From positions 1-64,000 of IMG/VR virus record IMGVR_UViG_3300025849_000032: a DNA stretch of 64,000 bases; one strand, given 5' to 3'. A program made the position numbers and the translations under genes. The notes beneath the pieces are model-generated. The model did no database searches and had not been told where the DNA came from. It saw only the letters and a list, made by a program, of their open reading frames with translations. Below, piece after piece: positions 1 through 64,000 of this stretch (positions are counted from its first letter, which is position 1; each line of letters begins with the position of its first letter). This stretch comes from a virus.

Positions 1-34
1 GGAAACAAGTAACTAACTGGACTTTAATTTAGTA

Positions 35-304
35 TTACGCTTCAACAACTTCCGGAGTTGGTAATACTATTGAGATTACTGCATCGGTATCTCTTACTAC
101 TTTAGGTAAGTTACCTGAGGAAGTATATGACTTGTACTTTGACCAGCAATTCATAGTCTCAAGTGAAGACTTCATTAAGTCGAACGCTTTGTCGTGAGAA
201 TAAGTAATTTGATTACCGTTCTTGAACGTCACTTCGATATTTTGACCTTTACCGATTAGCGATTGACGAACAACGAATCTTTTTGATTTTAATAGATTTT
301 CCAT
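35..304 (-). CDS. small phage protein of unknown function, paralogue A
   Basis: An 89-residue soluble protein with no domain I can name. It is a clear paralogue of the protein at 1209-1430. Both open with a KRFV(V/I)R(Q/K)SLIGK segment, then a short hydrophobic strand, a Y-(S/N)-HD motif, and a closing MNC(W/F)(S/T)KYKSYT-S/N-SGN(L/I)P segment before an RD pair. This copy has a longer C-terminal tail (DTDAVISIVLPTPEVVEA). It is served by its own promoter copy at 345-382, with an A-rich leader of about 40 bases that repeats AAACTAAATAAC. The family is unknown; the pattern of duplicated small genes with private promoters suggests an early host-takeover function, which is inference. Confidence 0.75.
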   Translation of the reverse strand: MENLLKSKRFVVRQSLIGKGQNIEVTFKNGNQITYSHDKAFDLMKSSLETMNCWSKYKSYTSSGNLPKVVRDTDAVISIVLPTPEVVEA

Positions 305-344
305 AATTTTTGTTTTTTAAGTTATTTAGTTTGTTATTTAGTTT

Positions 345-382
345 ACGTATATATTATCTTTAGAACTTCGTTTTAAGTTTGT
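345..382 (-). promoter_or_regulatory. conserved phage promoter, copy 1
   Basis: Read on the minus strand it has CAAACTTAAAACGA, then 9 bases, then GATAATATATACGT. The same two boxes at the same spacing occur in front of five other minus-strand transcription units in this window. It lies about 40 bases upstream of the start codon of the gene ending at 35. Confidence 0.75.
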
Positions 383-391
383 AATTTAAAT

Positions 392-544
392 CTACTCGTG
401 TAAATTCTTTTTTAGTACAGAAATATACGTTGAATGTAATGCTTCTAGAAGTCCACTGGTAGTTACGTTTCCGTTACGATATTGGTTTAACTCATCGATT
501 AGAGCAATAATTTCAAATTCCTGATTTTTAGTAAGTTTTTGCAT
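392..544 (-). CDS. small hypothetical protein
   Basis: A 50-residue protein starting MQKLTKNQEFEI. The open frame extends further upstream, but that part runs through the promoter boxes at 564-603 and would need a TTG start, so the ATG at 544 is chosen. The product is soluble, largely helical in appearance, with no cysteine pairs or membrane segment. Function is unknown. It sits between two paralogous small genes and is driven by promoter copy 2. Confidence 0.6.
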   Translation of the reverse strand: MQKLTKNQEFEIIALIDELNQYRNGNVTTSGLLEALHSTYISVLKKNLHE

Positions 545-563
545 AGTTTGATATTTATTAGTT

Positions 564-603
564 ACGTATATATTATCCAACGACAGTCGTATTAAGTTCG
601 TAT
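564..603 (-). promoter_or_regulatory. conserved phage promoter, copy 2
   Basis: On the minus strand: CGAACTTAATACGA, 9 bases, GGATAATATATACGT. It lies just upstream of the ATG at 544 and supports that start over the longer reading frame, which would be translated through the promoter. Confidence 0.75.
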
Positions 604-795
604 AAAAGTAGGTTAATTATTAAGTAGATAAAAATAGTTGAGGAGTATACCACCGTCACTCTAACTGACAGATTGTCATATTATATAAAAAACAATATAT
701 AAGTAAGGTCGGAATACAATTCGGCAAGATCTGACGATAATAGTTAAATAGTAGATCGATCAATGGAACACACAAAGTGAACCATTTCTAAAAGT
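604..795. other. non-coding AT-rich stretch
   Basis: No credible reading frame on either strand between promoter copy 2 and the inverted repeat at 796. It contains a perfect short palindrome at 666-678 (TGACA, three bases, TGTCA) that uses the same half-site as the larger GTGACA/TGTCAC repeats nearby, and a weak AT-rich inverted repeat around 675-700. Nothing else is recognised. Confidence 0.5.
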
Positions 796-840
796 GTGAC
801 ATTAGGTTGTTAGACTAAGATAGTAACAGGCTATTGTCAC
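796..840. repeat. 45-bp inverted repeat, copy A
   Basis: Arms of about 17 bases begin GTGACATTAG and end in TAACAGGCTATTGTCAC; the outer six bases pair perfectly and about 13 of 17 overall. It is one of three related elements (also 1646-1689 and 59676-59719). Here the right hexamer supplies the TGA stop of the gene at 837-1004. It could be a protein-binding site or an RNA stem-loop; there is no U-tract typical of a terminator. Confidence 0.7.
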
Positions 841-1004
841 AGTTTTTCAAGAGCTAATCGAAGCGCGTCAATCTGTTCTTGTAAGAACTTGTCTGAATCT
901 TTCTTGTCGATAGTATCTTGATAGTAGAATGTATCTCTCTGGAGATCCTTTAGTTGTTCTAGTTGTGCTTTAAGCACTGTCATGATTTGTTTTCTAGTAG
1001 TCAT
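837..1004 (-). CDS. small coiled-coil-like protein
   Basis: A 55-residue protein starting MTTRKQIM and ending LRLALEKL. It is rich in Gln, Lys, Asp and Leu with heptad-like spacing, so a short coiled coil or helical hairpin is likely. It follows the 46-residue membrane protein gene (1011-1151) by 6 bases and is probably co-transcribed from promoter copy 3. Its stop codon lies inside inverted-repeat copy A. No family is recognised. Confidence 0.6.
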   Translation of the reverse strand: MTTRKQIMTVLKAQLEQLKDLQRDTFYYQDTIDKKDSDKFLQEQIDALRLALEKL

Positions 1005-1010
1005 AGTAAT

Positions 1011-1151
1011 TTAATTAGAGGTGAATGTTATAGCGATAATGCCTGGGATGATCCACATAGGTGAGATAAACCCTGTTCCAACGATCATAGCAGTTACTAT
1101 TGTGCCTGATCCTGATAGGAAGAATAAGAATGATTTGAATGATTGTTTCAT
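1011..1151 (-). CDS. small membrane protein
   Basis: A 46-residue protein, MKQSFKSFLFFLSG onward, that is hydrophobic along nearly its whole length with two likely membrane segments separated by a Gly/Ser/Pro-containing turn. It starts shortly downstream of promoter copy 3. Small early phage membrane proteins can alter the host envelope or block superinfection, but nothing here shows which. The short length makes the call moderate; the promoter and compact spacing support it. Confidence 0.55.
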   Translation of the reverse strand: MKQSFKSFLFFLSGSGTIVTAMIVGTGFISPMWIIPGIIAITFTSN

Positions 1152-1167
1152 AGTTTAGTTTTTAGTT

Positions 1168-1206
1168 ACATGTATATTATCTTTAGTGTATCGTTTTAAG
1201 ATTGTA
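1168..1206 (-). promoter_or_regulatory. conserved phage promoter, copy 3
   Basis: On the minus strand: CAATCTTAAAACGA, 9 bases, GATAATATACATGT. It lies directly downstream of the stop of the gene at 1209-1430 and upstream of the start at 1151, so it separates two units. Confidence 0.75.
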
Positions 1207-1208
1207 GA

Positions 1209-1430
1209 TTATAGTCTCATATCTCTACAGAATGCCGGAATATTTCCTGAATTAGTATACGATTTATATTTAGTGAAACAATTCATACTCTCGAATCTAT
1301 CTTTGTGAGTAGTATATACTTCGTCGTGATTATAAGATACGACTTCGTTTTTCTTATTCGTGAAGGAAATAATATTATTCTTTCCAATTAATGATTTTCT
1401 GATAACGAATCTTTTAGTAGTAATTTGCAT
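1209..1430 (-). CDS. small phage protein of unknown function, paralogue B
   Basis: A 73-residue paralogue of the protein at 35-304, sharing the N-terminal KRFVIRKSLIGK block, the SYNHDE motif and the MNCFTKYKSYTNSGNIPAF segment, and ending RDMRL. It lacks the extended tail of paralogue A. It is driven by promoter copy 4, about 40 bases upstream, with an A-rich leader. Function unknown; the conserved Cys, Tyr and Gly positions suggest a compact fold kept by selection. Confidence 0.75.
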   Translation of the reverse strand: MQITTKRFVIRKSLIGKNNIISFTNKKNEVVSYNHDEVYTTHKDRFESMNCFTKYKSYTNSGNIPAFCRDMRL

Positions 1431-1465
1431 AATTTAGTTTATTTAGTTTGATATTTATTTTGATT

Positions 1466-1506
1466 ACGAATATATTATCTATATAAAGTCGTATTTAGTT
1501 TGTATA
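1466..1506 (-). promoter_or_regulatory. conserved phage promoter, copy 4
   Basis: On the minus strand: CAAACTAAATACGA, 9 bases, GATAATATATTCGT. It drives leftward transcription from the divergent intergenic region. It is one of the two copies with the full CAAACTAAATACGA upstream box. Confidence 0.8.
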
Positions 1507-1645
1507 AAATTAATAAGAGTATATGGAGATCTATATATGATAGAAGAGGTAGGGGTGGGTTAAATAGTTTGACTTTAGTAGAAGGGGCTGGGGCTAAGAA
1601 GAAGGGGGGCTATACCCTACTCCAATATTTACAACAACAAAAACT

Positions 1646-1689
1646 ATGACATTAGCCTATTAATACTAATAGTAACAGGCTAGTGTCAC
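1646..1689. repeat. 44-bp inverted repeat, copy B
   Basis: Arms ATGACATTAGCCTATTA and TAACAGGCTAGTGTCAC pair at about 14 of 17 positions. It is the best-paired of the three related elements and lies between the two divergent transcription units, just upstream of the rightward chaperonin operon, where an operator would be expected. Confidence 0.75.
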
Positions 1690-1696
1690 ACTATTA

Positions 1697-1728
1697 AAAA
1701 ATACTTTATCAATGTGACTATACTTGTA
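1697..1728 (+). promoter_or_regulatory. possible rightward promoter
   Basis: TATACTTG at 1719-1726 is one mismatch from the Bacteroidota minus-7 box TAnnTTTG and lies about 25 bases before the first rightward start codon, followed by an A/C-rich leader. No clear TTTG minus-33 box is visible, so this is tentative. Confidence 0.3.
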
Positions 1729-1751
1729 ACAACTAACCAAAACCAAAACAA

Positions 1752-2045
1752 ATGACCTATTATTACTACAAGACCAGTACACTGAATACTGGGAAACCTT
1801 CAGTTACTGAAGATAAACTAGCAGAATGGAAACATTTGGCTGAAAAAAAGAACTGGAGAATAACCCAGTTAGCTAATGGATACTACCAAACAGAAGTCAA
1901 CAATCCAAACGATCCAGAAAAATGGGTCGACGTTACAAGAAGAGAGACTATCGATGGGGCTGAGGCTGCTATCAATGGCAGTGTCGAACACTTTAGTAAA
2001 AAAGTGGAATTCCTTAACGGACCAAAAGTAATAAAGACCTTCTAA
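1752..2045 (+). CDS. hypothetical protein upstream of the chaperonins
   Basis: A 97-residue soluble protein starting MTYYYYKTSTLN. It has an internal segment rich in Trp and aromatic residues (AEWKHLAEKKNWRI, then YYQTEV and KWVDVTRRETID) and an alanine-containing helix near the end. It is the first gene of the rightward unit and precedes groEL by 43 bases, suggesting co-expression. I recognise no family. The codon usage and A-rich leader match the neighbouring real genes. Confidence 0.7.
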   Translation: MTYYYYKTSTLNTGKPSVTEDKLAEWKHLAEKKNWRITQLANGYYQTEVNNPNDPEKWVDVTRRETIDGAEAAINGSVEHFSKKVEFLNGPKVIKTF

Positions 2046-2088
2046 TGAAGGCATCGACAATTTAATTTAATTCAATACAATAAACATT

Positions 2089-3654
2089 ATGGAATACAAC
2101 TTACCAAGTGAATTGGTCAAGAACTTAGACTTCGGTGATGAAGCTAAAAACAGAGTCATCGCCGGAGTTAATAAGTTAGCACTAGCCGTTAAATCCACAC
2201 TGGGCGCATCAGGTAAATGCGTGATATATGAAGATGGACGAGGCAAACCGGTCATAACAAAAGACGGAGTAACCGTTGCAGAAAGCGTAGTCTTATTTGA
2301 TCCGGTCGAGAATATGGGCGCTACACTCATTAAAGAAGCAGCTCGCAATACAGTAAAAGAAGCAGGTGATGGTACAACCACTGCTACTGTATTAGCTGAA
2401 GCGCTTATTAAATCTATAAATTCTGCCGTCGCTGCAGGATTATCAATCAGAGAAATAAAAGATGGGGTTAACGTTTGCTTAGATGAGGTTTTATCTATGC
2501 TAGATGAGATGTCTGTTGAAGTTAAAGGTGACATGCTAAAATCCGTGGCTGCAATATCATGTAATAACGACGATGAACTTGGAGTTATTATAGCTGAAGC
2601 TTACGAAAGAGTAGGGAAACATGGAGTTGTCCTTATGGAAGAGAGTGATTGTGAAGATACCTACGTAGATGTAGTTGACGGAGCCCAGATAGATTGCGGT
2701 ATCACATCTCCACACTTCATTACAAACGCGGAGAAGCACTTAGCAGAACTAGACAGCCCATATATCCTTACAGTATCTTCGGAGATTCCTAACGTACGTA
2801 AGATTCAATCTGTATTAGAGCATGTTATAAAGAGTAATCGTTCATTACTTATAGTAGCTCAGGTTTCACAGCAAGTTAAATCTGCTTTACTGATGAATAA
2901 AGTTAAGGGTAACATAAAAGTTAACATAATTGACCCACCTGGGTTTGGTCCTACACGTAAAGATGCTATGGAAGATTTGGCTATACTAACAGGATCTACC
3001 GTAATTAACGAAGAACTAGGCGATGACCTAGATTTAATCACTCCAGAGCACTTAGGTGAGGCTGAATTTGCAGTTACAAACGATAAAACAACTGTTTTTA
3101 CTTTAAATGAAGTTACAGCGGGTGTTGAAACTCGTATTAACGAACTAGAAAAGCAAATTTCTACAGAGCAAAACGGTTTTATAAAGAAAAAATTAGAACA
3201 AAGGCTAGCAACTCTCTCAGGAAGCGTCGGTATTATAAAAGTTGGGGCTAATTCCAAGGTGGAACTCAAAGAAAAGAAAGATAGAGTTGAAGATGCTATA
3301 TACGCAACCAAAGCCGCACTGCAAGAAGGCATAGTTTCAGGGGGTGGTGTTGCCCTCCTTGATGTTTCCGAAAAAATTTCTTCCGCTAACGCGGGTGCTT
3401 CCGTACTTTCAGAAGCATTGAAAGCACCTTTCATAACTATACTGGGTAATGCGGGCTTAGACCCTCAAACCTCTGTAGGTGAAGGGCTCGGTATTGATGT
3501 AGTTACTGGTGAAACAGTAGATATGATCCAAGCTGGGATAATAGATCCGGTTTTGGTTACAAAATCGGCGCTGAAAAACGCAGTGAGTGTAGCTTTAACT
3601 GTTATGTCCGCTGATTGTGTAATCTCAAATATACGCATCAATGAAGGCAATTAA
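2089..3654 (+). CDS. groEL: GroEL-like chaperonin (Cpn60)
   Basis: A 521-residue group I chaperonin subunit, expected to form double-ring ATP-driven folding chambers in the host cytoplasm. Visible family features are the N-terminal KSTLGASGK region, the nucleotide-binding GDGTTTATVLAEAL segment, the KEKKDRVEDA segment with the aspartate corresponding to the catalytic residue near position 398 of E. coli GroEL, and the following GIVSGGGVALL block. It is somewhat shorter than the usual 540-550 residues and ends INEGN without the Gly-Gly-Met tail. It overlaps a GroES-like gene by 14 bases, so both partners are phage-encoded. It probably folds capsid or other virion proteins (inference). Confidence 0.95.
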   Translation: MEYNLPSELVKNLDFGDEAKNRVIAGVNKLALAVKSTLGASGKCVIYEDGRGKPVITKDGVTVAESVVLFDPVENMGATLIKEAARNTVKEAGDGTTTATVLAEALIKSINSAVAAGLSIREIKDGVNVCLDEVLSMLDEMSVEVKGDMLKSVAAISCNNDDELGVIIAEAYERVGKHGVVLMEESDCEDTYVDVVDGAQIDCGITSPHFITNAEKHLAELDSPYILTVSSEIPNVRKIQSVLEHVIKSNRSLLIVAQVSQQVKSALLMNKVKGNIKVNIIDPPGFGPTRKDAMEDLAILTGSTVINEELGDDLDLITPEHLGEAEFAVTNDKTTVFTLNEVTAGVETRINELEKQISTEQNGFIKKKLEQRLATLSGSVGIIKVGANSKVELKEKKDRVEDAIYATKAALQEGIVSGGGVALLDVSEKISSANAGASVLSEALKAPFITILGNAGLDPQTSVGEGLGIDVVTGETVDMIQAGIIDPVLVTKSALKNAVSVALTVMSADCVISNIRINEGN

Positions 3655-3898
3655 CGATTATATAGTTGTACAACCTATAAAAGAAGAAAAGAAAACTTCT
3701 GGTGGACTTTTACTTACAGACGATACTGACTTGGATAATAGATACAAGAAAGCTTTGGCTATATCTGTGGGTAACTTAGCTGATATTATAAATGAAGGTA
3801 TGGTTGTTATGTATGACCAACACGCAGGTCATGATATAGATTACGAAGGTGAGCTTTACAGGATTATAAAACTAAGAGATATAGTATTAGTAGGATGA
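3641..3898 (+). CDS. groES: GroES-like co-chaperonin
   Basis: An 85-residue protein with the Cpn10 plan: an opening beta strand (NDYIVVQPIKEE), a Gly-rich mobile loop (KKTSGGLLLTDD), and closing strands ending in LRDIVLVG. Cpn10 lids cap the GroEL chamber through the mobile loop. It is slightly short of the 95-residue family norm, and the central region is diverged. It overlaps the end of groEL, as expected for a translationally coupled partner. The combination of gene order and mobile-loop sequence makes the assignment firm. Confidence 0.85.
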   Translation: MKAINDYIVVQPIKEEKKTSGGLLLTDDTDLDNRYKKALAISVGNLADIINEGMVVMYDQHAGHDIDYEGELYRIIKLRDIVLVG

Positions 3899-4335
3899 GG
3901 TTGACTGCTCAAGACTTAAAAGATAGACATTTACTTAAGTATTATAGGATAGTTCGGAAGTGGGCATGTAAACAGAATGACATAAAAGATGCCGACTTAG
4001 AACTTCTTATATACTTAAACTGTTTAAATAGATTCACTAGAGATGATTTTATTAAGGGCGTATACTCGTACTCTTGGGATAAGAAAAGATGGGATAGATT
4101 AAGAGCCACTGGGTGGATAGAACCTTGGAGACATAGGAATAGAACTACAATTAAATATACTGTTTACAAAACGTCATTTAAGTGTAATCATATGATAAGT
4201 AGGATATACAGGATACTACTAGGTGAAGAAGATGTACCTGTATCTATCACTAACCCCTACTATAGTAACAAATCTTATACAGATAAGGTTATGAACAAGG
4301 CTATAGACGATATGATTAAAGATAAAGACAGATGA
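3895..4335 (+). CDS. winged-helix-like basic protein
   Basis: A 146-residue basic protein starting MRLTAQDLKDRHLLKYYRIV. It has a helix set followed by DLELLIYLNCLNRFTRDDFIKG and a WDKKRWDRLRATGWIEPW stretch, then a beta hairpin (TTIKYTVYKTS). This order of helices, a recognition-like helix and a wing is what a winged-helix DNA-binding domain would show, but no specific family is recognised. It overlaps both neighbours by 4 bases (ATGA). It may be a transcription or packaging accessory protein. Confidence 0.6.
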   Translation: MRLTAQDLKDRHLLKYYRIVRKWACKQNDIKDADLELLIYLNCLNRFTRDDFIKGVYSYSWDKKRWDRLRATGWIEPWRHRNRTTIKYTVYKTSFKCNHMISRIYRILLGEEDVPVSITNPYYSNKSYTDKVMNKAIDDMIKDKDR

Positions 4336-5195
4336 AAAAAAGTACTCCTATATTTAGAAAAAGCTTAGACAAAGGTGTCTTAGGTGAGGCAAACCTTGAT
4401 GGTAGTGTATACATAGATAAATCTATTAAAAAAGGTAGCCAGTTAGAAAAAGACGTTATAGCTCATGAAGAGTTTCATGCTAAGCAAATGAAAAACGGAG
4501 TACTTTCATACAGTGACAATAGTGTAACATACAGAGGAGTTGATTACGAAAGGAAAGATGGTAAGATAAAATACAATGGAAAGTTTTACGCAGAAGGAAG
4601 TGATATATTCCCTTGGGAGCAAGATGCTAACCAAGCTATAGATAACAAATACTTCGATGACTACGATTATTCAGAGTTTAAAAATATGAAACCTCCTAGT
4701 GATAACTCCTTTGATGCTATGCTCGAAGTTAAAGCTTTAAATAAAATACCTCTAAATAAAGATTTTGTTAAAAAGTATGACGACATAGAACGAGCGTTTA
4801 AAGATTTAGCTAAAAGAAAAAACATAAAAGATTATGATGAGACTGTGGCGTCTGAGCTAATACAGGAGTCAGCTCCAATAATACTAGACTTAAAAAACCA
4901 CTTCAACAGACCAAGACCCAAAGAGGTTGCTGGTAAAATAAATATATCTATGCAGGATATAGAGATGGATTCTATGAAGACTAAATCTTATCCGTCAGGT
5001 CATTCAGCTCAAGCTTTTTTAATTTCTCTAGTTTTAGGTGATTATTATCCTAGTAAAAGAGACGAGTTTAAGAAGTTAGCTAAAAAAATATCTTACAGTA
5101 GAAGAGTAGCACACGCTCACTACTTCAGCGATAGCAAGTTTGGTGAGCTAATAGGTAAGTCAATGTATAAACACATCAAATCAAAACAATCATGA
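4332..5195 (+). CDS. two-domain protein: HExxH metalloprotease-like plus PAP2 phosphatase-like
   Basis: A 287-residue protein. Residues 1-120 hold a zincin signature, HEEFH at 45-49, with a possible third ligand in the PWEQDAN segment around 95-100. Residues 180-270 carry the full PAP2/acid phosphatase signature: K188-x6-R195-P196, P221-SGH-224, and S256-R257-x5-H263-x3-D267. PAP2 enzymes remove phosphate from lipids or small molecules using a phosphohistidine intermediate. No signal peptide or membrane helices are visible, unlike most lipid phosphatases. All catalytic residues of both signatures are present, so both activities are plausible. The substrate is unknown; envelope remodelling or virion maturation are guesses. 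It overlaps both neighbours by 4 bases. Confidence 0.8.
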   Translation: MKKSTPIFRKSLDKGVLGEANLDGSVYIDKSIKKGSQLEKDVIAHEEFHAKQMKNGVLSYSDNSVTYRGVDYERKDGKIKYNGKFYAEGSDIFPWEQDANQAIDNKYFDDYDYSEFKNMKPPSDNSFDAMLEVKALNKIPLNKDFVKKYDDIERAFKDLAKRKNIKDYDETVASELIQESAPIILDLKNHFNRPRPKEVAGKINISMQDIEMDSMKTKSYPSGHSAQAFLISLVLGDYYPSKRDEFKKLAKKISYSRRVAHAHYFSDSKFGELIGKSMYKHIKSKQS

Positions 5196-5707
5196 TGAAA
5201 AAATCCCCAGCCAAGATGGCTAAAAAATCTCCTGCTAAGATGGCTAAGAAGTCACCAGCCAAGATGGCTAAACCTAAGAAAAAAGGTAACACAAAGAAAG
5301 TTGTTACTAGAAGAAGCGGAACAGTTGTAACTAAGTCAGTTAGAGACGGTGGTTCCTTGGGCGTTAGAAAATCCAAACGTGTTACTAAACCTGACGGCAG
5401 TTCCAAGACTAAGTCTACAATCAAAAGGGGCAGCTCTACAATAAAATCAAAGACAGCGTATAGTGCTGATGGTGTTGTTGTAAAGAGAAAAAGTGTAGCA
5501 AAGGATGGTTTTGGTACAAAGACTAAGAATAAGTCTACCACTAAAGCTAATGGTTCTTCAAAGACTAAGTATGCAACTAACGTTAAAACTCCCGGTAAGA
5601 CTTACGTACAAAAAAGTAAAACAAATGCTGCCGGTAAAACTGTAGAAAAGACTAAAGAGTCTAGACTAGGTAAGAACAAATCTAAGAGTACATATAAGCG
5701 AAAGTGA
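5192..5707 (+). CDS. histone-H1-like lysine-rich repeat protein
   Basis: A 171-residue, extremely basic, low-complexity protein. Near the N-terminus an eight-residue unit, KKSPAKMA, is repeated three times; the rest is rich in Lys, Ser, Thr and Gly with recurring SSKTK, KSTTK and KTK segments. S/T-P-A-K units resemble the DNA-binding tails of histone H1, so DNA binding or condensation is likely. The codons of the three repeats differ at synonymous positions, which indicates selection on the protein rather than a recent slip. It lies between the PAP2-like gene and the holin-like gene. It could be packaged with DNA or act on host chromosomes; neither is shown. Confidence 0.75.
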   Translation: MMKKSPAKMAKKSPAKMAKKSPAKMAKPKKKGNTKKVVTRRSGTVVTKSVRDGGSLGVRKSKRVTKPDGSSKTKSTIKRGSSTIKSKTAYSADGVVVKRKSVAKDGFGTKTKNKSTTKANGSSKTKYATNVKTPGKTYVQKSKTNAAGKTVEKTKESRLGKNKSKSTYKRK

Positions 5708-5725
5708 TAATCTAAAAGTAAATAA

Positions 5726-6118
5726 ATGGGACTACTGCAGAAAGTACTTTCTTCTGGAGCAGGTAAGCTTATTAAAGATGTAGGTGGGGTCTTAGACGAC
5801 CTCACTACTTCTAAAGAAGAAAAGCTAGCTGCACAATATAAAATTAAAGAGTTAATATCAAACCACGAGCTAGAATTACAAAAGCAAGTTTCAAATAGGT
5901 GGGAGGCTGATATGAAGTCTGACTCTTGGTTATCAAAAAACGTTAGACCGTTAGTTTTAATTTTTTTAGTTGTATCAACGGTATTAATGATATTTATTGA
6001 TGCTGGTGCTATATCTTTTAACGTAGAACCAAAATGGACTGATTTATTACAATTAGTATTAATAACAGTGATCGGTGCTTACTTCGGTGGTAGATCATTA
6101 GAAAAAACAAAAAAGTAA
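5726..6118 (+). CDS. holin-like membrane protein (3TM holin type)
   Basis: A 130-residue protein with an amphipathic N-terminal half, then SDSWLSKNVRPLVLIFL, a first clear membrane helix, a short DAGAISFNVEPKW loop and a second membrane helix (LLQLVLITVIGAYFGG), ending in a basic tail. The WLSKNVRP motif before the first helix and the GAYFGGRSLEK end fit the phage HOLIN_3TM family. Holins open the inner membrane at lysis time. The endolysin gene is far away (44103), so lysis genes are not clustered. Other membrane proteins at 37774, 39940 and 43780 are alternative holins. Confidence 0.7.
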   Translation: MGLLQKVLSSGAGKLIKDVGGVLDDLTTSKEEKLAAQYKIKELISNHELELQKQVSNRWEADMKSDSWLSKNVRPLVLIFLVVSTVLMIFIDAGAISFNVEPKWTDLLQLVLITVIGAYFGGRSLEKTKK

Positions 6119-6136
6119 CAATTAAATTAAATCAAA

Positions 6137-6418
6137 ATGAGTAAAAAAGAAAAAGTAATAGACTTAAAGCCTAAGGCAGAAAAAGTATCTGAAGAGCAAT
6201 TGTTAAGACTGCAACAGGCTGTTAGTAACACTAACTCTGCACAGTTTGAAATCGGTAAGATAGAAACGCGCAAGCACATCCTACTACATGAGCACGCCTC
6301 ATTGCAAGATGTTATAGTTAAGCTACAAAACGAACTGACTGAAGAATACGGTACCTTTGATGTGAATCTTCAAAACGGTATTATAAACTATGCTAAAGAT
6401 GAAGAACCACGTAATTAG
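6137..6418 (+). CDS. small coiled-coil protein
   Basis: A 93-residue protein starting MSKKEKVIDLKPKAEKV. The middle (EEQLLRLQQAVSNTNSA through ASLQDVIVKLQNELTEEYG) has heptad-like hydrophobic spacing and probably forms a coiled-coil hairpin. Proteins of this form are common in tailed phages of marine bacteria, often near assembly genes, but no function is assigned. It lies 18 bases after the holin-like gene and overlaps the next gene. Confidence 0.65.
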   Translation: MSKKEKVIDLKPKAEKVSEEQLLRLQQAVSNTNSAQFEIGKIETRKHILLHEHASLQDVIVKLQNELTEEYGTFDVNLQNGIINYAKDEEPRN

Positions 6419-6623
6419 AAAAATCACTATAGGTAAGGATTACAAGAACGACTCTATGCACTACTCAGTAGGCCAGGAGGTCTACGGTGGTCATACTATA
6501 TGTGATATACTAGAAGGTGAAGATAAATACTCTATATACATTAGAAAGGAAGATGTAGTCATACCCTGGAAAGACTTCAATAAAAATATGGCTATATCAG
6601 TTGAATACAATCTAAAGTACTAA
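6399..6623 (+). CDS. conserved small phage protein
   Basis: A 74-residue protein starting MKNHVIRKITIGKDY. An earlier in-frame ATG at 6390 exists, but the later start reduces overlap with the preceding gene and gives the sequence familiar from related phages. Notable pieces are HYSVGQEVYGG, a GEDKYSIYI strand, VIPWKDF and a C-terminal SVEYNLKY. This is probably a small beta-rich protein. The family is widespread in marine phages in my recollection, but its function is unknown. Its stop overlaps the next start by one base (TAATG). Confidence 0.65.
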   Translation: MKNHVIRKITIGKDYKNDSMHYSVGQEVYGGHTICDILEGEDKYSIYIRKEDVVIPWKDFNKNMAISVEYNLKY

Positions 6624-7204
6624 TGAAACCTACATACGATTTTATAGTTAGACCAAAAGGGGATAGGTATAATAACTCTATTAAGGTAGGCGACAGTAGC
6701 TTGATACTGAATACTGAAATATTCAACCATCAATACGTTAACCGTATAGGTGTGGTAGATAAAGTACCTCTCTATAATCCTAACAATTTAAACATCGGTG
6801 ACGAAGTATTAGTACACCACAATGTGTTTAGACGTTGGAATAATGTTAAAGGTAAAGAAAAGAACTGCAGAGGGTTTTTAAATGAAAACGAATATCTTGT
6901 ATCTAAAGATCAGATATTCATGTACAAAAGAAGTGAAGCTTGGTTAGCAATGCCAGGCTTTACTTTTGTAAAACCTTTAAAGTCTATAGATGTTTTCAGC
7001 GAAGATCAGGAGAGACCTTTAGTTGGTGTTGTTAAATATTCAGATGGGACTTTTTCACCTAATCAATTAATTGGCTTTAGACCTAGTAGCGAGTATGAGT
7101 TCGTTGTAGATGGTGAAAGGTTATACAGGGTGATGAACAATTTTATTACAATTAAATATGAATATAAAGGAAACGAAGAAGAGTATAATCCAAGCTGGGC
7201 ATAA
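6623..7204 (+). CDS. beta-rich protein, possibly GroES-like
   Basis: A 193-residue protein. It opens KPTYDFIVRPKGDRYNN, continues VNRIGVVDKVPLYNPN and NIGDEVLVHHNVFRRW, and ends FITIKYEYKG. The order of a leading strand, a GVV strand and a GDEVLVHHNVF strand recalls the co-chaperonin beta barrel (GIVV...GDKVLF), with insertions that would roughly double its length. This is a weak resemblance, not a firm family match. If right, the phage has two GroES-type proteins. It starts at a TAATG junction and overlaps the following gene by 47 bases. Confidence 0.5.
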   Translation: MKPTYDFIVRPKGDRYNNSIKVGDSSLILNTEIFNHQYVNRIGVVDKVPLYNPNNLNIGDEVLVHHNVFRRWNNVKGKEKNCRGFLNENEYLVSKDQIFMYKRSEAWLAMPGFTFVKPLKSIDVFSEDQERPLVGVVKYSDGTFSPNQLIGFRPSSEYEFVVDGERLYRVMNNFITIKYEYKGNEEEYNPSWA

Positions 7205-7439
7205 AGCTGTTGAAGAACTCATTAAGGTTGCTAAAGAAGCTATTGTTGATAGTGGTGATGACATCACAGCTGATAGGCTTAAGAACGCTGCAGCAACGAA
7301 GAAACTCGCGATATTTGATGCGTTCGAAATTCTTAATAGAATACAAGAAGAAGAAAACGCTTTAGATCAAGTAGAACAATCTAAAAACCAAGTAAACAAA
7401 CCTAAGTTTCAAGGGTTTGCAGAAGGGAGGAGTAAATGA
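7158..7439 (+). CDS. putative small terminase subunit
   Basis: A 93-residue helical protein starting MNIKETKKSIIQAGHKAV, with EELIKVAKEAIVDSGDD and a later helix KKLAIFDAFEILNRIQ, and a flexible Gln/Asn/Lys tail. The sequence itself gives no decisive signature. The call rests on size, helical character and position directly upstream of, and overlapping by 4 bases, the large terminase gene, where the DNA-recognition subunit is usually encoded. It overlaps the preceding gene by 47 bases, longer than other overlaps here. Confidence 0.5.
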   Translation: MNIKETKKSIIQAGHKAVEELIKVAKEAIVDSGDDITADRLKNAAATKKLAIFDAFEILNRIQEEENALDQVEQSKNQVNKPKFQGFAEGRSK

Positions 7440-9667
7440 TGTACGAGCAATCATTATACAAGACGATAGAACCTATCAAGCTAACTACTATAAGTAGGCT
7501 CAACAAAGGTAAAAAGTGGAAGTACGGATATGATAGAGATAGCGACATTGTAGTCATATCAAAAACAGGACAGATAGGTGAAATATTAGAAATACAAGGG
7601 CTAAAAATAGCTCTACCTAAGGTTCCTAAAGATGTTTTTTCTGCATCTAAAAATAAGTCTCAACAAAGGTGGCGTAGATTTGAATCTAACGAAGCTTTTA
7701 ATAAGATCAAAACTAGATTTGACTGGGACACTTACCCTAAAGAATTTAAAGAGTTCCATTACTCATATATAGACCAGGAGTTTAATAGAAGAGATAATGG
7801 TTTTTGGTTTATGAATAATGGTAAACCGACTTACATTACCGGTAGTTATTACATGTATCTTCAATGGAGCAAGATCGACGTTGGTGCGCCCGACTTTAGA
7901 GAAGCTAACAGGCTTTTCTTTTTGTTTTGGGAAGCTTGTAAAGCAGATCAACGTTGTTACGGTATGTGTTACTTAAAGAACAGACGTTCAGGTTTTTCTT
8001 TTATGAGCTCAGCTGAAACCGTTAACTTAGCTACGTTAGCAGGTGATAGTAGATTTGGAGTCTTATCAAAGAGTGGTGGTGACGCTAAGAAAATGTTTAC
8101 TGATAAAATAGTTCCAATAAGCTTAAATTATCCATTCTTTTTCAAACCAATACAAGACGGAATGGATAGGCCTAAGTCTGAACTAGCCTATAGAATACCC
8201 GCTAAGAAGTTTACGCGCAGAAAGATGGGTGTAAATGAAGAGCAAGACGATATGGAAGGTCTTGATACTACTATTGACTGGAAGAATACGGGTGACAATT
8301 CTTATGATGGTGAAAAGCTAGCGTTACTAGTACACGATGAAAGTGGTAAATGGGAGAGGCCAGATAATATACTGAACAACTGGAGAGTAACTAAAACCTG
8401 TTTAAGGTTAGGTGGTAGAATAGTAGGTAAGTGTATGATGGGTTCAACCTCCAACGCTTTAGACAAAGGTGGTGATAATTTTAAAAGACTTTATGGAGAC
8501 TCAGATGTTACAAAAAGAAATAGAAACGGTCAGACTAAATCTGGTTTATATTCTTTGTTTATCCCAATGGAGTGGAACTATGAAGGATTTATTGACCAGT
8601 TCGGAATTCCAGTATTTGATAACCCAACTGGGGACGTATTCGGACCCCATGGCGAACTAATAGATATAGGTGTTGTAAATTACTGGGAAAACGAAGTTGA
8701 TGGTTTGAAAGAAGATCAAGATGCTTTAAACGAATTTTACAGACAATTCCCAAGATCTGAAGAGCATGCTTTTAGAGATGAAACAAAAAACTCTTTATTC
8801 AACTTAGTAAAAATATACGAACAAGTAGATTATAACGAAGGAAATAAAAACTCTTCAGTTGTAACTACTGGTAATTTCCAATGGGAAAACGGAGTAAAAG
8901 ACACTAGAGTTTTTTTCACACCAAACCCCGCGGGTAGATTCAAAGTTAGCTGGGTACCGAGTGGTGGCATGCAGAATAACGTGATACTTAAGAATGGTGT
9001 TAAATACCCAGGTAACGAACACATGGGAGCATTCGGCTGTGATAGCTACGACATATCAGGAACAGTGGATGGTAAAGGATCTAAAGGGGCTTTGCATGGA
9101 CTTACTAAGTTCAGTATGGAAGATGCTCCAGCAAATACTTTTTTCTTAGAGTATTTAGCTAGACCTCAGACCGCTGAGATATTCTTTGAAGACGTCCTAA
9201 TGGCACTAGTATTTTATGGGATGCCAATACTCGCAGAAAACAATAAGCCTCGTCTATTGTACTATTTACGTAGAAGAGGTTACAGAGGTTTTAGTATGAA
9301 TCGCCCAGATAAGATATGGAATAAGCTTTCGGTAGCAGAAAAAGAAGTTGGTGGTATACCTAACTCAAGCGAAGACATAAAACAAGCTCATGCCGCTGCT
9401 ATTGAGATGTACATAAACGATCACGTTGGCTTGCTTCAGGACGGTACCTATGGTACTATGTATCTTAACGATACTCTTAATGACTGGAGCAAGTTTGATA
9501 TAAATAAAAGAACAAAGTTTGATGCCTCTATAAGTTCTGGTTTAGCTATCATGGCTTGTAATAGGCACATGTATAGACCAAACCCAGAAACTAAAAGGCA
9601 GCCACTTGGTATATCAATATCTAAGTACAAAAATACCGGATTTAATTCAACAATAATTAAAAGATAA
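7436..9667 (+). CDS. terminase large subunit
   Basis: A 743-residue DNA-packaging motor subunit, expected to use ATP to pump DNA into the prohead and to cut concatemers. The Walker B-like segment LALLVHDESGKW has D301 and E302. The region where a P-loop should lie reads YLKNRRSGFSFMSSAE, with no standard GxxxxGK(S/T). A later GAFGCDSYDISG segment is a candidate metal-binding strand of the RNase H-like nuclease. The R-F-P-R-SEEHAFRDE and TGSYYMYLQW stretches fit terminases of large phages. It is followed by the portal gene after 3 bases, the classical order. Confidence 0.85.
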   Translation: MMYEQSLYKTIEPIKLTTISRLNKGKKWKYGYDRDSDIVVISKTGQIGEILEIQGLKIALPKVPKDVFSASKNKSQQRWRRFESNEAFNKIKTRFDWDTYPKEFKEFHYSYIDQEFNRRDNGFWFMNNGKPTYITGSYYMYLQWSKIDVGAPDFREANRLFFLFWEACKADQRCYGMCYLKNRRSGFSFMSSAETVNLATLAGDSRFGVLSKSGGDAKKMFTDKIVPISLNYPFFFKPIQDGMDRPKSELAYRIPAKKFTRRKMGVNEEQDDMEGLDTTIDWKNTGDNSYDGEKLALLVHDESGKWERPDNILNNWRVTKTCLRLGGRIVGKCMMGSTSNALDKGGDNFKRLYGDSDVTKRNRNGQTKSGLYSLFIPMEWNYEGFIDQFGIPVFDNPTGDVFGPHGELIDIGVVNYWENEVDGLKEDQDALNEFYRQFPRSEEHAFRDETKNSLFNLVKIYEQVDYNEGNKNSSVVTTGNFQWENGVKDTRVFFTPNPAGRFKVSWVPSGGMQNNVILKNGVKYPGNEHMGAFGCDSYDISGTVDGKGSKGALHGLTKFSMEDAPANTFFLEYLARPQTAEIFFEDVLMALVFYGMPILAENNKPRLLYYLRRRGYRGFSMNRPDKIWNKLSVAEKEVGGIPNSSEDIKQAHAAAIEMYINDHVGLLQDGTYGTMYLNDTLNDWSKFDINKRTKFDASISSGLAIMACNRHMYRPNPETKRQPLGISISKYKNTGFNSTIIKR

Positions 9668-9670
9668 ATT

Positions 9671-12010
9671 ATGGCAGGGTCTGCGATAACAAATTTTCCT
9701 TCTCAAGCTGTTAGCGATTTAGAGAAGATGACAGATGAGTATGGGTTAAAAGTTGCTAGAGCTATCGAATACGAATGGTTCTCAGGTAATACATCCAAAT
9801 ATAGAAATAATTTTGATAATTTCCATAAGCTTAGACTTTATGCTAGAGGTGAACAACCTATAGACAAGTACAAGAACGAGCTGTCTATAAATGGTGACTT
9901 AAGTTACTTAAACTTAGATTGGAAGCCGGTACCCATAGTACCTAAGTTTGTAGATATAGTGGTAAATGGTATGGCTCAAAGAGCTTATGAAGTTAAAGCT
10001 TTCTCTCAAGATGTTAATGGTACTAATAAAAGAACCGAGTACATGGAGTCAATGCTTAGAGATATAAGATCTAAGGAGTTTAACGAAGCTGCCAATAAAA
10101 CTTTTGGTGTTGACTTATATGAAAACGAAAAAAGTAAAATACCAGATACAGAGGAAGAGTTGGCTTTACACATGCAGCTTAGTTATAAGCAAGCGGTTGA
10201 GTTAGCTGAAGAACAGGCTATAAACGTATTAATGGAAGGTAGTAGGTACGATCTTACTAAGCGTAGAGCTTTGTATGACTTGACTACCATAGGTATAGGT
10301 GCTACCAAAACAACCTTCAATTTTAGTGAAGGAGCTAAAGTAGAGTATGTTAATCCTGCTAACCTAGTCTACTCTTATACAGACTCCCCTTATTTTGAGG
10401 ATATATACTACGTTGGTGAGGTTAAAGAAATACCAATAAATGAACTAGTTAAAGAATTTCCAGAGCTAACAGAGCAAGACATAGAAGAAATAGTAAAAGG
10501 ACCTAGAAGCTCTATGAAGAGCTATCAGGGTAGTAACTCTAACTATAATAGTAAAGACCGCAATAAGGTTGATGTACTATACTTTAATTATAAGACTCAT
10601 AAAAACAACACTTATAAGTTAAAGAAAATGGGTACTGGTGCCGACAAAGTTATACAGAAAGATGATACATTCAATCCTCCAGTTAACATGGAAGGAGATT
10701 TCTCTAAGCTAGAGAAGGTGATAGAGTGCATCTACGAAGGCGTTTTAATATTAGGTACTGATAAGCTTTTAAAGTGGGAGATGGCTTCTAATATGATGAG
10801 AAGTAAATCTAACTTTGATAAAGTTAAGATGAATTATAGCATCGTTGCACCTAGAATGTATAACGGCAAGATAGAGTCTATAGTAAGTAGAATAACTGGT
10901 TTTGCTGATATGATTCAACTTACGCACTTGAAATTACAGCAAGTAATGGCACGTATGGTTCCGGATGGGGTTTACATGGATGCAGATGGTTTAGCTGAGA
11001 TAGATCTTGGTAATGGTACCAACTACTCGCCTCAAGAAGCTCTTAACATGTTCTTCCAAACAGGTTCCGTTATTGGTAGATCGTTAACTGCTGACGGAGA
11101 TCAGAACCCAGGCAAAGTACCAATACAACAAATACAAAACGGCTCTGGTAGTAATAAGATGCAAACCTTAATACAGACTTACAACTATTATCTACAGATG
11201 ATAAGAGATGTTACAGGTCTTAACGAGGCTAGAGATGCTTCAACTCCTGACAAGAACGCTTTAGTTGGTATACAAAAAATAGCTGCTGCAAACTCAAATA
11301 CCGCTACAAGGCATATACTTCAGTCTGCACTTCTTTTAACAGCTGAAACTGCAGAGGCACTATCGTTAAGAATATCAGATATACTAGAGTACTCACCAAC
11401 TAAAGAAGCTTTCGTGCAGTCAATAGGAGCTCACAACGTAGCAACTCTAGAAGAGATAAAAGAATTACACTTGTATGATTTCGGTATATTTATAGAGCTA
11501 ATGCCTGATGACGAAGAAAAGCAAATGCTAGAAAATAATATACAAGTAGCCTTAGCTCAGAAGCTTATAGATTTAGACGATGCTATAGATCTTAGAGATG
11601 TTAGAAATATAAAACTAGCTAATCAGCTTTTAAAAATAAAACGTAAAAAGAAAGCAGATAGAGATCAACTAATGCAGCAGCAAAACATACAAGCTCAATC
11701 GCAAGCAAATCAACAAGCTCAACAAGCAGCGGCTCAAGCTGAGACTCAGAAAGACCAAGCTAGAGCTAGTATAGAAGCTCAACTAGAAGAAACAAAGAAC
11801 AAGTTAAGGATTGATTATTTAAAGCAAGAAGCTTTGGTGAAGAGACAGTTGATGGATCACGAGTTTGAAATAAACCTTAAGCTAAAAGGTATGGATAACG
11901 AAGCTAAAGACAGAATAGAAGAAAGAAAAGAGTCAACAAAAAAGGCTGAATCACTTAAAAAGTTTGAATCATCAGGTAATGATGTAATGGGAGGAGGACT
12001 CGGTTTATAG
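9671..12010 (+). CDS. portal protein
   Basis: A 779-residue protein expected to form the twelve-subunit ring at the capsid vertex through which DNA enters and leaves. Supporting segments are FHKLRLYARGEQP, WKPVPIVPKFVDIVVNGM, the ADMIQLTHLKLQQVMARMVPD helix region and GLNEARDASTPDKNALVG, all of the type seen in portals of Bacteroidota phages. The C-terminal 150 residues are Gln/Ala/Glu-rich (QQQNIQAQSQANQQAQQ...) and likely coiled coil, as in portal barrels that extend into the capsid. Its place between terminase and capsid genes supports the call. Confidence 0.85.
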   Translation: MAGSAITNFPSQAVSDLEKMTDEYGLKVARAIEYEWFSGNTSKYRNNFDNFHKLRLYARGEQPIDKYKNELSINGDLSYLNLDWKPVPIVPKFVDIVVNGMAQRAYEVKAFSQDVNGTNKRTEYMESMLRDIRSKEFNEAANKTFGVDLYENEKSKIPDTEEELALHMQLSYKQAVELAEEQAINVLMEGSRYDLTKRRALYDLTTIGIGATKTTFNFSEGAKVEYVNPANLVYSYTDSPYFEDIYYVGEVKEIPINELVKEFPELTEQDIEEIVKGPRSSMKSYQGSNSNYNSKDRNKVDVLYFNYKTHKNNTYKLKKMGTGADKVIQKDDTFNPPVNMEGDFSKLEKVIECIYEGVLILGTDKLLKWEMASNMMRSKSNFDKVKMNYSIVAPRMYNGKIESIVSRITGFADMIQLTHLKLQQVMARMVPDGVYMDADGLAEIDLGNGTNYSPQEALNMFFQTGSVIGRSLTADGDQNPGKVPIQQIQNGSGSNKMQTLIQTYNYYLQMIRDVTGLNEARDASTPDKNALVGIQKIAAANSNTATRHILQSALLLTAETAEALSLRISDILEYSPTKEAFVQSIGAHNVATLEEIKELHLYDFGIFIELMPDDEEKQMLENNIQVALAQKLIDLDDAIDLRDVRNIKLANQLLKIKRKKKADRDQLMQQQNIQAQSQANQQAQQAAAQAETQKDQARASIEAQLEETKNKLRIDYLKQEALVKRQLMDHEFEINLKLKGMDNEAKDRIEERKESTKKAESLKKFESSGNDVMGGGLGL

Positions 12011-12049
12011 AGAGTTTTAATCTGTTTAGTAATTATATAATATTTTATT

Positions 12050-13216
12050 ATGGTAGAAAATGAAAACAATACGGTTGACGAAACCGTAGATCAAGAGGTG
12101 ACTAAAGTTGATGTGTCAAAGTTTAAAAGCAGTGACAACGACGATGTTATCAAAGTAGATTTAAGTAAACCACTAACCAATGAAACTGAAGAAACAACAG
12201 CTGACCCAGCAGGAGTGGTGGGAGGCAATGAAAACGCCGGAGCTGCAGAAGAGCAAGAAGAGGTACAGCCGCAAGGAGAAGTACAAGAAACAGAAGCATC
12301 AGTACTAGAAGAAGTAACAGACGAAGAGGAAGAAGACATAGAGGAACAAGTTGAAAAAGCTGTTACAGAGTCTGAAGCTACTGGAAGTCCTTTACCAGAG
12401 AATATTCAAAAGTTAGTTGACTTTATGGAAGAAACTGGTGGAGATATAAACGATTACGTAAGTTTAAATAGAGATTTGTCTAACTTAGATAACTCTGAGA
12501 TACTAGACGAATACTATAAGAAAACTAAATCTCACTTATCAGCATCTGAAAGAGAGTTCTTACTAGAGGATAAGTTTGGTTTTGACGAAGACATAGATGA
12601 CGATAAAACAATACGATCAAAAAAAATCGCTTTAAAAGAGCAAGTTGCTGAAGCGAAAGCCTATCTAGACGGGCAAAAGTCTAAATATTACGAAGAGATC
12701 AAAGCTGGAAGTAAGCTCACAAGTGAGCAAAGTAAAGCCGTAGATTTCTTCAACCGTTACAACAAGGAATCTGAAGAAAATAAGAAGCTTACAGACTCAA
12801 CCAAGAAAGTTTTTCAACAAAAAACTGACAATCTATTTAACAGCAAGTTCAAAGGTTTTGACTACAATGTTGGAGAAAAGAAATATAGGTTTAATGTTAA
12901 GAACGTAGATCAGGTTAAACAAACCCAAAGTGATCTGAATAACTTTGTGCAAAAGTTTTTGAACGAAGACAATCAGATGAGTGACGCTAAGGGCTATCAC
13001 AAGTCTTTATTTACAGCAATGAATGCAGATGCCATAGCTCAACATTTTTACGAGCAAGGTAAAGCAGACGCAGTTAAAAGCAATGTAGCTGATGGTAAAA
13101 ACATTAATGTAGATCCTAGGGGCATGCATGGAGGTGATCAACCTGGTGGTTTAAAGGTTAGAGTATTAGGTGAAGACTCTAATGATTTCAAGTTTAAAAT
13201 TAAAAAAAGAAAATAA
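12050..13216 (+). CDS. putative scaffolding protein
   Basis: A 388-residue very acidic protein. The first 130 residues are low-complexity and Glu-rich, followed by a helical section (ASEREFLLEDKFGFDED, SEQSKAVDFFNRYNKESEENKK) and a basic C-terminus ending KFKIKKRK. Acidic helical proteins with a basic tail located just before the major capsid gene are characteristic of capsid scaffolds, where the basic end binds capsid subunits. No protease motif is visible. The assignment is from composition and position. Confidence 0.65.
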   Translation: MVENENNTVDETVDQEVTKVDVSKFKSSDNDDVIKVDLSKPLTNETEETTADPAGVVGGNENAGAAEEQEEVQPQGEVQETEASVLEEVTDEEEEDIEEQVEKAVTESEATGSPLPENIQKLVDFMEETGGDINDYVSLNRDLSNLDNSEILDEYYKKTKSHLSASEREFLLEDKFGFDEDIDDDKTIRSKKIALKEQVAEAKAYLDGQKSKYYEEIKAGSKLTSEQSKAVDFFNRYNKESEENKKLTDSTKKVFQQKTDNLFNSKFKGFDYNVGEKKYRFNVKNVDQVKQTQSDLNNFVQKFLNEDNQMSDAKGYHKSLFTAMNADAIAQHFYEQGKADAVKSNVADGKNINVDPRGMHGGDQPGGLKVRVLGEDSNDFKFKIKKRK

Positions 13217-13238
13217 TTAACTTTAAAATTAAAGAATT

Positions 13239-14744
13239 ATGGCAATTTCAAATGGGTCGTTACTAAACAAAGTACCGTCCGCGCAACAACAAGCTCTAGC
13301 ATCTAATTATATTGACTTCGCAGGAGGTCAAACTGGATGGGAGCAACAGTATTTACCAGATCTTATGGAGAAAGAAGCTGAAGTGTTCGGTCAAAGAACT
13401 ATTTCAGGATTCTTATCGCAAGTTGGAGCTGAAGAGGCTATGACAGCTGATCAAGTTGTATGGTCTGAACAAGGTAGATTACATTTATCTTACGTTGGTA
13501 CAGTAGCTACTGCCGGTGATACTAACGGTACATTTACTGTAGTAAGTGATATTGATGGTTCTGCAGATGGTGAAAATGGTTTTGCGGTAGCAAATCATGG
13601 TGTTCGTGTTAACGATGTAGTTCTTGTAGCTACTGCTGGTATAGTTACTAAATGTTTAGTAGTTGAATCTCCAGCTTCAGCTGTTCTATCTCTTGAACCT
13701 TACGATAAAGCTGATTTGACTGGTCATGCTACAACTGCTAGCGGATCTGTTTTATTAGTTGTAGGTTCTGAGTATGGTAAAGGTCAGTCTTACAGTGACA
13801 TCACTGGTACAGCTGCTGCTAGTAAAAGAACTGCTCTTGCACCTACTTTTAAGTCTTATAGTAATAAGCCTATCATCATGAAAGACTACTATGAAGTGTC
13901 TGGATCTGATGCGTCTCAAATTGGTTGGGTTGAAGTTTCTGGTGAAGAAGGTCAAAACGGTTACTTGTGGTATTTAAAAGCTGAAGGTGATACTCGTGCT
14001 AGATTTACAGATTACTTAGAAATGTCTATGCTTGAAGCTGAGAAAACTGTTGCTAATTCTATCATTGGTTTTGCTGATGGGCAAATCCGTGGTGCTGCTG
14101 ACGGTGGAGCTGGTTCTGCTGGTTCTGAAGGTTTATTCGCTGCTATTGAGTCTAGAGGTAATGTTACTTCTGGTATATCTGGTGTTAACGCTGCTACTGA
14201 TTTAGCTGAGTTCGATGCTATCTTAGCGGAGTTTGACAAGCAAGGTGCTATTGAAGAAAACATGATGTTTGTAAATAGAGCATCGTCTCTAGCTATTGAC
14301 GATATGTTAGCTTCTATGAATTCTTACGGAGCTGGCGGTACTTCTTACGGAGTATTTGACAACGACGAAGATATGGCTTTAAACTTAGGTTTCTCTGGGT
14401 TCAGAAGAGGTTCTTACGACTTCTACAAATCTGACTTCCGTTACTTAAACGATAAAGCTACTAGAGGAGAAATCAACAGAGTTGCAGGATCTGCGGCTAT
14501 TAGAGGTGTTATAATCCCTGCTGGTACTTCAACTGTTTATGACCAATCTTTAGGTTCGAATCTTAAACGTCCTTTCTTACATGTACGTTACAGAGCTTCT
14601 GCTACAGATAATCGTAAAATGAAGACTTGGGTTACAGGTTCAGTTGGAGCTGCTACATCTGCTTTAGATGCAATGCAAATCCACTACTTATCTGAAAGAT
14701 GTTTAGTTACTCAAGGTGCTAACAACTTTATGTTGATGAAGTAG
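13239..14744 (+). CDS. major capsid protein
   Basis: A 501-residue protein starting MAISNGSLLNKVPSAQQQAL. It combines an N-terminal arm, a beta-rich insertion around residues 80-170, a long helix-bearing central part (EMSMLEAEKTVANSIIGFADG) and a C-terminal strand region (GVIIPAGTSTVYDQ, LHVRYRASATD). This fits an HK97-fold major capsid protein in length and arrangement. Codon choice here favours GCT and TCT strongly and the coding region is less AT-rich than its neighbours, as expected for a highly expressed gene. It is followed directly by a strong terminator. Confidence 0.8.
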   Translation: MAISNGSLLNKVPSAQQQALASNYIDFAGGQTGWEQQYLPDLMEKEAEVFGQRTISGFLSQVGAEEAMTADQVVWSEQGRLHLSYVGTVATAGDTNGTFTVVSDIDGSADGENGFAVANHGVRVNDVVLVATAGIVTKCLVVESPASAVLSLEPYDKADLTGHATTASGSVLLVVGSEYGKGQSYSDITGTAAASKRTALAPTFKSYSNKPIIMKDYYEVSGSDASQIGWVEVSGEEGQNGYLWYLKAEGDTRARFTDYLEMSMLEAEKTVANSIIGFADGQIRGAADGGAGSAGSEGLFAAIESRGNVTSGISGVNAATDLAEFDAILAEFDKQGAIEENMMFVNRASSLAIDDMLASMNSYGAGGTSYGVFDNDEDMALNLGFSGFRRGSYDFYKSDFRYLNDKATRGEINRVAGSAAIRGVIIPAGTSTVYDQSLGSNLKRPFLHVRYRASATDNRKMKTWVTGSVGAATSALDAMQIHYLSERCLVTQGANNFMLMK

Positions 14745-14755
14745 TATTTATACTT

Positions 14756-14787
14756 AGACTGGGGCTTCGGCCTCAGTCTTATTTTTT
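14756..14787 (+). terminator. intrinsic terminator after the capsid gene
   Basis: A stem AGACTGGGGC / GCCTCAGTCT with a TTCG loop, followed by a run of T residues. It ends or attenuates transcription just past the capsid gene. TTCG tetraloops give very stable hairpins. Confidence 0.9.
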
Positions 14788-14807
14788 AATTTTTATTATA
14801 TTATATT

Positions 14808-15659
14808 ATGGCTAAAAAGCAAACAAAACCAACAGCAAAGAAAGAAGTTGTTGTAGAACAAGAGGTTGTGGAAGTAATGGAACAACCAACAATTACTAAA
14901 TCTACTAGAGTTGAAAAGACTAATAAAGTCCTCAACGATGGATGGGAACTGAAAGATAGAATTTACAGATTAAAAGGCAATAAAAAACCTTTATCAAGAT
15001 CTATTAAGTCAGCTAACATACACTGGTTTGATGAAGAAAAAGGCTACGAAAGAGAGCTAAAGTATTGTTCCAACCAAAGAACTCCGTTTGTTGATGAAAT
15101 GGTAGGTGACCAAAGACTAGAACATATTGTGTTTAGAAATGGTATGCTGATCGTAGAAAAACAAAAAGTTGTTTTACAGAAATTACTATCCTTGTATCAC
15201 CCAGACGTTAGCACTTTATTTTACGAAGAGATGCCAGTAGCTAATGCTGTTAACGAAATTGAGTGGTTGGAATTAGAGATAGAAGCATTGAATGCTGCTA
15301 GAGATATAGACATTGATTTAGCTGAGGCTGTTATGCGTGTTGAAATAGGCTCTAAGGTGTCAGAGATGAGTTCTAAGGAACTTAGAAGAGATTTGATGCT
15401 ATATGCTAAGAGAAACCCAGAATTGTTCTTAGAGTTAGTAAATGATGACAACGTTGTTCTAAGAAACTTTGGTATTAAAGCAACAGAACTAAACATTATA
15501 AAGTTATCATCAGATCAAAGACACTTTACGTGGGGATCTAACGATAGAAAACTTATGACAGTTCCGTTTGACGAACACCCGTATTCCGCACTTGCACAGT
15601 GGTTTAAAACTGATGAAGGTATGGAGGTATATACTAATATTGAGAAGCGGTTATCTTAA
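14808..15659 (+). CDS. capsid-region structural protein, unknown
   Basis: A 283-residue protein with a Lys/Glu/Val-rich flexible N-terminus (KKEVVVEQEVVEVMEQ), then a folded domain containing WELKDRIYRLKGNKKPLS and a helical C-terminal half (SSKELRRDLMLYAKRNPELFLELV). It begins 20 bases after the capsid terminator. I recognise no family. Position suggests an accessory capsid or head-completion protein. The LYHPDVSTLFYEEMP and FKTDEGMEVYTNIEKRL segments appear well ordered. Confidence 0.6.
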   Translation: MAKKQTKPTAKKEVVVEQEVVEVMEQPTITKSTRVEKTNKVLNDGWELKDRIYRLKGNKKPLSRSIKSANIHWFDEEKGYERELKYCSNQRTPFVDEMVGDQRLEHIVFRNGMLIVEKQKVVLQKLLSLYHPDVSTLFYEEMPVANAVNEIEWLELEIEALNAARDIDIDLAEAVMRVEIGSKVSEMSSKELRRDLMLYAKRNPELFLELVNDDNVVLRNFGIKATELNIIKLSSDQRHFTWGSNDRKLMTVPFDEHPYSALAQWFKTDEGMEVYTNIEKRLS

Positions 15660-15749
15660 CCGCGTCTCTTTAATAACAAAAAAGTAAAAAGCGTCATTAC
15701 AACCCGATGACACACTGAACAATTATAAATTTTTTAAAAGATTGAAAAA

Positions 15750-16163
15750 ATGGGAAGAGTATTTTTTAACACAAGAGTAAATTTAGACACGACGAATTGT
15801 ACTGGCACTGACACTTACGTTATGTTAGCTAGCGACACAGGTAAAACATTTATGGTAAGCGGTGGTGCGCAAGCAATAACGTTACTACCTGCAGCTGATA
15901 TGATAGAAGGTTGGCATTGTAGATTTGTAACTTCAGCGTCTCCAAGTGGAGATAAAACTATTGGTGCTGGGAGTGCTGTAGTAAGCGGCTCATGTCAAGA
16001 TGCTGGTAATGGTGTTGGTTGCGGTACTGATGGTACACCTGTGACTAATATTATTATAGAAGCTGCTTCACAAGCTGGTAACTGGTTAGATATATTTTGC
16101 GATGGATCTGCATATTACTTTAATGCTTCTGCAAGTCAAGACGCAGCATTTACTACGTCATAA
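15750..16163 (+). CDS. small beta-rich structural protein
   Basis: A 137-residue protein starting MGRVFFNTRVNLDTTN. It is rich in Gly, Ala, Ser, Thr and short strands (YVMLASDTGKTFMV, AITLLPAADMIEGWHCRF) and has four to six cysteines. It resembles capsid-decoration or fibre-type beta sandwiches in composition. It is a separate gene with an 86-base leader after the preceding stop. Likely virion component by context. Confidence 0.6.
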   Translation: MGRVFFNTRVNLDTTNCTGTDTYVMLASDTGKTFMVSGGAQAITLLPAADMIEGWHCRFVTSASPSGDKTIGAGSAVVSGSCQDAGNGVGCGTDGTPVTNIIIEAASQAGNWLDIFCDGSAYYFNASASQDAAFTTS

Positions 16164-16255
16164 TAGCTTAACACTAAATAAGCATAAACCCTAATCCTTG
16201 AACTTTAAACCTTAATTCATAACAAATTATTTATTAATTATTAAACAAAAACAAA

Positions 16256-16597
16256 ATGGAAAAGTATTTGTATTTCGCACAAGGCGATGGAGCTAACGCT
16301 ACTAGTGAAGCTGTAATGTACCCTGTATCTGCGTTTAGAGGAGCTGATGTTGCCGCTGATTCGGTAGTGTTATATTTCAAACCTAGTGCGATAGGTGATG
16401 CAGTCGCTACGAGTGATGTTAATGATAAAATTACATTAACAATAACTGATGGTGATCAAAAAGCTGTATTAAAAGCAATTGCTGAAGCAATGGTAGGATC
16501 AAACTTGAAATCACCTTTCACAGTTATTGCAGATGAAGACAATGGTGTATTCGTACACTCTAGTATTACTGTGTGTGAAACTGTATTAGCGGCTTAA
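16256..16597 (+). CDS. small structural protein, possible capsid decoration
   Basis: A 113-residue protein starting MEKYLYFAQGDGANAT. Short strands (SVVLYFKPSAIGD, KITLTITDGDQKAVL) are followed by a helix (AVLKAIAEAMVGS) and a closing strand. Soluble, slightly acidic, no cysteine pair. It ends just before a strong terminator, so it and the 15750 gene probably form a unit with high expression, consistent with a decoration protein. No family recognised. Confidence 0.6.
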   Translation: MEKYLYFAQGDGANATSEAVMYPVSAFRGADVAADSVVLYFKPSAIGDAVATSDVNDKITLTITDGDQKAVLKAIAEAMVGSNLKSPFTVIADEDNGVFVHSSITVCETVLAA

Positions 16598-16617
16598 TCA
16601 CTAAGTAACTTAATATT

Positions 16618-16650
16618 AATAGCCATCCTTGCGGGTGGCTATTTTTTTTG
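16618..16650 (+). terminator. intrinsic terminator
   Basis: A stem AATAGCCATCC / GGGTGGCTATT with a TTGC loop and a following run of eight T residues. It closes the unit of small capsid proteins. Confidence 0.9.
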
Positions 16651-16706
16651 CCCAATAGTAACTCCTCGCTTTACTATGTAACTATAATATTGTAAAATAA
16701 TATGAT

Positions 16707-16871
16707 ATGAAATCAACAGGATTAGGTGACACAATCGAGCGTATAACACGTTTCACAGGTATAAAAAAATTAGTGGACTTTGTAAATAAAGAAATATTAG
16801 GCAAGGACGATTGTGGTTGTAATAAAAGGAAGACTTGGCTTAACAGGTTGTTCCCTTATAAAAATAAATAA
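16707..16871 (+). CDS. small conserved phage protein
   Basis: A 54-residue protein starting MKSTGLGDTIERITRFTGIKK. It has an amphipathic helix (IKKLVDFVNKEILG), then a DCGCNKRK motif, and ends LNRLFPYKNK. The Cys-Gly-Cys followed by basic residues and a terminal LN-LFPY is a pattern I recall from many phages of marine bacteria next to tail-connector genes; function unknown. It lies 2 bases before the next gene, supporting translation. It may bind a metal through its two cysteines. Confidence 0.65.
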   Translation: MKSTGLGDTIERITRFTGIKKLVDFVNKEILGKDDCGCNKRKTWLNRLFPYKNK

Positions 16872-16873
16872 TT

Positions 16874-17611
16874 ATGGCAATAAGCGTAGACGCGGTACAT
16901 CAGCAGGTTTTGGCTATAGCTAATAAAGAACAAAGGGGATATATAACACCTCAAGAGTTCAACTTATTAGCTAAGAAGGCTCAGCTTGATATATTTGAAT
17001 CTTACTTTCAAGAAATTAGAAGTAATCAAATAAGACCTGGTAATAACACTGAATACAGTGATCAATTAGAAATACTTAGAGAAAAAATAGCTCCTTTTGA
17101 AAGGTATAAGCAAGCTATGTCAGCTGTATCTGGTAACGAGCTAACACTGCCTACTACTACTAAAGTTCATAAATTAGGCCCAGTATTTTATACCGCAACA
17201 GGTGATACAGGCCAAACCGTAGTAGATAAAGTTGAAAATGAAGACTTAGAGTATATGCTAAGAAACCCTAAGACTGCTCCTACTAGTAGAAGACCGGTGT
17301 ATATCAGAAAGTCAAGTGTAATAATAAAGTTATTTCCTTCGAGTCCTATAACAACTTATAGTACTTCTAATGTTACTTGTGATTATATAGCTAAACCTAA
17401 TGACCCTAATTGGACGTACGTAGTCGTTAACGGTAAAGCATTATTCAATGGTTCTAGCGCTGACAAGGAAGACTTCCAGTTACATGCTTCAGAAGAAGGT
17501 AAGTTAGTTAATAAAATATTAGAGCTGGCTGGTATAGTTATAGAAAAACCTAGACTAACTGAAGCTGCTCTTAGAAATGATGCTATAAACGAAGCATTTA
17601 AAAATAGATAA
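16874..17611 (+). CDS. putative head-tail connector protein
   Basis: A 245-residue protein starting MAISVDAVHQQVLAIANKEQ. The N-terminal helical part (YITPQEFNLLAKKAQLDIFESYF) and the middle section with VYIRKSSVIIKLFP and CDYIAKPNDPNW are characteristic of connector or adaptor proteins encoded between capsid and tail genes in Bacteroidota phages. The C-terminus is helical. No sequence signature identifies the exact connector; assignment is mainly positional. Confidence 0.6.
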   Translation: MAISVDAVHQQVLAIANKEQRGYITPQEFNLLAKKAQLDIFESYFQEIRSNQIRPGNNTEYSDQLEILREKIAPFERYKQAMSAVSGNELTLPTTTKVHKLGPVFYTATGDTGQTVVDKVENEDLEYMLRNPKTAPTSRRPVYIRKSSVIIKLFPSSPITTYSTSNVTCDYIAKPNDPNWTYVVVNGKALFNGSSADKEDFQLHASEEGKLVNKILELAGIVIEKPRLTEAALRNDAINEAFKNR

Positions 17612-17613
17612 TT

Positions 17614-18510
17614 ATGGGACTTTTAAGCGCAACTCAAGAACAGTACTACGATTCAACCAACAAAGGTAATTACCAATTTGTAAGTTTAGACGAAATAATA
17701 AGCTCTTTCATGGTAGTTTACGTAGGTGAAGGTAAGATATTAACTAAAGTTAACAGAACAGACGTTCAGTTTCACGGTATGAGAGCTATACAAGAGTTAT
17801 CATACGATGTTTTAAGATCGCACAAAGCTTTTGAGCAAGAAGTGCCAAGCACTCTAGTAATGCCATTACCTCAAGATTATGTCAACTATACTAAGATAGT
17901 TAGAGTTGATGGTAAAGGTATAGAAAAACCTATATACCCTACTAACAGAACTTCTAATCCTTTTCCTATAAGCCAATCAGCTGATAATGCATATCAATTT
18001 AGCGGTGGTAACTTGTCAGTCCAAGGCACTGATACTAGTGATTCAAACCCTTATAATTCAGATACTAGAAACAATTTTAGCTCTATAGAAGCTAACAACG
18101 TTGAGTACGATTACGATGACGCTGATATTTTAGATGAACATTTTATGGGTCGTAGATACGGCTTAGATCCTCAGCATGCTCAAATAAACGGTACTTTTTT
18201 TATAGATAATTCTACAGGGTACATACACTTTAGTTCTGACTTAGCAGGTGAGACTATAACTCTTAAGTACATAAGTGATGGACTAGGTACAGACAGTGAA
18301 ATGATAGTTCATAAGTTTTGTGAAGAGGCTATATATAAACACATAATGTATGCTTTGGTTTCTGGAAGATCAAATATACCTGAGTATATAGTAAATAGAT
18401 TTAAAAAAGAAAGATTTGCAGAAACTAGAAAAGCTAAAATTAGACTTTCTAATATCAAGATAGAAGAGTTTACCCAAGTTTTAAGAGGGTTAAGTAAACC
18501 TATTAAATAA
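17614..18510 (+). CDS. putative tail connector (tail tubular A-like)
   Basis: A 298-residue protein with DVQFHGMRAIQELSYDVLRSH, a proline-rich TLVMPLPQDYVNYTKIVRVDGKG (given in parts) and a helical C-terminus rich in basic residues (NRFKKERFAETRKAKIRL). The helix-then-LPxDYvnyvki pattern is typical of short-tail connector proteins that join the portal to the nozzle. It is 2 bases after the previous connector gene and 6 bases before the large tail protein. Assigned from context plus this pattern. Confidence 0.6.
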   Translation: MGLLSATQEQYYDSTNKGNYQFVSLDEIISSFMVVYVGEGKILTKVNRTDVQFHGMRAIQELSYDVLRSHKAFEQEVPSTLVMPLPQDYVNYTKIVRVDGKGIEKPIYPTNRTSNPFPISQSADNAYQFSGGNLSVQGTDTSDSNPYNSDTRNNFSSIEANNVEYDYDDADILDEHFMGRRYGLDPQHAQINGTFFIDNSTGYIHFSSDLAGETITLKYISDGLGTDSEMIVHKFCEEAIYKHIMYALVSGRSNIPEYIVNRFKKERFAETRKAKIRLSNIKIEEFTQVLRGLSKPIK

Positions 18511-18516
18511 TAACTC

Positions 18517-21500
18517 ATGGCAGAAATAAAACATTCGTTTCAGGCTGGTAGGATGAATAAAGATCTTGATGAAAGATTAGTTCCTAATGGTGAATATAGA
18601 GACGCTTTAAACATAGAAGTAAGAACATCGGGTGACAGTGATGTAGGCGCAGCTCAGACTTTGTACGGTAATATAGAAAGACTACCTGCAGCAAAAGATA
18701 GTGAAGTTAATGCTACTGAACTATGGACTGGAGAGAAAAGTTCTTTCACCGGTTCTATAGCTGATGAAAGAAACAATAAAGCTTATTTTTTTGTAGCTTG
18801 TTCTCCTATACCTAGAACTACTATAACCTCTATTGATATAGTAAACGAAAAAATATACAAAGATATGATTATCGAATATGATAATGTATCTAAAAAAATA
18901 GAGCCTGTATTTGTAGACATATTTAGAGTAGATCTTCCAGGTATTAGAGCTCACTCTGCTAATGTGTTAAACCTTCAAATACTAAAGCTAAGCACTAGTG
19001 ATGCAGCATTGATAAAGCCAGGCATGAGTGTTCAAGCTATAGATGATACTGGTCACAACTTATTGAATCCTCAGTACAGTATTTCAGCTAATGGGCAAAG
19101 TGATATTAAGGTATTGTCAGTACTTTCAAATGGGAATGTCTACTTGAATAAGTCAATAGATTATATACCTCCAGGTAGTAATGATATAGCTTGGATTTTT
19201 GGTGGGTTAAAAACAGAACACGTACTTAACTTTACTAGAAAAGATAAAGAACAAAGAAAACTAATTACAGCTGTAAATATAGTAGATGATTTTTTATTTT
19301 GGACAGACTATAATTCAGAGCCAAAAAAAATAAGCATAAATAGATCTAAGAAAGGTACTCAAAGCTTTGACTCTTACACTGAGTTGATGCTTGATAATAC
19401 AGATTGGAATAGTTCAGGCTTAACATCAGTATCCAGCTTAGATCTTGGTACTCATCCGACTGAGGCTAATAGAGGTAATGCTAAAGAAGAGCATATCACC
19501 GTAATAAGAAAAGCTCCTCGTACTGCTCCTAAACTTAACATGTCGTCTTACAAGGATGGCATAGAAAAAGATCTTTTAGGTACTTTCTCGTTTGACTTAA
19601 GCTCTAGTGAAAACGATAATATATCACAGTTTGAATCTCAAGATGAAATTACTATTAATACATCTTCGCTAGATGCTGTATCTGTAGGTACTACTCTTAT
19701 ATTGGAATGCAAGAGCGTTAGCCCAACAGTAGGCATGGTGGTTACAGTGTTAGAAGCTCTAGATGGTAGTGCTTATAAATGTACTATAGAAAGTCATAGT
19801 ACTGGCCTTGAGAGTAATATTCACGAAGACTGGTCAATAAGAGTAGAGCAGAACAAGCCATTGTTTGAATTAAAGTTTGGTAGATTTTCTTATAGATATA
19901 AATACCAAGATGGTGAGTATTCTACTTTCGCACCTTGGTCAGAGTTGGCTTTTATTCCTGGGCGTTTTGATTACATACCTAAGAAAGGTTACAACTTAGG
20001 AATGGTTAATACCGTTAGGTATTTAAGAGTTGAAGAGTTTGTACCTAATCACAATCAAAGACCTGATGATGTTGTTGAGGTTGATATTCTATATAAAGAT
20101 ACTACGTCACCTAACGTGTATGTGGTTAAATCTATAAAAAGAGATAGAAACCCAGAGTGGAATGAGTCTAATGGTAGCGAGCATGATGGAGTTTTAAATG
20201 TAACTTCTGAGATGATACATAGAACGCTGCCTTCATCTCAAACTTTAAGATCTTGGGATAACGTACCTAGATACGCTAAGTCGCAGGAGATAACAGGTAA
20301 TAGACTTTTGTATGGTAATTATGTGCAAAACTATAATGTCAACCAACCTATAGCGGTTAAAACAGGTTTAGAATCTTTAGAGCACAAGCTTGACCCGAGG
20401 GTAGCAATATCTTCACTTAACGAACCTACAGCGTACTGGCCTAGCAAGTCAGTTAAATCTATTAGAAACTATAGAGTTGGAGTTGTGTTTGGAGATAAGT
20501 ACGGTAGAGAAACTCCAGTACTAGGTGTTGGGGGTTTAATACCAAGTACGACTAACATAGACTCTCATGTGCCTGAAAGCTTAAATATTGAAAAAAAATA
20601 TTCAGCAAATAATAATAAAATAACAGCTCAAGTTGAGTGGGGTAATACAAACCCATCAAACTGGATGGAGTACTACAAGTTCTTTATAAAAGAAACATCT
20701 TCGGAGTATTACAACTTAGTCATGGATAGGTGGTACAACGCTGAGGATGGAAATGTATGGCTATCGTTCCAGTCTTCAGATAGGAATAAGTTAGACATAG
20801 AAACCTACTTAATACTAAAAAACGGACACGGTAGCCAAGAACCCGTAGAAGAAGAAGCTAGATTTAAGATATTAGCAATAGAAAACGAAGCGCCTGATCA
20901 TATAAAGACTACTAATAAAATACTAGGAGCTCAATTCTTATCTTCAGACTTTAATGTGATAACTAGCCTACACGAAACTATGATAGCATCTTTTGATGAG
21001 TCACAGTGGAACAACGTATTTAATGGTATCAGTTTTGAAGGCATTGGATACGCTAGAGTTAGAATGATTAAAGGTACCGATATAAAGCATTCTCAATGGG
21101 TTAAAATATCAAGAATAAATAGCATAAATTACTCTGTAAGTCTAATTGAAACTATAGGCGAATCTGCTAATATAGTAGGTCTTTTTGGAACTTCATCAGG
21201 AGTTACAGTTGAGTTAGAGATAAAAGACGCCGTAGTAGAAAACAGACCAGAGTTTGATGGTAGATTTTTTGTTAAAATATTTAGGGACTCTATATTGTCA
21301 CAATATGTACTGGGCGAAACTCAAGATGAAGTAACGTATGGAGTTAAAAATGCTTTTCAAGCTGGTTATGTTTATGATGAAAAAACTGGTAACGCAAATC
21401 AAAACGCAGCTCAGCAAGGTGATTGGACTACTGGGTCTCAAGTAGGTACGATATACGGTGGAGGAAGCTATGTTTGGGATGGTAACGGTATAACTTCCGA

Positions 21501-24240
21501 TGATGTTACACATCTAGGTACTTGTTCTAGAAAAGTTAATACAAAGAATTTTTGGACTTGGTACCAATCAGATGGTCCTTTAGGTAGTAACAATACACCT
21601 AGAAGTCATACGTGGTTTTTAGATGATACTAAAGTAGCTGGAGAATATTTCGAACCTCAATATAATGATGCAGACGGCGGAGAAGTATCAGGTTCGTCAT
21701 CAGTGGTTGAGCAGAATAGAAATAATGGATTAGATGAAGGGGCTTACTATAGTGGTCAACCTGTTAGTGGTAAGTCTAAGATGACTTTCTCTATAATATC
21801 AAACAGTCCACCTAACGCACAGACGATGCCTTTCATGAACTCTATGACTACCATCGGTACTTACTTTAGGTTTGCCGCTGATCCTAATAAAGAAGTTTAC
21901 CAAGTGATTGGCGCTGGAAATCTTTACAAGAACCACAATTACCATTACACTGATTTTTTACTAAATATAAATGGTACTGGCTGTCAGAAATGTGAAGAGA
22001 GCGACCACTGGAGTTGTTTTAGACAATCTTTTATAACTAGATTTGCTAAGGTTAGTGATCCTTTACAAGGATTAGATACTAGTGCTTGGGATCCTAGATC
22101 TGCAATACCACACGATGGTAAAGCTGCTATGAACATACAGATACTAGTAGCTAATATTGATCTTGCTGAACCTTTAGAAATAGAAAACAATGATAATGCT
22201 ATATGGGAGACTGAACCTAAAGAGAGTGTTGAGTTAGATTTATACTACGAGGCTAGTGATGCTTTACCTATATACTTAAACCACAGTAACAATAAATCAT
22301 TCGTACCTTTGAACTCAACTGTTAGTAGGACTACTACAGGTGGGCTATCTACTCCTTTTCATATATATTACGGTATTGGGCAGTTTTTTAGAAATACGAA
22401 AATAATAGTTAGTAATATAGCTAGAGATATAGTTACCTTGCTTAATGTTGGTACTGTTGAAAATCAAGTAGCTCAATCCCAAGGTAGTGCTAAAGCTCAA
22501 ATCAGTATAGGTGAGAAACTAAAGTATACCCACAGCAACGGTATGGTTACTGAAACAGAGGTACTAGATCACTGGAACTCTAATGGTAACCTTAACCAAA
22601 GCTATAGCCCATCTGAAGAAATAATACTATCTATAAGTGAGGCTAAAGTTTTAGCTTCTAACCCTTCAAGCCCTAGGGTATTAACTGTCTCTGCGAGTGA
22701 GACAAATATATCACATACAGGCGACCCGTTATTTAAATCTGACGGGTCTAGAACATGGGAGGTTATAAGTGAGAATATACCTAGAGGAACTTTTGTAGTC
22801 TCTAATAATCAACTTGATTATTTCAACAGCGTTACAGAAACTTCGCTAGATCCTATAAGTAAAGGTATACAACCTAATACTAGTACTACTACATTGTATC
22901 TTATAAGGCCCGGTGAAGAAGATTCTTTAGGTTTTATAACCTCTGCACCTCTCACACTTTTTACATGGCAAACACAGGATGTTATTTTTAGAGAAGTCAC
23001 TGGTAATTTTAGATTAAAGTATGATACTTATAAAAGTAAAGTTACCTTACCTTGGTTTAACTGCTACTCTTTCGGTAACGGACTAGAGTCTGATAGAATT
23101 AGAGACGACTTTAATGCGCCTACTATCGACAATGGATGCAAGGTCTCTACAACTCTAGATGTATATGGGGAAGAAACCAGAGGTAGTGGGTTGATATACT
23201 CAGGTATATATAATTCTAATAGCGGCGTTAACGCTTTTAATGAATTTAATATGGCTGAAAAAGTAACTAAAGATCTTAACCCATCGTACGGTACTATACA
23301 AGCTCTAAAATCTAGAGACACTAACGTAGTTGCTTTTTGTGAAGATAAAGTGTTAAGAATATTGGCTAACAAAGATGCTTTGTTTAACGCTGATGGTAAT
23401 GTAAATGTAACTGCCTCGTCTAACGTACTAGGTGATGCAACTGCTTTTTCTGGAGATTACGGAATATCTTTAAACCCGGAGTCACTGGCGGTTGATGGTT
23501 ACAGAATGTATTTCACTGATGTTCAAAGAAGAAAGATATTAAGATTGTCACAAGATGGTTTAACTCTAATATCTAATAACGGTATGACCACTTACTTTAG
23601 AGACACATTGCAAGGTACTAAAGATGTTCTAGGTACTTTTGATGAAGTTAAGGGTGAGTACAATGTGACTATTGGTTATACTCCAAACAGAAATATAACT
23701 AAGCCTAGCCAAACAGTTTCGTTCAGCGAAAGAGCAAAAGGTTGGTCAAGCTTTAAGTCTTTTATTCCTGAAACTGGATTATCTATAAATGAAGAGTATA
23801 TAACTGGTGTTGAGTCAAGACTATGGAGTCATCACGATGAAACAGTTAACGCTAATACTTTTTACGGTACAAAATATAACTCAACTATAGACGTAATGTT
23901 TAATGACGTGCCTGGTAGTATCAAGACATTTAACACTATAAATTATGAAGGTACTCAAGCTAAAATATCTAAATCCTCTGGAGACGGAGAATACTACAAT
24001 ATAACAGCTAAGGAAGGCTGGTATGTTGAGTCATTCAACACAGATAAGCAAGAAGCATCTGTCTACGACTTTATAGAGAAAGAAGGTAAGTGGTTCAATA
24101 ACATAACCGGCTTAGCAACTACTTTAAAAAACCTAGATACATCTGAGTTTTCAGTTCAAGGCATTGGAAATGTTAGTTCTGTAAATGCTCCTGATGCTCC
24201 TACGTCTGTAACATTAACAATAACAGAAAACAACGATTAA
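18517..24240 (+). CDS. large tail hub or stabilisation protein
   Basis: A 1907-residue protein starting MAEIKHSFQAGRMNKDLDER. The opening GRMNKDLDERLVPNGEYRDA and NIEV strands, followed by DFLFWTDYN and repeated short beta segments, resemble beta-propeller tail nozzle or stabilisation proteins of short-tailed phages (P22 gp10/T7 gp12 type function), here greatly enlarged. A CQKCEESDHWSCF cluster near the middle may bind metal. Toward the end, DYGISLNPESLAVDGYRMYF and VQRRKILRLSQDG look like propeller blades again. The large insertion between could carry receptor-interaction domains. Homology cannot be confirmed from sequence inspection alone. Confidence 0.6.
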   Translation: MAEIKHSFQAGRMNKDLDERLVPNGEYRDALNIEVRTSGDSDVGAAQTLYGNIERLPAAKDSEVNATELWTGEKSSFTGSIADERNNKAYFFVACSPIPRTTITSIDIVNEKIYKDMIIEYDNVSKKIEPVFVDIFRVDLPGIRAHSANVLNLQILKLSTSDAALIKPGMSVQAIDDTGHNLLNPQYSISANGQSDIKVLSVLSNGNVYLNKSIDYIPPGSNDIAWIFGGLKTEHVLNFTRKDKEQRKLITAVNIVDDFLFWTDYNSEPKKISINRSKKGTQSFDSYTELMLDNTDWNSSGLTSVSSLDLGTHPTEANRGNAKEEHITVIRKAPRTAPKLNMSSYKDGIEKDLLGTFSFDLSSSENDNISQFESQDEITINTSSLDAVSVGTTLILECKSVSPTVGMVVTVLEALDGSAYKCTIESHSTGLESNIHEDWSIRVEQNKPLFELKFGRFSYRYKYQDGEYSTFAPWSELAFIPGRFDYIPKKGYNLGMVNTVRYLRVEEFVPNHNQRPDDVVEVDILYKDTTSPNVYVVKSIKRDRNPEWNESNGSEHDGVLNVTSEMIHRTLPSSQTLRSWDNVPRYAKSQEITGNRLLYGNYVQNYNVNQPIAVKTGLESLEHKLDPRVAISSLNEPTAYWPSKSVKSIRNYRVGVVFGDKYGRETPVLGVGGLIPSTTNIDSHVPESLNIEKKYSANNNKITAQVEWGNTNPSNWMEYYKFFIKETSSEYYNLVMDRWYNAEDGNVWLSFQSSDRNKLDIETYLILKNGHGSQEPVEEEARFKILAIENEAPDHIKTTNKILGAQFLSSDFNVITSLHETMIASFDESQWNNVFNGISFEGIGYARVRMIKGTDIKHSQWVKISRINSINYSVSLIETIGESANIVGLFGTSSGVTVELEIKDAVVENRPEFDGRFFVKIFRDSILSQYVLGETQDEVTYGVKNAFQAGYVYDEKTGNANQNAAQQGDWTTGSQVGTIYGGGSYVWDGNGITSDDVTHLGTCSRKVNTKNFWTWYQSDGPLGSNNTPRSHTWFLDDTKVAGEYFEPQYNDADGGEVSGSSSVVEQNRNNGLDEGAYYSGQPVSGKSKMTFSIISNSPPNAQTMPFMNSMTTIGTYFRFAADPNKEVYQVIGAGNLYKNHNYHYTDFLLNINGTGCQKCEESDHWSCFRQSFITRFAKVSDPLQGLDTSAWDPRSAIPHDGKAAMNIQILVANIDLAEPLEIENNDNAIWETEPKESVELDLYYEASDALPIYLNHSNNKSFVPLNSTVSRTTTGGLSTPFHIYYGIGQFFRNTKIIVSNIARDIVTLLNVGTVENQVAQSQGSAKAQISIGEKLKYTHSNGMVTETEVLDHWNSNGNLNQSYSPSEEIILSISEAKVLASNPSSPRVLTVSASETNISHTGDPLFKSDGSRTWEVISENIPRGTFVVSNNQLDYFNSVTETSLDPISKGIQPNTSTTTLYLIRPGEEDSLGFITSAPLTLFTWQTQDVIFREVTGNFRLKYDTYKSKVTLPWFNCYSFGNGLESDRIRDDFNAPTIDNGCKVSTTLDVYGEETRGSGLIYSGIYNSNSGVNAFNEFNMAEKVTKDLNPSYGTIQALKSRDTNVVAFCEDKVLRILANKDALFNADGNVNVTASSNVLGDATAFSGDYGISLNPESLAVDGYRMYFTDVQRRKILRLSQDGLTLISNNGMTTYFRDTLQGTKDVLGTFDEVKGEYNVTIGYTPNRNITKPSQTVSFSERAKGWSSFKSFIPETGLSINEEYITGVESRLWSHHDETVNANTFYGTKYNSTIDVMFNDVPGSIKTFNTINYEGTQAKISKSSGDGEYYNITAKEGWYVESFNTDKQEASVYDFIEKEGKWFNNITGLATTLKNLDTSEFSVQGIGNVSSVNAPDAPTSVTLTITENND

Positions 24241-24241
24241 T

Positions 24242-26593
24242 ATGGCTTCATTATTAAACTGTTCTTTAACATCAAACTCTGTATCTCAAACGATATTATC
24301 TAACTCTGATGATATTCCAAGCTTAGAACTAATTATAAAAGCTGATGCAGGATTTGAGTTTATTCTAGGAACTAGCGTAGACAATTTTACTTACACACCA
24401 GATCCTAGTCATATAAATAAAATAGCTGGAGTAGATTTCGAGGACTTCATAGAAGATGACGAAGTTTTTATAAAAGCTATTATAGATATTGTAGATAGTT
24501 ATACTATAAGTGCTGACGAGAATTTAACAATAGACATAGGTGGTAGAGCGGTTGAAATAGTAGTGCTTAAAAACTACCTCGCTGGTTTAGTATTTAATAT
24601 CGATGGATATGGAGTGGATTATTCTGATCTTAGTGAAAAGCCAATACCTAACGTTGGATTCCATTCTCAGTTTATAGGAAATAAATTTAACTTTAGAAAC
24701 AGGAAAGGTAGTTTCATTAAGTTATCCAACTCTCAGTCTGTGGACTTTACAGCTGACATAGTTCTTAACGAATTAGATTGGGACGGTGATGTCAATGAAA
24801 CAATCGATGTTCTAGTACCTGGGGAAGAACCTCCAAATATTGGAAGTTTATTTACTATTAACTCACAGACAGGGGTTATGTATAACAAGTTCCAACTACC
24901 AAATGGTGGGTGGAAAGGTAATATGGTGCTATTAGAAGATACTCAGATTGATCCCGCTCTTTGGAGTGAGTATCAATTTGGTGGCAGCCTGCACACTGAA
25001 TACGTACAACAAAATAACAACTCTGGCTCTGGAGGGCAGTTAGCGCTTCCTAATATAACATCACTTCAATTAATGTACCAACAAAGAGATATTTTAGAAG
25101 CAGCGGAAGGCTTCACTGCTTTTTTAGATGAAGTTTATTGGTCATCAACTGATGGTAGTGGTATAACATTTGCTGACGAAGGTTACTTAGCCGAGGTTTT
25201 TGAAGACGATGGAACTGGCTTAGGTAGAGCTAGACTTATTTTTAGCTTTACAACAGAGGCCACATTCGTAAATCAACAAACCGCAGATAAAGATTTAATA
25301 GCTTTTAGAGGATTTCAAGACATTGTACCCGGTACGAGCTTAGATGTAGCAGATATAACTTTTTATGCATCGTCTAGGACATTAGGCTTACCTGAAAGTT
25401 ATTTTGGTGCTTATACATCGGCTCCTGTTTTAGAGGGTATAGGTGGTTCTGATTCTCAACCGTTCAGTTTAAGCTTGATAAGCGTTACTACTCAAGAAAG
25501 TAGTCAGGGGGTTTCATCTACAACACAGTATAATTACAAGTTAAGATACGAAGCTCCTGAATTCGGTTATGACCAGCCGTTCAACCAAGAGTTGTCTTAC
25601 GCGGATACTATTTCTTACATGGAAGATCAAAACGATTCTATAGGTGGTGCTAGCTACGTTGGTATTGTGTCGGGTGATATAACAGCTTATCAAGAGACAG
25701 GCAGAGGGGTTTCGTATGTAATCGATGATATTGACTTTGGGCTAGATCAATTTAACTTAGGGTCTACAAACATCATACCCGCGGATGGTATAAATTCGGA
25801 TAACACTAAAGTTGCTATTATCAAAGGTACTCCTGGAGCTTCTTTCTCAATATCACTACAAGAAACTAGCGTTGTAGAAAATGTTATAAGTAGATCATTA
25901 CTGCCAACTAACAGTTTCTTTGGAGGTTTAATACCTGATATGCCTAGAGGAGTCGTAGTAATACCAGCTAGTGGAGAGTATAAATTTAAACTACCCAACG
26001 TTAGTAGTTATTCTGGTTCTGGGTACAAAGAGTTTGAACTAACTGTTAACGCATTAGGGCGTACTACGATCGGTCTTAGCAATAGGTTTACAAAATCTTT
26101 TACTACTAGTCCTAATCAACTTGGATCTACATTTGTAACTACTATAAATCAATATGCAAAAGTAGGTATTTCTATAGCAGCAGTTAAACACAGTGGTTCT
26201 ACTTATGTCTCTAGCTACAATGTATCCGATATAACAAGTGTTGGTATACTTGGATCTGCAAAAACAGGTATAGCACTATCTAACGTTATATCTAATAACT
26301 TACCTACTGCAAATAGTGATACTCAAGAGTTTGAAATAAGAATAACTAAGTCTGGTACTTTTAGTATTGCTGATGACTATACTTTCGATTCTTCCAGCTT
26401 CGTACCTACTATAGAAAATAATGGAGATGTTGTAGTCTTTTCCGACTTGACAGCTGATATAGGTAATGGACCTAGTGACGGTACAAATGACAATGACTAT
26501 GCTAATATAACAGGTAGAATAACTTATGAAAAGTTTGGTAAGTATACTCAAACTTACACTGTAGATTTAACTAAAATATTTAAACACGAATAA
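24242..26593 (+). CDS. large beta-rich tail protein, unknown
   Basis: A 783-residue protein, almost entirely beta-rich and Gly/Ser/Thr/Asn-rich, with no membrane segment. Segments such as TFVNQQTADKDLIAF and IVPGTSLDVADITFYASS suggest sandwich domains. It begins 1 base after the stop of the 1907-residue tail protein and is followed after 1 base by another small structural gene, so it belongs to the tail operon. A role as tail appendage or hub component is likely by context; no family is recognised. Confidence 0.6.
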   Translation: MASLLNCSLTSNSVSQTILSNSDDIPSLELIIKADAGFEFILGTSVDNFTYTPDPSHINKIAGVDFEDFIEDDEVFIKAIIDIVDSYTISADENLTIDIGGRAVEIVVLKNYLAGLVFNIDGYGVDYSDLSEKPIPNVGFHSQFIGNKFNFRNRKGSFIKLSNSQSVDFTADIVLNELDWDGDVNETIDVLVPGEEPPNIGSLFTINSQTGVMYNKFQLPNGGWKGNMVLLEDTQIDPALWSEYQFGGSLHTEYVQQNNNSGSGGQLALPNITSLQLMYQQRDILEAAEGFTAFLDEVYWSSTDGSGITFADEGYLAEVFEDDGTGLGRARLIFSFTTEATFVNQQTADKDLIAFRGFQDIVPGTSLDVADITFYASSRTLGLPESYFGAYTSAPVLEGIGGSDSQPFSLSLISVTTQESSQGVSSTTQYNYKLRYEAPEFGYDQPFNQELSYADTISYMEDQNDSIGGASYVGIVSGDITAYQETGRGVSYVIDDIDFGLDQFNLGSTNIIPADGINSDNTKVAIIKGTPGASFSISLQETSVVENVISRSLLPTNSFFGGLIPDMPRGVVVIPASGEYKFKLPNVSSYSGSGYKEFELTVNALGRTTIGLSNRFTKSFTTSPNQLGSTFVTTINQYAKVGISIAAVKHSGSTYVSSYNVSDITSVGILGSAKTGIALSNVISNNLPTANSDTQEFEIRITKSGTFSIADDYTFDSSSFVPTIENNGDVVVFSDLTADIGNGPSDGTNDNDYANITGRITYEKFGKYTQTYTVDLTKIFKHE

Positions 26594-26594
26594 T

Positions 26595-26954
26595 ATGGCT
26601 AGCATAACATTAATTTTTAGTAGTGAAGTAAATTCCTCTGTACAGGTAGGTGATACGGCTTATTACTGTAAGACGTCTACAGAAGATGGTTTTGAAACAG
26701 CTGATAACAATATAACTCTTATAGGTTTAATAACGTCTATAGATCAAGACACTAATACTATAGTCTGCAACGCGGATCCTTTCACAGCTTCAAGCATTCC
26801 AAGTGATAATTCATTCATAATGTTCAGTAAAGACAACGCTGTTAACATGTCTTCTCCTTTAGGTTATTTTGGGCAAGCTAAATTTGTAAACGACTCTACA
26901 ATTAAAGGAGAGATATTTGCAACCGCATGCGATATAGAGGAGAGCAGTAAATAA
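26595..26954 (+). CDS. small tail-region protein
   Basis: A 119-residue protein starting MASITLIFSSEVNSSVQVGD. The beginning resembles strands of the preceding proteins, with VGDTAYYC and a repeated short beta pattern (LIGLITSIDQDTNTIVCN), then an acidic end. Probably a small beta barrel. Its 1-base spacing from the upstream tail gene indicates shared translation; function is unknown. Confidence 0.6.
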   Translation: MASITLIFSSEVNSSVQVGDTAYYCKTSTEDGFETADNNITLIGLITSIDQDTNTIVCNADPFTASSIPSDNSFIMFSKDNAVNMSSPLGYFGQAKFVNDSTIKGEIFATACDIEESSK

Positions 26955-26997
26955 GATCTGATGACTGTGATTATATTACTAAATCAAATATAATTAT

Positions 26998-27474
26998 ATG
27001 CCTAAAAATGAATTGTACAAAGCTGGGAGCAGAGAAGTAGCTCTAAGTAATAGAGAAAAAATACAGGGATTACAGAATTTACTAGTAGAAAATGCCGATG
27101 GAGTTAACATTGTAACTCATCAGAACTCTGAGATATTTCCATTAGAACATACGTTCGCAGATAGTATCTACATTAGACAAATGACAATGAACAAAGACAG
27201 TTTAGTCGTCGGAGCCATACATAATCATTTACATGTATGGTTTTTATTGTCTGGGCATATAACTGTAGCGACTGAATACGAAAGCTTAGAATACTTAGCA
27301 CCATGTTACGTATTAGCTACACCTGGAACTAAAAGGGTTATACATGCAAATGAAGATTCAGTGTTTGTAAACGTTCACAAGAACCCAACAAACAATCAAG
27401 ATATAGAAGAGCTAGAGAGGGAAATCGTCTCAGCAACATTTGAGGAGTACGAAGAATACATTAATAAAAAATAA
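26998..27474 (+). CDS. cupin-like protein
   Basis: A 158-residue protein whose second half has the cupin pattern: HNHLHVWFLLSGHITVATEY as first block and PCYVLATPGTKRVIHANEDSV as second, with two histidines (HNHLH) that could bind a metal as in functional cupins. The first half is helical. Cupins range from enzymes to sugar-binding proteins. In a tail operon this may be a structural or sugar-binding component rather than an enzyme. It is followed after 6 bases by the internal-virion-like gene. Confidence 0.6.
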   Translation: MPKNELYKAGSREVALSNREKIQGLQNLLVENADGVNIVTHQNSEIFPLEHTFADSIYIRQMTMNKDSLVVGAIHNHLHVWFLLSGHITVATEYESLEYLAPCYVLATPGTKRVIHANEDSVFVNVHKNPTNNQDIEELEREIVSATFEEYEEYINKK

Positions 27475-27480
27475 TAAAGT

Positions 27481-28119
27481 ATGTCGTTTTTAATAGCAGG
27501 AGCAGCAGTAGTGAATGCCGGTGTAGGTATAGCAAGTGCAATAGGTTCTAGGAAAAAAGAAAAAAGAGCACGTAGACAAGCTGATAAAGCTAGAGCCAGA
27601 ATGGAAGAGCAGAAGGCAGCTTTTGCTGATCTAGATACTAGTAACCCATATTTAAACATGGAGAATACTATGGAGGACTTAACTGTCAACCAGCAACAAG
27701 CGCAGTTTGAAGCGCAGCAGTTTCAACAGTCTCAATCTAATGTACTAGATAGTATGCGAGGTTCCGCTGGAGGAAGCGGAATAGCTAACTTAGCTCAGGC
27801 TATGGCTCAACAAGGTCAACTAGCATCACAGCGATCATCAGCGAGTATAGGTGCTCAAGAATCTACTAACCAAAGATTAGAAAGGCAAGAGGCTTCACGT
27901 ATACAAGGTATGGAAAGGCAAGGAGAGGTTATGTCTAGAAATATGGAAAGAAACAAAGTATCTACACTGCTAGGCATGGAGCAGAGTGCTGTCGCAGGGT
28001 ATGAAGATCAAGCTGCTGCATACGATGCAAATAAAATGGCAGGTATTAGCTCAGCAGTTAGTAGTGTCACTGGTAATGTGGACTCTATCGCAGGACTTTT
28101 TAAACCTCAAGGGACCTAA
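27481..28119 (+). CDS. putative internal virion (ejection) protein, gp14-like
   Basis: A 212-residue protein with an N-terminal hydrophobic, Ala/Gly-rich segment (FLIAGAAVVNAGVGIASAIG), a strongly basic stretch (KKEKRARRQADKARARM), then long Gln/Ala/Glu-rich helices. Ejection proteins such as T7 gp14 combine a membrane-active N-terminal helix with helical Gln-rich parts. The position just before two much larger virion-type genes supports this. Homology is not demonstrated. Confidence 0.6.
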   Translation: MSFLIAGAAVVNAGVGIASAIGSRKKEKRARRQADKARARMEEQKAAFADLDTSNPYLNMENTMEDLTVNQQQAQFEAQQFQQSQSNVLDSMRGSAGGSGIANLAQAMAQQGQLASQRSSASIGAQESTNQRLERQEASRIQGMERQGEVMSRNMERNKVSTLLGMEQSAVAGYEDQAAAYDANKMAGISSAVSSVTGNVDSIAGLFKPQGT

Positions 28120-28146
28120 CTAATAACGACTAATTAAATAAAAGAT

Positions 28147-29610
28147 ATGGCAGCAGATTCAACACTAGTACAAGGTGCTTATAACGTTAGCAAATACAGA
28201 GGCAGAAGGGCTGATCAAATTACGGCTCAGATAGGAGCTAACGTAAATGCAGATATAAGAAGGTACAAAGCAAAAAAAGATAAAGAAAAACTTATTAAGC
28301 AAGGAGAGTTAGATATATTTAACTCTAATGCTACTTCAATACTAGACAATCCAGAGCTAAATTCTGCTACTATTGGCCCTATGGTTGATCAACTAGAGAT
28401 ATATAGAAATCAATTTATAGAAGCGCAAGAAATGGATGGCGTTGACAGCAGGAAAAGTAAAGCTCTCATAAGTAAAAAACTACAAGAGCTTGAAGGTGAT
28501 TTTGTTTCATTTAAAGAGAATAGAATTTCAATTGCAGAAGCTCAAGGAGGTCAATCTACACAACCATCGTGGAGTGAGAGTATAGATGAAGATACTAAAA
28601 AGTTCTTAATAGAATATATCAGTCCTGATTTTGCAGGCGTTATAGGTCCTGATGGTAGACTCGGAGCCATAGGTCCTAAGGGTGAATGGATTTCCCAGTC
28701 AGCTATAGAGAATATTGTTGAAGATAACATTGTAGATTTTCAGTCGAAAAACGCTATTACAGACCTTAGAAACGAAGCTATAAAAGCTGGAAAACAACAG
28801 CCTTCTAACGTTCCTTTCGATAGCGAAGGTGTAAGAAATAGAGTGCAAAATATAATAAAGCAAGGTAACATGAAGTCGATAGTCAACGACCCTATGTTTG
28901 GTAACTTACCGTTTAGCGAAGAATTAAAAGATAACCCAGTATTGATGGGGTTAAAATATTCTGACTTAGGTATTGAGGCTAAAGGTAGTGATGACATCGT
29001 AAGCGCTGATGACAATCTATCAGAAGAAGACAGAAGAGCTGTTGCTGATGCCTTTATAGGTACAGATGACAATCCAGTACTAAACGAAATCCTTGAAGAT
29101 TATTTTGTTAAGCATATACAAAAGAATTGGAAAACTCAAAACAACGCGGTTAAAGCAGCAGAGGTGAAAGAGGAACAAGGTAAATTATCAAATCAATCTA
29201 CTGTTGTTTTTAGAGACTCAGCAGGTAATGAAGTTAAGTTCTACGACATGCAAGAGAATGATATTACTAATAGCAGCTTAGTTAAAGGTAATGACTATCT
29301 AGACATTGATGGCAACGTTTATAATTACGATGGTAAGAGTATGGTACCAAAAATTGTTGGGGACGTAGACGAAGATGGCGTGTATGTTCCTGAAGAAGCA
29401 AGTGATAATACTAAAAAGAAAAAGAAAAGTCTATTAGTAGGTAAAGTCCCAGCTTTCAGGTCTAGATTGAAAAAAGACTTAATGGTTAATTACGACAAGG
29501 TAACTGACGAAGAGATAAGCTCTTATTTAGAAGATACTAAAGATCAACCAACTACTAGCCAATTTAATACTGCCAACTTTCAGCAGTGGTTAAAAAAAAA
29601 TAGAAAGTAA
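28147..29610 (+). CDS. putative internal virion protein
   Basis: A 487-residue soluble, charged, largely helical protein starting MAADSTLVQGAYNVSKYRGR. It has basic helices near the start (RRYKAKKDKEKLIKQGE), a Glu/Asp-rich middle, a beta segment (STVVFRDSAGNEVKFYDM) and a Lys-rich linker (NTKKKKKSLLVGKV). It lies between the gp14-like protein and the 2574-residue polyvalent protein, the order seen for ejection or core proteins in short-tailed phages. Specific role unknown. Confidence 0.55.
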   Translation: MAADSTLVQGAYNVSKYRGRRADQITAQIGANVNADIRRYKAKKDKEKLIKQGELDIFNSNATSILDNPELNSATIGPMVDQLEIYRNQFIEAQEMDGVDSRKSKALISKKLQELEGDFVSFKENRISIAEAQGGQSTQPSWSESIDEDTKKFLIEYISPDFAGVIGPDGRLGAIGPKGEWISQSAIENIVEDNIVDFQSKNAITDLRNEAIKAGKQQPSNVPFDSEGVRNRVQNIIKQGNMKSIVNDPMFGNLPFSEELKDNPVLMGLKYSDLGIEAKGSDDIVSADDNLSEEDRRAVADAFIGTDDNPVLNEILEDYFVKHIQKNWKTQNNAVKAAEVKEEQGKLSNQSTVVFRDSAGNEVKFYDMQENDITNSSLVKGNDYLDIDGNVYNYDGKSMVPKIVGDVDEDGVYVPEEASDNTKKKKKSLLVGKVPAFRSRLKKDLMVNYDKVTDEEISSYLEDTKDQPTTSQFNTANFQQWLKKNRK

Positions 29611-29646
29611 AATAATACATAATAACGGGTAACTAACGAAACAGTG

Positions 29647-32600
29647 ATGAAGAAATACAACTTGAATGGCAGGGTCATATCAGTAAGACCTGAGCATGAA
29701 CAACAATTTTTAGAAAATAATCCTACTGCGACTCTAGTAGTGGGAAATCAAGGGGACTCCAATCAGAGCGCGAACGTGGAGTCTCAGACATCAGCGCAAA
29801 ATCCACAACAAGAGAGTACGGAATTAAAATCGGTAGATGGTTCTTCGGAGTCACAAGAAGAGCTTAGTTGGAGTGAAGGCTTAATTGAGTTCGCTAAGGG
29901 CTTTGCTGACCCTGACGAATACTCTCAAGCTTATGATTTTATTTCAGAAGTACCAGGTAATATAGTCAACAGTCTAGAAGTAATGTTAGAATCTGTCAAC
30001 AATGCTATGATGGATGCTAACAAGAGAGTTGGTGAAGCTACTGGTATGTTTGATGCTTTAGAAAGCTTGAGTGACTATGATAAGGGTTCTACATCTGAAC
30101 TTATAGATAAAGAGATAATAAAGAGCTATAATAACATAGATAAAATAAAGGCCGAAAGAGGTGATACTGGTAAGGGTTTTATAAAAGGTTTGAAGGGTGA
30201 GGGATTCGCAGATGTGATCGGTGCTACATCATCATTTATAGCTGGTACACTAGAAACTATTATACCAGCTATGCTAACTAGAGGTACGTCTTTATTTCCT
30301 CAAATAGTAGCCCCAATGTATACGGAGTATAATGCAACTAAGGCGAAAGCTTTGTATGGTGACAACGAAGAGGCTATAGAGAAACTTGTTGAAAATGATG
30401 AGTTAGAAATAATGGTACCTTTAGTTCTAGGTACCGCAGCAGTTGGTTTGGAAAAGGTCGGGTTGGAAGGTATAACTAAGTACGCTTTCGGAAAGAAAAC
30501 AGCTAGCAATTTAACAATTAAATTACTAGGTACTATGAGTACTGAAGGTACTACTGAATGGGCTCAGAGTGGTATAGAAAAATTCAGCAGTTCAATTGCA
30601 GAGCAGAAAGATATTACACAAGCTTCAGCTGACGCCTGGGATCACTTGCTTAGTGAGGAAGGAGCCGAGGCTTTTTTATCAGGCTTTATTGGTGCAGGTG
30701 GTTCTGCTGCTGGAGGTAGAGCTATAAATAGAGCATTCACCAATGACGCTGAATCTTTAAATACACTCAACAATGTAGCTAATGAAATATCTAGCCTAAA
30801 TGAGAAGAAGCAACTCACTAAAAATAAGGTAGCAAGAAAAGCGATTCAGACTAGAATAGATGATTTGTCTTCTAAGCTAAAAACGTATGTAGAAAATAAT
30901 AGAGGCTTAAAGAATTACATAACAGAAGAACAAAGATCTAGTTTGATAAATTTAATGGAGAATAAAGATGACTTAACTAGTCAAATCTCTGATCTTCAAA
31001 AAGAGCTAGATGCTGGTAGAATAACTGGCAAAGAGTTTGACGACTCCACAAAAGGATTAAGCGACAAAATAAAAAGCATAGACACTAGTATATTTGATAT
31101 AAAGCAAGAAGCTGTTAAAATTCAGTCATCTAAACTTGTTGAAAAGGTAAAAACAAAAATATCAAGCTTAGGTTTAAAAGGTAGTATAGAAGAATTAACA
31201 TCTAAAGAGATAGAAGACTTAGACTTAGGATTTGAAAAAACAGAAGATGGTAAATTTGTATTAGATAAAGAAGGTAATAAAATAAAAAACTCTAAGTCCA
31301 TATCTACAGAGTATGGAGCTATAGTACAGAACCTTGATGGCAGCTTTAAGATAATAATAAATAAGGATAAACCAGCAATTGGTACAGCCGCTCATGAGTT
31401 CTTACATGTTGTATTGGCAAAAACTTTAGGGGAAAACCAAAGTATTGCAGCTAAAATAGCTAGTGCTTTGAACGAGCATGTTAACACTTTAAAAGGAGAT
31501 CAATCAGTAATGAGAGATCGATTAGACAGAGCTTATGGTGATTCTGAATACTATAATGAAGAAACTATAACAGTTATGTCTGAAAGTATACTTGACGGGA
31601 CATTGAAGTTTGACGATGGATTTTTTACTAAAATAGGAGATTTTGTTAGACAATTCCTTCAAGAAAAAGGTTTTAAGGAAATAGAATTAAATACAGGTAA
31701 GGATGTATATAATTTTATAAAGGACTTTAACAAAAGTGTACAATCAGATAAATTTAACAAAGCTTTTGCTGACGTAGCTAAAGAAGGAGTTAAAGGTAGT
31801 TTAGCCAAAGAGGGTAGTGTAGCTAAGGAAGGTGTTAAACCTAAAGCTAATGACACTGATTCTACTATAAAGAAATCTGCTGATGTTAAACCAGAAGTAG
31901 ACGAGCTAGGTAGTATGGGCTGGACTAAGGATACTTGGAAGAGTCAAGGTGCCGATTTAGCGATAGCTGAAATGCAAGCTAACAAAATGCTAGATGGTCT
32001 TATAGCTGCTAAAATGAAAGGTGGTTTAAGAGATGGTAGCAATGATATTAAAAAAGACTTTATATCTAAAGTCTATGCAGAGCTTACTTCACATGTTAAG
32101 AACTTCGACCCAGAGAGTAACGATAGTTTATTCGGATGGGTTAACTCACAGATAAGTAACAAGGCAGGTAACGTATATAACAGAGAATATAAAGACAAGT
32201 CTCTTGAAAGAGCCGTTGACATAGATGCTACAACTTCTGAAGGAGCTCCTCTCGTGCAGATAGAAGCCGATACAGATGTTTTAATGGAAGCTATTGATGA
32301 AATAGGTTTAGATGAAACAGAAGTTGAAGAGAGGTCACGATTACGACGTGATATAAGATTAGATGGTAAGATGATGCAGACGGTTCGTAATGCTGTTATC
32401 AAAACGTTTGGTACTAAGTTACCTAACGTAGACTCTAAGAAATTTAGAACTGCATTAGAGAAAGCATTTAGAACTGAACTTAAAAAACCTTTACAAGATT
32501 TAATGGGTGGTAGATCTGAGTATGATTTATTCCTACGTAACCATGCTAAAGCTATAATCAAAGCTTTTCCAGTGGAGACTCTAGTTCAAATGGAGCGTAA

Positions 32601-35600
32601 CTTAAAACCTGAGCAGAGAATATTCACAGAGTCTAGACGTATTACTAAGCCAACTGAGGTTGATGAATTAATAAGTGAAGGTAAATTACCTAAGGATACT
32701 AATAGAACTTCTGGTCCTCAATTACACACTAAGAAATCTTTTCCTGGTGTAGAAAAAGTAATGGCTTACTTTAGAGGTAAGGACATGGAGACTGTTCTTG
32801 GTTATAAGGTTGGAGCATCGACATTAGGGACTAGAAAAGATAAACTGGCAATGGAGCTTGGCGTTGAGCTTGCTTTTGATGCTACAGCTGAGACTATACA
32901 AAATCCTGAGGTTGCTGAGAAAAGACAGATGATACTTGAGCTTCAAGGCATAGAGCAATTAGAAAATGAGCTAGCTGTTATTGGCAAGCAAATAGATAGA
33001 GATCCTAGTATTAAGTTTAGTAAGAAAGGTAATATAGCTAAAGACTTTTACGGTGACGTTATGGATGGTGGTATGACTGAAAACTCTGTAAGAGTAGCAG
33101 CTAACAAACATTATCCAGATAGTAATAAATCTGCTTTAAATAAAATAGTAAAACAAACGTTAAAGAAGGTTGGTATTGTAATAGAACGTGACGAAGTCCT
33201 ACAAGGTAAACTAAAAGAGATAAGCGGTAAAACCAAGGTAGATGTACTATTAGAGATTGACGCTCAAGATAATTTTAAGAAGGGTGTTAAAAATGCTTTA
33301 AGAGGATTACTTGAAGCTGAGAGTAATGGTAAGGCTATAGACCCTGGTACTCTAGCTAATACTGTAAAAGGATTGAATGCCCAAAGAAACCACTTAGTTA
33401 ATGTGGTAGGAAGCCTAGTAGAAACAGAAGGTTTAGTTAAAGGTGTTGAAGTTGTTATAGCTCACACTCAGGCAATGTATGCTGGTGCTGGTAAAGCAGG
33501 AGACGGTGGACTTATGCCTCACAAACCTGGTGGGCAGATAATACCAACACCTAATTGGAACGGTGATAACGGACTTAAATGGAAAGTTTATACCCAAGCT
33601 GATGTGAATGCAGGAAGAGTACCTAAAGGTAAAAAGATAGGTGACTTTAAGTTAGACAGTAAAGGGAGAAAAATATCTAGAGATAACAGACAGCAGGCTA
33701 CTAATGGTGTTGAGGATTTTGTAGCGTTAATAAATCAAGGTTTACCTAAGGGTACTATACTTACCAACCCTAGTAAAGGTAAGTTTGTTTTAACTGATGC
33801 TAAGACTGGGGTTAAAACAGACTTGAATACTAGTTTGCATGGAGAATCTTCGGCTTCTCTTTTTTCTGATATGAAAAGAAAAGGTGTTAAGCAGACATTT
33901 AAAGATAGAAAGCAAGCATCATTGGATGCTAGAAAAGTAACTAAAGTAGTACTAGACTTAGCTTGGAGTAAAATAAATAAAGGTGAAATGACAGCTGGAG
34001 ACTTTGGCTTACTAGTCATGAGTATTGGTTCGTCTATGAATTCACCACTAAGAAGATCCGCTTACGCCGACAGGGTTCCTTCTAACTACAAACAACTAAT
34101 TGCGAAGTACGGACCTAAAGCTGTAGGTAAACTTTTCCAATATGAACATGGAACACCTAAGGAAGCTGTAGCTACTAAGATAATACAGTCCTACCTTGAT
34201 ACAGGTAAGATGAGTGATAAAGTTTGGGATAATTACACAGTACAGGTAATACATAAAGCGCTTGATAGAATAATAGATGCATCAGGACATAAATATACTG
34301 AAAGAATTGATGGTCAACCTAGAGCTTTCAATGCTCAGACTATAGCATTAGCAGTAGACTTGAGCAGCAAAGATTTTAATGAGTTGGCCCCTCTTGAAAG
34401 TTTAGATCCTAGCGATACTGAGGTTATGGGTAAGAACTGGTTGGAGGTTGTTGACTTGCTTAGAAATAAAGTAGAGTTATCTCCTAACGTTTTATCTAGA
34501 GCTGGTAAAGGTGCTAGAACTATGAAGTGGTCTAAGGATGCTGGAACTAAAGGTATGTCTACGTTTGACTTTGACGAGACTTTAATTATAGATGGTGAGA
34601 ACTTTATAACAGCCACTGATCCTGTAACTGGTAAAGAGCTTAAGCTTAGTAGTGGTGAGTGGCCTATTAAAGGACCTGGTCTTGCTGCTGACGGTTTTAC
34701 GTTTGACTTCTCTGACTTTGTTAATGTTAGAGGTGGGACAGACGGGCCACTGCTTCAAAAGATGAAGAATCAAGTAAAGAAATACGGTAATAAAAATGTC
34801 TTTGTTCTTACAGCTCGTATGCAAGATGCAGCTGGACCTATACACGGTTGGTTAAAGAGTAAAGGTGTTGATATACCTTTTAAAAATATCACTGGTCTAG
34901 GCGATGGTAGAGGTGAAGCTAAGGCTGAATGGATGCTAGATAAGTTCGCAGAAGGTTACAACGACATGTACTTTGTAGATGATGCAATGCCTAACGTAGA
35001 TGCAGTTAAAAAAGTGTTAGATCAATTAGACATAAAATCTAAAGTAGTTCAAGCTAAAATTAAGTTTAGTAAAGATGCTAGCAAGGACTTTAATGATATG
35101 CTCGAAAGAAATAAAGGTGTTGCATCTAGCGATGTAGTATCCGCTGCTAGAGCTAAGATACGTGGTAAACAAGTTAGAGGCACTTTCTTTGTACCACCTT
35201 CGGCTGAAGATTTTAAAGGACTTATATATAGCTTCTTAGGTAAGGGTAAGCAAGGTGACCAAGACTTGAGATGGTTTAAAGAAAACCTTTTCGACCCTTT
35301 CTCTAAAGCTACAAGAGAAATGGACTCAGTAAAACAGAAGATGACTGAGGAGTATAACGCTATAAAGAAGGCTTTTCCAGATACTATAAAAGGTTTATCT
35401 AAGAAAATAGCAGGTACGGACTTTACTTTAGATAATGCTATAAGAGTTTACTTATGGAACGAAGCTGGTATAGAGGTTCCTGGGTTGTCTGAAAAAGAAG
35501 TTAACGCATTGTGGAGTTCTGTTAAAGCAGACCCTAAAAGTGAGGCTTTCGCTCAAGCACTTAGTGCTATGTCTAGACAGGCCGATGGTTACTTATCTCC

Positions 35601-37371
35601 TAATAATCATTGGACAGCTGAGACTATAGCTTCCGACTTAGCTAATATTGTAAACAAAGTTAACAGAGCTGATTATCTAGCCGAGTGGATAGAGAGTAAA
35701 GATTTAGTATTCTCTAGCGACAACTTGAATAAAATAGAAGCTATATATGGTACTAACTTTAGAGAAGCTCTCGAGGACATGCTGTATGCTATGGAGATTG
35801 GTAGTAATAGACCTACAGGTAAAGATAAAGATGTTAACAAGTTTTTAAACTGGATCAATGGCTCTGTTGGAGCTGTGATGTTCTTTAATACTAGGTCCGC
35901 AGTGCTACAGACTTTGTCTACTGTTAACTTCTTGAACTTTGAAGATAATAATATATTCTCAGCTGCTAAAGCATTTGCTAATCAAAAGCAGTTCTGGTCT
36001 GACTTTTCTATGATATTTAACTCTGACATGCTAAAACAAAGACGTGCAGGGTTAAAAATAGATGTATCAGCTAACGAACTAACTGAAGCTTTCTCTAAAG
36101 GTAAGAGTAAGACTGAAGCTATTATAGCTCATCTACTTCAATTAGGTTTTACACCTACACAGTTAGCGGATAGCTTCGCTATAGCTATGGGTGGTTCAAC
36201 GTTCTATAGAAACAGAGTTAAGAAATATTTAAAAGAAGGTAAGTCTCAGAAAGATGCAGAGTCTCAAGCGTTTTTAGATTTCCAAGAGATAGCAGAAGAG
36301 ACACAACAGTCTTCTAGACCTGACCTTATATCTAAACAACAGAGAGGAGTTCTTGGTCGTATAATACTTGCATGGGCAAATACTCCAATGCAGATGACTA
36401 GACTAACTAAGAAAGCTTTATCTGACTTAGTAAATAGAAGAGGAGATACTAAAGCTAATATATCTAGAATTATATACTACGGTGTTGCTCAGAACATCAT
36501 ATTTGGTACGCTTCAAACTGGTCTTGCTTTCTTAGCATTTGGCTCTGAAGAAGAAGAGGAGAAGACTGATGCCAAACAGTTACGTATGGTAAATGGTGTA
36601 TTCGATACTTTACTTAGAGGTACTGGAGTTTGGGGAGCTGCTGCTTCTACATTGAAGAATATTATAATGCAGTTACACGAAGAGCTTGGTAAAGGCTTTG
36701 GCAAGAAAGACTGGTCTCGTATTAGTCAGAAAATATTTGATTTATCTCCACCACTCGGTACTAAGCATAGAAAGATAATGAATGCCATAAAGACATATGA
36801 CTATAATAAAGATGTTATAGAGAAAATGGATCATGGTATTAATAACCCTGGCTGGAACGTATTTACTAATGTAGTCGAAGCTATGACTAACGCTCCTATT
36901 GCTAGAGTACTTAATAAAGCTCAGAACCTGAAGCTAGCAATGCAAGCTAATATAGAACCTTGGCAAAGAATAGCTATTGGATTAGGTTGGAGTGCTTGGA
37001 GTGTAGGTGTTGAAGATCAAGAAATCAAAGATGTTAAATTAGAGGTTAAACAAGATAGAGCTGAAAAGAGTAAGGAAAGAGCTAAAGAAAAGAAAGCTAA
37101 GAACAATGCTGATAAGCAAAAAGAAAAAGAATCTAAAGGTCTTAAAAAGGTTAGATGCTCAGGCATTAAATCTGATGGTAATAGATGTAGTATTAGAGTA
37201 GAAACTAAAAATAAATCTGCTAAGTGCACATACCATAAAGCTTTTAAGCCTGGTGGAGATTCAGATGGCGATGGTAAAAAAGAATACAGATGTAAGGCTT
37301 CTACCTCTTCGGGTAACAGATGTAAGAATAGAACTGAAAATAAAAACAAAAAGTGCTATGCGCATCAATAG
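29647..37371 (+). CDS. giant polyvalent virion protein (zincin, HAD-like, helical, zinc-binding tail)
   Basis: A 2574-residue protein (ATG start preferred over an upstream GTG). Residues 1-30 have YNLNGRVISVRPEHEQQFLE, an N-terminal motif I recall from virion proteins of Bacteroidota phages. At 583-587 there is HEFLH, a zincin-type metalloprotease signature. At 1640-1645 FDFDET, with VLTAR near 1720 and FVDDA near 1778, gives the HAD phosphatase motifs I, II and IV. Two tandem C-x9-C-x10/12-C-x2-H motifs end the protein and probably bind zinc. Large polyvalent proteins of this type are injected with phage DNA and carry several enzyme domains. No lysozyme or RNA polymerase motif was recognised. 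Confidence 0.75.
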   Translation: MKKYNLNGRVISVRPEHEQQFLENNPTATLVVGNQGDSNQSANVESQTSAQNPQQESTELKSVDGSSESQEELSWSEGLIEFAKGFADPDEYSQAYDFISEVPGNIVNSLEVMLESVNNAMMDANKRVGEATGMFDALESLSDYDKGSTSELIDKEIIKSYNNIDKIKAERGDTGKGFIKGLKGEGFADVIGATSSFIAGTLETIIPAMLTRGTSLFPQIVAPMYTEYNATKAKALYGDNEEAIEKLVENDELEIMVPLVLGTAAVGLEKVGLEGITKYAFGKKTASNLTIKLLGTMSTEGTTEWAQSGIEKFSSSIAEQKDITQASADAWDHLLSEEGAEAFLSGFIGAGGSAAGGRAINRAFTNDAESLNTLNNVANEISSLNEKKQLTKNKVARKAIQTRIDDLSSKLKTYVENNRGLKNYITEEQRSSLINLMENKDDLTSQISDLQKELDAGRITGKEFDDSTKGLSDKIKSIDTSIFDIKQEAVKIQSSKLVEKVKTKISSLGLKGSIEELTSKEIEDLDLGFEKTEDGKFVLDKEGNKIKNSKSISTEYGAIVQNLDGSFKIIINKDKPAIGTAAHEFLHVVLAKTLGENQSIAAKIASALNEHVNTLKGDQSVMRDRLDRAYGDSEYYNEETITVMSESILDGTLKFDDGFFTKIGDFVRQFLQEKGFKEIELNTGKDVYNFIKDFNKSVQSDKFNKAFADVAKEGVKGSLAKEGSVAKEGVKPKANDTDSTIKKSADVKPEVDELGSMGWTKDTWKSQGADLAIAEMQANKMLDGLIAAKMKGGLRDGSNDIKKDFISKVYAELTSHVKNFDPESNDSLFGWVNSQISNKAGNVYNREYKDKSLERAVDIDATTSEGAPLVQIEADTDVLMEAIDEIGLDETEVEERSRLRRDIRLDGKMMQTVRNAVIKTFGTKLPNVDSKKFRTALEKAFRTELKKPLQDLMGGRSEYDLFLRNHAKAIIKAFPVETLVQMERNLKPEQRIFTESRRITKPTEVDELISEGKLPKDTNRTSGPQLHTKKSFPGVEKVMAYFRGKDMETVLGYKVGASTLGTRKDKLAMELGVELAFDATAETIQNPEVAEKRQMILELQGIEQLENELAVIGKQIDRDPSIKFSKKGNIAKDFYGDVMDGGMTENSVRVAANKHYPDSNKSALNKIVKQTLKKVGIVIERDEVLQGKLKEISGKTKVDVLLEIDAQDNFKKGVKNALRGLLEAESNGKAIDPGTLANTVKGLNAQRNHLVNVVGSLVETEGLVKGVEVVIAHTQAMYAGAGKAGDGGLMPHKPGGQIIPTPNWNGDNGLKWKVYTQADVNAGRVPKGKKIGDFKLDSKGRKISRDNRQQATNGVEDFVALINQGLPKGTILTNPSKGKFVLTDAKTGVKTDLNTSLHGESSASLFSDMKRKGVKQTFKDRKQASLDARKVTKVVLDLAWSKINKGEMTAGDFGLLVMSIGSSMNSPLRRSAYADRVPSNYKQLIAKYGPKAVGKLFQYEHGTPKEAVATKIIQSYLDTGKMSDKVWDNYTVQVIHKALDRIIDASGHKYTERIDGQPRAFNAQTIALAVDLSSKDFNELAPLESLDPSDTEVMGKNWLEVVDLLRNKVELSPNVLSRAGKGARTMKWSKDAGTKGMSTFDFDETLIIDGENFITATDPVTGKELKLSSGEWPIKGPGLAADGFTFDFSDFVNVRGGTDGPLLQKMKNQVKKYGNKNVFVLTARMQDAAGPIHGWLKSKGVDIPFKNITGLGDGRGEAKAEWMLDKFAEGYNDMYFVDDAMPNVDAVKKVLDQLDIKSKVVQAKIKFSKDASKDFNDMLERNKGVASSDVVSAARAKIRGKQVRGTFFVPPSAEDFKGLIYSFLGKGKQGDQDLRWFKENLFDPFSKATREMDSVKQKMTEEYNAIKKAFPDTIKGLSKKIAGTDFTLDNAIRVYLWNEAGIEVPGLSEKEVNALWSSVKADPKSEAFAQALSAMSRQADGYLSPNNHWTAETIASDLANIVNKVNRADYLAEWIESKDLVFSSDNLNKIEAIYGTNFREALEDMLYAMEIGSNRPTGKDKDVNKFLNWINGSVGAVMFFNTRSAVLQTLSTVNFLNFEDNNIFSAAKAFANQKQFWSDFSMIFNSDMLKQRRAGLKIDVSANELTEAFSKGKSKTEAIIAHLLQLGFTPTQLADSFAIAMGGSTFYRNRVKKYLKEGKSQKDAESQAFLDFQEIAEETQQSSRPDLISKQQRGVLGRIILAWANTPMQMTRLTKKALSDLVNRRGDTKANISRIIYYGVAQNIIFGTLQTGLAFLAFGSEEEEEKTDAKQLRMVNGVFDTLLRGTGVWGAAASTLKNIIMQLHEELGKGFGKKDWSRISQKIFDLSPPLGTKHRKIMNAIKTYDYNKDVIEKMDHGINNPGWNVFTNVVEAMTNAPIARVLNKAQNLKLAMQANIEPWQRIAIGLGWSAWSVGVEDQEIKDVKLEVKQDRAEKSKERAKEKKAKNNADKQKEKESKGLKKVRCSGIKSDGNRCSIRVETKNKSAKCTYHKAFKPGGDSDGDGKKEYRCKASTSSGNRCKNRTENKNKKCYAHQ

Positions 37372-37426
37372 TTAACTGTATTGCTTAGCATGTAATATTA
37401 TAAGTGTAACAAGTAAAAAAATAAAC

Positions 37427-37774
37427 ATGGGAAAATTTTCAAATGACTTTACAGGTCAAATAACAGGTTCGGCATATTGTGATGCAGCTTCGGCTATAAC
37501 ACCGCCTTCAGATAAGGTTATTTTAGGTATATATTTCATACAAGATAATGTTCTCGCTGCTTTAGTAGCTGAAGATCCAGAAATGCATATTAATACTGTT
37601 GGTTCAGCACACGAACAAGATAATGCTGGTAGTAATAGTCAGGACCACGGTGATGGTGGTTTAACTCTTAGTGCGGCTAAATTTCCTGCCGGATCTACTA
37701 TATACGGTAGGTGGACTAGTGTTACACCCGCAGCCGATGCAGATGGTGGTATTATTGTTTACTTCGGTAAGTAA
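37427..37774 (+). CDS. small structural-type protein
   Basis: A 115-residue protein starting MGKFSNDFTGQITGSAYCDA. It is rich in Gly, Ala, Ser and Asp, with strands DKVILGIYFIQDNVLAALV and STIYGRWTSV and a terminal GGIIVYFGK. It resembles small beta-sandwich virion proteins, such as those at 15750 and 16256. It starts a new cluster after the giant protein with a 55-base leader and overlaps the next start by one base. Confidence 0.6.
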   Translation: MGKFSNDFTGQITGSAYCDAASAITPPSDKVILGIYFIQDNVLAALVAEDPEMHINTVGSAHEQDNAGSNSQDHGDGGLTLSAAKFPAGSTIYGRWTSVTPAADADGGIIVYFGK

Positions 37775-37986
37775 TGGAAATATTTAAAGACAATAATAAC
37801 TGGAACGAAAAAGCTGTAGTAGGCTTTATAGCGTTTGCAGTTATGTGCTTAATAATGATAGCTGACTTAGTAACTGGCTGGGTTGGAGAAGATCTAATAA
37901 TAAACGAATACGTCTACAATTCATTTGTATGGGTTGTGCTTGGTTGCTTCGGTATATCTGGCGTAGAAAAGTTTGCTAAAAAATAA
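37774..37986 (+). CDS. small two-helix membrane protein, holin-like
   Basis: A 70-residue protein with two clear membrane segments (AVVGFIAFAVMCLIMIADLV and FVWVVLGCFGISGV) separated by a polar loop and ending FAKK. The topology fits class II holins. It overlaps the preceding stop by one base. No lysis enzyme is adjacent; the endolysin is 6 kb downstream in the same orientation. Alternative membrane roles cannot be excluded. Confidence 0.6.
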   Translation: MEIFKDNNNWNEKAVVGFIAFAVMCLIMIADLVTGWVGEDLIINEYVYNSFVWVVLGCFGISGVEKFAKK

Positions 37987-37989
37987 GAT

Positions 37990-38157
37990 ATGGCTTTTAA
38001 AATGACAAGTCCTTTGAAAAAAAAAGGAACCAAAGATGCTTGCTACAACAAAGTAAAATCAAGAGTTAAAGTATGGCCATCAGCTTATGCTTCAGGTCAA
38101 CTAGTACAATGTAGAAAGCGTGGTGCCTCTAATTGGGGTGTTGGTAAAAAGAAATAA
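37990..38157 (+). CDS. small basic protein
   Basis: A 55-residue, strongly basic protein starting MAFKMTSPLKKKGTKDACYN. The segment KVKSRVKVWPSAYASGQLVQ followed by CRKRGASNWG is a pattern I recall from marine phage proteins of unknown role that carry two conserved cysteines and a W-PSAYASG motif. It is the first of three consecutive basic genes. Likely nucleic-acid binding or a minor virion protein. Confidence 0.65.
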   Translation: MAFKMTSPLKKKGTKDACYNKVKSRVKVWPSAYASGQLVQCRKRGASNWGVGKKK

Positions 38158-38158
38158 T

Positions 38159-38521
38159 ATGGCTTATACTCAAAAAACTAACCCTCTAAAGAAGCGATGC
38201 TGGAAAGGTTATTCACCTACACCAGGTAAGAATCCATCAGAAAAAGGTAGTTGTAAAAAAAACTCGCCTGTTAAGAAAGTTAAAGGTGGTGGTACAAAAA
38301 AAGTTTGTCTACCAGCTTCTAAGGTTAGAAGTATGAGTACTAGCGAAAAGTCTAAAGTTACTAGTGCCAAGCGCCAAGCGGCTAAGAGCGGTGGTTATAA
38401 AAGATCTAGTAAATCCAATGTTAAAGGTGCTAGAAAGTCTGGTGCTACACTTAGAGACTGGTTTAAGAAAGAGAACTGGGTTCAAGTTGGAAATCCTAAG
38501 AAAAAATGTGGAGATAAGTAA
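38159..38521 (+). CDS. small basic protein
   Basis: A 120-residue, strongly basic protein starting MAYTQKTNPLKKRCWKGYSP. A longer frame begins inside the previous gene, but the ATG at 38159 right after its stop gives a natural start, and the next basic protein also begins with MAY.QK-NP. It is Lys/Ser/Gly-rich, with KKVCLPASKVRSMSTSEKSK and ending KKKCGDK. Probably DNA- or RNA-binding. Its stop overlaps the next start (TAATG). Confidence 0.65.
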   Translation: MAYTQKTNPLKKRCWKGYSPTPGKNPSEKGSCKKNSPVKKVKGGGTKKVCLPASKVRSMSTSEKSKVTSAKRQAAKSGGYKRSSKSNVKGARKSGATLRDWFKKENWVQVGNPKKKCGDK

Positions 38522-38880
38522 TGGCATACAAACAGAAAAATAACCCGAATAAGGTTACTAGTTGCGGTAGAAGAAGAACTTTTACTCAGGGTAATGACTT
38601 GCCTGAAGATCGAACTAAAAGTAACCCTTTTAAGAAGCTAAGAAAAACTACTAGAGGTAAAGGCAAGCATTTTCTCCACGCGGACGAAGGTGCTGGTATG
38701 ACTGCTGCTGGTAGAGCTGCTTATAAAAAAGAAAACCCTGGTAGTACTTTGTCTGCGCCAGTAACTGGTGAAGTAAAAAAAGGTAGTAAAGCTGCAAAAC
38801 GTAGAAAATCTTTCTGTGCTAGGTCAAGAGGTTGGACTGGTGAAAGAGGAAAGGCAGCTAGACGTAGATGGAAATGCTAA
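38521..38880 (+). CDS. small basic protein
   Basis: A 119-residue basic protein starting MAYKQKNNPNKVTSCGRRR. It shares its opening with the preceding gene product. Further on it has FLHADEGAGMTAAGRAAYKK and ends with a RARS-like, Arg/Lys/Trp-rich tail (ARRRWKC). The AGMTAAGR-AYK-ENPG segment is found in small structural-type proteins of marine phages as far as I recall. Stop overlaps the next start by one base. Confidence 0.65.
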   Translation: MAYKQKNNPNKVTSCGRRRTFTQGNDLPEDRTKSNPFKKLRKTTRGKGKHFLHADEGAGMTAAGRAAYKKENPGSTLSAPVTGEVKKGSKAAKRRKSFCARSRGWTGERGKAARRRWKC

Positions 38881-39938
38881 TGAGAAGAATACTACTACTG
38901 TTACTGCTAATTAGTCAAAGTGCTTTTGCTCAGTTAGATTTCTTAAGGTTCTCTACTTTCTACGCGAGCTTCTCTACGAGCACACCACAAATAATGCCTA
39001 CTAGCTTTAGAGTAGAAGGTGTAGCCCCTGATAACGTCTGGGAGCATGTGAGTAACTTTGTAGATGGTAGACTCGTGGAGACTACACAGATAAACGATCC
39101 TAACGTTATAATAACATTAGGTATTCGCAAGATAGCTAGATTCAATTATCAAGTTAAACAAAGTAATTTCTACACAGGAAACGAACACGAGGCTAGTGAC
39201 TACGCAACAATATCTAACGCACCCGGGTTAGAGTATCTATTACAATACTCTTTTAATAGAAACAATGGAGTAGACGTATCTCAGCAGGAGTATAACATTA
39301 GGTATATATCAAACATGTTTACAGCTAAAGTAAACTATGTAGATAATAAGCTCATAGATTTAAAATATACTTTAGGAGAGTTAAGGTTTCGTAAGAACTT
39401 TGGTGGTTTAGATTTTACTATTGGAGTAGCACATCGCTCACACCCTGTATATGGTTGTAATCCTATGGATGATTATCAAGGTACTTGGGAAGAGTTTGCT
39501 ATTAGCGAAATGTATTTACCCACAGCGAATGGTATATGGATGCAGGTAGATGAAGAGACAGGTAGCCTTGAATGGATAGCAGGTAGTGATAACGAGTTTT
39601 ATAAATACCACTTTGGTAGAGCAGTTAACAATTATAATAAACGTATCCTTGATGGTATAGGTCTACAGCAAGAACTATCAGCGGTGTTAGGTTTAGATTA
39701 TTATCTATACAGAGAGAATTATTGGCTACACACTTGGGGATCTTTATACCCTATGCATAAAGGTTTAACAGATTTCTCTTATCAAAGAGATTCATCACAA
39801 GAAGAATGGGATGCTGGGCTTATTTTTGGCGTTAACTTAAACAGACACTTGAGTATGTTCGTTGAAGGTAGACATCTAAAGTTTTGGGGCTTACCATCAT
39901 ACGAATTAAAAACTGGTATAAACTACTTAATATTTTAA
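38880..39938 (+). CDS. secreted beta-rich protein, outer-membrane barrel candidate
   Basis: A 352-residue protein with a typical Sec signal peptide (MRRILLLLLLISQSAFAQ, cleavage after AFA). The start at 38880 forms a TAATG junction with the preceding stop; an earlier frame start lies inside the upstream gene. The mature part is made of alternating short strands with aromatic residues, and ends in ...GINYLIF, a C-terminal aromatic residue as in outer-membrane beta barrels. It could be placed in the host outer membrane during infection, for example to block adsorption of other phages, but this is inference. Outer-membrane proteins are unusual in phage late operons. Confidence 0.65.
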   Translation: MRRILLLLLLISQSAFAQLDFLRFSTFYASFSTSTPQIMPTSFRVEGVAPDNVWEHVSNFVDGRLVETTQINDPNVIITLGIRKIARFNYQVKQSNFYTGNEHEASDYATISNAPGLEYLLQYSFNRNNGVDVSQQEYNIRYISNMFTAKVNYVDNKLIDLKYTLGELRFRKNFGGLDFTIGVAHRSHPVYGCNPMDDYQGTWEEFAISEMYLPTANGIWMQVDEETGSLEWIAGSDNEFYKYHFGRAVNNYNKRILDGIGLQQELSAVLGLDYYLYRENYWLHTWGSLYPMHKGLTDFSYQRDSSQEEWDAGLIFGVNLNRHLSMFVEGRHLKFWGLPSYELKTGINYLIF

Positions 39939-39939
39939 C

Positions 39940-40218
39940 ATGAGTAAAGAATTAAGCGAAGACACTACGTTAAACATAAGTATCAAGACTTTAGCTGGTA
40001 TAGCCGTTCTAATATTCACCTTAGTCGGAATGTGGTTTACATTACAGGCTGATATAGCAGAGGCTAGACAGTTGCCAGAACCTGCGGATCCAGAAATTAC
40101 TAGAATGGAGTTTGATATGAAGGATAAACTGATACGTCAAACTATTATGTCAACTCAAGAGGATGTGACGGAGATAAAAGACGATTTAAAAGCAATTAAA
40201 CAAAAGCTGTATGAATAA
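39940..40218 (+). CDS. membrane-anchored coiled-coil protein, paralogue 1
   Basis: A 92-residue protein with a short polar start, one membrane segment (LAGIAVLIFTLVGMWFTLQA) and a long helical C-terminal half (TQEDVTEIKDDLKAIKQKL) that would be a coiled coil. It is paralogous to the protein at 43780-44103 (K(T/S)L-GI-...-G(M/I)WFTL(Q/R)A(D/E)I). This form recalls holin partners or inner-membrane spanins, but without a lipoprotein partner the call stays open. It overlaps the thioredoxin-like gene by 8 bases. Confidence 0.65.
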   Translation: MSKELSEDTTLNISIKTLAGIAVLIFTLVGMWFTLQADIAEARQLPEPADPEITRMEFDMKDKLIRQTIMSTQEDVTEIKDDLKAIKQKLYE

Positions 40219-40579
40219 GTTACTACTAGCGTTAATGGTACCAACTTTTATAACAGCTCAAGAGTTTGTAGACCCTAATACTTTTGATTTTAGAACAGCG
40301 AAAGGAACGGTGGTAATAGAGTTCTGGGCTGAGTGGAATGCAAGTAATCAAGTTGATTTTTTACCCTCGTTAAAAGATTGTGAGTCATATAGATTATGCA
40401 TAGTTAAAGGTGTTAAGGTTCAAGAAAAATACAAAGTAACAGCTATACCTACAGTTATTATATTTGACAACGGTGTAGAACAATCTAGGTTTGACCCTAA
40501 CATTATGATGCAACTACAAGCCACTAAGAAGCAAGTTCAAAAAGCTATAGATAATATAACATTAAGCAAATTTCAATGA
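40211..40579 (+). CDS. secreted thioredoxin-like protein without active-site cysteines
   Basis: A 122-residue protein with a signal-like N-terminus (MNKLLLALMVPTFITAQ) and a thioredoxin fold pattern: VVIEFWAEWNASNQVDFLPS, then YKVTAIPTVIIFDNG with the conserved cis-proline. The normal WCxxC active site aligns with W42-N43-A44-S45-N46, so both redox cysteines are replaced by Asn and it cannot be a standard disulphide oxidoreductase. A chaperone or binding role is more likely. It follows an apparent outer-membrane protein and a membrane protein, so the cluster may act in the host envelope. Confidence 0.75.
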   Translation: MNKLLLALMVPTFITAQEFVDPNTFDFRTAKGTVVIEFWAEWNASNQVDFLPSLKDCESYRLCIVKGVKVQEKYKVTAIPTVIIFDNGVEQSRFDPNIMMQLQATKKQVQKAIDNITLSKFQ

Positions 40580-42471
40580 AATGGATAGGGCAACATATAT
40601 TTGATCTCATCGCTAGGTTTAGATCCTCTGTTATAATGGAGAGTCTACCTACTGAAACCCCTGTTAGTTTCTTAGGTGTTAACGCTAGTAATGAAGTAGT
40701 TAAGGGTGCTATAACAGCTACTAAGACTACAGCAGGTATTGTAGAGTTAGCTACCACAGCTGAGACTACTACGGGTACAAGTGAGACGTTAGCTGTAACA
40801 CCTGATGGTTTAAAAGATGGTTATCAAGGAAGTACTAATGTAACTACGTTGGGCACTGTAGCTACAGGCGTGTGGAACGGTGACGCTTTAACTCAAGCTT
40901 ATATAGGTGCAGAAGCAATAAACGAATCAAAACTACAAGTCTCAAATGCTCCTGTCAACGGTTACATGTTAACTGCTCAGTCGGGTAATACAGGTGGACT
41001 TACGTGGGCTGTTATTCCTACTGATACAAACACTAATATCGCTAACACAGATTTAACTGCGACAGGTGATAGAACTTTAAATTTAGATAGTAATGATTTA
41101 ATTTTTTCTAATGTAGCAGATCTTACTCTTAATGCACAAAGCACTATTATAAATGGACAGTTTGCAGCTATAAAATCAGGGGCTGATGCGCCTGACTTTA
41201 GAATATATGAAGATTCAGATCATGGTACTAACTATGGTAAGTTTACACTTGGAGCACTAGGTGCTAATAGAACTTACACATTACCTGATGCAACAGGTAC
41301 AATAGCTTTAACAAGTAACATACCTACTGGAAACTCTATAATAGATTGGACTGGGGCTAGTGCAGGTACAATACACTCTACAAATATTCCTACACTAAAT
41401 CAAAACACTACAGGATCTGCAGCTACACTTACTACTGCTAGAACTATAGGAGGAGTTAGTTTTAACGGCTCTGCTAGTATTGATTTACCTGGCGTTAGTG
41501 AAACAGGAGATCAAGACACGAGTGGTAACGCAGCCACAGCCACGGCACTACAAACAGCAAGAGATATAGGAGGTATTAGCTTTAATGGAACTGCAAGTAT
41601 AAATTTACCAGGAGTAAATACTTCAGGTAACCAAAACACGAGTGGTAATGCAGCTACAGCTACAGCCCTAACAACTGGTAATAAAGATATAACTGGTACT
41701 TTAAATGTAAAGACTACTACTGCAACAGCTAACCCCTTTATAAGTTTTAGTCAAACTACAACCAGAAGAGCTTTTATTCAGTTAGCAGATAATAATGCAG
41801 GTTTTGAAAACCATCTTAGAATAGCTTCAGAGTATGGTCCTGTAAGTATTGCTGCAGCTGGTACTGCAGGTAGTGATACCGACACTGTTTTTTTTATGGT
41901 AGAGCCAACAGGTATATTTAAGTTCGGAGCTGTAGACTCAGATGCTGTACTTACCACTGATGGTAACATGACTTTTAGGATAGATGCAGATAACGATGAG
42001 ACATCTCAAAAGTTTTCATTTCAAAACAATGCAAGTACAGAAATAGCTAGCCTAAATGAGTCTGGAGTATTAGATCTTGAAGGTATTGTTAGACCTGATA
42101 TAACATATATAAAAATACTACATAGTGATTTTATTGCTGATGATGTTGGTAGACCTGCACAAATAGATGATACAGGTAGTGATAGATGGTTAAAGTCACA
42201 TAGTACTGCAAAGCTATATGCATCTGTAGAAATACCATTAGGATTTAAAGCAACTCACGTTGATGTATACGGTAGTGGCACATCTGCAGTAACTGTATAC
42301 GAAGCTGATGTAGACTCTAAAACTGTAACAAGTAAAGGTACAGGAAATATAGGAACTCAAATAAATATTACAGATGTTACTGCTGATGCTACAAATTACT
42401 TATTAATAGAGTTAGCACAAACAAGTAGTGAAGAAGTATACGGAGGTAAAATAACAATAGCAAAAGAATAG
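40576..42471 (+). CDS. tail fibre protein with repeats
   Basis: A 631-residue fibre. The middle has tandem copies of a fibre repeat (TARTIGGVSFNGSASIDLPGV, then ARDIGGISFNGTASINLPGV), each followed by a (G)NAATATAL segment, as in trimeric beta-helical phage fibres. The N-terminus (MKWIGQHIFDLIARFRSS) probably attaches to the tail. The C-terminal 120 residues (starting near IKILHSDFIADDVG) resemble the C-terminus of the next gene product, suggesting an exchangeable tip. It overlaps the upstream gene by 4 bases. Confidence 0.8.
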   Translation: MKWIGQHIFDLIARFRSSVIMESLPTETPVSFLGVNASNEVVKGAITATKTTAGIVELATTAETTTGTSETLAVTPDGLKDGYQGSTNVTTLGTVATGVWNGDALTQAYIGAEAINESKLQVSNAPVNGYMLTAQSGNTGGLTWAVIPTDTNTNIANTDLTATGDRTLNLDSNDLIFSNVADLTLNAQSTIINGQFAAIKSGADAPDFRIYEDSDHGTNYGKFTLGALGANRTYTLPDATGTIALTSNIPTGNSIIDWTGASAGTIHSTNIPTLNQNTTGSAATLTTARTIGGVSFNGSASIDLPGVSETGDQDTSGNAATATALQTARDIGGISFNGTASINLPGVNTSGNQNTSGNAATATALTTGNKDITGTLNVKTTTATANPFISFSQTTTRRAFIQLADNNAGFENHLRIASEYGPVSIAAAGTAGSDTDTVFFMVEPTGIFKFGAVDSDAVLTTDGNMTFRIDADNDETSQKFSFQNNASTEIASLNESGVLDLEGIVRPDITYIKILHSDFIADDVGRPAQIDDTGSDRWLKSHSTAKLYASVEIPLGFKATHVDVYGSGTSAVTVYEADVDSKTVTSKGTGNIGTQINITDVTADATNYLLIELAQTSSEEVYGGKITIAKE

Positions 42472-42476
42472 TATAT

Positions 42477-43214
42477 ATGGCACTAGGTAATAAAAAAGGT
42501 GGTACTATACACAACAAAACAGGAGACGCAAAGAATAGGTTAAAAGCTAAGTACGATGCTGGAGATCACACTGTCTTAGAAAATTATCCTGCTGAGGCTG
42601 CTGTACTATATCAGATGCAACAAATGTCTGAGGATATAGACGAACTACGTAGATACTTAACTTCAGAAGTTGGTGATGGTGCTCAAGGGCCTCAAGGACC
42701 TGCTGGAGCAAAAGGAGATACTGGTGATGCAGGAGCAGATGGCTCTAACGGTAGTGCAGGAGCTAGAGGGCCCGCAGGTAATGATGGTGCAAGAGGTGCT
42801 GCTGGAGCTGCAGGTGATGTGTATGGAAACGTAATAAAGATACTACCTACACAGTTTATGGGTAATGATGATGTTAGTTATGAACGTACTGTTATTGAAG
42901 ATGATGTTAGAGGTAAGTTAGGAGTTAGAGTAACTCATTCTTCTCAAGAAATATTTGCAGCAGTAACTATACCTGAAGGTAAAAAGGTGACAGGGTATGC
43001 TGTATATGCTAGTAGTAGAGTAGCCACGTATTTAAATGGTGTAGTTAACACTACAGGAGTATCATCCGAAATAGGTAATGGAGATTCTGGTTCTGTTATA
43101 AATTTAAGAACAGCATACAACTCTGCAGAAACTAATTACGTTGCTATAAAGGTTATGACTACATCGACAGGACAAGTAATATACGGAGCAACAATAATTA
43201 TAGCAGACATATAA
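42477..43214 (+). CDS. collagen-like tail fibre protein
   Basis: A 245-residue fibre protein. Residues about 63-115 are a run of roughly fifteen Gly-X-Y triplets (GPQGPAGAKGDTGDAGADG...), which would form a collagen-like triple helix. Upstream is a short helical head (LYQMQQMSEDIDELRRYL). The C-terminal domain (from IKILPTQFMGNDDVS to YGATIIIADI) has the same plan as that of the preceding fibre (IKILHSDFIADDVG ... VYGGKITIAKE), indicating a shared receptor-binding or trimerisation tip. Probably host recognition. Confidence 0.85.
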   Translation: MALGNKKGGTIHNKTGDAKNRLKAKYDAGDHTVLENYPAEAAVLYQMQQMSEDIDELRRYLTSEVGDGAQGPQGPAGAKGDTGDAGADGSNGSAGARGPAGNDGARGAAGAAGDVYGNVIKILPTQFMGNDDVSYERTVIEDDVRGKLGVRVTHSSQEIFAAVTIPEGKKVTGYAVYASSRVATYLNGVVNTTGVSSEIGNGDSGSVINLRTAYNSAETNYVAIKVMTTSTGQVIYGATIIIADI

Positions 43215-43238
43215 TAATATAATAGTAAAAATAATAGT

Positions 43239-43430
43239 ATGGCACTAAACGGGAAATATATATCACTAAAATCAATAATGGAACAAGTGTATGCTGATAA
43301 TGGGTATCAGTACGATGCTGATATTAATTCTGGTTTTACTTACCACTATGTTACCGCAGTAATAGAGTTCGATCTAAATAATGGCTTAGGTACTGGCACA
43401 TCTAGTGCTGAGTATGATTCTAATCAATAA
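43239..43430 (+). CDS. small hypothetical virion-region protein
   Basis: A 63-residue acidic protein starting MALNGKYISLKSIMEQVYAD and ending SSAEYDSNQ, with a helix followed by a Tyr/Asp/Asn-rich segment. It lies between fibre genes with short spacing (24 bases upstream, 11 bases downstream). MALNGKYISLK resembles a small capping strand. No family known; probably a minor tail component. Confidence 0.6.
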   Translation: MALNGKYISLKSIMEQVYADNGYQYDADINSGFTYHYVTAVIEFDLNNGLGTGTSSAEYDSNQ

Positions 43431-43441
43431 CTTTAAATAAA

Positions 43442-43780
43442 ATGAGTATATTCAAGATATTTGGCGCAGAAACTAATACTGTTGTTATAGACAAGTCTAC
43501 TTACTCTACATATGCTGACAACAATAGGAGAGGATCTGTTAACGTAAAAGTAAGTTCTATAACCGTGGTAAATAACAACCCCGCTAATAATGTTACTGTA
43601 GATTTATTAATAGTCAACAACGCTGATACAAGCGTAAAATACTATATAGCTAAAAGTGTTATCATACCGGTGGGTGTGTCATTACTACTAGACAATCCTT
43701 TTTCTTTTAATGCAGATACACATTCTCTTAAAATAACTAGCACCGGAACTGGTGCTAATATATCTCTTATAATAAACTAA
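43442..43780 (+). CDS. small beta-sandwich-like protein
   Basis: A 112-residue protein starting MSIFKIFGAETNTVVIDKST. It is built of short strands with many Asn, Val, Ser and Thr residues (SVNVKVSSITVVNNNPAN, VTVDLLIVNNAD) and no cysteine. Likely a beta sandwich, as found in fibre accessory and decoration proteins. Its stop overlaps the next start by one base. Confidence 0.6.
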   Translation: MSIFKIFGAETNTVVIDKSTYSTYADNNRRGSVNVKVSSITVVNNNPANNVTVDLLIVNNADTSVKYYIAKSVIIPVGVSLLLDNPFSFNADTHSLKITSTGTGANISLIIN

Positions 43781-44103
43781 TGGACGAAATAGATATAAAC
43801 GAAAACTCTAAAGTGCAGTTAGATGTTAAAAGTCTAATTGGTATTGTAGCTGGGATTATTTCTCTTGCAGGTATATGGTTTACGCTAAGAGCAGAGATTT
43901 CTCAGTTACAATTAGATGTTGTACGTATGCAGGACAATGTAGAGCTCAACCACGAGTTTAGAGTTAAATGGCCTAGAGGCGAAATGGGTGCTTTACCTGA
44001 TGATGCTAAGCAAGATTTAAAAATAAGCTACTTACGAAAAGAGGTGGATTATCTACGTAAAGTAGTTAAAGATTTAGAAATTAAACAAGCAAAAACTGAA
44101 TAA
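43780..44103 (+). CDS. membrane-anchored coiled-coil protein, paralogue 2
   Basis: A 107-residue paralogue of the protein at 39940-40218, with a short polar start, one membrane segment (LIGIVAGIISLAGIWFTLRA) and a long helical tail (KISYLRKEVDYLRKVVKDLEIK). It has a single-base overlap with both neighbours and lies directly before the endolysin gene, so a lysis role (holin-type or inner-membrane spanin-type) is plausible. No outer-membrane spanin partner is seen. Confidence 0.7.
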   Translation: MDEIDINENSKVQLDVKSLIGIVAGIISLAGIWFTLRAEISQLQLDVVRMQDNVELNHEFRVKWPRGEMGALPDDAKQDLKISYLRKEVDYLRKVVKDLEIKQAKTE

Positions 44104-44561
44104 TGAAATTAAGTAAAAACTTTGCGTTGTCTGAGGTAACACACAGCAACACAGCTAAAAGACTAGGGATAAAGAATGAGCCGACTAAAGAACACCTGGA
44201 TAACTTGCAAATGCTTATACGAGATCTTATACAGCCTATTCGTGATGGGATTGGTCCTATCAGGGTTAGTAGTGGTTATCGTAACCCGGAACTCAATCGT
44301 GCAATTGGTGGCAGTCATAAGTCGCAGCATTGCAAAGGTGAGGCATTGGACCTCCAGTTTTGGAAGAGGGGGAAGATGAGTAACAAAGTTATTTACGATT
44401 GGATACTAAAGTCAGGGTTAGATTTTGATCAGATGATAAATGAATTTGATTTTGCCTGGATACATATATCCTTTAAAGAGCAAGGTAATAGAAGGCAAGT
44501 GCTTGAAGCCTATAATGATAATGATGGAGATACTAAATACAAATATGCAGATGTCAGATAA
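44103..44561 (+). CDS. endolysin, M15-type peptidoglycan peptidase
   Basis: A 152-residue enzyme of the peptidase M15 (VanY/D-Ala-D-Ala carboxypeptidase-like) family. Visible are SSGYRNPELN, the zinc motif SQHCKGEALD (H76 and D83) and WIHISF (H121 as third ligand). It should cut peptide cross-links of the host cell wall at lysis. No signal peptide is seen, so it needs a holin. The gene follows a membrane coiled-coil protein and overlaps the PhoH-like gene. Confidence 0.85.
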   Translation: MKLSKNFALSEVTHSNTAKRLGIKNEPTKEHLDNLQMLIRDLIQPIRDGIGPIRVSSGYRNPELNRAIGGSHKSQHCKGEALDLQFWKRGKMSNKVIYDWILKSGLDFDQMINEFDFAWIHISFKEQGNRRQVLEAYNDNDGDTKYKYADVR

Positions 44562-45210
44562 CAAACAAAAAAAACAACCTAAAAATAATATAAAATTCAA
44601 TATATCACTATCGGATGAGCAGAAAAAAGCTAAGGAAAATATAATCAACCATGCTTACAGTTTTGTAGTAGGTAGAGCTGGTAGTGGTAAGACTTTATTG
44701 GCAGTGCAAGTTGCTCTAGACATGTTCTTTAAAAGGCAATACAACAAGATAGTCATAACTAGACCTACTGTATCTACAGAAGATAACGGATTTCTACCTG
44801 GAAGTGAAAAAGAAAAGCTAGAGCCTTGGCTCGTACCAATTATGTCGAATATGCGTAAGGTGTATAACAAGCCTGAGAAGATTCAGAAGATGGTTGAAGA
44901 AGAGGAAATAGAGCTCGTCTCACTAACTCACTTTAGAGGAAGAACGTTTGACAACGCTGTAGTTATTGTTGATGAGTTTCAGAACTTAACTAAAGCTCAA
45001 TTACGTATGGCGTTAGGTAGATTAGGTAGAAACTCTGTAATGATATTCTGTGGGGACAACCAACAAGTAGACTTGAAAGACTCATTTAACTCTGCTATAG
45101 ATGACATAGCGAAAATGGAACCTAGTGAGCATGTGTACAAAGTTGTACTAGAAGATAACCATAGGCATAAAGCCATAAACGAAGTACTAAAACTATTAAC
45201 AGGATATTAA
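44551..45210 (+). CDS. phoH: PhoH-like ATPase
   Basis: About 219 residues from MSDNKQKK; longer upstream starts lie within the endolysin gene, so a start near its end is preferred. The protein has Walker A GRAGSGKT, Walker B VVIVDEFQN and a later MIFCGDNQQVDL segment, the PhoH family pattern (RNA-helicase-like P-loop ATPases). PhoH-like proteins are very common in marine phages but their role is unsettled. It overlaps the end of the endolysin gene by 11 bases and is followed by tail genes, which is an unusual setting for it. Confidence 0.85.
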   Translation: MSDNKQKKQPKNNIKFNISLSDEQKKAKENIINHAYSFVVGRAGSGKTLLAVQVALDMFFKRQYNKIVITRPTVSTEDNGFLPGSEKEKLEPWLVPIMSNMRKVYNKPEKIQKMVEEEEIELVSLTHFRGRTFDNAVVIVDEFQNLTKAQLRMALGRLGRNSVMIFCGDNQQVDLKDSFNSAIDDIAKMEPSEHVYKVVLEDNHRHKAINEVLKLLTGY

Positions 45211-45221
45211 ACTAAATTAAC

Positions 45222-46073
45222 ATGGCAACATTAACAACAGCATTAACGCTAACAGGAACTGCAGCAGACTTTGGAGCTGCTTTATCATTGAGTCAAAGTA
45301 ATGCTTTTACTTTCACACATACTAATGGTATAGCAAAGAAAAAACTAACATCGACATCTAAGACTTGTCAAATATTTGTAAACGATGGTGACGGTGACGT
45401 TGCTGATGTTACTACTAGAGAAGGTAAGTACATAGATATAACAGATAACCACGGATTGAATAGAAGATACGTATTTACTACTGCAGATGGTGCTGGAGCT
45501 GCAACAGGTACTATACTAGCCTCAGGTACAGATATAGGTTCTGGTGATATAACCACTAGATTACATTTAGTAGGAGGTATTGCTGTACAGATAACTGATG
45601 GTGATGAAGAAAGAGATATTTTAGAACAATTAAAAGATGCTATAAACCACGCTAATGGGCACGCTGGGTCTATAGTAGCAACAGCAGTAGCTGCAGAAGC
45701 TAATGGGCCTCAGTCTACTACGTTAACTAATAGAGATTCTTCTACACCGCCTTTTGTTGACAATAAAAATGCAACTTGGCAAGACTTACATTCTACTACT
45801 AATAGTTTAGCTGACCACGTTGTACTAATTAAGAAAGGTGAATATGCATCTCCCTCTATGTGTTACATTAGAAACACTGCAGCATTCGGCGATGGTACAG
45901 CTAATTGTATATACGCATACTACGACGGTGGTGGATCAGACACTGGTAGTCATTATAAAATCCAAGGTGGTCAATTTGCCATATTCCCGAGCGAGAGTCA
46001 AGAGACTCTTTACGCTTACACTTCTACTTCTGGTACTGTTGTTGAATTTATGGTGTTAGGTACTGAAGCATAA
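45222..46073 (+). CDS. virion-type beta-rich protein
   Basis: A 283-residue protein rich in Ala, Gly, Thr and Asp, starting MATLTTALTLTGTAADFG. Short strands, an EERDILEQLKDAINHANG helix and a final segment (TLYAYTSTSGTVVEFMVLG) suggest a tail-tip or capsid accessory protein. The ITDNHGLNRRYVF and DGDEERDILEQL stretches resemble bacterial-phage tail proteins. Its stop overlaps the next start by one base, tying it to the esterase-bearing tail protein. Confidence 0.6.
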   Translation: MATLTTALTLTGTAADFGAALSLSQSNAFTFTHTNGIAKKKLTSTSKTCQIFVNDGDGDVADVTTREGKYIDITDNHGLNRRYVFTTADGAGAATGTILASGTDIGSGDITTRLHLVGGIAVQITDGDEERDILEQLKDAINHANGHAGSIVATAVAAEANGPQSTTLTNRDSSTPPFVDNKNATWQDLHSTTNSLADHVVLIKKGEYASPSMCYIRNTAAFGDGTANCIYAYYDGGGSDTGSHYKIQGGQFAIFPSESQETLYAYTSTSGTVVEFMVLGTEA

Positions 46074-49000
46074 TGGGTGGTTTAGGTTTAGATTACGCAG
46101 GCGTACAGGTTGTAGCTGAACCAGCGGGGTTTGGTGGACCTAATGCTATAATATTACTAGTAGGACAGAGTAACATGGTAGGGTACTCTTCTAGTGTTGT
46201 TGCTGCTAGTGCCACAAATCACACTAGTAATTTTGATACAACCATAGCGTATCCTTCCAGTGTAGGATCTAGTAGTTTTGGACCTTTTAATGTGTCACAG
46301 CTAAGTGATGGGGTTCTTAATAACGTTTTTACACAGCCTAAAGCAAGTGTAACATCAGGTACTTTTACTGACTATGTAATACAAGCAGCTACACCGTTAG
46401 ATCATTGGGAGGGAGGAGGTGTTACGCATGGTCTTGGATTAGCGAAAAGCTTCGTCCATGAAGCAACAACATCTCCTTTACAACAATATGGATTTCTTAA
46501 GGCTAATGGTCAGCGCAAGAATATCACGCTTATACCAGCTGCCTGGGGAGGTACTGGTTTTAAAAGTTATTACACAAGTAATGATCACGTAGGCAATGAG
46601 AAAGATACTATAACATGGTTAGCCCCAAACTCTTTTGGGTATAATGACAACTACGCAGATGTGGTTGGTATTACTCTTGAACCTAGAAAAGCGGGTAAGC
46701 TGTATGAGCATGCTGTAACCGCTGCTAATTCGTTGCTAGCTCTACCAGAGCTCGAGGGTTGTAACCTAGTTGCAATATTGTGGCATCAAGGAGAGACCGA
46801 TAGGATTAACTCTCAGTTTGCTAGGCACTTCTACTATATGATACAGAAGATGAGGCATGACATAACAGGTGCTACTCAAGACACACCTTTCATAATGGGT
46901 GAAGTAGCCCAAACATATCCAAACTGGTCTAAATGGCTACAAGCGGTCCACGAACATACTCCTAATGTAAATTACAACACAGCTTTTGTTAGAAGTAATG
47001 CCGCACCTGATAGTAATAACCAAGACTTAGATACTTATGATCAAACTCACTTTGTTGCCAACGACGTCGATATATTAGGTAAAAGATATTTCGCAGCTTT
47101 TAAAGATGTTAAAGACGGTAATAATGCATACCCAGCTTTAAATAGATTAACTCAACATGAGATGCACTTCTCGTATTACCTCGATGAGATTAAAGATGTA
47201 GATACAGACGCCTTTCATTTACTACTCGGTTTAGGTAATCAAATGTTATTTAACCACGACAACACAAGGCAGTTTGCGCTTACACATCCACCTATTTACG
47301 ATGATTCTAATGCAAAAATTAGCGGTCATCAATCAGTGACTTATCCTGAAAGTATAGATAATTTTGAACCTGTCGCACTTACTTCATTAGGCAGAAGTAA
47401 CTCTGCTCAGCAAACGCCTGCCGCTCAGATAAGTACTGATCATTTTGCTTACGCTAAAATACAAGGTGATAATGATGGTGATCAAACCGGTGGTATAAAG
47501 CTTGGTGTTTATGAGTTTGGTAGTAAAGAGAAGGTACAAAGTGCTAATTCCCTCCCTGAAAACAGATTTAGAGGACTTAACACTTTCTCTTTAAACATAG
47601 TGTTTAGGTATGACTCTAGTACGCCACAGAATCTTGATGGCATACCAGGTAAAGGAGATGGTTCTATTTTAGTAGGTAATTTGCAAGCAGGTAATGCAAT
47701 AAGTAATCCAGGTGGGTTTGCTTTTTATATAGCTAGACATGGAGATAGTGCTGGTAAGTTACATTTTAATTGTGGTGACTTTAAGGTACCTTATGGAAAT
47801 GGAGAAGATTCAGGTAGAAATTATATAGCTGTATCACCCGTTTTAACACATGGTAAGTTCTACTATGCTAGTGTTGATTATACTAGAGAAGGTCCTGTTA
47901 TTTATTTTGCGGGAGATGATGGGGTTTTAACTAGAAATACATTATTAAACGAACCAAACTTTATCTCTCATACTCCCGAAAGAGTTCCTTCTTATAGGGA
48001 GATAATATTAGGTCGCGGTTATAATATAAATACTCACTACCAAGGTGTTTCTGAAGTTGCTTACGTTGGTTGGAGCAGTGGTCTTGTATCTAGCTCCACC
48101 GATAGGAGTTATCTTAAATTTCAAGGTGGGGTACTACAAAGTCTATCACAAGCCATACTTAGTAATGCATACCAAGATATATACTTTGGTGATAAGTATG
48201 TAGATCATGCAGTAGCCATGACCGATAACAAAGCTCATCAAAGTTACATAGTAGATTTAATGCATAGTAGAGGTATAAATAATATATCCTACTCAGACGA
48301 TGAGTTCCAGGAGCCAATAGAGCCAGATCCTATACTAGGTTGCACAGATTCAAGTGCATTGAATTATAACCCTAGTGCTACTCAAAATGATGGTTCTTGT
48401 GAGTACGATATATATGGTTGTACAGATCCTAATGCTACTAATTATAACTCTAATGCTACTCAAGATGACGGGACTTGTACATATCCAGAACCAGAGGATA
48501 TATTAGGTTGTACTGATTCAGAAGCGCAGAACTACAACCCGGATGCTACTGCAGACGATGGTTCATGTACATACCCACCTCCACCTGCTCCTGACCCACC
48601 CACAGTGCCAGCACACGGTGACGTTTGGTTAGCAGCTGATAGTGAAGGAACTATTGAAAATGATGGGTTTGTAATAACAAGAACACCCGCAGGTAATGGT
48701 TTCGAAGGTTTCATACTATTAAAAACAGTTGCTCATAGTTCTATAGTAGGAATAGAACTTTATGGAAATATTATAGGTGGTACTGATGCAAGTGATAACG
48801 ATAGTGACGGTACGATTGATGAGGCTGGTGAACTAAGCCACAGAGGTACGTGGGATGAAGCTATTCAGTGGGAGTTAGACGAGATTGAAAGTGGTTCAAA
48901 GAAAAGACTACCAAATGAAAAAGAGTCTAAAGAATTGATAGATGCTTTTAATGGCACACAACAATCAAGCGGTGGTAGTATTAGTTACCCTTGGGTATAC

Positions 49001-49384
49001 ACCGGCCCCATAAGTGGTGCTTGGCAATTTTCAACAAATGCCAGCAACAACGCTTTATTTAGTTTTGTTAAAGCATCTTATCCGTATGGTGGACAGATAT
49101 TTTGGTCAGGCTATGAAGCCAGCGATACTCAAGCCAATGCTATTTATCTAAAAGATATGGGTAGCGTAGGCACTACTGCTAGCAATAACGCTGAAGCATA
49201 TATAACAAGTTATGATAAAACAGGTGATACTTATCTGCACGTTAGAGCTATAGAAAGGTATAGCACTAATACTTTAGACCCTAACCAAGACCCAACTGGT
49301 GGTAGTTCTGGATCTATTAGAGCTACAACTTCTAGTGGTAGCAGTAGTAGTAGCGGTAGTGTTACTCCAATGGGAGGTTATTAG
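46073..49384 (+). CDS. tail protein with SGNH-type esterase domain and GCTD repeats
   Basis: A 1103-residue protein. Residues 25-335 form an SGNH or carbohydrate-esterase (sialate O-acetylesterase-like) domain: GQSNM with nucleophile S33, WHQGETD at 237-243, and D323-x-x-H326. A beta-rich region follows, probably a lectin or concanavalin-like domain. From residue 756 to about 840 there are three repeats GCTD...(N/Q)NYN(P/S).AT..DG(S/T)C, a motif common in secreted proteins of flavobacteria. The C-terminus is another beta domain with a Ser/Gly-rich tail. It probably de-acetylates surface polysaccharide during adsorption. It ends at a terminator shared with the opposite strand. Confidence 0.85.
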   Translation: MGGLGLDYAGVQVVAEPAGFGGPNAIILLVGQSNMVGYSSSVVAASATNHTSNFDTTIAYPSSVGSSSFGPFNVSQLSDGVLNNVFTQPKASVTSGTFTDYVIQAATPLDHWEGGGVTHGLGLAKSFVHEATTSPLQQYGFLKANGQRKNITLIPAAWGGTGFKSYYTSNDHVGNEKDTITWLAPNSFGYNDNYADVVGITLEPRKAGKLYEHAVTAANSLLALPELEGCNLVAILWHQGETDRINSQFARHFYYMIQKMRHDITGATQDTPFIMGEVAQTYPNWSKWLQAVHEHTPNVNYNTAFVRSNAAPDSNNQDLDTYDQTHFVANDVDILGKRYFAAFKDVKDGNNAYPALNRLTQHEMHFSYYLDEIKDVDTDAFHLLLGLGNQMLFNHDNTRQFALTHPPIYDDSNAKISGHQSVTYPESIDNFEPVALTSLGRSNSAQQTPAAQISTDHFAYAKIQGDNDGDQTGGIKLGVYEFGSKEKVQSANSLPENRFRGLNTFSLNIVFRYDSSTPQNLDGIPGKGDGSILVGNLQAGNAISNPGGFAFYIARHGDSAGKLHFNCGDFKVPYGNGEDSGRNYIAVSPVLTHGKFYYASVDYTREGPVIYFAGDDGVLTRNTLLNEPNFISHTPERVPSYREIILGRGYNINTHYQGVSEVAYVGWSSGLVSSSTDRSYLKFQGGVLQSLSQAILSNAYQDIYFGDKYVDHAVAMTDNKAHQSYIVDLMHSRGINNISYSDDEFQEPIEPDPILGCTDSSALNYNPSATQNDGSCEYDIYGCTDPNATNYNSNATQDDGTCTYPEPEDILGCTDSEAQNYNPDATADDGSCTYPPPPAPDPPTVPAHGDVWLAADSEGTIENDGFVITRTPAGNGFEGFILLKTVAHSSIVGIELYGNIIGGTDASDNDSDGTIDEAGELSHRGTWDEAIQWELDEIESGSKKRLPNEKESKELIDAFNGTQQSSGGSISYPWVYTGPISGAWQFSTNASNNALFSFVKASYPYGGQIFWSGYEASDTQANAIYLKDMGSVGTTASNNAEAYITSYDKTGDTYLHVRAIERYSTNTLDPNQDPTGGSSGSIRATTSSGSSSSSGSVTPMGGY

Positions 49385-49388
49385 ATAC

Positions 49389-49421
49389 AAAAAAAGGGAG
49401 GCCGTTAAGCTTCCCTTTTTT
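49389..49421. terminator. bidirectional terminator between convergent units
   Basis: A stem AAAAAAGGGAGGC / GCTTCCCTTTTTT with a six-base loop. The A-tract and T-tract on its two sides give a U-tail for transcripts arriving from either direction. It separates the rightward tail genes from the leftward ribonucleotide reductase genes. Confidence 0.9.
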
Positions 49422-49437
49422 GTTTAATAATTAATAA

Positions 49438-51063
49438 TTAACCTTCACATGAAGAACATTCTAATATGTTCCTACTAAAAGCCTGAGCTGAGCTCTGACT
49501 AAATTGGTAGTATAAGGTTTTAACGCCTTCTCTCCAAGCGTATATATAAAGCTGATTTATATCTTTAGCTGGTACACTTGGATCGATCATTAAGTTTAGA
49601 CTCTGAGACTGATCTATATACTTCTGTCTTTGAGCGGCTTGTAGCACTAATTCCTTGGGTGCTATTTCTACAAACGACTTAAATACTTCTTTAGTCGGAA
49701 AATCTAAATGCTGAACAGAACCATCACGCTTCAGTATCCCTTCCCAAACATCATCCGTATTAAGATTATATTTCTCAAGTTCTTCTTGTAAGAAAGTATT
49801 TTTATATACAGTCTTTGTCTTAGCCAAGTCTTTGATAAAGTAATTAGATTTAATAGGCTCGATCCCCATACTGACAGCGCCATGAATAAAGGAGCTAGAT
49901 TTTGTTGGTGCGATTGCCATAAGAGTTGTGTTAGCAAACCCGTCACGTAAAGACCTATACCCTTTGTATTCGTAGAGCCATTTAGATGCGTTCTCTGAAC
50001 GTTCCTTAATTGTCTTGAATATTTCATTGTTTAAAGCTTTAGTCTGCATAGAATCAAACTCTAGCAGCTTTGATTGTAATAAAGAATGATAACCTAAAAC
50101 ACCGATACCAATTGCCCTGTGTTGCTTAGCAAATCTATTCGCTCTAGCTAACCCAGGTAATGTACCGGACTTAGTTATAAACTCATCCATAACAGCATTA
50201 AGGAATTGAGTATATACTTCTACAGCATCTGTATGTTTAATCTCATCCCAGTGTAGTAAGTTTATAGAACCTAAACAACAAACGAAAGAATTAAAACTAT
50301 CGGTAGGTAGCTGTATTTCAGAGCACAAGTTTGATGCTGTTATATCTAACCCAAGTTCTTTATACGGTGAGTTGTTGTTACTGTTGTCTTTGAACATAAT
50401 ATATGGAAAGCCAAACTCAGACCTTCTTTGTATTACTTTAGCCCATAACTTACGTTTATCAGGGTCACCAGCAATCATATCTGTCATCCATTGGTCTGTT
50501 ATAGTAATACCATACTGCAAATTCTGTATAGGATTACCTTCGGTACCAATATCTAAAAATTCATTTGCATCATTGTGCTCTATAGGTAAGTAAACAGCAC
50601 AAGCACCTCGACGCGCTTCAGCTTGTTTACAAACATCGACAGTAGTATCATACATGCGGGCATAATGTACAGGGCCATCAGCTTTACCGCCAGTCGATAT
50701 TGACGCACCACGTGGTCTTATATTTCCGAGGTATGCTGATGTTCCTCCTCCGTATTTAGACATCATACCGATCTCCCTAGATGCGTTCAGTATCGAATCT
50801 AAATCATCGTCAACGTTTGAACCATAACAACTGATAGGTAAGCCTTTGTTTTTACCAAAGTTTATCCACACAGGAGTAGACAAAGAGTAAAACCCTCGGG
50901 CCATATAATCTTCAAACTTCTGTGCAAACCCTTCAATCTTTAAATGCTTTTCAGCTGTGTTAGCTATATCCTTTATTCGTTGCTCAGGCGTTTCTGTTAT
51001 ATATCCTCTAGATAAAAACAGTCTTGACTCATCATTGAGCCAGTAGTATTTTTTATATTCCAT
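49438..51063 (-). CDS. nrdA: ribonucleotide reductase large subunit (class I)
   Basis: A 541-residue NrdA that reduces ribonucleotides to deoxyribonucleotides together with NrdB. Features are KYGGGTSAYLGNIRPRGA, the radical-site RRGACAVYLP cysteine, SSFIHGAVSMGIEPI and a C-terminal CSSC pair that shuttles electrons. It is far shorter than the usual 750-residue protein and seems to lack the N-terminal ATP-cone domain that gives activity control. It begins one base after NrdB ends and supplies dNTPs for replication. A short start is supported by the TAATG-type junction. Confidence 0.9.
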   Translation of the reverse strand: MEYKKYYWLNDESRLFLSRGYITETPEQRIKDIANTAEKHLKIEGFAQKFEDYMARGFYSLSTPVWINFGKNKGLPISCYGSNVDDDLDSILNASREIGMMSKYGGGTSAYLGNIRPRGASISTGGKADGPVHYARMYDTTVDVCKQAEARRGACAVYLPIEHNDANEFLDIGTEGNPIQNLQYGITITDQWMTDMIAGDPDKRKLWAKVIQRRSEFGFPYIMFKDNSNNNSPYKELGLDITASNLCSEIQLPTDSFNSFVCCLGSINLLHWDEIKHTDAVEVYTQFLNAVMDEFITKSGTLPGLARANRFAKQHRAIGIGVLGYHSLLQSKLLEFDSMQTKALNNEIFKTIKERSENASKWLYEYKGYRSLRDGFANTTLMAIAPTKSSSFIHGAVSMGIEPIKSNYFIKDLAKTKTVYKNTFLQEELEKYNLNTDDVWEGILKRDGSVQHLDFPTKEVFKSFVEIAPKELVLQAAQRQKYIDQSQSLNLMIDPSVPAKDINQLYIYAWREGVKTLYYQFSQSSAQAFSRNILECSSCEG

Positions 51064-52046
51064 TAAAATAAATCATCTGCGGTTATACTTTTGCTTTTCT
51101 TATTGTAGTCAACTGATTTTTTATAGAAGAAATCACCTTCTTTTGTTGCTGTAATTTCAACATCAAACCACTTGGTACTAGCGATAGCTTCTTGGTCGAT
51201 TTCGAATAAAGACTCATAGCCTATTTTATTTAAAGAGTTATTAAATCTATTTTTTATAAACTGCTTTATAGTATCTTTACTTAAGAAGCTAAGCTCTCCA
51301 GTTTCAAATATCCAATCAAGCACTTCACATTCTGCTTTGTAGGCTTTTGTACATGCTGACATAATCAACTGTTCAAATTCCTCATCAAACCAGTCAGGGT
51401 TTTCTTGCTTAACTATATTAATAATCTCAGCTCCGAAATTACCGTGTATCTCCTCTTCTTTTGATGTTGCTTCAACGACATTAGATATGCCTTTGAGTAC
51501 GTTATTGTTCTTGTTAAAAGACATCATAATTAAGAACTGGCTAAACAAACTAACGTGTTCTATAAACAAAGAAAATAAAAGTACAGATTTAGTATACATC
51601 TTGTTGTCACGAGATCTAGTACCATCTAAGTATTTAGTTAAGTACTTTATTCTACCTGCAATAGCAGGAACTTCAACTACAGTTTCAAAGTCTTTTTCTA
51701 AGCCTAGTATTCTAATAAGCCTAGCATAAGCATCTTTATGTCTAACTTCAGACTCAGCGAACGTCATACCAACATCACCAACCTCGGTGATAGGCATACG
51801 CTTGTACATATCTGCCCAGAAAGTTTTAACACTTACCTCGATCTGTGCTATTGAAAGCATAGTCTTTTTTATAACATCTCGTTCGTGATCAGTTATATTA
51901 ACTTTGAAGTCTTGTATATCATCAGTAAAGTTAAACTCTGTATCTATCCAATAAGAATGCCGAATGGCATCCTTATAAGACAGAAGTTGAGGGTATTCAT
52001 ACGGAAGTATGTTTACCCTCTTCTCAAATATATTATTCTTCTTCAT
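51063..52046 (-). CDS. nrdB: ribonucleotide reductase small subunit (class I)
   Basis: A 327-residue NrdB that holds the di-metal centre and tyrosyl radical. The E100-x-x-H103-x-x-x-Y107 motif provides two ligands and the radical tyrosine, E70 is in the position of the first ligand, and EEEIH later supplies the second pair. The start is the ATG at 52046; the extra TTG codon upstream is not needed. It overlaps the 51-residue gene upstream by 14 bases and nrdA by one base. Confidence 0.9.
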   Translation of the reverse strand: MKKNNIFEKRVNILPYEYPQLLSYKDAIRHSYWIDTEFNFTDDIQDFKVNITDHERDVIKKTMLSIAQIEVSVKTFWADMYKRMPITEVGDVGMTFAESEVRHKDAYARLIRILGLEKDFETVVEVPAIAGRIKYLTKYLDGTRSRDNKMYTKSVLLFSLFIEHVSLFSQFLIMMSFNKNNNVLKGISNVVEATSKEEEIHGNFGAEIINIVKQENPDWFDEEFEQLIMSACTKAYKAECEVLDWIFETGELSFLSKDTIKQFIKNRFNNSLNKIGYESLFEIDQEAIASTKWFDVEITATKEGDFFYKKSVDYNKKSKSITADDLF

Positions 52047-52188
52047 CAAACTCTTTTATAAGTGTTAAACAAACATCTATGAAAGGTAGATATATAACGT
52101 GATTAGATACTCCGTTTCCCGTGTCAGGGTAAGATCTAGCTCCTATTAGTATTCCTGGGTAAAACCCTAAACTTATTGTCCAATCCAT
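52033..52188 (-). CDS. small hypothetical protein
   Basis: A 51-residue protein starting MDWTISLGFYPGILIGARSY and ending IKEFDEEE. It has two hydrophobic stretches around a Gly/Arg/Asn/His-rich middle. It links the nuclease gene (stop overlaps its start, TAATG) and nrdB (14-base overlap), so coupled translation supports it as a real gene. Similar small proteins accompany phage ribonucleotide reductases in my recollection. Function unknown. Confidence 0.6.
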   Translation of the reverse strand: MDWTISLGFYPGILIGARSYPDTGNGVSNHVIYLPFIDVCLTLIKEFDEEE

Positions 52189-52637
52189 TATTTTCTTTTT
52201 TGTATTATTAACTCTACGACCATATCACACTCCTTTTGATTTTGAGGCTTGTATAAAGTTACATGCTTCATTTTATGGTTTACATATTTCTTAAACATCT
52301 TCCAACGCAAAGGGAAACTTTCATTTGCTCGGCCCTTAGTTTCTATTACAAAATCATGACTAATGAAATCAGGTGTATATTTAATAGGTAATATTTTCTT
52401 ATTACCTCTGTTTATTAAATCACCTTTACCATTAGCTTGACGTTCGTAGCTTTCAACTTCAAACTCAAAGCCTTCTTGCAGTGTGAATGTACAACCTTCA
52501 TAATCAGCCTTTATACCAGCTTCCTTAAGTGCTTTATACATATATTTCTCAAGCCCAGAGGCGAAGGTAATCCCATCATAGGTTACCTTCTTAGCTCTTA
52601 CTGGGCCTTTCTTACTACTGCGCTTCTTCAATCTCAT
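52188..52637 (-). CDS. PD-(D/E)XK endonuclease, T7 endonuclease I-like
   Basis: A 149-residue nuclease from MRLKKRSSK; the longer frame would extend through the preceding gene. Pattern: GITFASGLEKYMYKALKEAG with E, YTPDFISHDF with D, then FVIETKG with E and K, giving the PD-(D/E)XK core. The family resolves branched DNA such as Holliday junctions and, in T7-like phages, breaks host DNA. A DUF1064-type nuclease is an alternative name. It overlaps the upstream gene by 23 bases. Confidence 0.7.
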   Translation of the reverse strand: MRLKKRSSKKGPVRAKKVTYDGITFASGLEKYMYKALKEAGIKADYEGCTFTLQEGFEFEVESYERQANGKGDLINRGNKKILPIKYTPDFISHDFVIETKGRANESFPLRWKMFKKYVNHKMKHVTLYKPQNQKECDMVVELIIQKRK

Positions 52638-52878
52638 CGCGTGCAGCTTGAATATATAATATAGCATCCATAAGTTCTTCCTGTATATCGTTTAGATAAC
52701 CAGCCAAGTCTTTATGCTTACCAGTACGTTCATCATGTAGTGTACGACCGTATTTTTCGTAGCCAACGTTTGATCTGTCAAGGAATTTACCACATACAGT
52801 TTGTACTACTGGGTCTCTAAACCTCATAGTCACGGTTGTTACACCACTCTTTGCATCCATTATCTCTCTACTACTCAT
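52615..52878 (-). CDS. small protein, possibly MazG-like or nucleotide-related
   Basis: An 87-residue protein starting MSSREIMDAKSG. The middle reads RSNVGYEKYGRTLHDERTGK, then LAGYLNDIQEELMDAILYI with an E-E-x-x-D pattern as in all-alpha NTP pyrophosphatases. It looks like a shortened member of that group that is often found in phages near nucleotide genes. The second metal-binding helix is unclear, so activity is uncertain. It is placed between a nuclease and a GIY-YIG/MazG protein. Confidence 0.55.
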   Translation of the reverse strand: MSSREIMDAKSGVTTVTMRFRDPVVQTVCGKFLDRSNVGYEKYGRTLHDERTGKHKDLAGYLNDIQEELMDAILYIQAARDEIEEAQ

Positions 52879-52879
52879 A

Positions 52880-53668
52880 CTAGCTTAGTGTTTCATTAAA
52901 TTTAACAAATGTACCGTTCTCCATAACGCCTACTCTATTTTTAATCTCATCGTACGCACCTTGAATACAGTCTTCTATATTCCAACCTTTTAAAGCAGCT
53001 AGATTAGTAAGCACTACGATCATATCACCGATCGCATCATGTATTTCAGCATCATCTTTTTTCAGTAAGCCTTCAGCTAGTTCGCCAGCCTCTTCCATAA
53101 GCTTCATGTACTGAGTTTCAGGGTTACCGCTTACTAATATACCTTTTAATGCAGCCCATTTTCTTATCTTTTCAAAGATCTCTGTTGGTGCAACCTTAAC
53201 AGGTTCTTTACTTGTATTATCATCGTCCCAAGAGTTGATGAAGTTTCGCATAGCCTTGTTATATATGTAACATCTGTCTTCGTTGAATTGAGATGTTACT
53301 GCATTACCCACTATCCACATGGCTAATCTAGTAGACATCTGCTGATCACCGATCATCATATCCATATTATCTAGTAATCTACCTTTTAATTTGTTTAAAG
53401 GTACAGGGAAAGTAGTAGTTTGTTCTGTTACGTTAATTCTCATAGTTGGTTTATTACAGTTTAAATTTTTATAAGGTGTTTGATCTATTGGGTAACCGTA
53501 CTCAGCTTGCATCAAGCGTTCCATATCAGATGCGATATTTATGTTATCGGTTTCTAATATAATTTGATATTCGCTAGGATCGTAACCTTGTTGATCTTCA
53601 ACTCTACGTTTTAGATCTTTAGTTACACCAATCTTTTTTCCTGGTATGTGGTATACTTTGTACATCAT
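52880..53668 (-). CDS. GIY-YIG domain fused to MazG pyrophosphatase
   Basis: A 262-residue two-domain protein. Residues 1-70: YKVYHIPGKK-IGVTKDLKRRV and ASDMERLMQAEYGYP fit a GIY-YIG nuclease fold with the Arg and Glu positions retained. Residues about 165-245: ETQYMKLMEEAGELAEGLL and HDAIGDMIVVLTNLAALKG form the MazG metal-binding helices (EExxE and ExxD-type). MazG hydrolyses abnormal or excess nucleotides. The middle of the protein is helical. A nuclease joined to a nucleotide pyrophosphatase is unusual. Start overlaps the upstream stop by 4 bases. Confidence 0.75.
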   Translation of the reverse strand: MMYKVYHIPGKKIGVTKDLKRRVEDQQGYDPSEYQIILETDNINIASDMERLMQAEYGYPIDQTPYKNLNCNKPTMRINVTEQTTTFPVPLNKLKGRLLDNMDMMIGDQQMSTRLAMWIVGNAVTSQFNEDRCYIYNKAMRNFINSWDDDNTSKEPVKVAPTEIFEKIRKWAALKGILVSGNPETQYMKLMEEAGELAEGLLKKDDAEIHDAIGDMIVVLTNLAALKGWNIEDCIQGAYDEIKNRVGVMENGTFVKFNETLS

Positions 53669-54312
53669 AGTTTATCGTTATATAAGTGTAAATTGTGTGC
53701 ATGGTGATAGTACCAACCCGTGTTAATATCTAATCGTCTAGCGACTAAAGTTTGCAGCATTGAGAATTGATATTGATCGTTGCAAAAGCCGTACCAGAGA
53801 TCGTTAGATCGCATATATACAGACATACAAAGCTTTAAATCAACTATCGTAAACTGTACAGCATATGTGCAAGGCGTATCATTACTGTATCTGTTCATCT
53901 CTTTGGCATCGTATATACTTATAGCAGCTTGCCTAGTACTAGGATCTGCTTTCAACATGTCTATAATATGCTCGAGCTGATTGTTGCGTTGCCATTGTGC
54001 ACCGTAGTTTGAATTAACCTCACCTGATTCATCAGCCATACGCTTCCATATTGCTGGTACTTTTCCATATATCTCACCTAACCTACTTATATTCGGATCG
54101 CCAGATAAATACCATTCCCATTCAGCTTGTGCGTATTTCTTGCTCCACTTACGTTCTGCATTATGTATATCACGAAGAGCTGGTTGATTAATGTAAAAGC
54201 CTACATTAAACAAGGCTTTAGTATTACCGAATTTATTACCGCCTCGCAGTATAGCATCGTGCATGTATTCGTATGCTTCATTAGCTGATTCAAATTTACT
54301 TTTTAATTTCAT
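53665..54312 (-). CDS. thymidylate synthase / dCMP hydroxymethylase-like enzyme
   Basis: About 215 residues from MKLKSKFESANEAY; longer starts increase overlap with the upstream gene. Family features: DPSTRQAAISIYD, the catalytic Cys in DTPCTYAVQF, then YMRSNDLWYGFCNDQYQF and a terminal HAHNLHLYNDKL. At the position of the conserved Asn that reads dUMP in thymidylate synthase (LGLPFN) there is Asp (YGFCND). Asp at this site is found in T4 dCMP hydroxymethylase, so dCMP is the likely substrate, leading to modified cytosine. The protein ends soon after the HLY motif, so the C-terminal folate-closing segment appears absent. Confidence 0.7.
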   Translation of the reverse strand: MKLKSKFESANEAYEYMHDAILRGGNKFGNTKALFNVGFYINQPALRDIHNAERKWSKKYAQAEWEWYLSGDPNISRLGEIYGKVPAIWKRMADESGEVNSNYGAQWQRNNQLEHIIDMLKADPSTRQAAISIYDAKEMNRYSNDTPCTYAVQFTIVDLKLCMSVYMRSNDLWYGFCNDQYQFSMLQTLVARRLDINTGWYYHHAHNLHLYNDKL

Positions 54313-54571
54313 TGTGTTTGTCATAGTAATATTTACAGTATTCATACATCTTAATTATAGCCTCAGTACCTTTGTATTCTACAGGGTCAAAAGAAGTCTT
54401 ATCTTTCATCGTTATTTCTATCTTCCACATATCAGCTGTATCCCAAGCTGGGACAACGAAAATACCTATACGGTTTTTTACGCACCATTCCCAGTGTTTA
54501 ACTTTAGTAGTATCTGCATAATAATATGGAAGTTTTCTAGACTTATCTTTTTTCTTCTTCTTGAATACCAT
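54296..54571 (-). CDS. hypothetical protein
   Basis: A 91-residue basic protein starting MVFKKKKKDKSRKLPYYYAD. The middle is WEWCVKNRIGIFVVPAWDTA and the end a helix with aromatic and charged residues (MYEYCKYYYDKHNEIKK). It begins one base after the stop of the primase-helicase gene and overlaps the thymidylate-synthase-like gene by 17 bases with its chosen start. No family is recognised; context suggests a replication or nucleotide-metabolism accessory. Confidence 0.6.
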   Translation of the reverse strand: MVFKKKKKDKSRKLPYYYADTTKVKHWEWCVKNRIGIFVVPAWDTADMWKIEITMKDKTSFDPVEYKGTEAIIKMYEYCKYYYDKHNEIKK

Positions 54572-56290
54572 TTACTCCCAAGGCATTGGATCGTTAGCCG
54601 AAGTGTCTACAGCTAGCGGTATGTAGCAACCAGATTTAGGTTCCCAGTTAAAATGAGCTTCAGCACCATTCTCACCTAAGTTCTGGAACTTAACTTTAAG
54701 AACCTTAGCTTTAACAGTCTTAGCCTCATAATCTCTGTGAATTAATAAACCATGGTAACTAGCATCATACCATTCGCCACCACCCTTGATGTTGTACATC
54801 GTAGGCTCTTCAATCTTACCATCCTTATCTTTGTACATCTTAGTAGGGTGAGCTACAACGATTACAAGTACATCATACTTCTTAGCAAACACTTCGATCT
54901 TAGTTAGATATTCCATAGTATATCTGTTAACATCTTCAGTCTTGCTATTTGTATCTCTAACCTTATTATAAGGATCAATAACTAAGCATTTAATACCTTT
55001 ACGTTTAACTAGCTCAGCACCTTTCTTAAGTACTTCATCTAAGCTATATCTGTCAGCATCGATAAAATAGTAGTTATCATTTATATGATCTGTAACCTGA
55101 ACCCATTTATCACTACCAACATCACTTTTAGTAGGCATACCTTCCCAAGTCTTACGAATAAGCTTGTGAGCATGTAGATAATTAGGCTTGTTCTCAGGAG
55201 ATGCATAAGCTGTTTTCCAACCGTAGTTTTTATTATAACCTACACACATTTGATCTACAAAGTCTGACTTACCAGATGATGGTATACCCGTTACAGTAAT
55301 GAACTGTGAAGTATACGTAGAAAATATGTTATCAAAGTTTTCTAAACCAATTTGAAAACCAGGTTTAAAACCATTATGCACAAAATCTAATAACTCACCT
55401 TCAACATCACGCAGAGTTGATACACCTTCTAGAGGTACTTGAGATGCTGTATTAATTACTTCGCGTAGCTTTTCTTTACCATGTTCAACTAGAAAGTCAT
55501 TAGCATCTTTGTTACCGTTAAAATTAACTAAGTAACAAACTTCAGCACCTAACCTTCTAATAAACTCTGATCGTAAAGCTTGACCAGCTTCATCAGCATC
55601 AACAGCTAATATAATCTTAGTCTTGTCTTCGAAGTAATCAATACAGTTATCTAAGTAATCTAAATTATTACTATTTAATGTAGCACCATTAGGTACTGAT
55701 ACCACATTTTTAACACCGGCTTCGTGAAATGCTAACACATCCATCTCGCCTTCAACAATAACACACCAATCGTAACCGACTATTGAATTAATATTGTAGA
55801 ATACTTTTTCAGCACCTTTGTACAGCTTGAAGTTCTTGCGACCATCTCTGTACTTAACGTTGATCAACTGATCTCCCATGAAATAGTTGAACTGAATAGC
55901 ATTCTCAGTCTTACCAGTTTGTGGCATATACTCAGCACCCTCAGTGACCCGAAGGTCATCTAGAGTTTGCTTTGATATACTACGTGTTTTGAACCACTCT
56001 TCAACTTTTGTTTCTACTAAAGAACCAATACTCTCTTCTGAGGGTCGTACGTATTCTTTAGTTGAATTACCTTTACGTTGGTAAGTATGTAGCTGAAAGC
56101 TGTCATCACAGTTATGGCAAGTTCCGAGACCCCGTTCCCAATCATAAGAAGCGCATTTGGCTTTCTGATTTTTAGGCTGTCTATCAGCGGAACACAAAGG
56201 ACAAACTCCTTGTGTCTTACCCGCTTCAAGACCGTATTGATTGAATTCATCAATCAAAAATCCATTGATCTCTGTACTTTCTACTTGCAT
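54572..56290 (-). CDS. primase-helicase (T7 gp4-like)
   Basis: A 572-residue bifunctional replication protein. An N-terminal zinc-binding site C30-x2-C33 ... C58-x2-C61 (CPLC, CHNC) is followed by a TOPRIM domain (VIVEGEMDVLAFHEAG) for RNA priming and a RecA-like DnaB-family helicase with Walker A TGIPSSGKSDF, Walker B CLVIDPYN and a following HPTK motif. It should prime lagging strands and unwind the fork. It precedes a probable SSB gene, giving a replication cassette; the DNA polymerase is not seen in this window. Confidence 0.9.
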   Translation of the reverse strand: MQVESTEINGFLIDEFNQYGLEAGKTQGVCPLCSADRQPKNQKAKCASYDWERGLGTCHNCDDSFQLHTYQRKGNSTKEYVRPSEESIGSLVETKVEEWFKTRSISKQTLDDLRVTEGAEYMPQTGKTENAIQFNYFMGDQLINVKYRDGRKNFKLYKGAEKVFYNINSIVGYDWCVIVEGEMDVLAFHEAGVKNVVSVPNGATLNSNNLDYLDNCIDYFEDKTKIILAVDADEAGQALRSEFIRRLGAEVCYLVNFNGNKDANDFLVEHGKEKLREVINTASQVPLEGVSTLRDVEGELLDFVHNGFKPGFQIGLENFDNIFSTYTSQFITVTGIPSSGKSDFVDQMCVGYNKNYGWKTAYASPENKPNYLHAHKLIRKTWEGMPTKSDVGSDKWVQVTDHINDNYYFIDADRYSLDEVLKKGAELVKRKGIKCLVIDPYNKVRDTNSKTEDVNRYTMEYLTKIEVFAKKYDVLVIVVAHPTKMYKDKDGKIEEPTMYNIKGGGEWYDASYHGLLIHRDYEAKTVKAKVLKVKFQNLGENGAEAHFNWEPKSGCYIPLAVDTSANDPMPWE

Positions 56291-56291
56291 A

Positions 56292-56603
56292 CTAGAATGG
56301 CAAATCGTCTGGTTCAGCTACAGCAGCTTTTGCAGGAGCAGGAGCTCCATCCTCACGAGGTGCGGTTTGCACGTTGTCACCATTAGTCCATACAACCTTA
56401 ACATTACCTAAGTAAGTTTTAGGGTTTTTAGCATCGCGCTCATCTTTAGACTGCTCAACACATACTGGACCTTGATTACCGAACTGATCTACATCATCAC
56501 TGAGTGTGATTGTAATTGGTAAATATGAACCTTTTTTACCTTTAAAGATCTTATCTTTAGGTATTGCTTCTAGGTTGATGCTTGTTTTAATGATACTTGC
56601 CAT
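56292..56603 (-). CDS. single-stranded DNA-binding protein-like
   Basis: A 103-residue protein with a beta-rich body (SINLEAIPKDKIFKGKKG, LPITITLSDDVDQFGNQG, VKVVWTNGD) and a flexible Ala/Pro tail ending EPDDLPF. The acidic DDLPF tip is the hallmark of bacterial and phage SSBs, which use it to recruit replication proteins. The body length fits a small OB fold. Its place one base before the primase-helicase supports the call. Confidence 0.75.
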   Translation of the reverse strand: MASIIKTSINLEAIPKDKIFKGKKGSYLPITITLSDDVDQFGNQGPVCVEQSKDERDAKNPKTYLGNVKVVWTNGDNVQTAPREDGAPAPAKAAVAEPDDLPF

Positions 56604-56608
56604 AATTT

Positions 56609-56842
56609 TTATCCTTTAATCATTGTTACTAATTTTCTTACTTGATCTACTGATGCGTTCGTTGTTCTACGAAAGTTATCAATTGATTTGTGGTAAGGGT
56701 GCAGACCGTCTGTCGCATTGTGGTTTACATAAAAGTTCTTAGTATTAGCTTCGAACTTGTTGCCTGTAATTGTACAGGTTTTCATTGCAGGTTTACCATT
56801 GGTTGTTCTGCGGTTTGTGGTAGTGGTTTTTGTTTTTGCCAT
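56609..56842 (-). CDS. small basic protein
   Basis: A 77-residue protein starting MAKTKTTTTNRRTTNGKP; an upstream ATG at 56881 gives a 13-residue longer form. Pieces are MKTCTITGNKFEANTKNFYV and NHNATDGLHPYHKS, with a C-terminal helix (ASVDQVRKLVTMIKG). The C-x-I-T-G-N-K-F pattern followed by NFY resembles a tiny zinc-ribbon-like or HNH-type fragment, but no complete motif is present. It is the first gene after promoter copy 5 and starts the SSB/primase operon. Confidence 0.55.
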   Translation of the reverse strand: MAKTKTTTTNRRTTNGKPAMKTCTITGNKFEANTKNFYVNHNATDGLHPYHKSIDNFRRTTNASVDQVRKLVTMIKG

Positions 56843-56901
56843 CGTTTTAGATTTTAGCAGGTTAGTAAAAAAATTAATCATTGTTTATTTGTTTTTATGT
56901 T

Positions 56902-56941
56902 CATATATATTATCCGAAAGCGATCGTATTTATATTGTATT
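56902..56941 (-). promoter_or_regulatory. conserved phage promoter, copy 5
   Basis: On the minus strand: CAATATAAATACGA, 9 bases, GGATAATATATATG. It drives the small basic gene, the SSB and the primase-helicase and lies against the stop codon of the exonuclease gene upstream. Confidence 0.75.
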
Positions 56942-57675
56942 TAGAGTGTATCGTTTAATAAAAATTGTTTAAAGTCAAACTCTTCGTCTCCGTAATATAA
57001 GTCATAAGCCTCTGAAGCTCTACGAACTTTATCTTCACCGCGTTTATAAAAATCTGGTGAGCAATCGAATACACCGATCTGTTTAGTGTTTTTATCTATA
57101 ACTATGAATACCATTTCATACCCGAATAACTTACTGTATATATAAGCTTGGCTATCGTAGTTATACTTAGAAGCTGACCATCTGAACTTTTCAATATCAG
57201 AAGTTGTCTTAAGGTCAATCACAAGTTTTTCATCGTGGTTAACTATATCAGCCTTACCTTTCCACATATTACCAAACAGTTCTATAACGGCAGGTTCTTC
57301 GTATATGTAGTTACCAAGTACAGGTGCTATTAAGTCTCTGCAAACATCGTTAGCCATTACAGCTTCTTGCATTAATTCTACTTGATCAACCTCGTGTTGT
57401 AGTAGACACATTTCTCCTTCTGATAATTCTTTGTACTTCTTAGTGTTTCTAGTTGTAGCTTCAACTATTTTAAAACTATTAAGTTTTTCAGGTTCAAGAA
57501 TTGCTGTGTGGAAATAACCACCTACTAAGAAAGCTGGTATGTTAGCTTGTTTATCTCGTAGTCTAGCTGGATTTTTAAGCAACGTACCTATATTAGAGTT
57601 ACTTAAAAACTGTTGACCAAACTCTCCGTAGTAGTCTTCATCGTTTCTTAAACGATCTATTATTTTTTTAGTCAT
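56941..57675 (-). CDS. PD-(D/E)XK exonuclease, RecE/DUF3799-like
   Basis: A 244-residue nuclease. Markers are VGGYFHTAILEPEKLNSF near the start, KGKADIVNHDEKLVIDLKTT with the D...DxK core, and YDSQAYIYSKLFGY. This is the pattern of phage exonucleases of the exonuclease VIII (RecE)/DUF3799 type, which chew 5' ends to make single-strand tails for recombination. It overlaps the ERF-like recombinase gene by 8 bases, so the two form the usual exonuclease plus annealing protein pair. Confidence 0.85.
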   Translation of the reverse strand: MTKKIIDRLRNDEDYYGEFGQQFLSNSNIGTLLKNPARLRDKQANIPAFLVGGYFHTAILEPEKLNSFKIVEATTRNTKKYKELSEGEMCLLQHEVDQVELMQEAVMANDVCRDLIAPVLGNYIYEEPAVIELFGNMWKGKADIVNHDEKLVIDLKTTSDIEKFRWSASKYNYDSQAYIYSKLFGYEMVFIVIDKNTKQIGVFDCSPDFYKRGEDKVRRASEAYDLYYGDEEFDFKQFLLNDTL

Positions 57676-58219
57676 TTTCCTTGATATTTACGTTATGTCT
57701 TAATATCTTTTTCTGCTGAGCAGTTAAAGTATATTTAGACTCTATAGCACTTACTTCACCTCCATTAGCTATATACTCTACAGCTTTTTTCATTTGTGCA
57801 TCAGTTATCTTAGCCTTCTCTTTCTTAACAGGAGGTTGACCGGCATCTGCATCTTCAGTGTCATCTATTAATAATAGATTACCTAATGCATACTTTTTAC
57901 CATAAGTGGAAGCTGCACCGAATTGCTGAGATGTTTGCATACCTTTTTGATTAAGGTCTACACCGACTATTGCTGTTGCTGTGATTTGATTTTCGCCATC
58001 GGAGATGATAGCTGTGGATTTCATCATAGGTACGGGATCTGTCCCTATAATTTCTTCAGTCATCGTTACTGTAACGAGCTGCTCTAATAAGAAAGGCTTT
58101 ATAGCCTCGAGGATGTCTTCCGCTTTTCGAAAGTAATACTTTCCGAATGAGTTGTAGGAAGATTTTTTAGCTTTTAATTCAGTCTGAATTACTGCTAGAC
58201 TTTTGTTTAGTTTATTCAT
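57668..58219 (-). CDS. ERF-family single-strand annealing protein
   Basis: A 183-residue recombinase of the ERF family. The start MNKLNKSLAVIQTELKAKKS and the motif QQFGAASTYGKKYALGNLL (the GxxSTYGxRYAL signature) identify it. It anneals complementary single strands made by the partner exonuclease. The C-terminal part is helical and charged. A 71-base gap separates it from the sigma-factor gene upstream; this gap contains GATTATATA, which could serve as its own promoter box, but the AATACGA box is absent. Confidence 0.85.
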   Translation of the reverse strand: MNKLNKSLAVIQTELKAKKSSYNSFGKYYFRKAEDILEAIKPFLLEQLVTVTMTEEIIGTDPVPMMKSTAIISDGENQITATAIVGVDLNQKGMQTSQQFGAASTYGKKYALGNLLLIDDTEDADAGQPPVKKEKAKITDAQMKKAVEYIANGGEVSAIESKYTLTAQQKKILRHNVNIKEND

Positions 58220-58290
58220 TGGCTTTTGGTTTATTGGTACCTATATAATCACATAAAGGCCCCAAGATTTAACATTATTTTAAGCTTAAT

Positions 58291-59046
58291 TTACAGATAA
58301 TCAACCACTTGCGAGTGAGGGACAGTTTCTATTAGCTTTTGTATTGCTTGCTTTTTAAGCTGTGAAATACGCACATAAGAGCTAGTACCTTTAATACCTA
58401 ATACGTCTGCAATTCCTTTAGCCTGCATCTTATCACAGTCAAGGCCATATGACAATCTTAACACTTGGTATTCTTTAGGGTTTAAGTTCTCCATCATTAC
58501 ACCTTTTAAATAAGCTAGAAGAAGATCTTTATTATAACCGCTAGTGTTGTCTGGTATATCATACGCAGAATCTGTTTCATCGTTTTTCTTGTCTAAACTT
58601 AAAAACACAGAATTAAAGAATAGTGCAACCATTTTTTTATCTTCACCAAAATCTTTACGTATTTCATTTAATTTATGTTCTGGTATACGCATGGTACCTC
58701 TATTCATATCAATACCTCGACGTATAGCACCACGTATTCTTTTAGCTAGAAAAGATTTTAATCTTTGTTCTTGATCTTCAGCCGCGTTTATTAGATCCCA
58801 TTGTATCTTATCTACTGCGGCAACCAAACCTAAGCTACCTTCTTGTATAAAATCTGTCACATCCATAGCACCTGATGCTTGCTGTGAAGTTGAAAACTTT
58901 CTGGCTAGATTCTCTACTAAAGGTAAAAACGTTACTATTAATTCATCTCTAGTATACTCATTAAATTGTTTTTTACCTATTAGCCGTATGCTCTCTTTAA
59001 CATCGTCTTTATATCTAATATAGTTCTGTATATTGTATTTTTTCAT
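58291..59046 (-). CDS. sigma-70-family RNA polymerase sigma factor
   Basis: A 251-residue sigma factor. Region 2 has TDFIQEGSLGLVAAVDKI (core-binding 2.2) and FLAKRIRGAIRRGIDMNRG (2.3-2.4), with TMRIPEHKLNE matching the RIPxH of region 3.0. Region 4 has LNPKEYQVLRLSYGLD and a helix-turn-helix (AKGIADVLGIKGTSSYVRIS). Region 1 is absent and the spacer short. It should redirect host RNA polymerase, possibly to the six promoters with GATAATATA boxes (inference). It overlaps the helix-turn-helix gene upstream by 4 bases. Confidence 0.9.
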   Translation of the reverse strand: MKKYNIQNYIRYKDDVKESIRLIGKKQFNEYTRDELIVTFLPLVENLARKFSTSQQASGAMDVTDFIQEGSLGLVAAVDKIQWDLINAAEDQEQRLKSFLAKRIRGAIRRGIDMNRGTMRIPEHKLNEIRKDFGEDKKMVALFFNSVFLSLDKKNDETDSAYDIPDNTSGYNKDLLLAYLKGVMMENLNPKEYQVLRLSYGLDCDKMQAKGIADVLGIKGTSSYVRISQLKKQAIQKLIETVPHSQVVDYL

Positions 59047-59681
59047 CTTGCATAGTTTAATATTTCTTTTTCTTTCTTTAATTCATTGCACATGTTGCGA
59101 TGTATTGTTCGCACAGAACAGTCTAATAAGCCTGCTAGGGATCGTATCGTAATCTTTTTTCCCATATCGTTAATATCTATCATACATTGATAAATATCAT
59201 CAGTATGGATCCGTTTTGATCTACCTATTAATTGCCCTACTATCTTTAATTTATCTGATTTTTCCAAGCCAGTACTCATCTTGAATATTACTTTACGTAA
59301 TTTGTTTTTTGGCGGAGCATCAAGATCAGACATATACACATCGTGAATTATCCTATCTAGTGATGCTTCCGATATACTAAAAGTGCAAAAGCCATTAGAT
59401 TTATCAGCGATAAATTTAGTAAGCTCTGTAAAAGAATCAGTATCTAGTTTAGGGTTTAAGTACCACAATACAAGTAAATGCCATTTTAAACTTTTAAAAG
59501 TATTAATCTTAGCTTTACTTTTGAATAGATCAAATGCATTATAAGTACCTTCCTCGTAAAACCAATAATGATTAGTCTCTGAGGTTGGTGGTTCTAATTT
59601 AGTATTAGGATCTAATCTTGTAATAATTCTATTACGATGCAACCAATGTATATTCCTATCGATGCTACCTTTGTGTGACAT
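59043..59681 (-). CDS. helix-turn-helix protein, possible regulator or replication initiator
   Basis: A 212-residue protein. The N-terminal two-thirds are mixed helix and strand with no clear motif; the C-terminus has a helix-turn-helix (ITIRSLAGLLDCSVRTIHRNM). It could be a replisome organiser or a transcription regulator. The ATG lies in inverted-repeat copy C, so translation or self-control may depend on that element. Its start overlaps the stop of the small upstream gene (TAATG), and its end overlaps the sigma factor gene, linking the two regulators. Confidence 0.65.
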   Translation of the reverse strand: MSHKGSIDRNIHWLHRNRIITRLDPNTKLEPPTSETNHYWFYEEGTYNAFDLFKSKAKINTFKSLKWHLLVLWYLNPKLDTDSFTELTKFIADKSNGFCTFSISEASLDRIIHDVYMSDLDAPPKNKLRKVIFKMSTGLEKSDKLKIVGQLIGRSKRIHTDDIYQCMIDINDMGKKITIRSLAGLLDCSVRTIHRNMCNELKKEKEILNYAR

Positions 59682-59719
59682 TAGCCAGTTACTATAGTAC
59701 TAGATAGGCTTTTGTCACA
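59676..59719. repeat. 44-bp inverted repeat, copy C
   Basis: Outer hexamers GTGACA / TGTCAC pair perfectly, with further pairing around AGCC/GGCT. Centre contains a near-palindromic AGTTACTATAGTACTAG. It spans the stop of the small gene at 59681-59818 and the start codon of the helix-turn-helix gene, an arrangement suited to autoregulation or translational control. Confidence 0.7.
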
Positions 59720-59818
59720 GTCCGCCTGTAACGTAGCAATAATAATCCGTTTTTCTTCGTCATGAGGATATTTAATTTCATTAAATTCCCTGATTTGTTG
59801 TTTAAGGTCTTCGGTCAT
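59681..59818 (-). CDS. small acidic protein
   Basis: A 45-residue protein starting MTEDLKQQIREFNEIKYP. Its C-terminal 13 residues are encoded inside inverted-repeat copy C. It overlaps the upstream gene by 17 bases and its stop overlaps the start of the helix-turn-helix gene (TAATG), so it is probably translated and coupled. Too short for a family call. Confidence 0.5.
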   Translation of the reverse strand: MTEDLKQQIREFNEIKYPHDEEKRIIIATLQADCDKSLSSTIVTG

Positions 59819-60275
59819 AAATTAATTCTTTATTAGGGTTTGCTACTAAATGTTTTTCGCCAATGTAATAATTCCAGTAAGCTTGAATACTACAATCAGT
59901 TTTATACTCGTCTGGCATACACTGAGGCATTTCTGTTAGACCAATATCTGGTATACCTCTAGGAGGAGATGACAATATGTCATGACACTTTGTCCACGAC
60001 AGATGTATTCTACCATACCTAGCTGTATACTCAGATGCTAAAGCCTTAAAATGATTGTACAACCACATATAGTTTGCACGTGATGTTCTAGCCCAGATGC
60101 TTGATGGATGATTTAAGTGTGCTACCTTGTAAGGAACAATGGCATCGTCACCTAAAACAGCGTGGTGTGCTGTACATAGCATTTGAGCAGACTCTAAGGG
60201 CATTTTAACTACATGCTTGTTATACTGTATTTTAGCGGCTTTAACTGGATCTTTATCTAAATAAAATATATTCAT
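59802..60275 (-). CDS. conserved phage protein, pyrimidine-dimer-glycosylase-like annotation
   Basis: A 157-residue protein from MNIFYLDKDPVKAA; a 16-residue longer frame exists but would lie in the preceding gene. Features are HVVKMPLESAQML, HLNHPSSIWARTSRANYMWL and EYTARYGRIHLSW. I recall this family as widespread in phages and sometimes annotated as pyrimidine dimer DNA glycosylase, but I cannot confirm enzymatic activity. Conserved His, Trp and Arg residues suggest a nucleic-acid-related enzyme. Confidence 0.65.
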   Translation of the reverse strand: MNIFYLDKDPVKAAKIQYNKHVVKMPLESAQMLCTAHHAVLGDDAIVPYKVAHLNHPSSIWARTSRANYMWLYNHFKALASEYTARYGRIHLSWTKCHDILSSPPRGIPDIGLTEMPQCMPDEYKTDCSIQAYWNYYIGEKHLVANPNKELIYDRRP

Positions 60276-60276
60276 A

Positions 60277-60537
60277 CTAATTTTTAAAGCCAGTAACTTC
60301 CTTGCGTTCATTAGCAATTTCAATAACTGAAGCTTCTAGAGCATCAAGCCTCTGCATAATCATAGCAAAACCTTCATTTGTTTGATCAGCGATAGCTTGA
60401 TCGGTTTCTTCTAAAACCTTTATCTTAGGGTTAACAGGCTTTTGTCCTGATTTAATTAATAATAGTATAGTAGGTGCAATACCAAAAAACATAATTGCAA
60501 CCGCTGCTATTGTACTAGTTATATAAGTATAATTCAT
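60277..60537 (-). CDS. membrane-anchored coiled-coil protein
   Basis: An 86-residue protein with an N-terminal membrane segment (ITSTIAAVAIMFFGIAPTILLL) and a C-terminal helical part (MIMQRLDALEASVIEIANERK) that looks like a coiled coil. It resembles in layout the proteins at 39940 and 43780 but not in sequence. It sits between the 42-residue gene and the conserved phage protein with 1-base spacing. Role unknown. Confidence 0.6.
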   Translation of the reverse strand: MNYTYITSTIAAVAIMFFGIAPTILLLIKSGQKPVNPKIKVLEETDQAIADQTNEGFAMIMQRLDALEASVIEIANERKEVTGFKN

Positions 60538-60538
60538 A

Positions 60539-60667
60539 TTAGTCTTCTTTATTATTTAATTCTATTAATTCTGCTATTGTCATTTCTTCTACCTCTTCTC
60601 GAGTGTAGTGATCCTTGTTGGCTTGGTATGCTCTTTCCCAAGGGTCAATTGTTTCATAGTTATTCAT
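60539..60667 (-). CDS. small acidic protein
   Basis: A 42-residue acidic protein starting MNNYETIDPWERAYQANKDH, mostly helical and rich in Glu. It overlaps the DNA ligase gene by 8 bases and precedes the membrane coiled-coil gene. No family is recognised. Tight spacing and coding-like composition support translation. Confidence 0.55.
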   Translation of the reverse strand: MNNYETIDPWERAYQANKDHYTREEVEEMTIAELIELNNKED

Positions 60668-61514
60668 AATCTCTTATACATTTAAATAAAGGGTGACGGT
60701 AACTGTTTGCTTTAGTACGTTCGAAGTATGTAAACGTAGCAGTTTTACCAACCCAGGTTTGCATTTGTTTAAAATTTGTTTGTAACTTTTTAAAGTTGTC
60801 CATCACAGGTATGCCGAACTGTATACCTTCAGAGTCTATAGCTAGAAACTTACCGATAGTACCGATACGTTTGCCTTTACCTTCAACCCAACCTGTTATT
60901 TGAGCTTCAGAGTCGTGAAAGTCTTTGAATTTACGTAAGCTGTGAGATCGCTTAGTTTGGTAAGGCGTATTTATACGTAGTATAGAGCCTTCGAAACCTT
61001 TAGATAAGTTTATGCCGTGAATTTGCTTAGCATACTTTTCTGCGTAAATCTCGTGTGTTTCAACGTGTTTAATAATGTGATTGTTAGGGACATTATTACG
61101 TATCCATTCATCACGTACATCAAAGTTCACATTATCGTGCGTTCTAAGGCCGTCTAAGATAGCATCATAACAATGAAACTGAACTAATCGTTGTGATTCA
61201 TCGCGGTGTTCTGATGTAGGTTTTGTTTTACGAACACAAGATATAATCTTTTCGAAATCATTCTTAAGATCGTGGTTGTATAATTCGCCATCGAGTACTA
61301 CATCAGGGTTTAACTGAAAGAAAGGCTTTAGATTAAACAGTACGTGGTCAATATTTTTCCACTCTTTACCTGTACGTGAGTAAGCTGTTACAATGCTATT
61401 GTCACACTGTATAACACAACGAACACCGTCCAGTTTAGGTTGTATAAAATTCTTGACTGAATAGTCAATTGGTTTTTTACTGACTGGATATGCCAGCATT
61501 GGTTTGTATCGCAT
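60660..61514 (-). CDS. ATP-dependent DNA ligase
   Basis: A 284-residue ligase. Motif I is QPKLDGVR with adenylated K27, motif III LDGELYNH, motif IV FEGSILRI and motif V LRKFKDF, followed by an OB-fold domain (AQITGWVEGKGKRIGTIGK). It seals nicks from replication and recombination. The size is that of compact phage ligases. It is the first gene after promoter copy 6 and overlaps a 42-residue gene at its end. Confidence 0.92.
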   Translation of the reverse strand: MRYKPMLAYPVSKKPIDYSVKNFIQPKLDGVRCVIQCDNSIVTAYSRTGKEWKNIDHVLFNLKPFFQLNPDVVLDGELYNHDLKNDFEKIISCVRKTKPTSEHRDESQRLVQFHCYDAILDGLRTHDNVNFDVRDEWIRNNVPNNHIIKHVETHEIYAEKYAKQIHGINLSKGFEGSILRINTPYQTKRSHSLRKFKDFHDSEAQITGWVEGKGKRIGTIGKFLAIDSEGIQFGIPVMDNFKKLQTNFKQMQTWVGKTATFTYFERTKANSYRHPLFKCIRDYE

Positions 61515-61526
61515 ATTTTATTGTTT

Positions 61527-61562
61527 ATTATATTATCTTTTAGTGATCGTATTTAGTTTGTA
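61527..61562 (-). promoter_or_regulatory. conserved phage promoter, copy 6
   Basis: On the minus strand: CAAACTAAATACGA, 9 bases, GATAATATAATAAAC. It lies about 15 bases upstream of the ligase start and overlaps the end of the gene at 61540-61920. Transcription from here would run through the ligase, helix-turn-helix and sigma genes. Confidence 0.75.
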
Positions 61563-61920
61563 AATCCATAGGTTTACCTACAAATATGCATTTATCTTTT
61601 CGAACTAACTTTTTACAACAGTCGGGTTGATCGCATATAGCTTCGTCACTGACTTTAAACACACTAATCCATGTAGATTTATCTAAGTGTTGCCAAATGT
61701 AGTATATATAGTCAAGATCTCCGCGTTGTGTATCTAAACTGTCTATTTCTAAATTATCAATTTTAGTACTATCTACTAAAGAATCTGCTATATCTAAACC
61801 TAAACCTTCCGGGTAACCATCACTGTGTCTGTATAATTGTGCATGCCATTTCTCTGGATGCTCACTAAACGATACTCCTTCTTCTCGTGTAGCAAATCTG
61901 ATTATTGCTCTAGTTGACAT
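61540..61920 (-). CDS. conserved phage protein, unknown
   Basis: A 126-residue protein starting MSTRAIIRFATREEGVSFSE; seven further residues upstream belong to a longer frame that would overlap the previous gene. It continues WHAQLYRHSDGYPEGLGLDI and ends near a Cys-rich stretch (DEAICDQPDCCKKLVRKDKC) that could bind a metal. The MSTRAIIRF start and YRHSDGYP motif recur in phage and bacterial proteins I recall as hypothetical. It overlaps a small membrane protein gene by 11 bases. Confidence 0.6.
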   Translation of the reverse strand: MSTRAIIRFATREEGVSFSEHPEKWHAQLYRHSDGYPEGLGLDIADSLVDSTKIDNLEIDSLDTQRGDLDYIYYIWQHLDKSTWISVFKVSDEAICDQPDCCKKLVRKDKCIFVGKPMDLQTKYDH

Positions 61921-62026
61921 ACATATAAACATAAAGTGCACCTAAGCACGTTCCTAAAAACCATCCGAAAAATAATCCTACTAGCGTGTAGTAGGCTACG
62001 TTTTTTAATTTACTTGTACTATTCAT
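61910..62026 (-). CDS. small membrane protein
   Basis: A 38-residue protein starting MNSTSKLKNVAYYTLVGLF with one membrane helix containing Gly-x-x-x-Gly-like spacing, and a short tail. It overlaps the genes on both sides by 8-11 bases. It is one of three tiny membrane proteins in this chain. Function unknown. Confidence 0.5.
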   Translation of the reverse strand: MNSTSKLKNVAYYTLVGLFFGWFLGTCLGALYVYMYVN

Positions 62027-62105
62027 TGTTTTTTACTTTAAATGCATTCATTATTGTTACTAATGCTAATGCTGTTACTAATATAATTATAATGTTTTCT
62101 ATCAT
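62019..62105 (-). CDS. tiny membrane peptide
   Basis: A 28-residue peptide starting MIENIIIILVTALALVTIM, essentially a single membrane helix with a short polar tail ending KNNE. It overlaps its upstream and downstream neighbours. Translation is inferred from the coupled start and stop arrangement; the short length leaves doubt. Confidence 0.4.
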   Translation of the reverse strand: MIENIIIILVTALALVTIMNAFKVKNNE

Positions 62106-62329
62106 ATCATCTTATTTTTGTTAACTTGTGAATCTATTATGGTTGAACCCCAGCTGTAACAAGCTTGAGGCGAAGAGAATTTTCTTGAGTACTCTGTCAA
62201 CCAATTACCAGTTTTATCGCTTTTTCTGTATATACCACAGATCCAGCCTGAATCTTTCTCTGATAGTGGAGATACTTGTATCCACCAACCATCATCTAAG
62301 AATCTATTATGTTCAGTTTTCATACTCAT
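62102..62329 (-). CDS. hypothetical protein
   Basis: A 75-residue protein starting MSMKTEHNRFLDDGWWIQVS. It is rich in Trp, Ser and Gly, with GWICGIYRKSDKTGNW in the middle and a C-terminal beta-type stretch. Possibly a small beta-rich fold. It overlaps the next gene by 17 bases. No family is recognised. Confidence 0.6.
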   Translation of the reverse strand: MSMKTEHNRFLDDGWWIQVSPLSEKDSGWICGIYRKSDKTGNWLTEYSRKFSSPQACYSWGSTIIDSQVNKNKMI

Positions 62330-62567
62330 TGTATAAGTTCACCATACCGTCAATTAAAGATCTGCCGTTAGCAGTGTGAAAGCCATAACTATGAGTGTGA
62401 AGACCATCTATCGGTCTATTTTCTAATAGTAATTGCATTAATTCGTAAGAATCATAATCAACCTCAGCTGATATATCAGTTATAGCACACGCTAGTGCTT
62501 CACAGTTATGTCTAGGTGTCATACCTAGATCTTCTGTTATATACTTTTCTACTTGACCTGCTGTCAT
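62313..62567 (-). CDS. hypothetical protein
   Basis: An 84-residue, slightly acidic, largely helical protein starting MTAGQVEKYITEDLGMTPRH. It has NCEALACAITDISAEVDYDS and later GLHTHSYGFHTANGRSLID, with several histidines near each other. No family is recognised. It overlaps the gene upstream by 4 bases (ATGA). Confidence 0.6.
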   Translation of the reverse strand: MTAGQVEKYITEDLGMTPRHNCEALACAITDISAEVDYDSYELMQLLLENRPIDGLHTHSYGFHTANGRSLIDGMVNLYNEYEN

Positions 62568-62890
62568 CCTAATAAATCTATTTTGCTTAATAATTCTTTT
62601 GCTTTTTTCTCCACCATTTGGTCTAAGTAGTTTATTTCCATGTTTCTTGTGATAAGCTGTCTTAACTCATTCCAGTCATAGCTACACCATGGATCACTTG
62701 GTTGTTCACAAAACCTTGTCATCGCATGCTCTTTATGCACTTTACTATACCAACTTAAGCAATTACGATTTGGCTTATTCGTATTCCGTTGCCCGAAACC
62801 GCATAGCTCGGCTACAATGTCATCAGCTTTTTGCCTTATCTGCTGCATAGCCTTAGCTCTTAACTGTTTTTCTATTTCGTTTGTTGTCAT
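62564..62890 (-). CDS. hypothetical protein
   Basis: A 108-residue helical protein starting MTTNEIEKQLRAKAMQQIRQ. A Cys/Asn/Trp-rich middle (LCGFGQRNTNKPNRNCLSWYS) is followed by PWCSYDWNELRQLI and a helix ending SKIDLLG. The four cysteines might bind a metal, but spacing does not match a known finger. It begins with a 4-base overlap of the preceding membrane peptide gene. Confidence 0.6.
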   Translation of the reverse strand: MTTNEIEKQLRAKAMQQIRQKADDIVAELCGFGQRNTNKPNRNCLSWYSKVHKEHAMTRFCEQPSDPWCSYDWNELRQLITRNMEINYLDQMVEKKAKELLSKIDLLG

Positions 62891-62967
62891 ATTTTTACTT
62901 TTCTTTGTTTAACTTCTAATGCTGCTATAACGTAAAACGTTATAATTCCGATTATGTAGTATACCAT
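62887..62967 (-). CDS. tiny membrane peptide
   Basis: A 26-residue peptide starting MVYYIIGIITFYVIAALEVK, a single membrane helix with a basic tail (KQRKVKI). Its start lies directly after the stop of the gene at 62968 and its stop overlaps the next start (ATGA). Placement suggests a real, coupled gene. Confidence 0.45.
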   Translation of the reverse strand: MVYYIIGIITFYVIAALEVKQRKVKI

Positions 62968-63222
62968 TTAGTCTAATAAGATCATATAAGCTTCTGCATT
63001 ATTTCTTCTGAACCAGTCTAAACCTTTGCGAAGGTTAATCACAATGCTATCGTTGGCTATACCCATCTCATAAGCTACCGAAGAGCCTATTACGAAGTCG
63101 TACATTGATAACTCTTTCGCGTTTAATTTGATTGAACCGCCACCGAAACGGTTTTCTACGATGTCCCCACGCTGATATACTTCTCCTTTGAACCATTTTG
63201 GTAATTCTTGTTTTTTGTTCAT
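62968..63222 (-). CDS. conserved small phage protein
   Basis: An 84-residue protein starting MNKKQELPKWFKGEVYQRGD. It continues IVENRFGGGSIKLNAKELSM and YDFVIGSSVAYEMG, ending in a helix with WFRRNN-EAYMILLD. This pattern (GEVY..GDIVENRF, LNA-EL-MYDF) is one I recall from marine phages, including cyanophages, without known function. It is well spaced as a normal gene. Confidence 0.7.
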   Translation of the reverse strand: MNKKQELPKWFKGEVYQRGDIVENRFGGGSIKLNAKELSMYDFVIGSSVAYEMGIANDSIVINLRKGLDWFRRNNAEAYMILLD

Positions 63223-63224
63223 AA

Positions 63225-63458
63225 TTATAGTTTGTTAATAAATTTCCTACCTTCTAAAATATCTACGTAACTCAACTCAAATATATTTTCATGAGAGAAG
63301 TTGATCACAGACCTAACTGTGCTAACTGGTAGGTCTTGCCACCAATAACTTGCCTGTAGTTCATCTTTTAAAGCGTTAATAGAGTAAGGATATAAATCCT
63401 GTTGATCTAAAATGTTTTTTTTGAGCGTTGGTTTCATTCTTTGCCATAAGTTTTCCAT
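63225..63458 (-). CDS. hypothetical protein
   Basis: A 77-residue protein starting MENLWQRMKPTLKKNILDQQ, with a helix-rich plan and a WWQDLPVSTVRSVINFSHE segment. It ends LEGRKFINKL. Start and upstream stop share a base (TAATG). No family recognised. Confidence 0.6.
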   Translation of the reverse strand: MENLWQRMKPTLKKNILDQQDLYPYSINALKDELQASYWWQDLPVSTVRSVINFSHENIFELSYVDILEGRKFINKL

Positions 63459-63577
63459 TAGTATCTTCCTTTTTTACGTCGTTTTTCAGACTCTTTGTTT
63501 AACTTTTCTATTAATTTTATGCAGACGTCAGATGAAATCTCTTCTGCGTAGTACATATCGTAAATAAATCTTCTCAT
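63458..63577 (-). CDS. small basic protein
   Basis: A 39-residue protein starting MRRFIYDMYYAEEISSDVCI and ending KESEKRRKKGRY, an N-terminal aromatic helix followed by a basic helix. It overlaps the next start by one base (TAATG), which supports translation. Function unknown. Confidence 0.5.
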   Translation of the reverse strand: MRRFIYDMYYAEEISSDVCIKLIEKLNKESEKRRKKGRY

Positions 63578-63591
63578 ATTCGTAATTTTAG

Positions 63592-63636
63592 TAGCTAGTG
63601 AGGGGTCGAACCTCATATAAGTACCATACCTAGCTG
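63592..63636 (-). other. tRNA-like acceptor plus T-arm structure
   Basis: On the minus strand there is a T-arm with a five-pair stem (TGAGG/CCTCA) and loop TTCGACC, as in a tRNA. The next bases CTAGCT pair with AGCTAG 31 bases upstream, forming an acceptor-like stem. Between them is only a 14-base stretch with a mini hairpin (GTA TGG TAC). There is no room for D and anticodon arms, and no encoded CCA. It could be a degenerate tRNA, a tRNA mimic or an att-type remnant. Confidence 0.45.
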
Positions 63637-63646
63637 GTTAAGCGTG

Positions 63647-63979
63647 TTATTCTTCGTTTTTAACCCTGAAGAAGTCAGATATTATTTCTTGAAACTCCTC
63701 TTTTATAGCGTCAATTAAATTGCATGGGTTACAGTGTGAAACTTGTATTCTATTGTCGTAATCTATTTCAAATTCAAAGTCATAGTTGTCACAATCACTG
63801 AAATCAATAGCATCTATATGGACACATAACCTTTCGTTAAGCTCTATTGCTTGCTGTTCTGTTATAGCAGGACTGTTTAACTCTTCTAACTTCCATTGTA
63901 AGTCGGATATTTCTTGCGAGTTTTCAGCTTTTTTAGACTGTAGCTCTTGTAACCTTAATTCGATTTGTTCTTTTTGCAT
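63647..63979 (-). CDS. small coiled-coil protein
   Basis: A 110-residue acidic protein starting MQKEQIELRLQELQSKKAEN. The first 45 residues form a coiled coil, followed by a more compact part with four cysteines (LCVH, DCDNY, HCNPCNLID). It is preceded by a leader (63980-64000) containing AACAAACTAAAAC, the same leader style seen after the conserved promoter, so its promoter probably lies just outside the window. Confidence 0.6.
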   Translation of the reverse strand: MQKEQIELRLQELQSKKAENSQEISDLQWKLEELNSPAITEQQAIELNERLCVHIDAIDFSDCDNYDFEFEIDYDNRIQVSHCNPCNLIDAIKEEFQEIISDFFRVKNEE

Positions 63980-64000
63980 GATGTTTGTTTTAGTTTGTTA

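Follow-up and report, generated by a model that had tools for sequence, protein, structure and literature searches.

The region analysed here, hereafter the window, is a stretch of 64,000 nucleotides taken from a virus record of 67,128 bases. It carries a gene, present once in the record, in which a zincin-like domain is followed by a PAP2 domain in the same reading frame (Table 1). Its ATG start codon and the stop codon of the gene before it overlap over 4 nt. The upstream genes include those for the chaperonins, with the GroES gene at 3641-3898, and the holin gene downstream also matched the Pfam family GTA_holin_3TM with a score just below the cut-off (E=7e-5). The terminase of the window shares 47% identity with those of Flavobacterium elemoviruses and 63% with that of the spring-water podovirus MW202828. 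Several other genes of the window gave matches. A second GroES-like match lies at 6623-7204 (PHROG 13932, E=2.4e-14), and a PhoH-like ATPase is encoded at 44440-45210 (E=1e-52), where the open reading frame (ORF) taken from its first ATG overlaps the M15 peptidase gene. The C-terminus of a 1907-aa protein (18517-24240) matches a crassvirus muzzle domain (E=1.3e-7), which suggests a distant link to crAss-like phages. In addition, a 1103-aa protein (46073-49384) carries at its N-terminus a domain of the sialic acid-specific acetylesterase (SASA) type (E=2e-16) and is possibly a glycan-modifying tail protein.

Table 1. Genes and domains of the window discussed in the text.
Feature	Position	Strand	Description
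GroEL and GroES genes, upstream	2089-3898	+	Pfam Cpn60 E=2.6e-60, Cpn10 E=3.4e-11
Conserved 146-aa protein, directly upstream	3895-4335	+	PHROG 17028, unknown function
Fused zincin-like/PAP2 gene	4332-5195	+	287 aa; based on the ORF and 16 other full-length fused contigs
Zincin-like domain	4344-4640	+	Residues ~5-103; predicted zinc site H45, E46, H49, E96
PAP2 domain	4653-5192	+	Residues ~108-287; K188, R195, S222/G223/H224, R257, H263, D267
Lys-rich basic protein	5192-5707	+	Three SPAK motifs; no family match (Pfam, PHROG)
Holin-family membrane protein	5726-6118	+	PHROG 3427 holin E=6.1e-31
Small basic protein cluster	37990-38880	+	37990-38157, 38120-38521, 38521-38880 (DUF6321, E=1.2e-12); syntenic with L022
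M15 peptidase, probable endolysin	44103-44561	+	Peptidase_M15_3 E=3.2e-15

The sequence-only reading had placed an HEEFH motif and every PAP2 catalytic residue in a single protein of 287 residues, and all of them were found at the positions it gave, with HEEFH at residues 45-49. The fused protein is soluble and has no evident signal peptide. Its highest Kyte-Doolittle mean over a 19-residue window is 0.49, so no membrane helix is indicated, in line with that reading.

The PAP2 half was readily assigned. The Pfam profile PAP2 (PF01569) matched residues 186-276 (E=1.4e-12, 47.9 bits against a gathering cut-off of 27.2), and the motifs K-x6-RP, PSGH, and SR-x5-H-x3-D all occur in the protein. Profile searches of the PDB gave PhoN-type phosphatases, down to E=1.6e-11, and LpxE was also among the PAP2 matches. 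The PhoC equivalog NF045654 scored 23.7 bits, below its cut-off of 430; judging from its sequence, the PAP2 half is related to this class A acid phosphatase family and is not a member of it. Loss of the catalytic residues among relatives would have spoken against the sequence-only reading, and these residues are kept throughout: the full motif is present in 117 of the 117 PAP2-matching ORFs, and K188, R195, S222-G223-H224, R257, H263, and D267 are invariant in the relatives counted (10/10 fused and 55/55 standalone). The catalytic motif is common to PAP2 phosphatases and vanadium haloperoxidases, so phosphatase activity is not certain.

For the N-terminal half, Pfam returned nothing, and no curated or known peptidase family gave a significant match. 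The only matches were below threshold, to PHROG 16532 (unknown function), M90, M91, M76, and eCIS_core; among solved chains, the closest in the profile search was a small HExxH protein (E=0.21). One degenerate pattern, searched in the genome collection, matched 22 stretches, none of which was a relative; at this limited sensitivity the search gave no cellular relatives. The HExxH motif taken alone is weak evidence, appearing in 0.9% of shuffles of the fused protein. A chance origin is ruled out by conservation across relatives. The motif is present in every full-length relative while both x positions vary freely, and a Trp-Glu pair lies 47-54 residues downstream of it in all 137 relatives. H45, E46, H49, W95, and E96 are among the invariant positions in an alignment of 42 diverse zincins. 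The very small size of the domain (~100 aa), together with the missing peptidase-family match, might suggest a structural remnant or a binding module without protease activity, beside which the phosphatase alone works. We regard this as decidedly unlikely, because every putative zinc ligand, like the catalytic Glu, stays invariant across highly diverged, otherwise variable sequences and the domain is under strong selection. The zincin half is a candidate new minimal metallopeptidase family.

Structure prediction agreed with both assignments. An AlphaFold2 model of the fused protein based on 120 related sequences (pLDDT 91.7, pTM 0.79) superseded an earlier, poor model from 10 close sequences (pLDDT 55.6). 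The PAP2 helix bundle expected from the sequence is present in the model, and the best solved matches in Foldseek were class A acid phosphatases (E=1.9e-6), in agreement with the sequence-profile matches. HExxH lies within the long helix 37-54, and E96 of the invariant Trp-Glu lies near the start of the later helix 94-103, with strands between them; this supports the zincin reading, although the domain could not be placed in any named peptidase family. Past residue 77 of the 120-sequence alignment, MAFFT set the tails of standalone zincins wrongly, and for residues 78-105 the model therefore depends on the fused sequences; E96 was confirmed in the separate zincin alignment. The best viral fold match was A0A1B1IV46 (BFVD), and the weaker ones include SprT-like phage proteins, which, from their names and aligned length, we take to match the zincin half.

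These matches also place the protein among known systems. The class A non-specific acid phosphatases (PhoN, PhoC; PF01569) have the catalytic motif and the helix bundle in common with it and are its best sequence and fold matches. PhoN/PhoC-type enzymes are secreted and periplasmic, whereas the window protein has no evident signal peptide, is only ~20% identical to them, and is fused to a zincin. A0A1B1IV46 is a standalone viral PAP2-like protein of 176 aa with 59% identity and a whole-length fold match (TM-score 0.98 to target), but unlike the window protein it is without a zincin domain. With minimal gluzincins and SprT-like phage metallopeptidases the zincin half shares HExxH, a following Glu (a putative third zinc ligand) that the model places on a second helix, and a domain of ~100 aa; MJ1213 was a weak profile match and SprT-like phage proteins were weak fold matches. 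However, no significant sequence match was obtained to these proteins, and in the window family the Glu stands 47-54 residues past HExxH, with strands between.

The fusion is conserved among marine phages. When IMG/VR was first scanned, 14 contigs were obtained, 13 of them with the whole fusion, and a profile scan yielded 16 other full-length fused marine phage contigs as well as fragments, with the fusion at the same locus. An assembly artefact is ruled out by its presence in these 16 contigs. The profile scan also yielded PAP2-only ORFs of ~180 aa and zincin-only ORFs of ~118 aa, and separate scans confirmed at least 549 zincin-like and at least 578 PAP2-like stretches, so both halves are also widespread in phages as independent proteins. 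The dN/dS ratio is well below 1 in both domains, and synonymous divergence dominates in most comparisons of the junction too; the fusion is under strong purifying selection. The starting Met of standalone PAP2 is replaced by Tyr or Phe codons at the junction, so there is no internal start there; production of two proteins from a start codon at this point was rejected. Standalone PAP2 is also fused C-terminally to small basic modules (L165, L190, L195, L196, L197). By eye, these modules, to which Pfam gave no name, resemble the basic proteins beside PAP2 and those at 37990-38880 of the window. The zincin of L198 has a long low-complexity tail.

The fused proteins form one clade in the trees of both domains (SH-aLRT 100 and 99), so a single fusion event suffices. 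Standalone zincin genes are located downstream of the chaperonin genes, and the fused genes occupy this same position, in the order groEL, groES, 146-aa protein, and zincin, then holin and terminase. Both genes are present separately in 28 of 39 long non-fused contigs, some of the others possibly being incomplete. Distances of tens of kb between the two are common and make a shared pathway less convincing; in L168 the standalone zincin and PAP2 genes overlap, in the order opposite to that of the fusion. Standalone PAP2 lies less than 3 kb from a DUF6321 protein in 63/73 loci, and in L022 the PAP2-bearing cluster is syntenic with the window genes around 38 kb. In related phages PAP2 usually sits in such clusters, and the window retains its cluster without PAP2; therefore PAP2 apparently moved once onto the resident zincin gene, which is the simplest reading. 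In this view, the groEL-groES-zincin-holin-terL region is where a PAP2 gene that stands elsewhere in related phages would have been joined, once, to the end of the zincin gene.

The neighbouring genes allow other roles to be weighed. PADLOC gave no match, and a defence function is unsupported. A holin lies within four genes of standalone zincin in 81 of 82 loci and directly adjoins it in 23, homologues of the M15 endolysin are directly 3' of standalone PAP2 in four loci, and LpxE is among the PAP2 matches. All this would suit lysis machinery in which the zincin, together with the neighbouring holin, has a target in the envelope or linked to peptidoglycan, while the substrate of PAP2 is an envelope phosphate, for example a lipid carrier. 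We consider such a role rather unlikely, since a probable M15 endolysin is encoded separately at 44103 of the window, PAP2 is near M15 in just 7/73 loci, and the fused protein is without a membrane helix; moreover, the holin link may merely mirror a stable gene order that also contains the chaperonins and the terminase.

The 146-aa protein is found near the zincin in most loci. Their genes overlap or are at most 20 nt apart in 14 fused and 34 standalone cases, and MW202828 has at this place a distant homologue of the 146-aa protein that bears the annotation 'repressor protein'. ImmA cleaves ImmR and IrrE cleaves DdrO, and by analogy the zincin might be a regulatory protease that cleaves the upstream 146-aa protein and so switches late genes. 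This is very doubtful: the gap between the two genes exceeds 500 nt in 23 standalone cases, neither Pfam nor the profile search of solved structures gave a DNA-binding domain in the 146-aa protein, and the comparison with ImmA and IrrE comes from general knowledge.

An N-terminal MAFK[ML]K tag is common to many unrelated small basic ORFs (L049, L078, L083, L183, and others; 37990-38157 in the window), where SP[LMA]K motifs often come after it. A loose form occurs in 197 of 2566 distinct ORFs, 66 of which are standalone zincins, and most standalone zincins carry a similar tag themselves. An exact DNA form of the tag was counted 13 times across 4 of the 13 records, and not once in the reversed control. 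Third codon positions of the tag vary, so the constraint looks to act on the protein. A further reading, highly improbable, gives the zincin the part of processing protease in a phage targeting system: it would trim this tag, and PAP2 would be among the co-delivered proteins.

Taken as a whole, the data are probably best explained by two intact-looking active sites, a single origin of the fusion, and a role as accessory enzymes of late infection. Computation shows the domain architecture, its conservation, and the single origin; catalysis, timing, and substrates are inferred. The roles of zinc ligand, base, and phosphohistidine are predicted from established family knowledge. The zincin half would be a minimal gluzincin-like zinc metallopeptidase in which H45, H49, and E96 hold zinc and E46 is the general base. 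The PAP2 half would be a class-A-acid-phosphatase-like phosphomonoesterase, with H263 as the phosphate-accepting nucleophile that forms a phosphohistidine intermediate, H224 as the acid, and K188, R195, and R257 binding the phosphate. Both domains would most likely serve as accessory enzymes in the host cytoplasm; late expression is suggested by gene order only. The fusion would ensure that two functions usually encoded together by these phages are also co-expressed and co-localised.

No record of the phage collection has both domains, in keeping with the earlier statement that no described phage protein with this pair is known, and no report of the fusion was found in the open-access papers searched. 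Within the collections searched, this architecture is without precedent and each of its domains is of a known kind; neither the combination nor the zincin family is named in the libraries searched. On its sequence, the gene is a genuine fusion of two conserved phage families of putative enzymes. Two conserved, widespread, and largely unannotated marine phage enzyme families are now named, and their evolutionary joining suggests joint action. Two sets of hypothetical proteins thereby become testable candidate enzymes with defined predicted catalytic residues.
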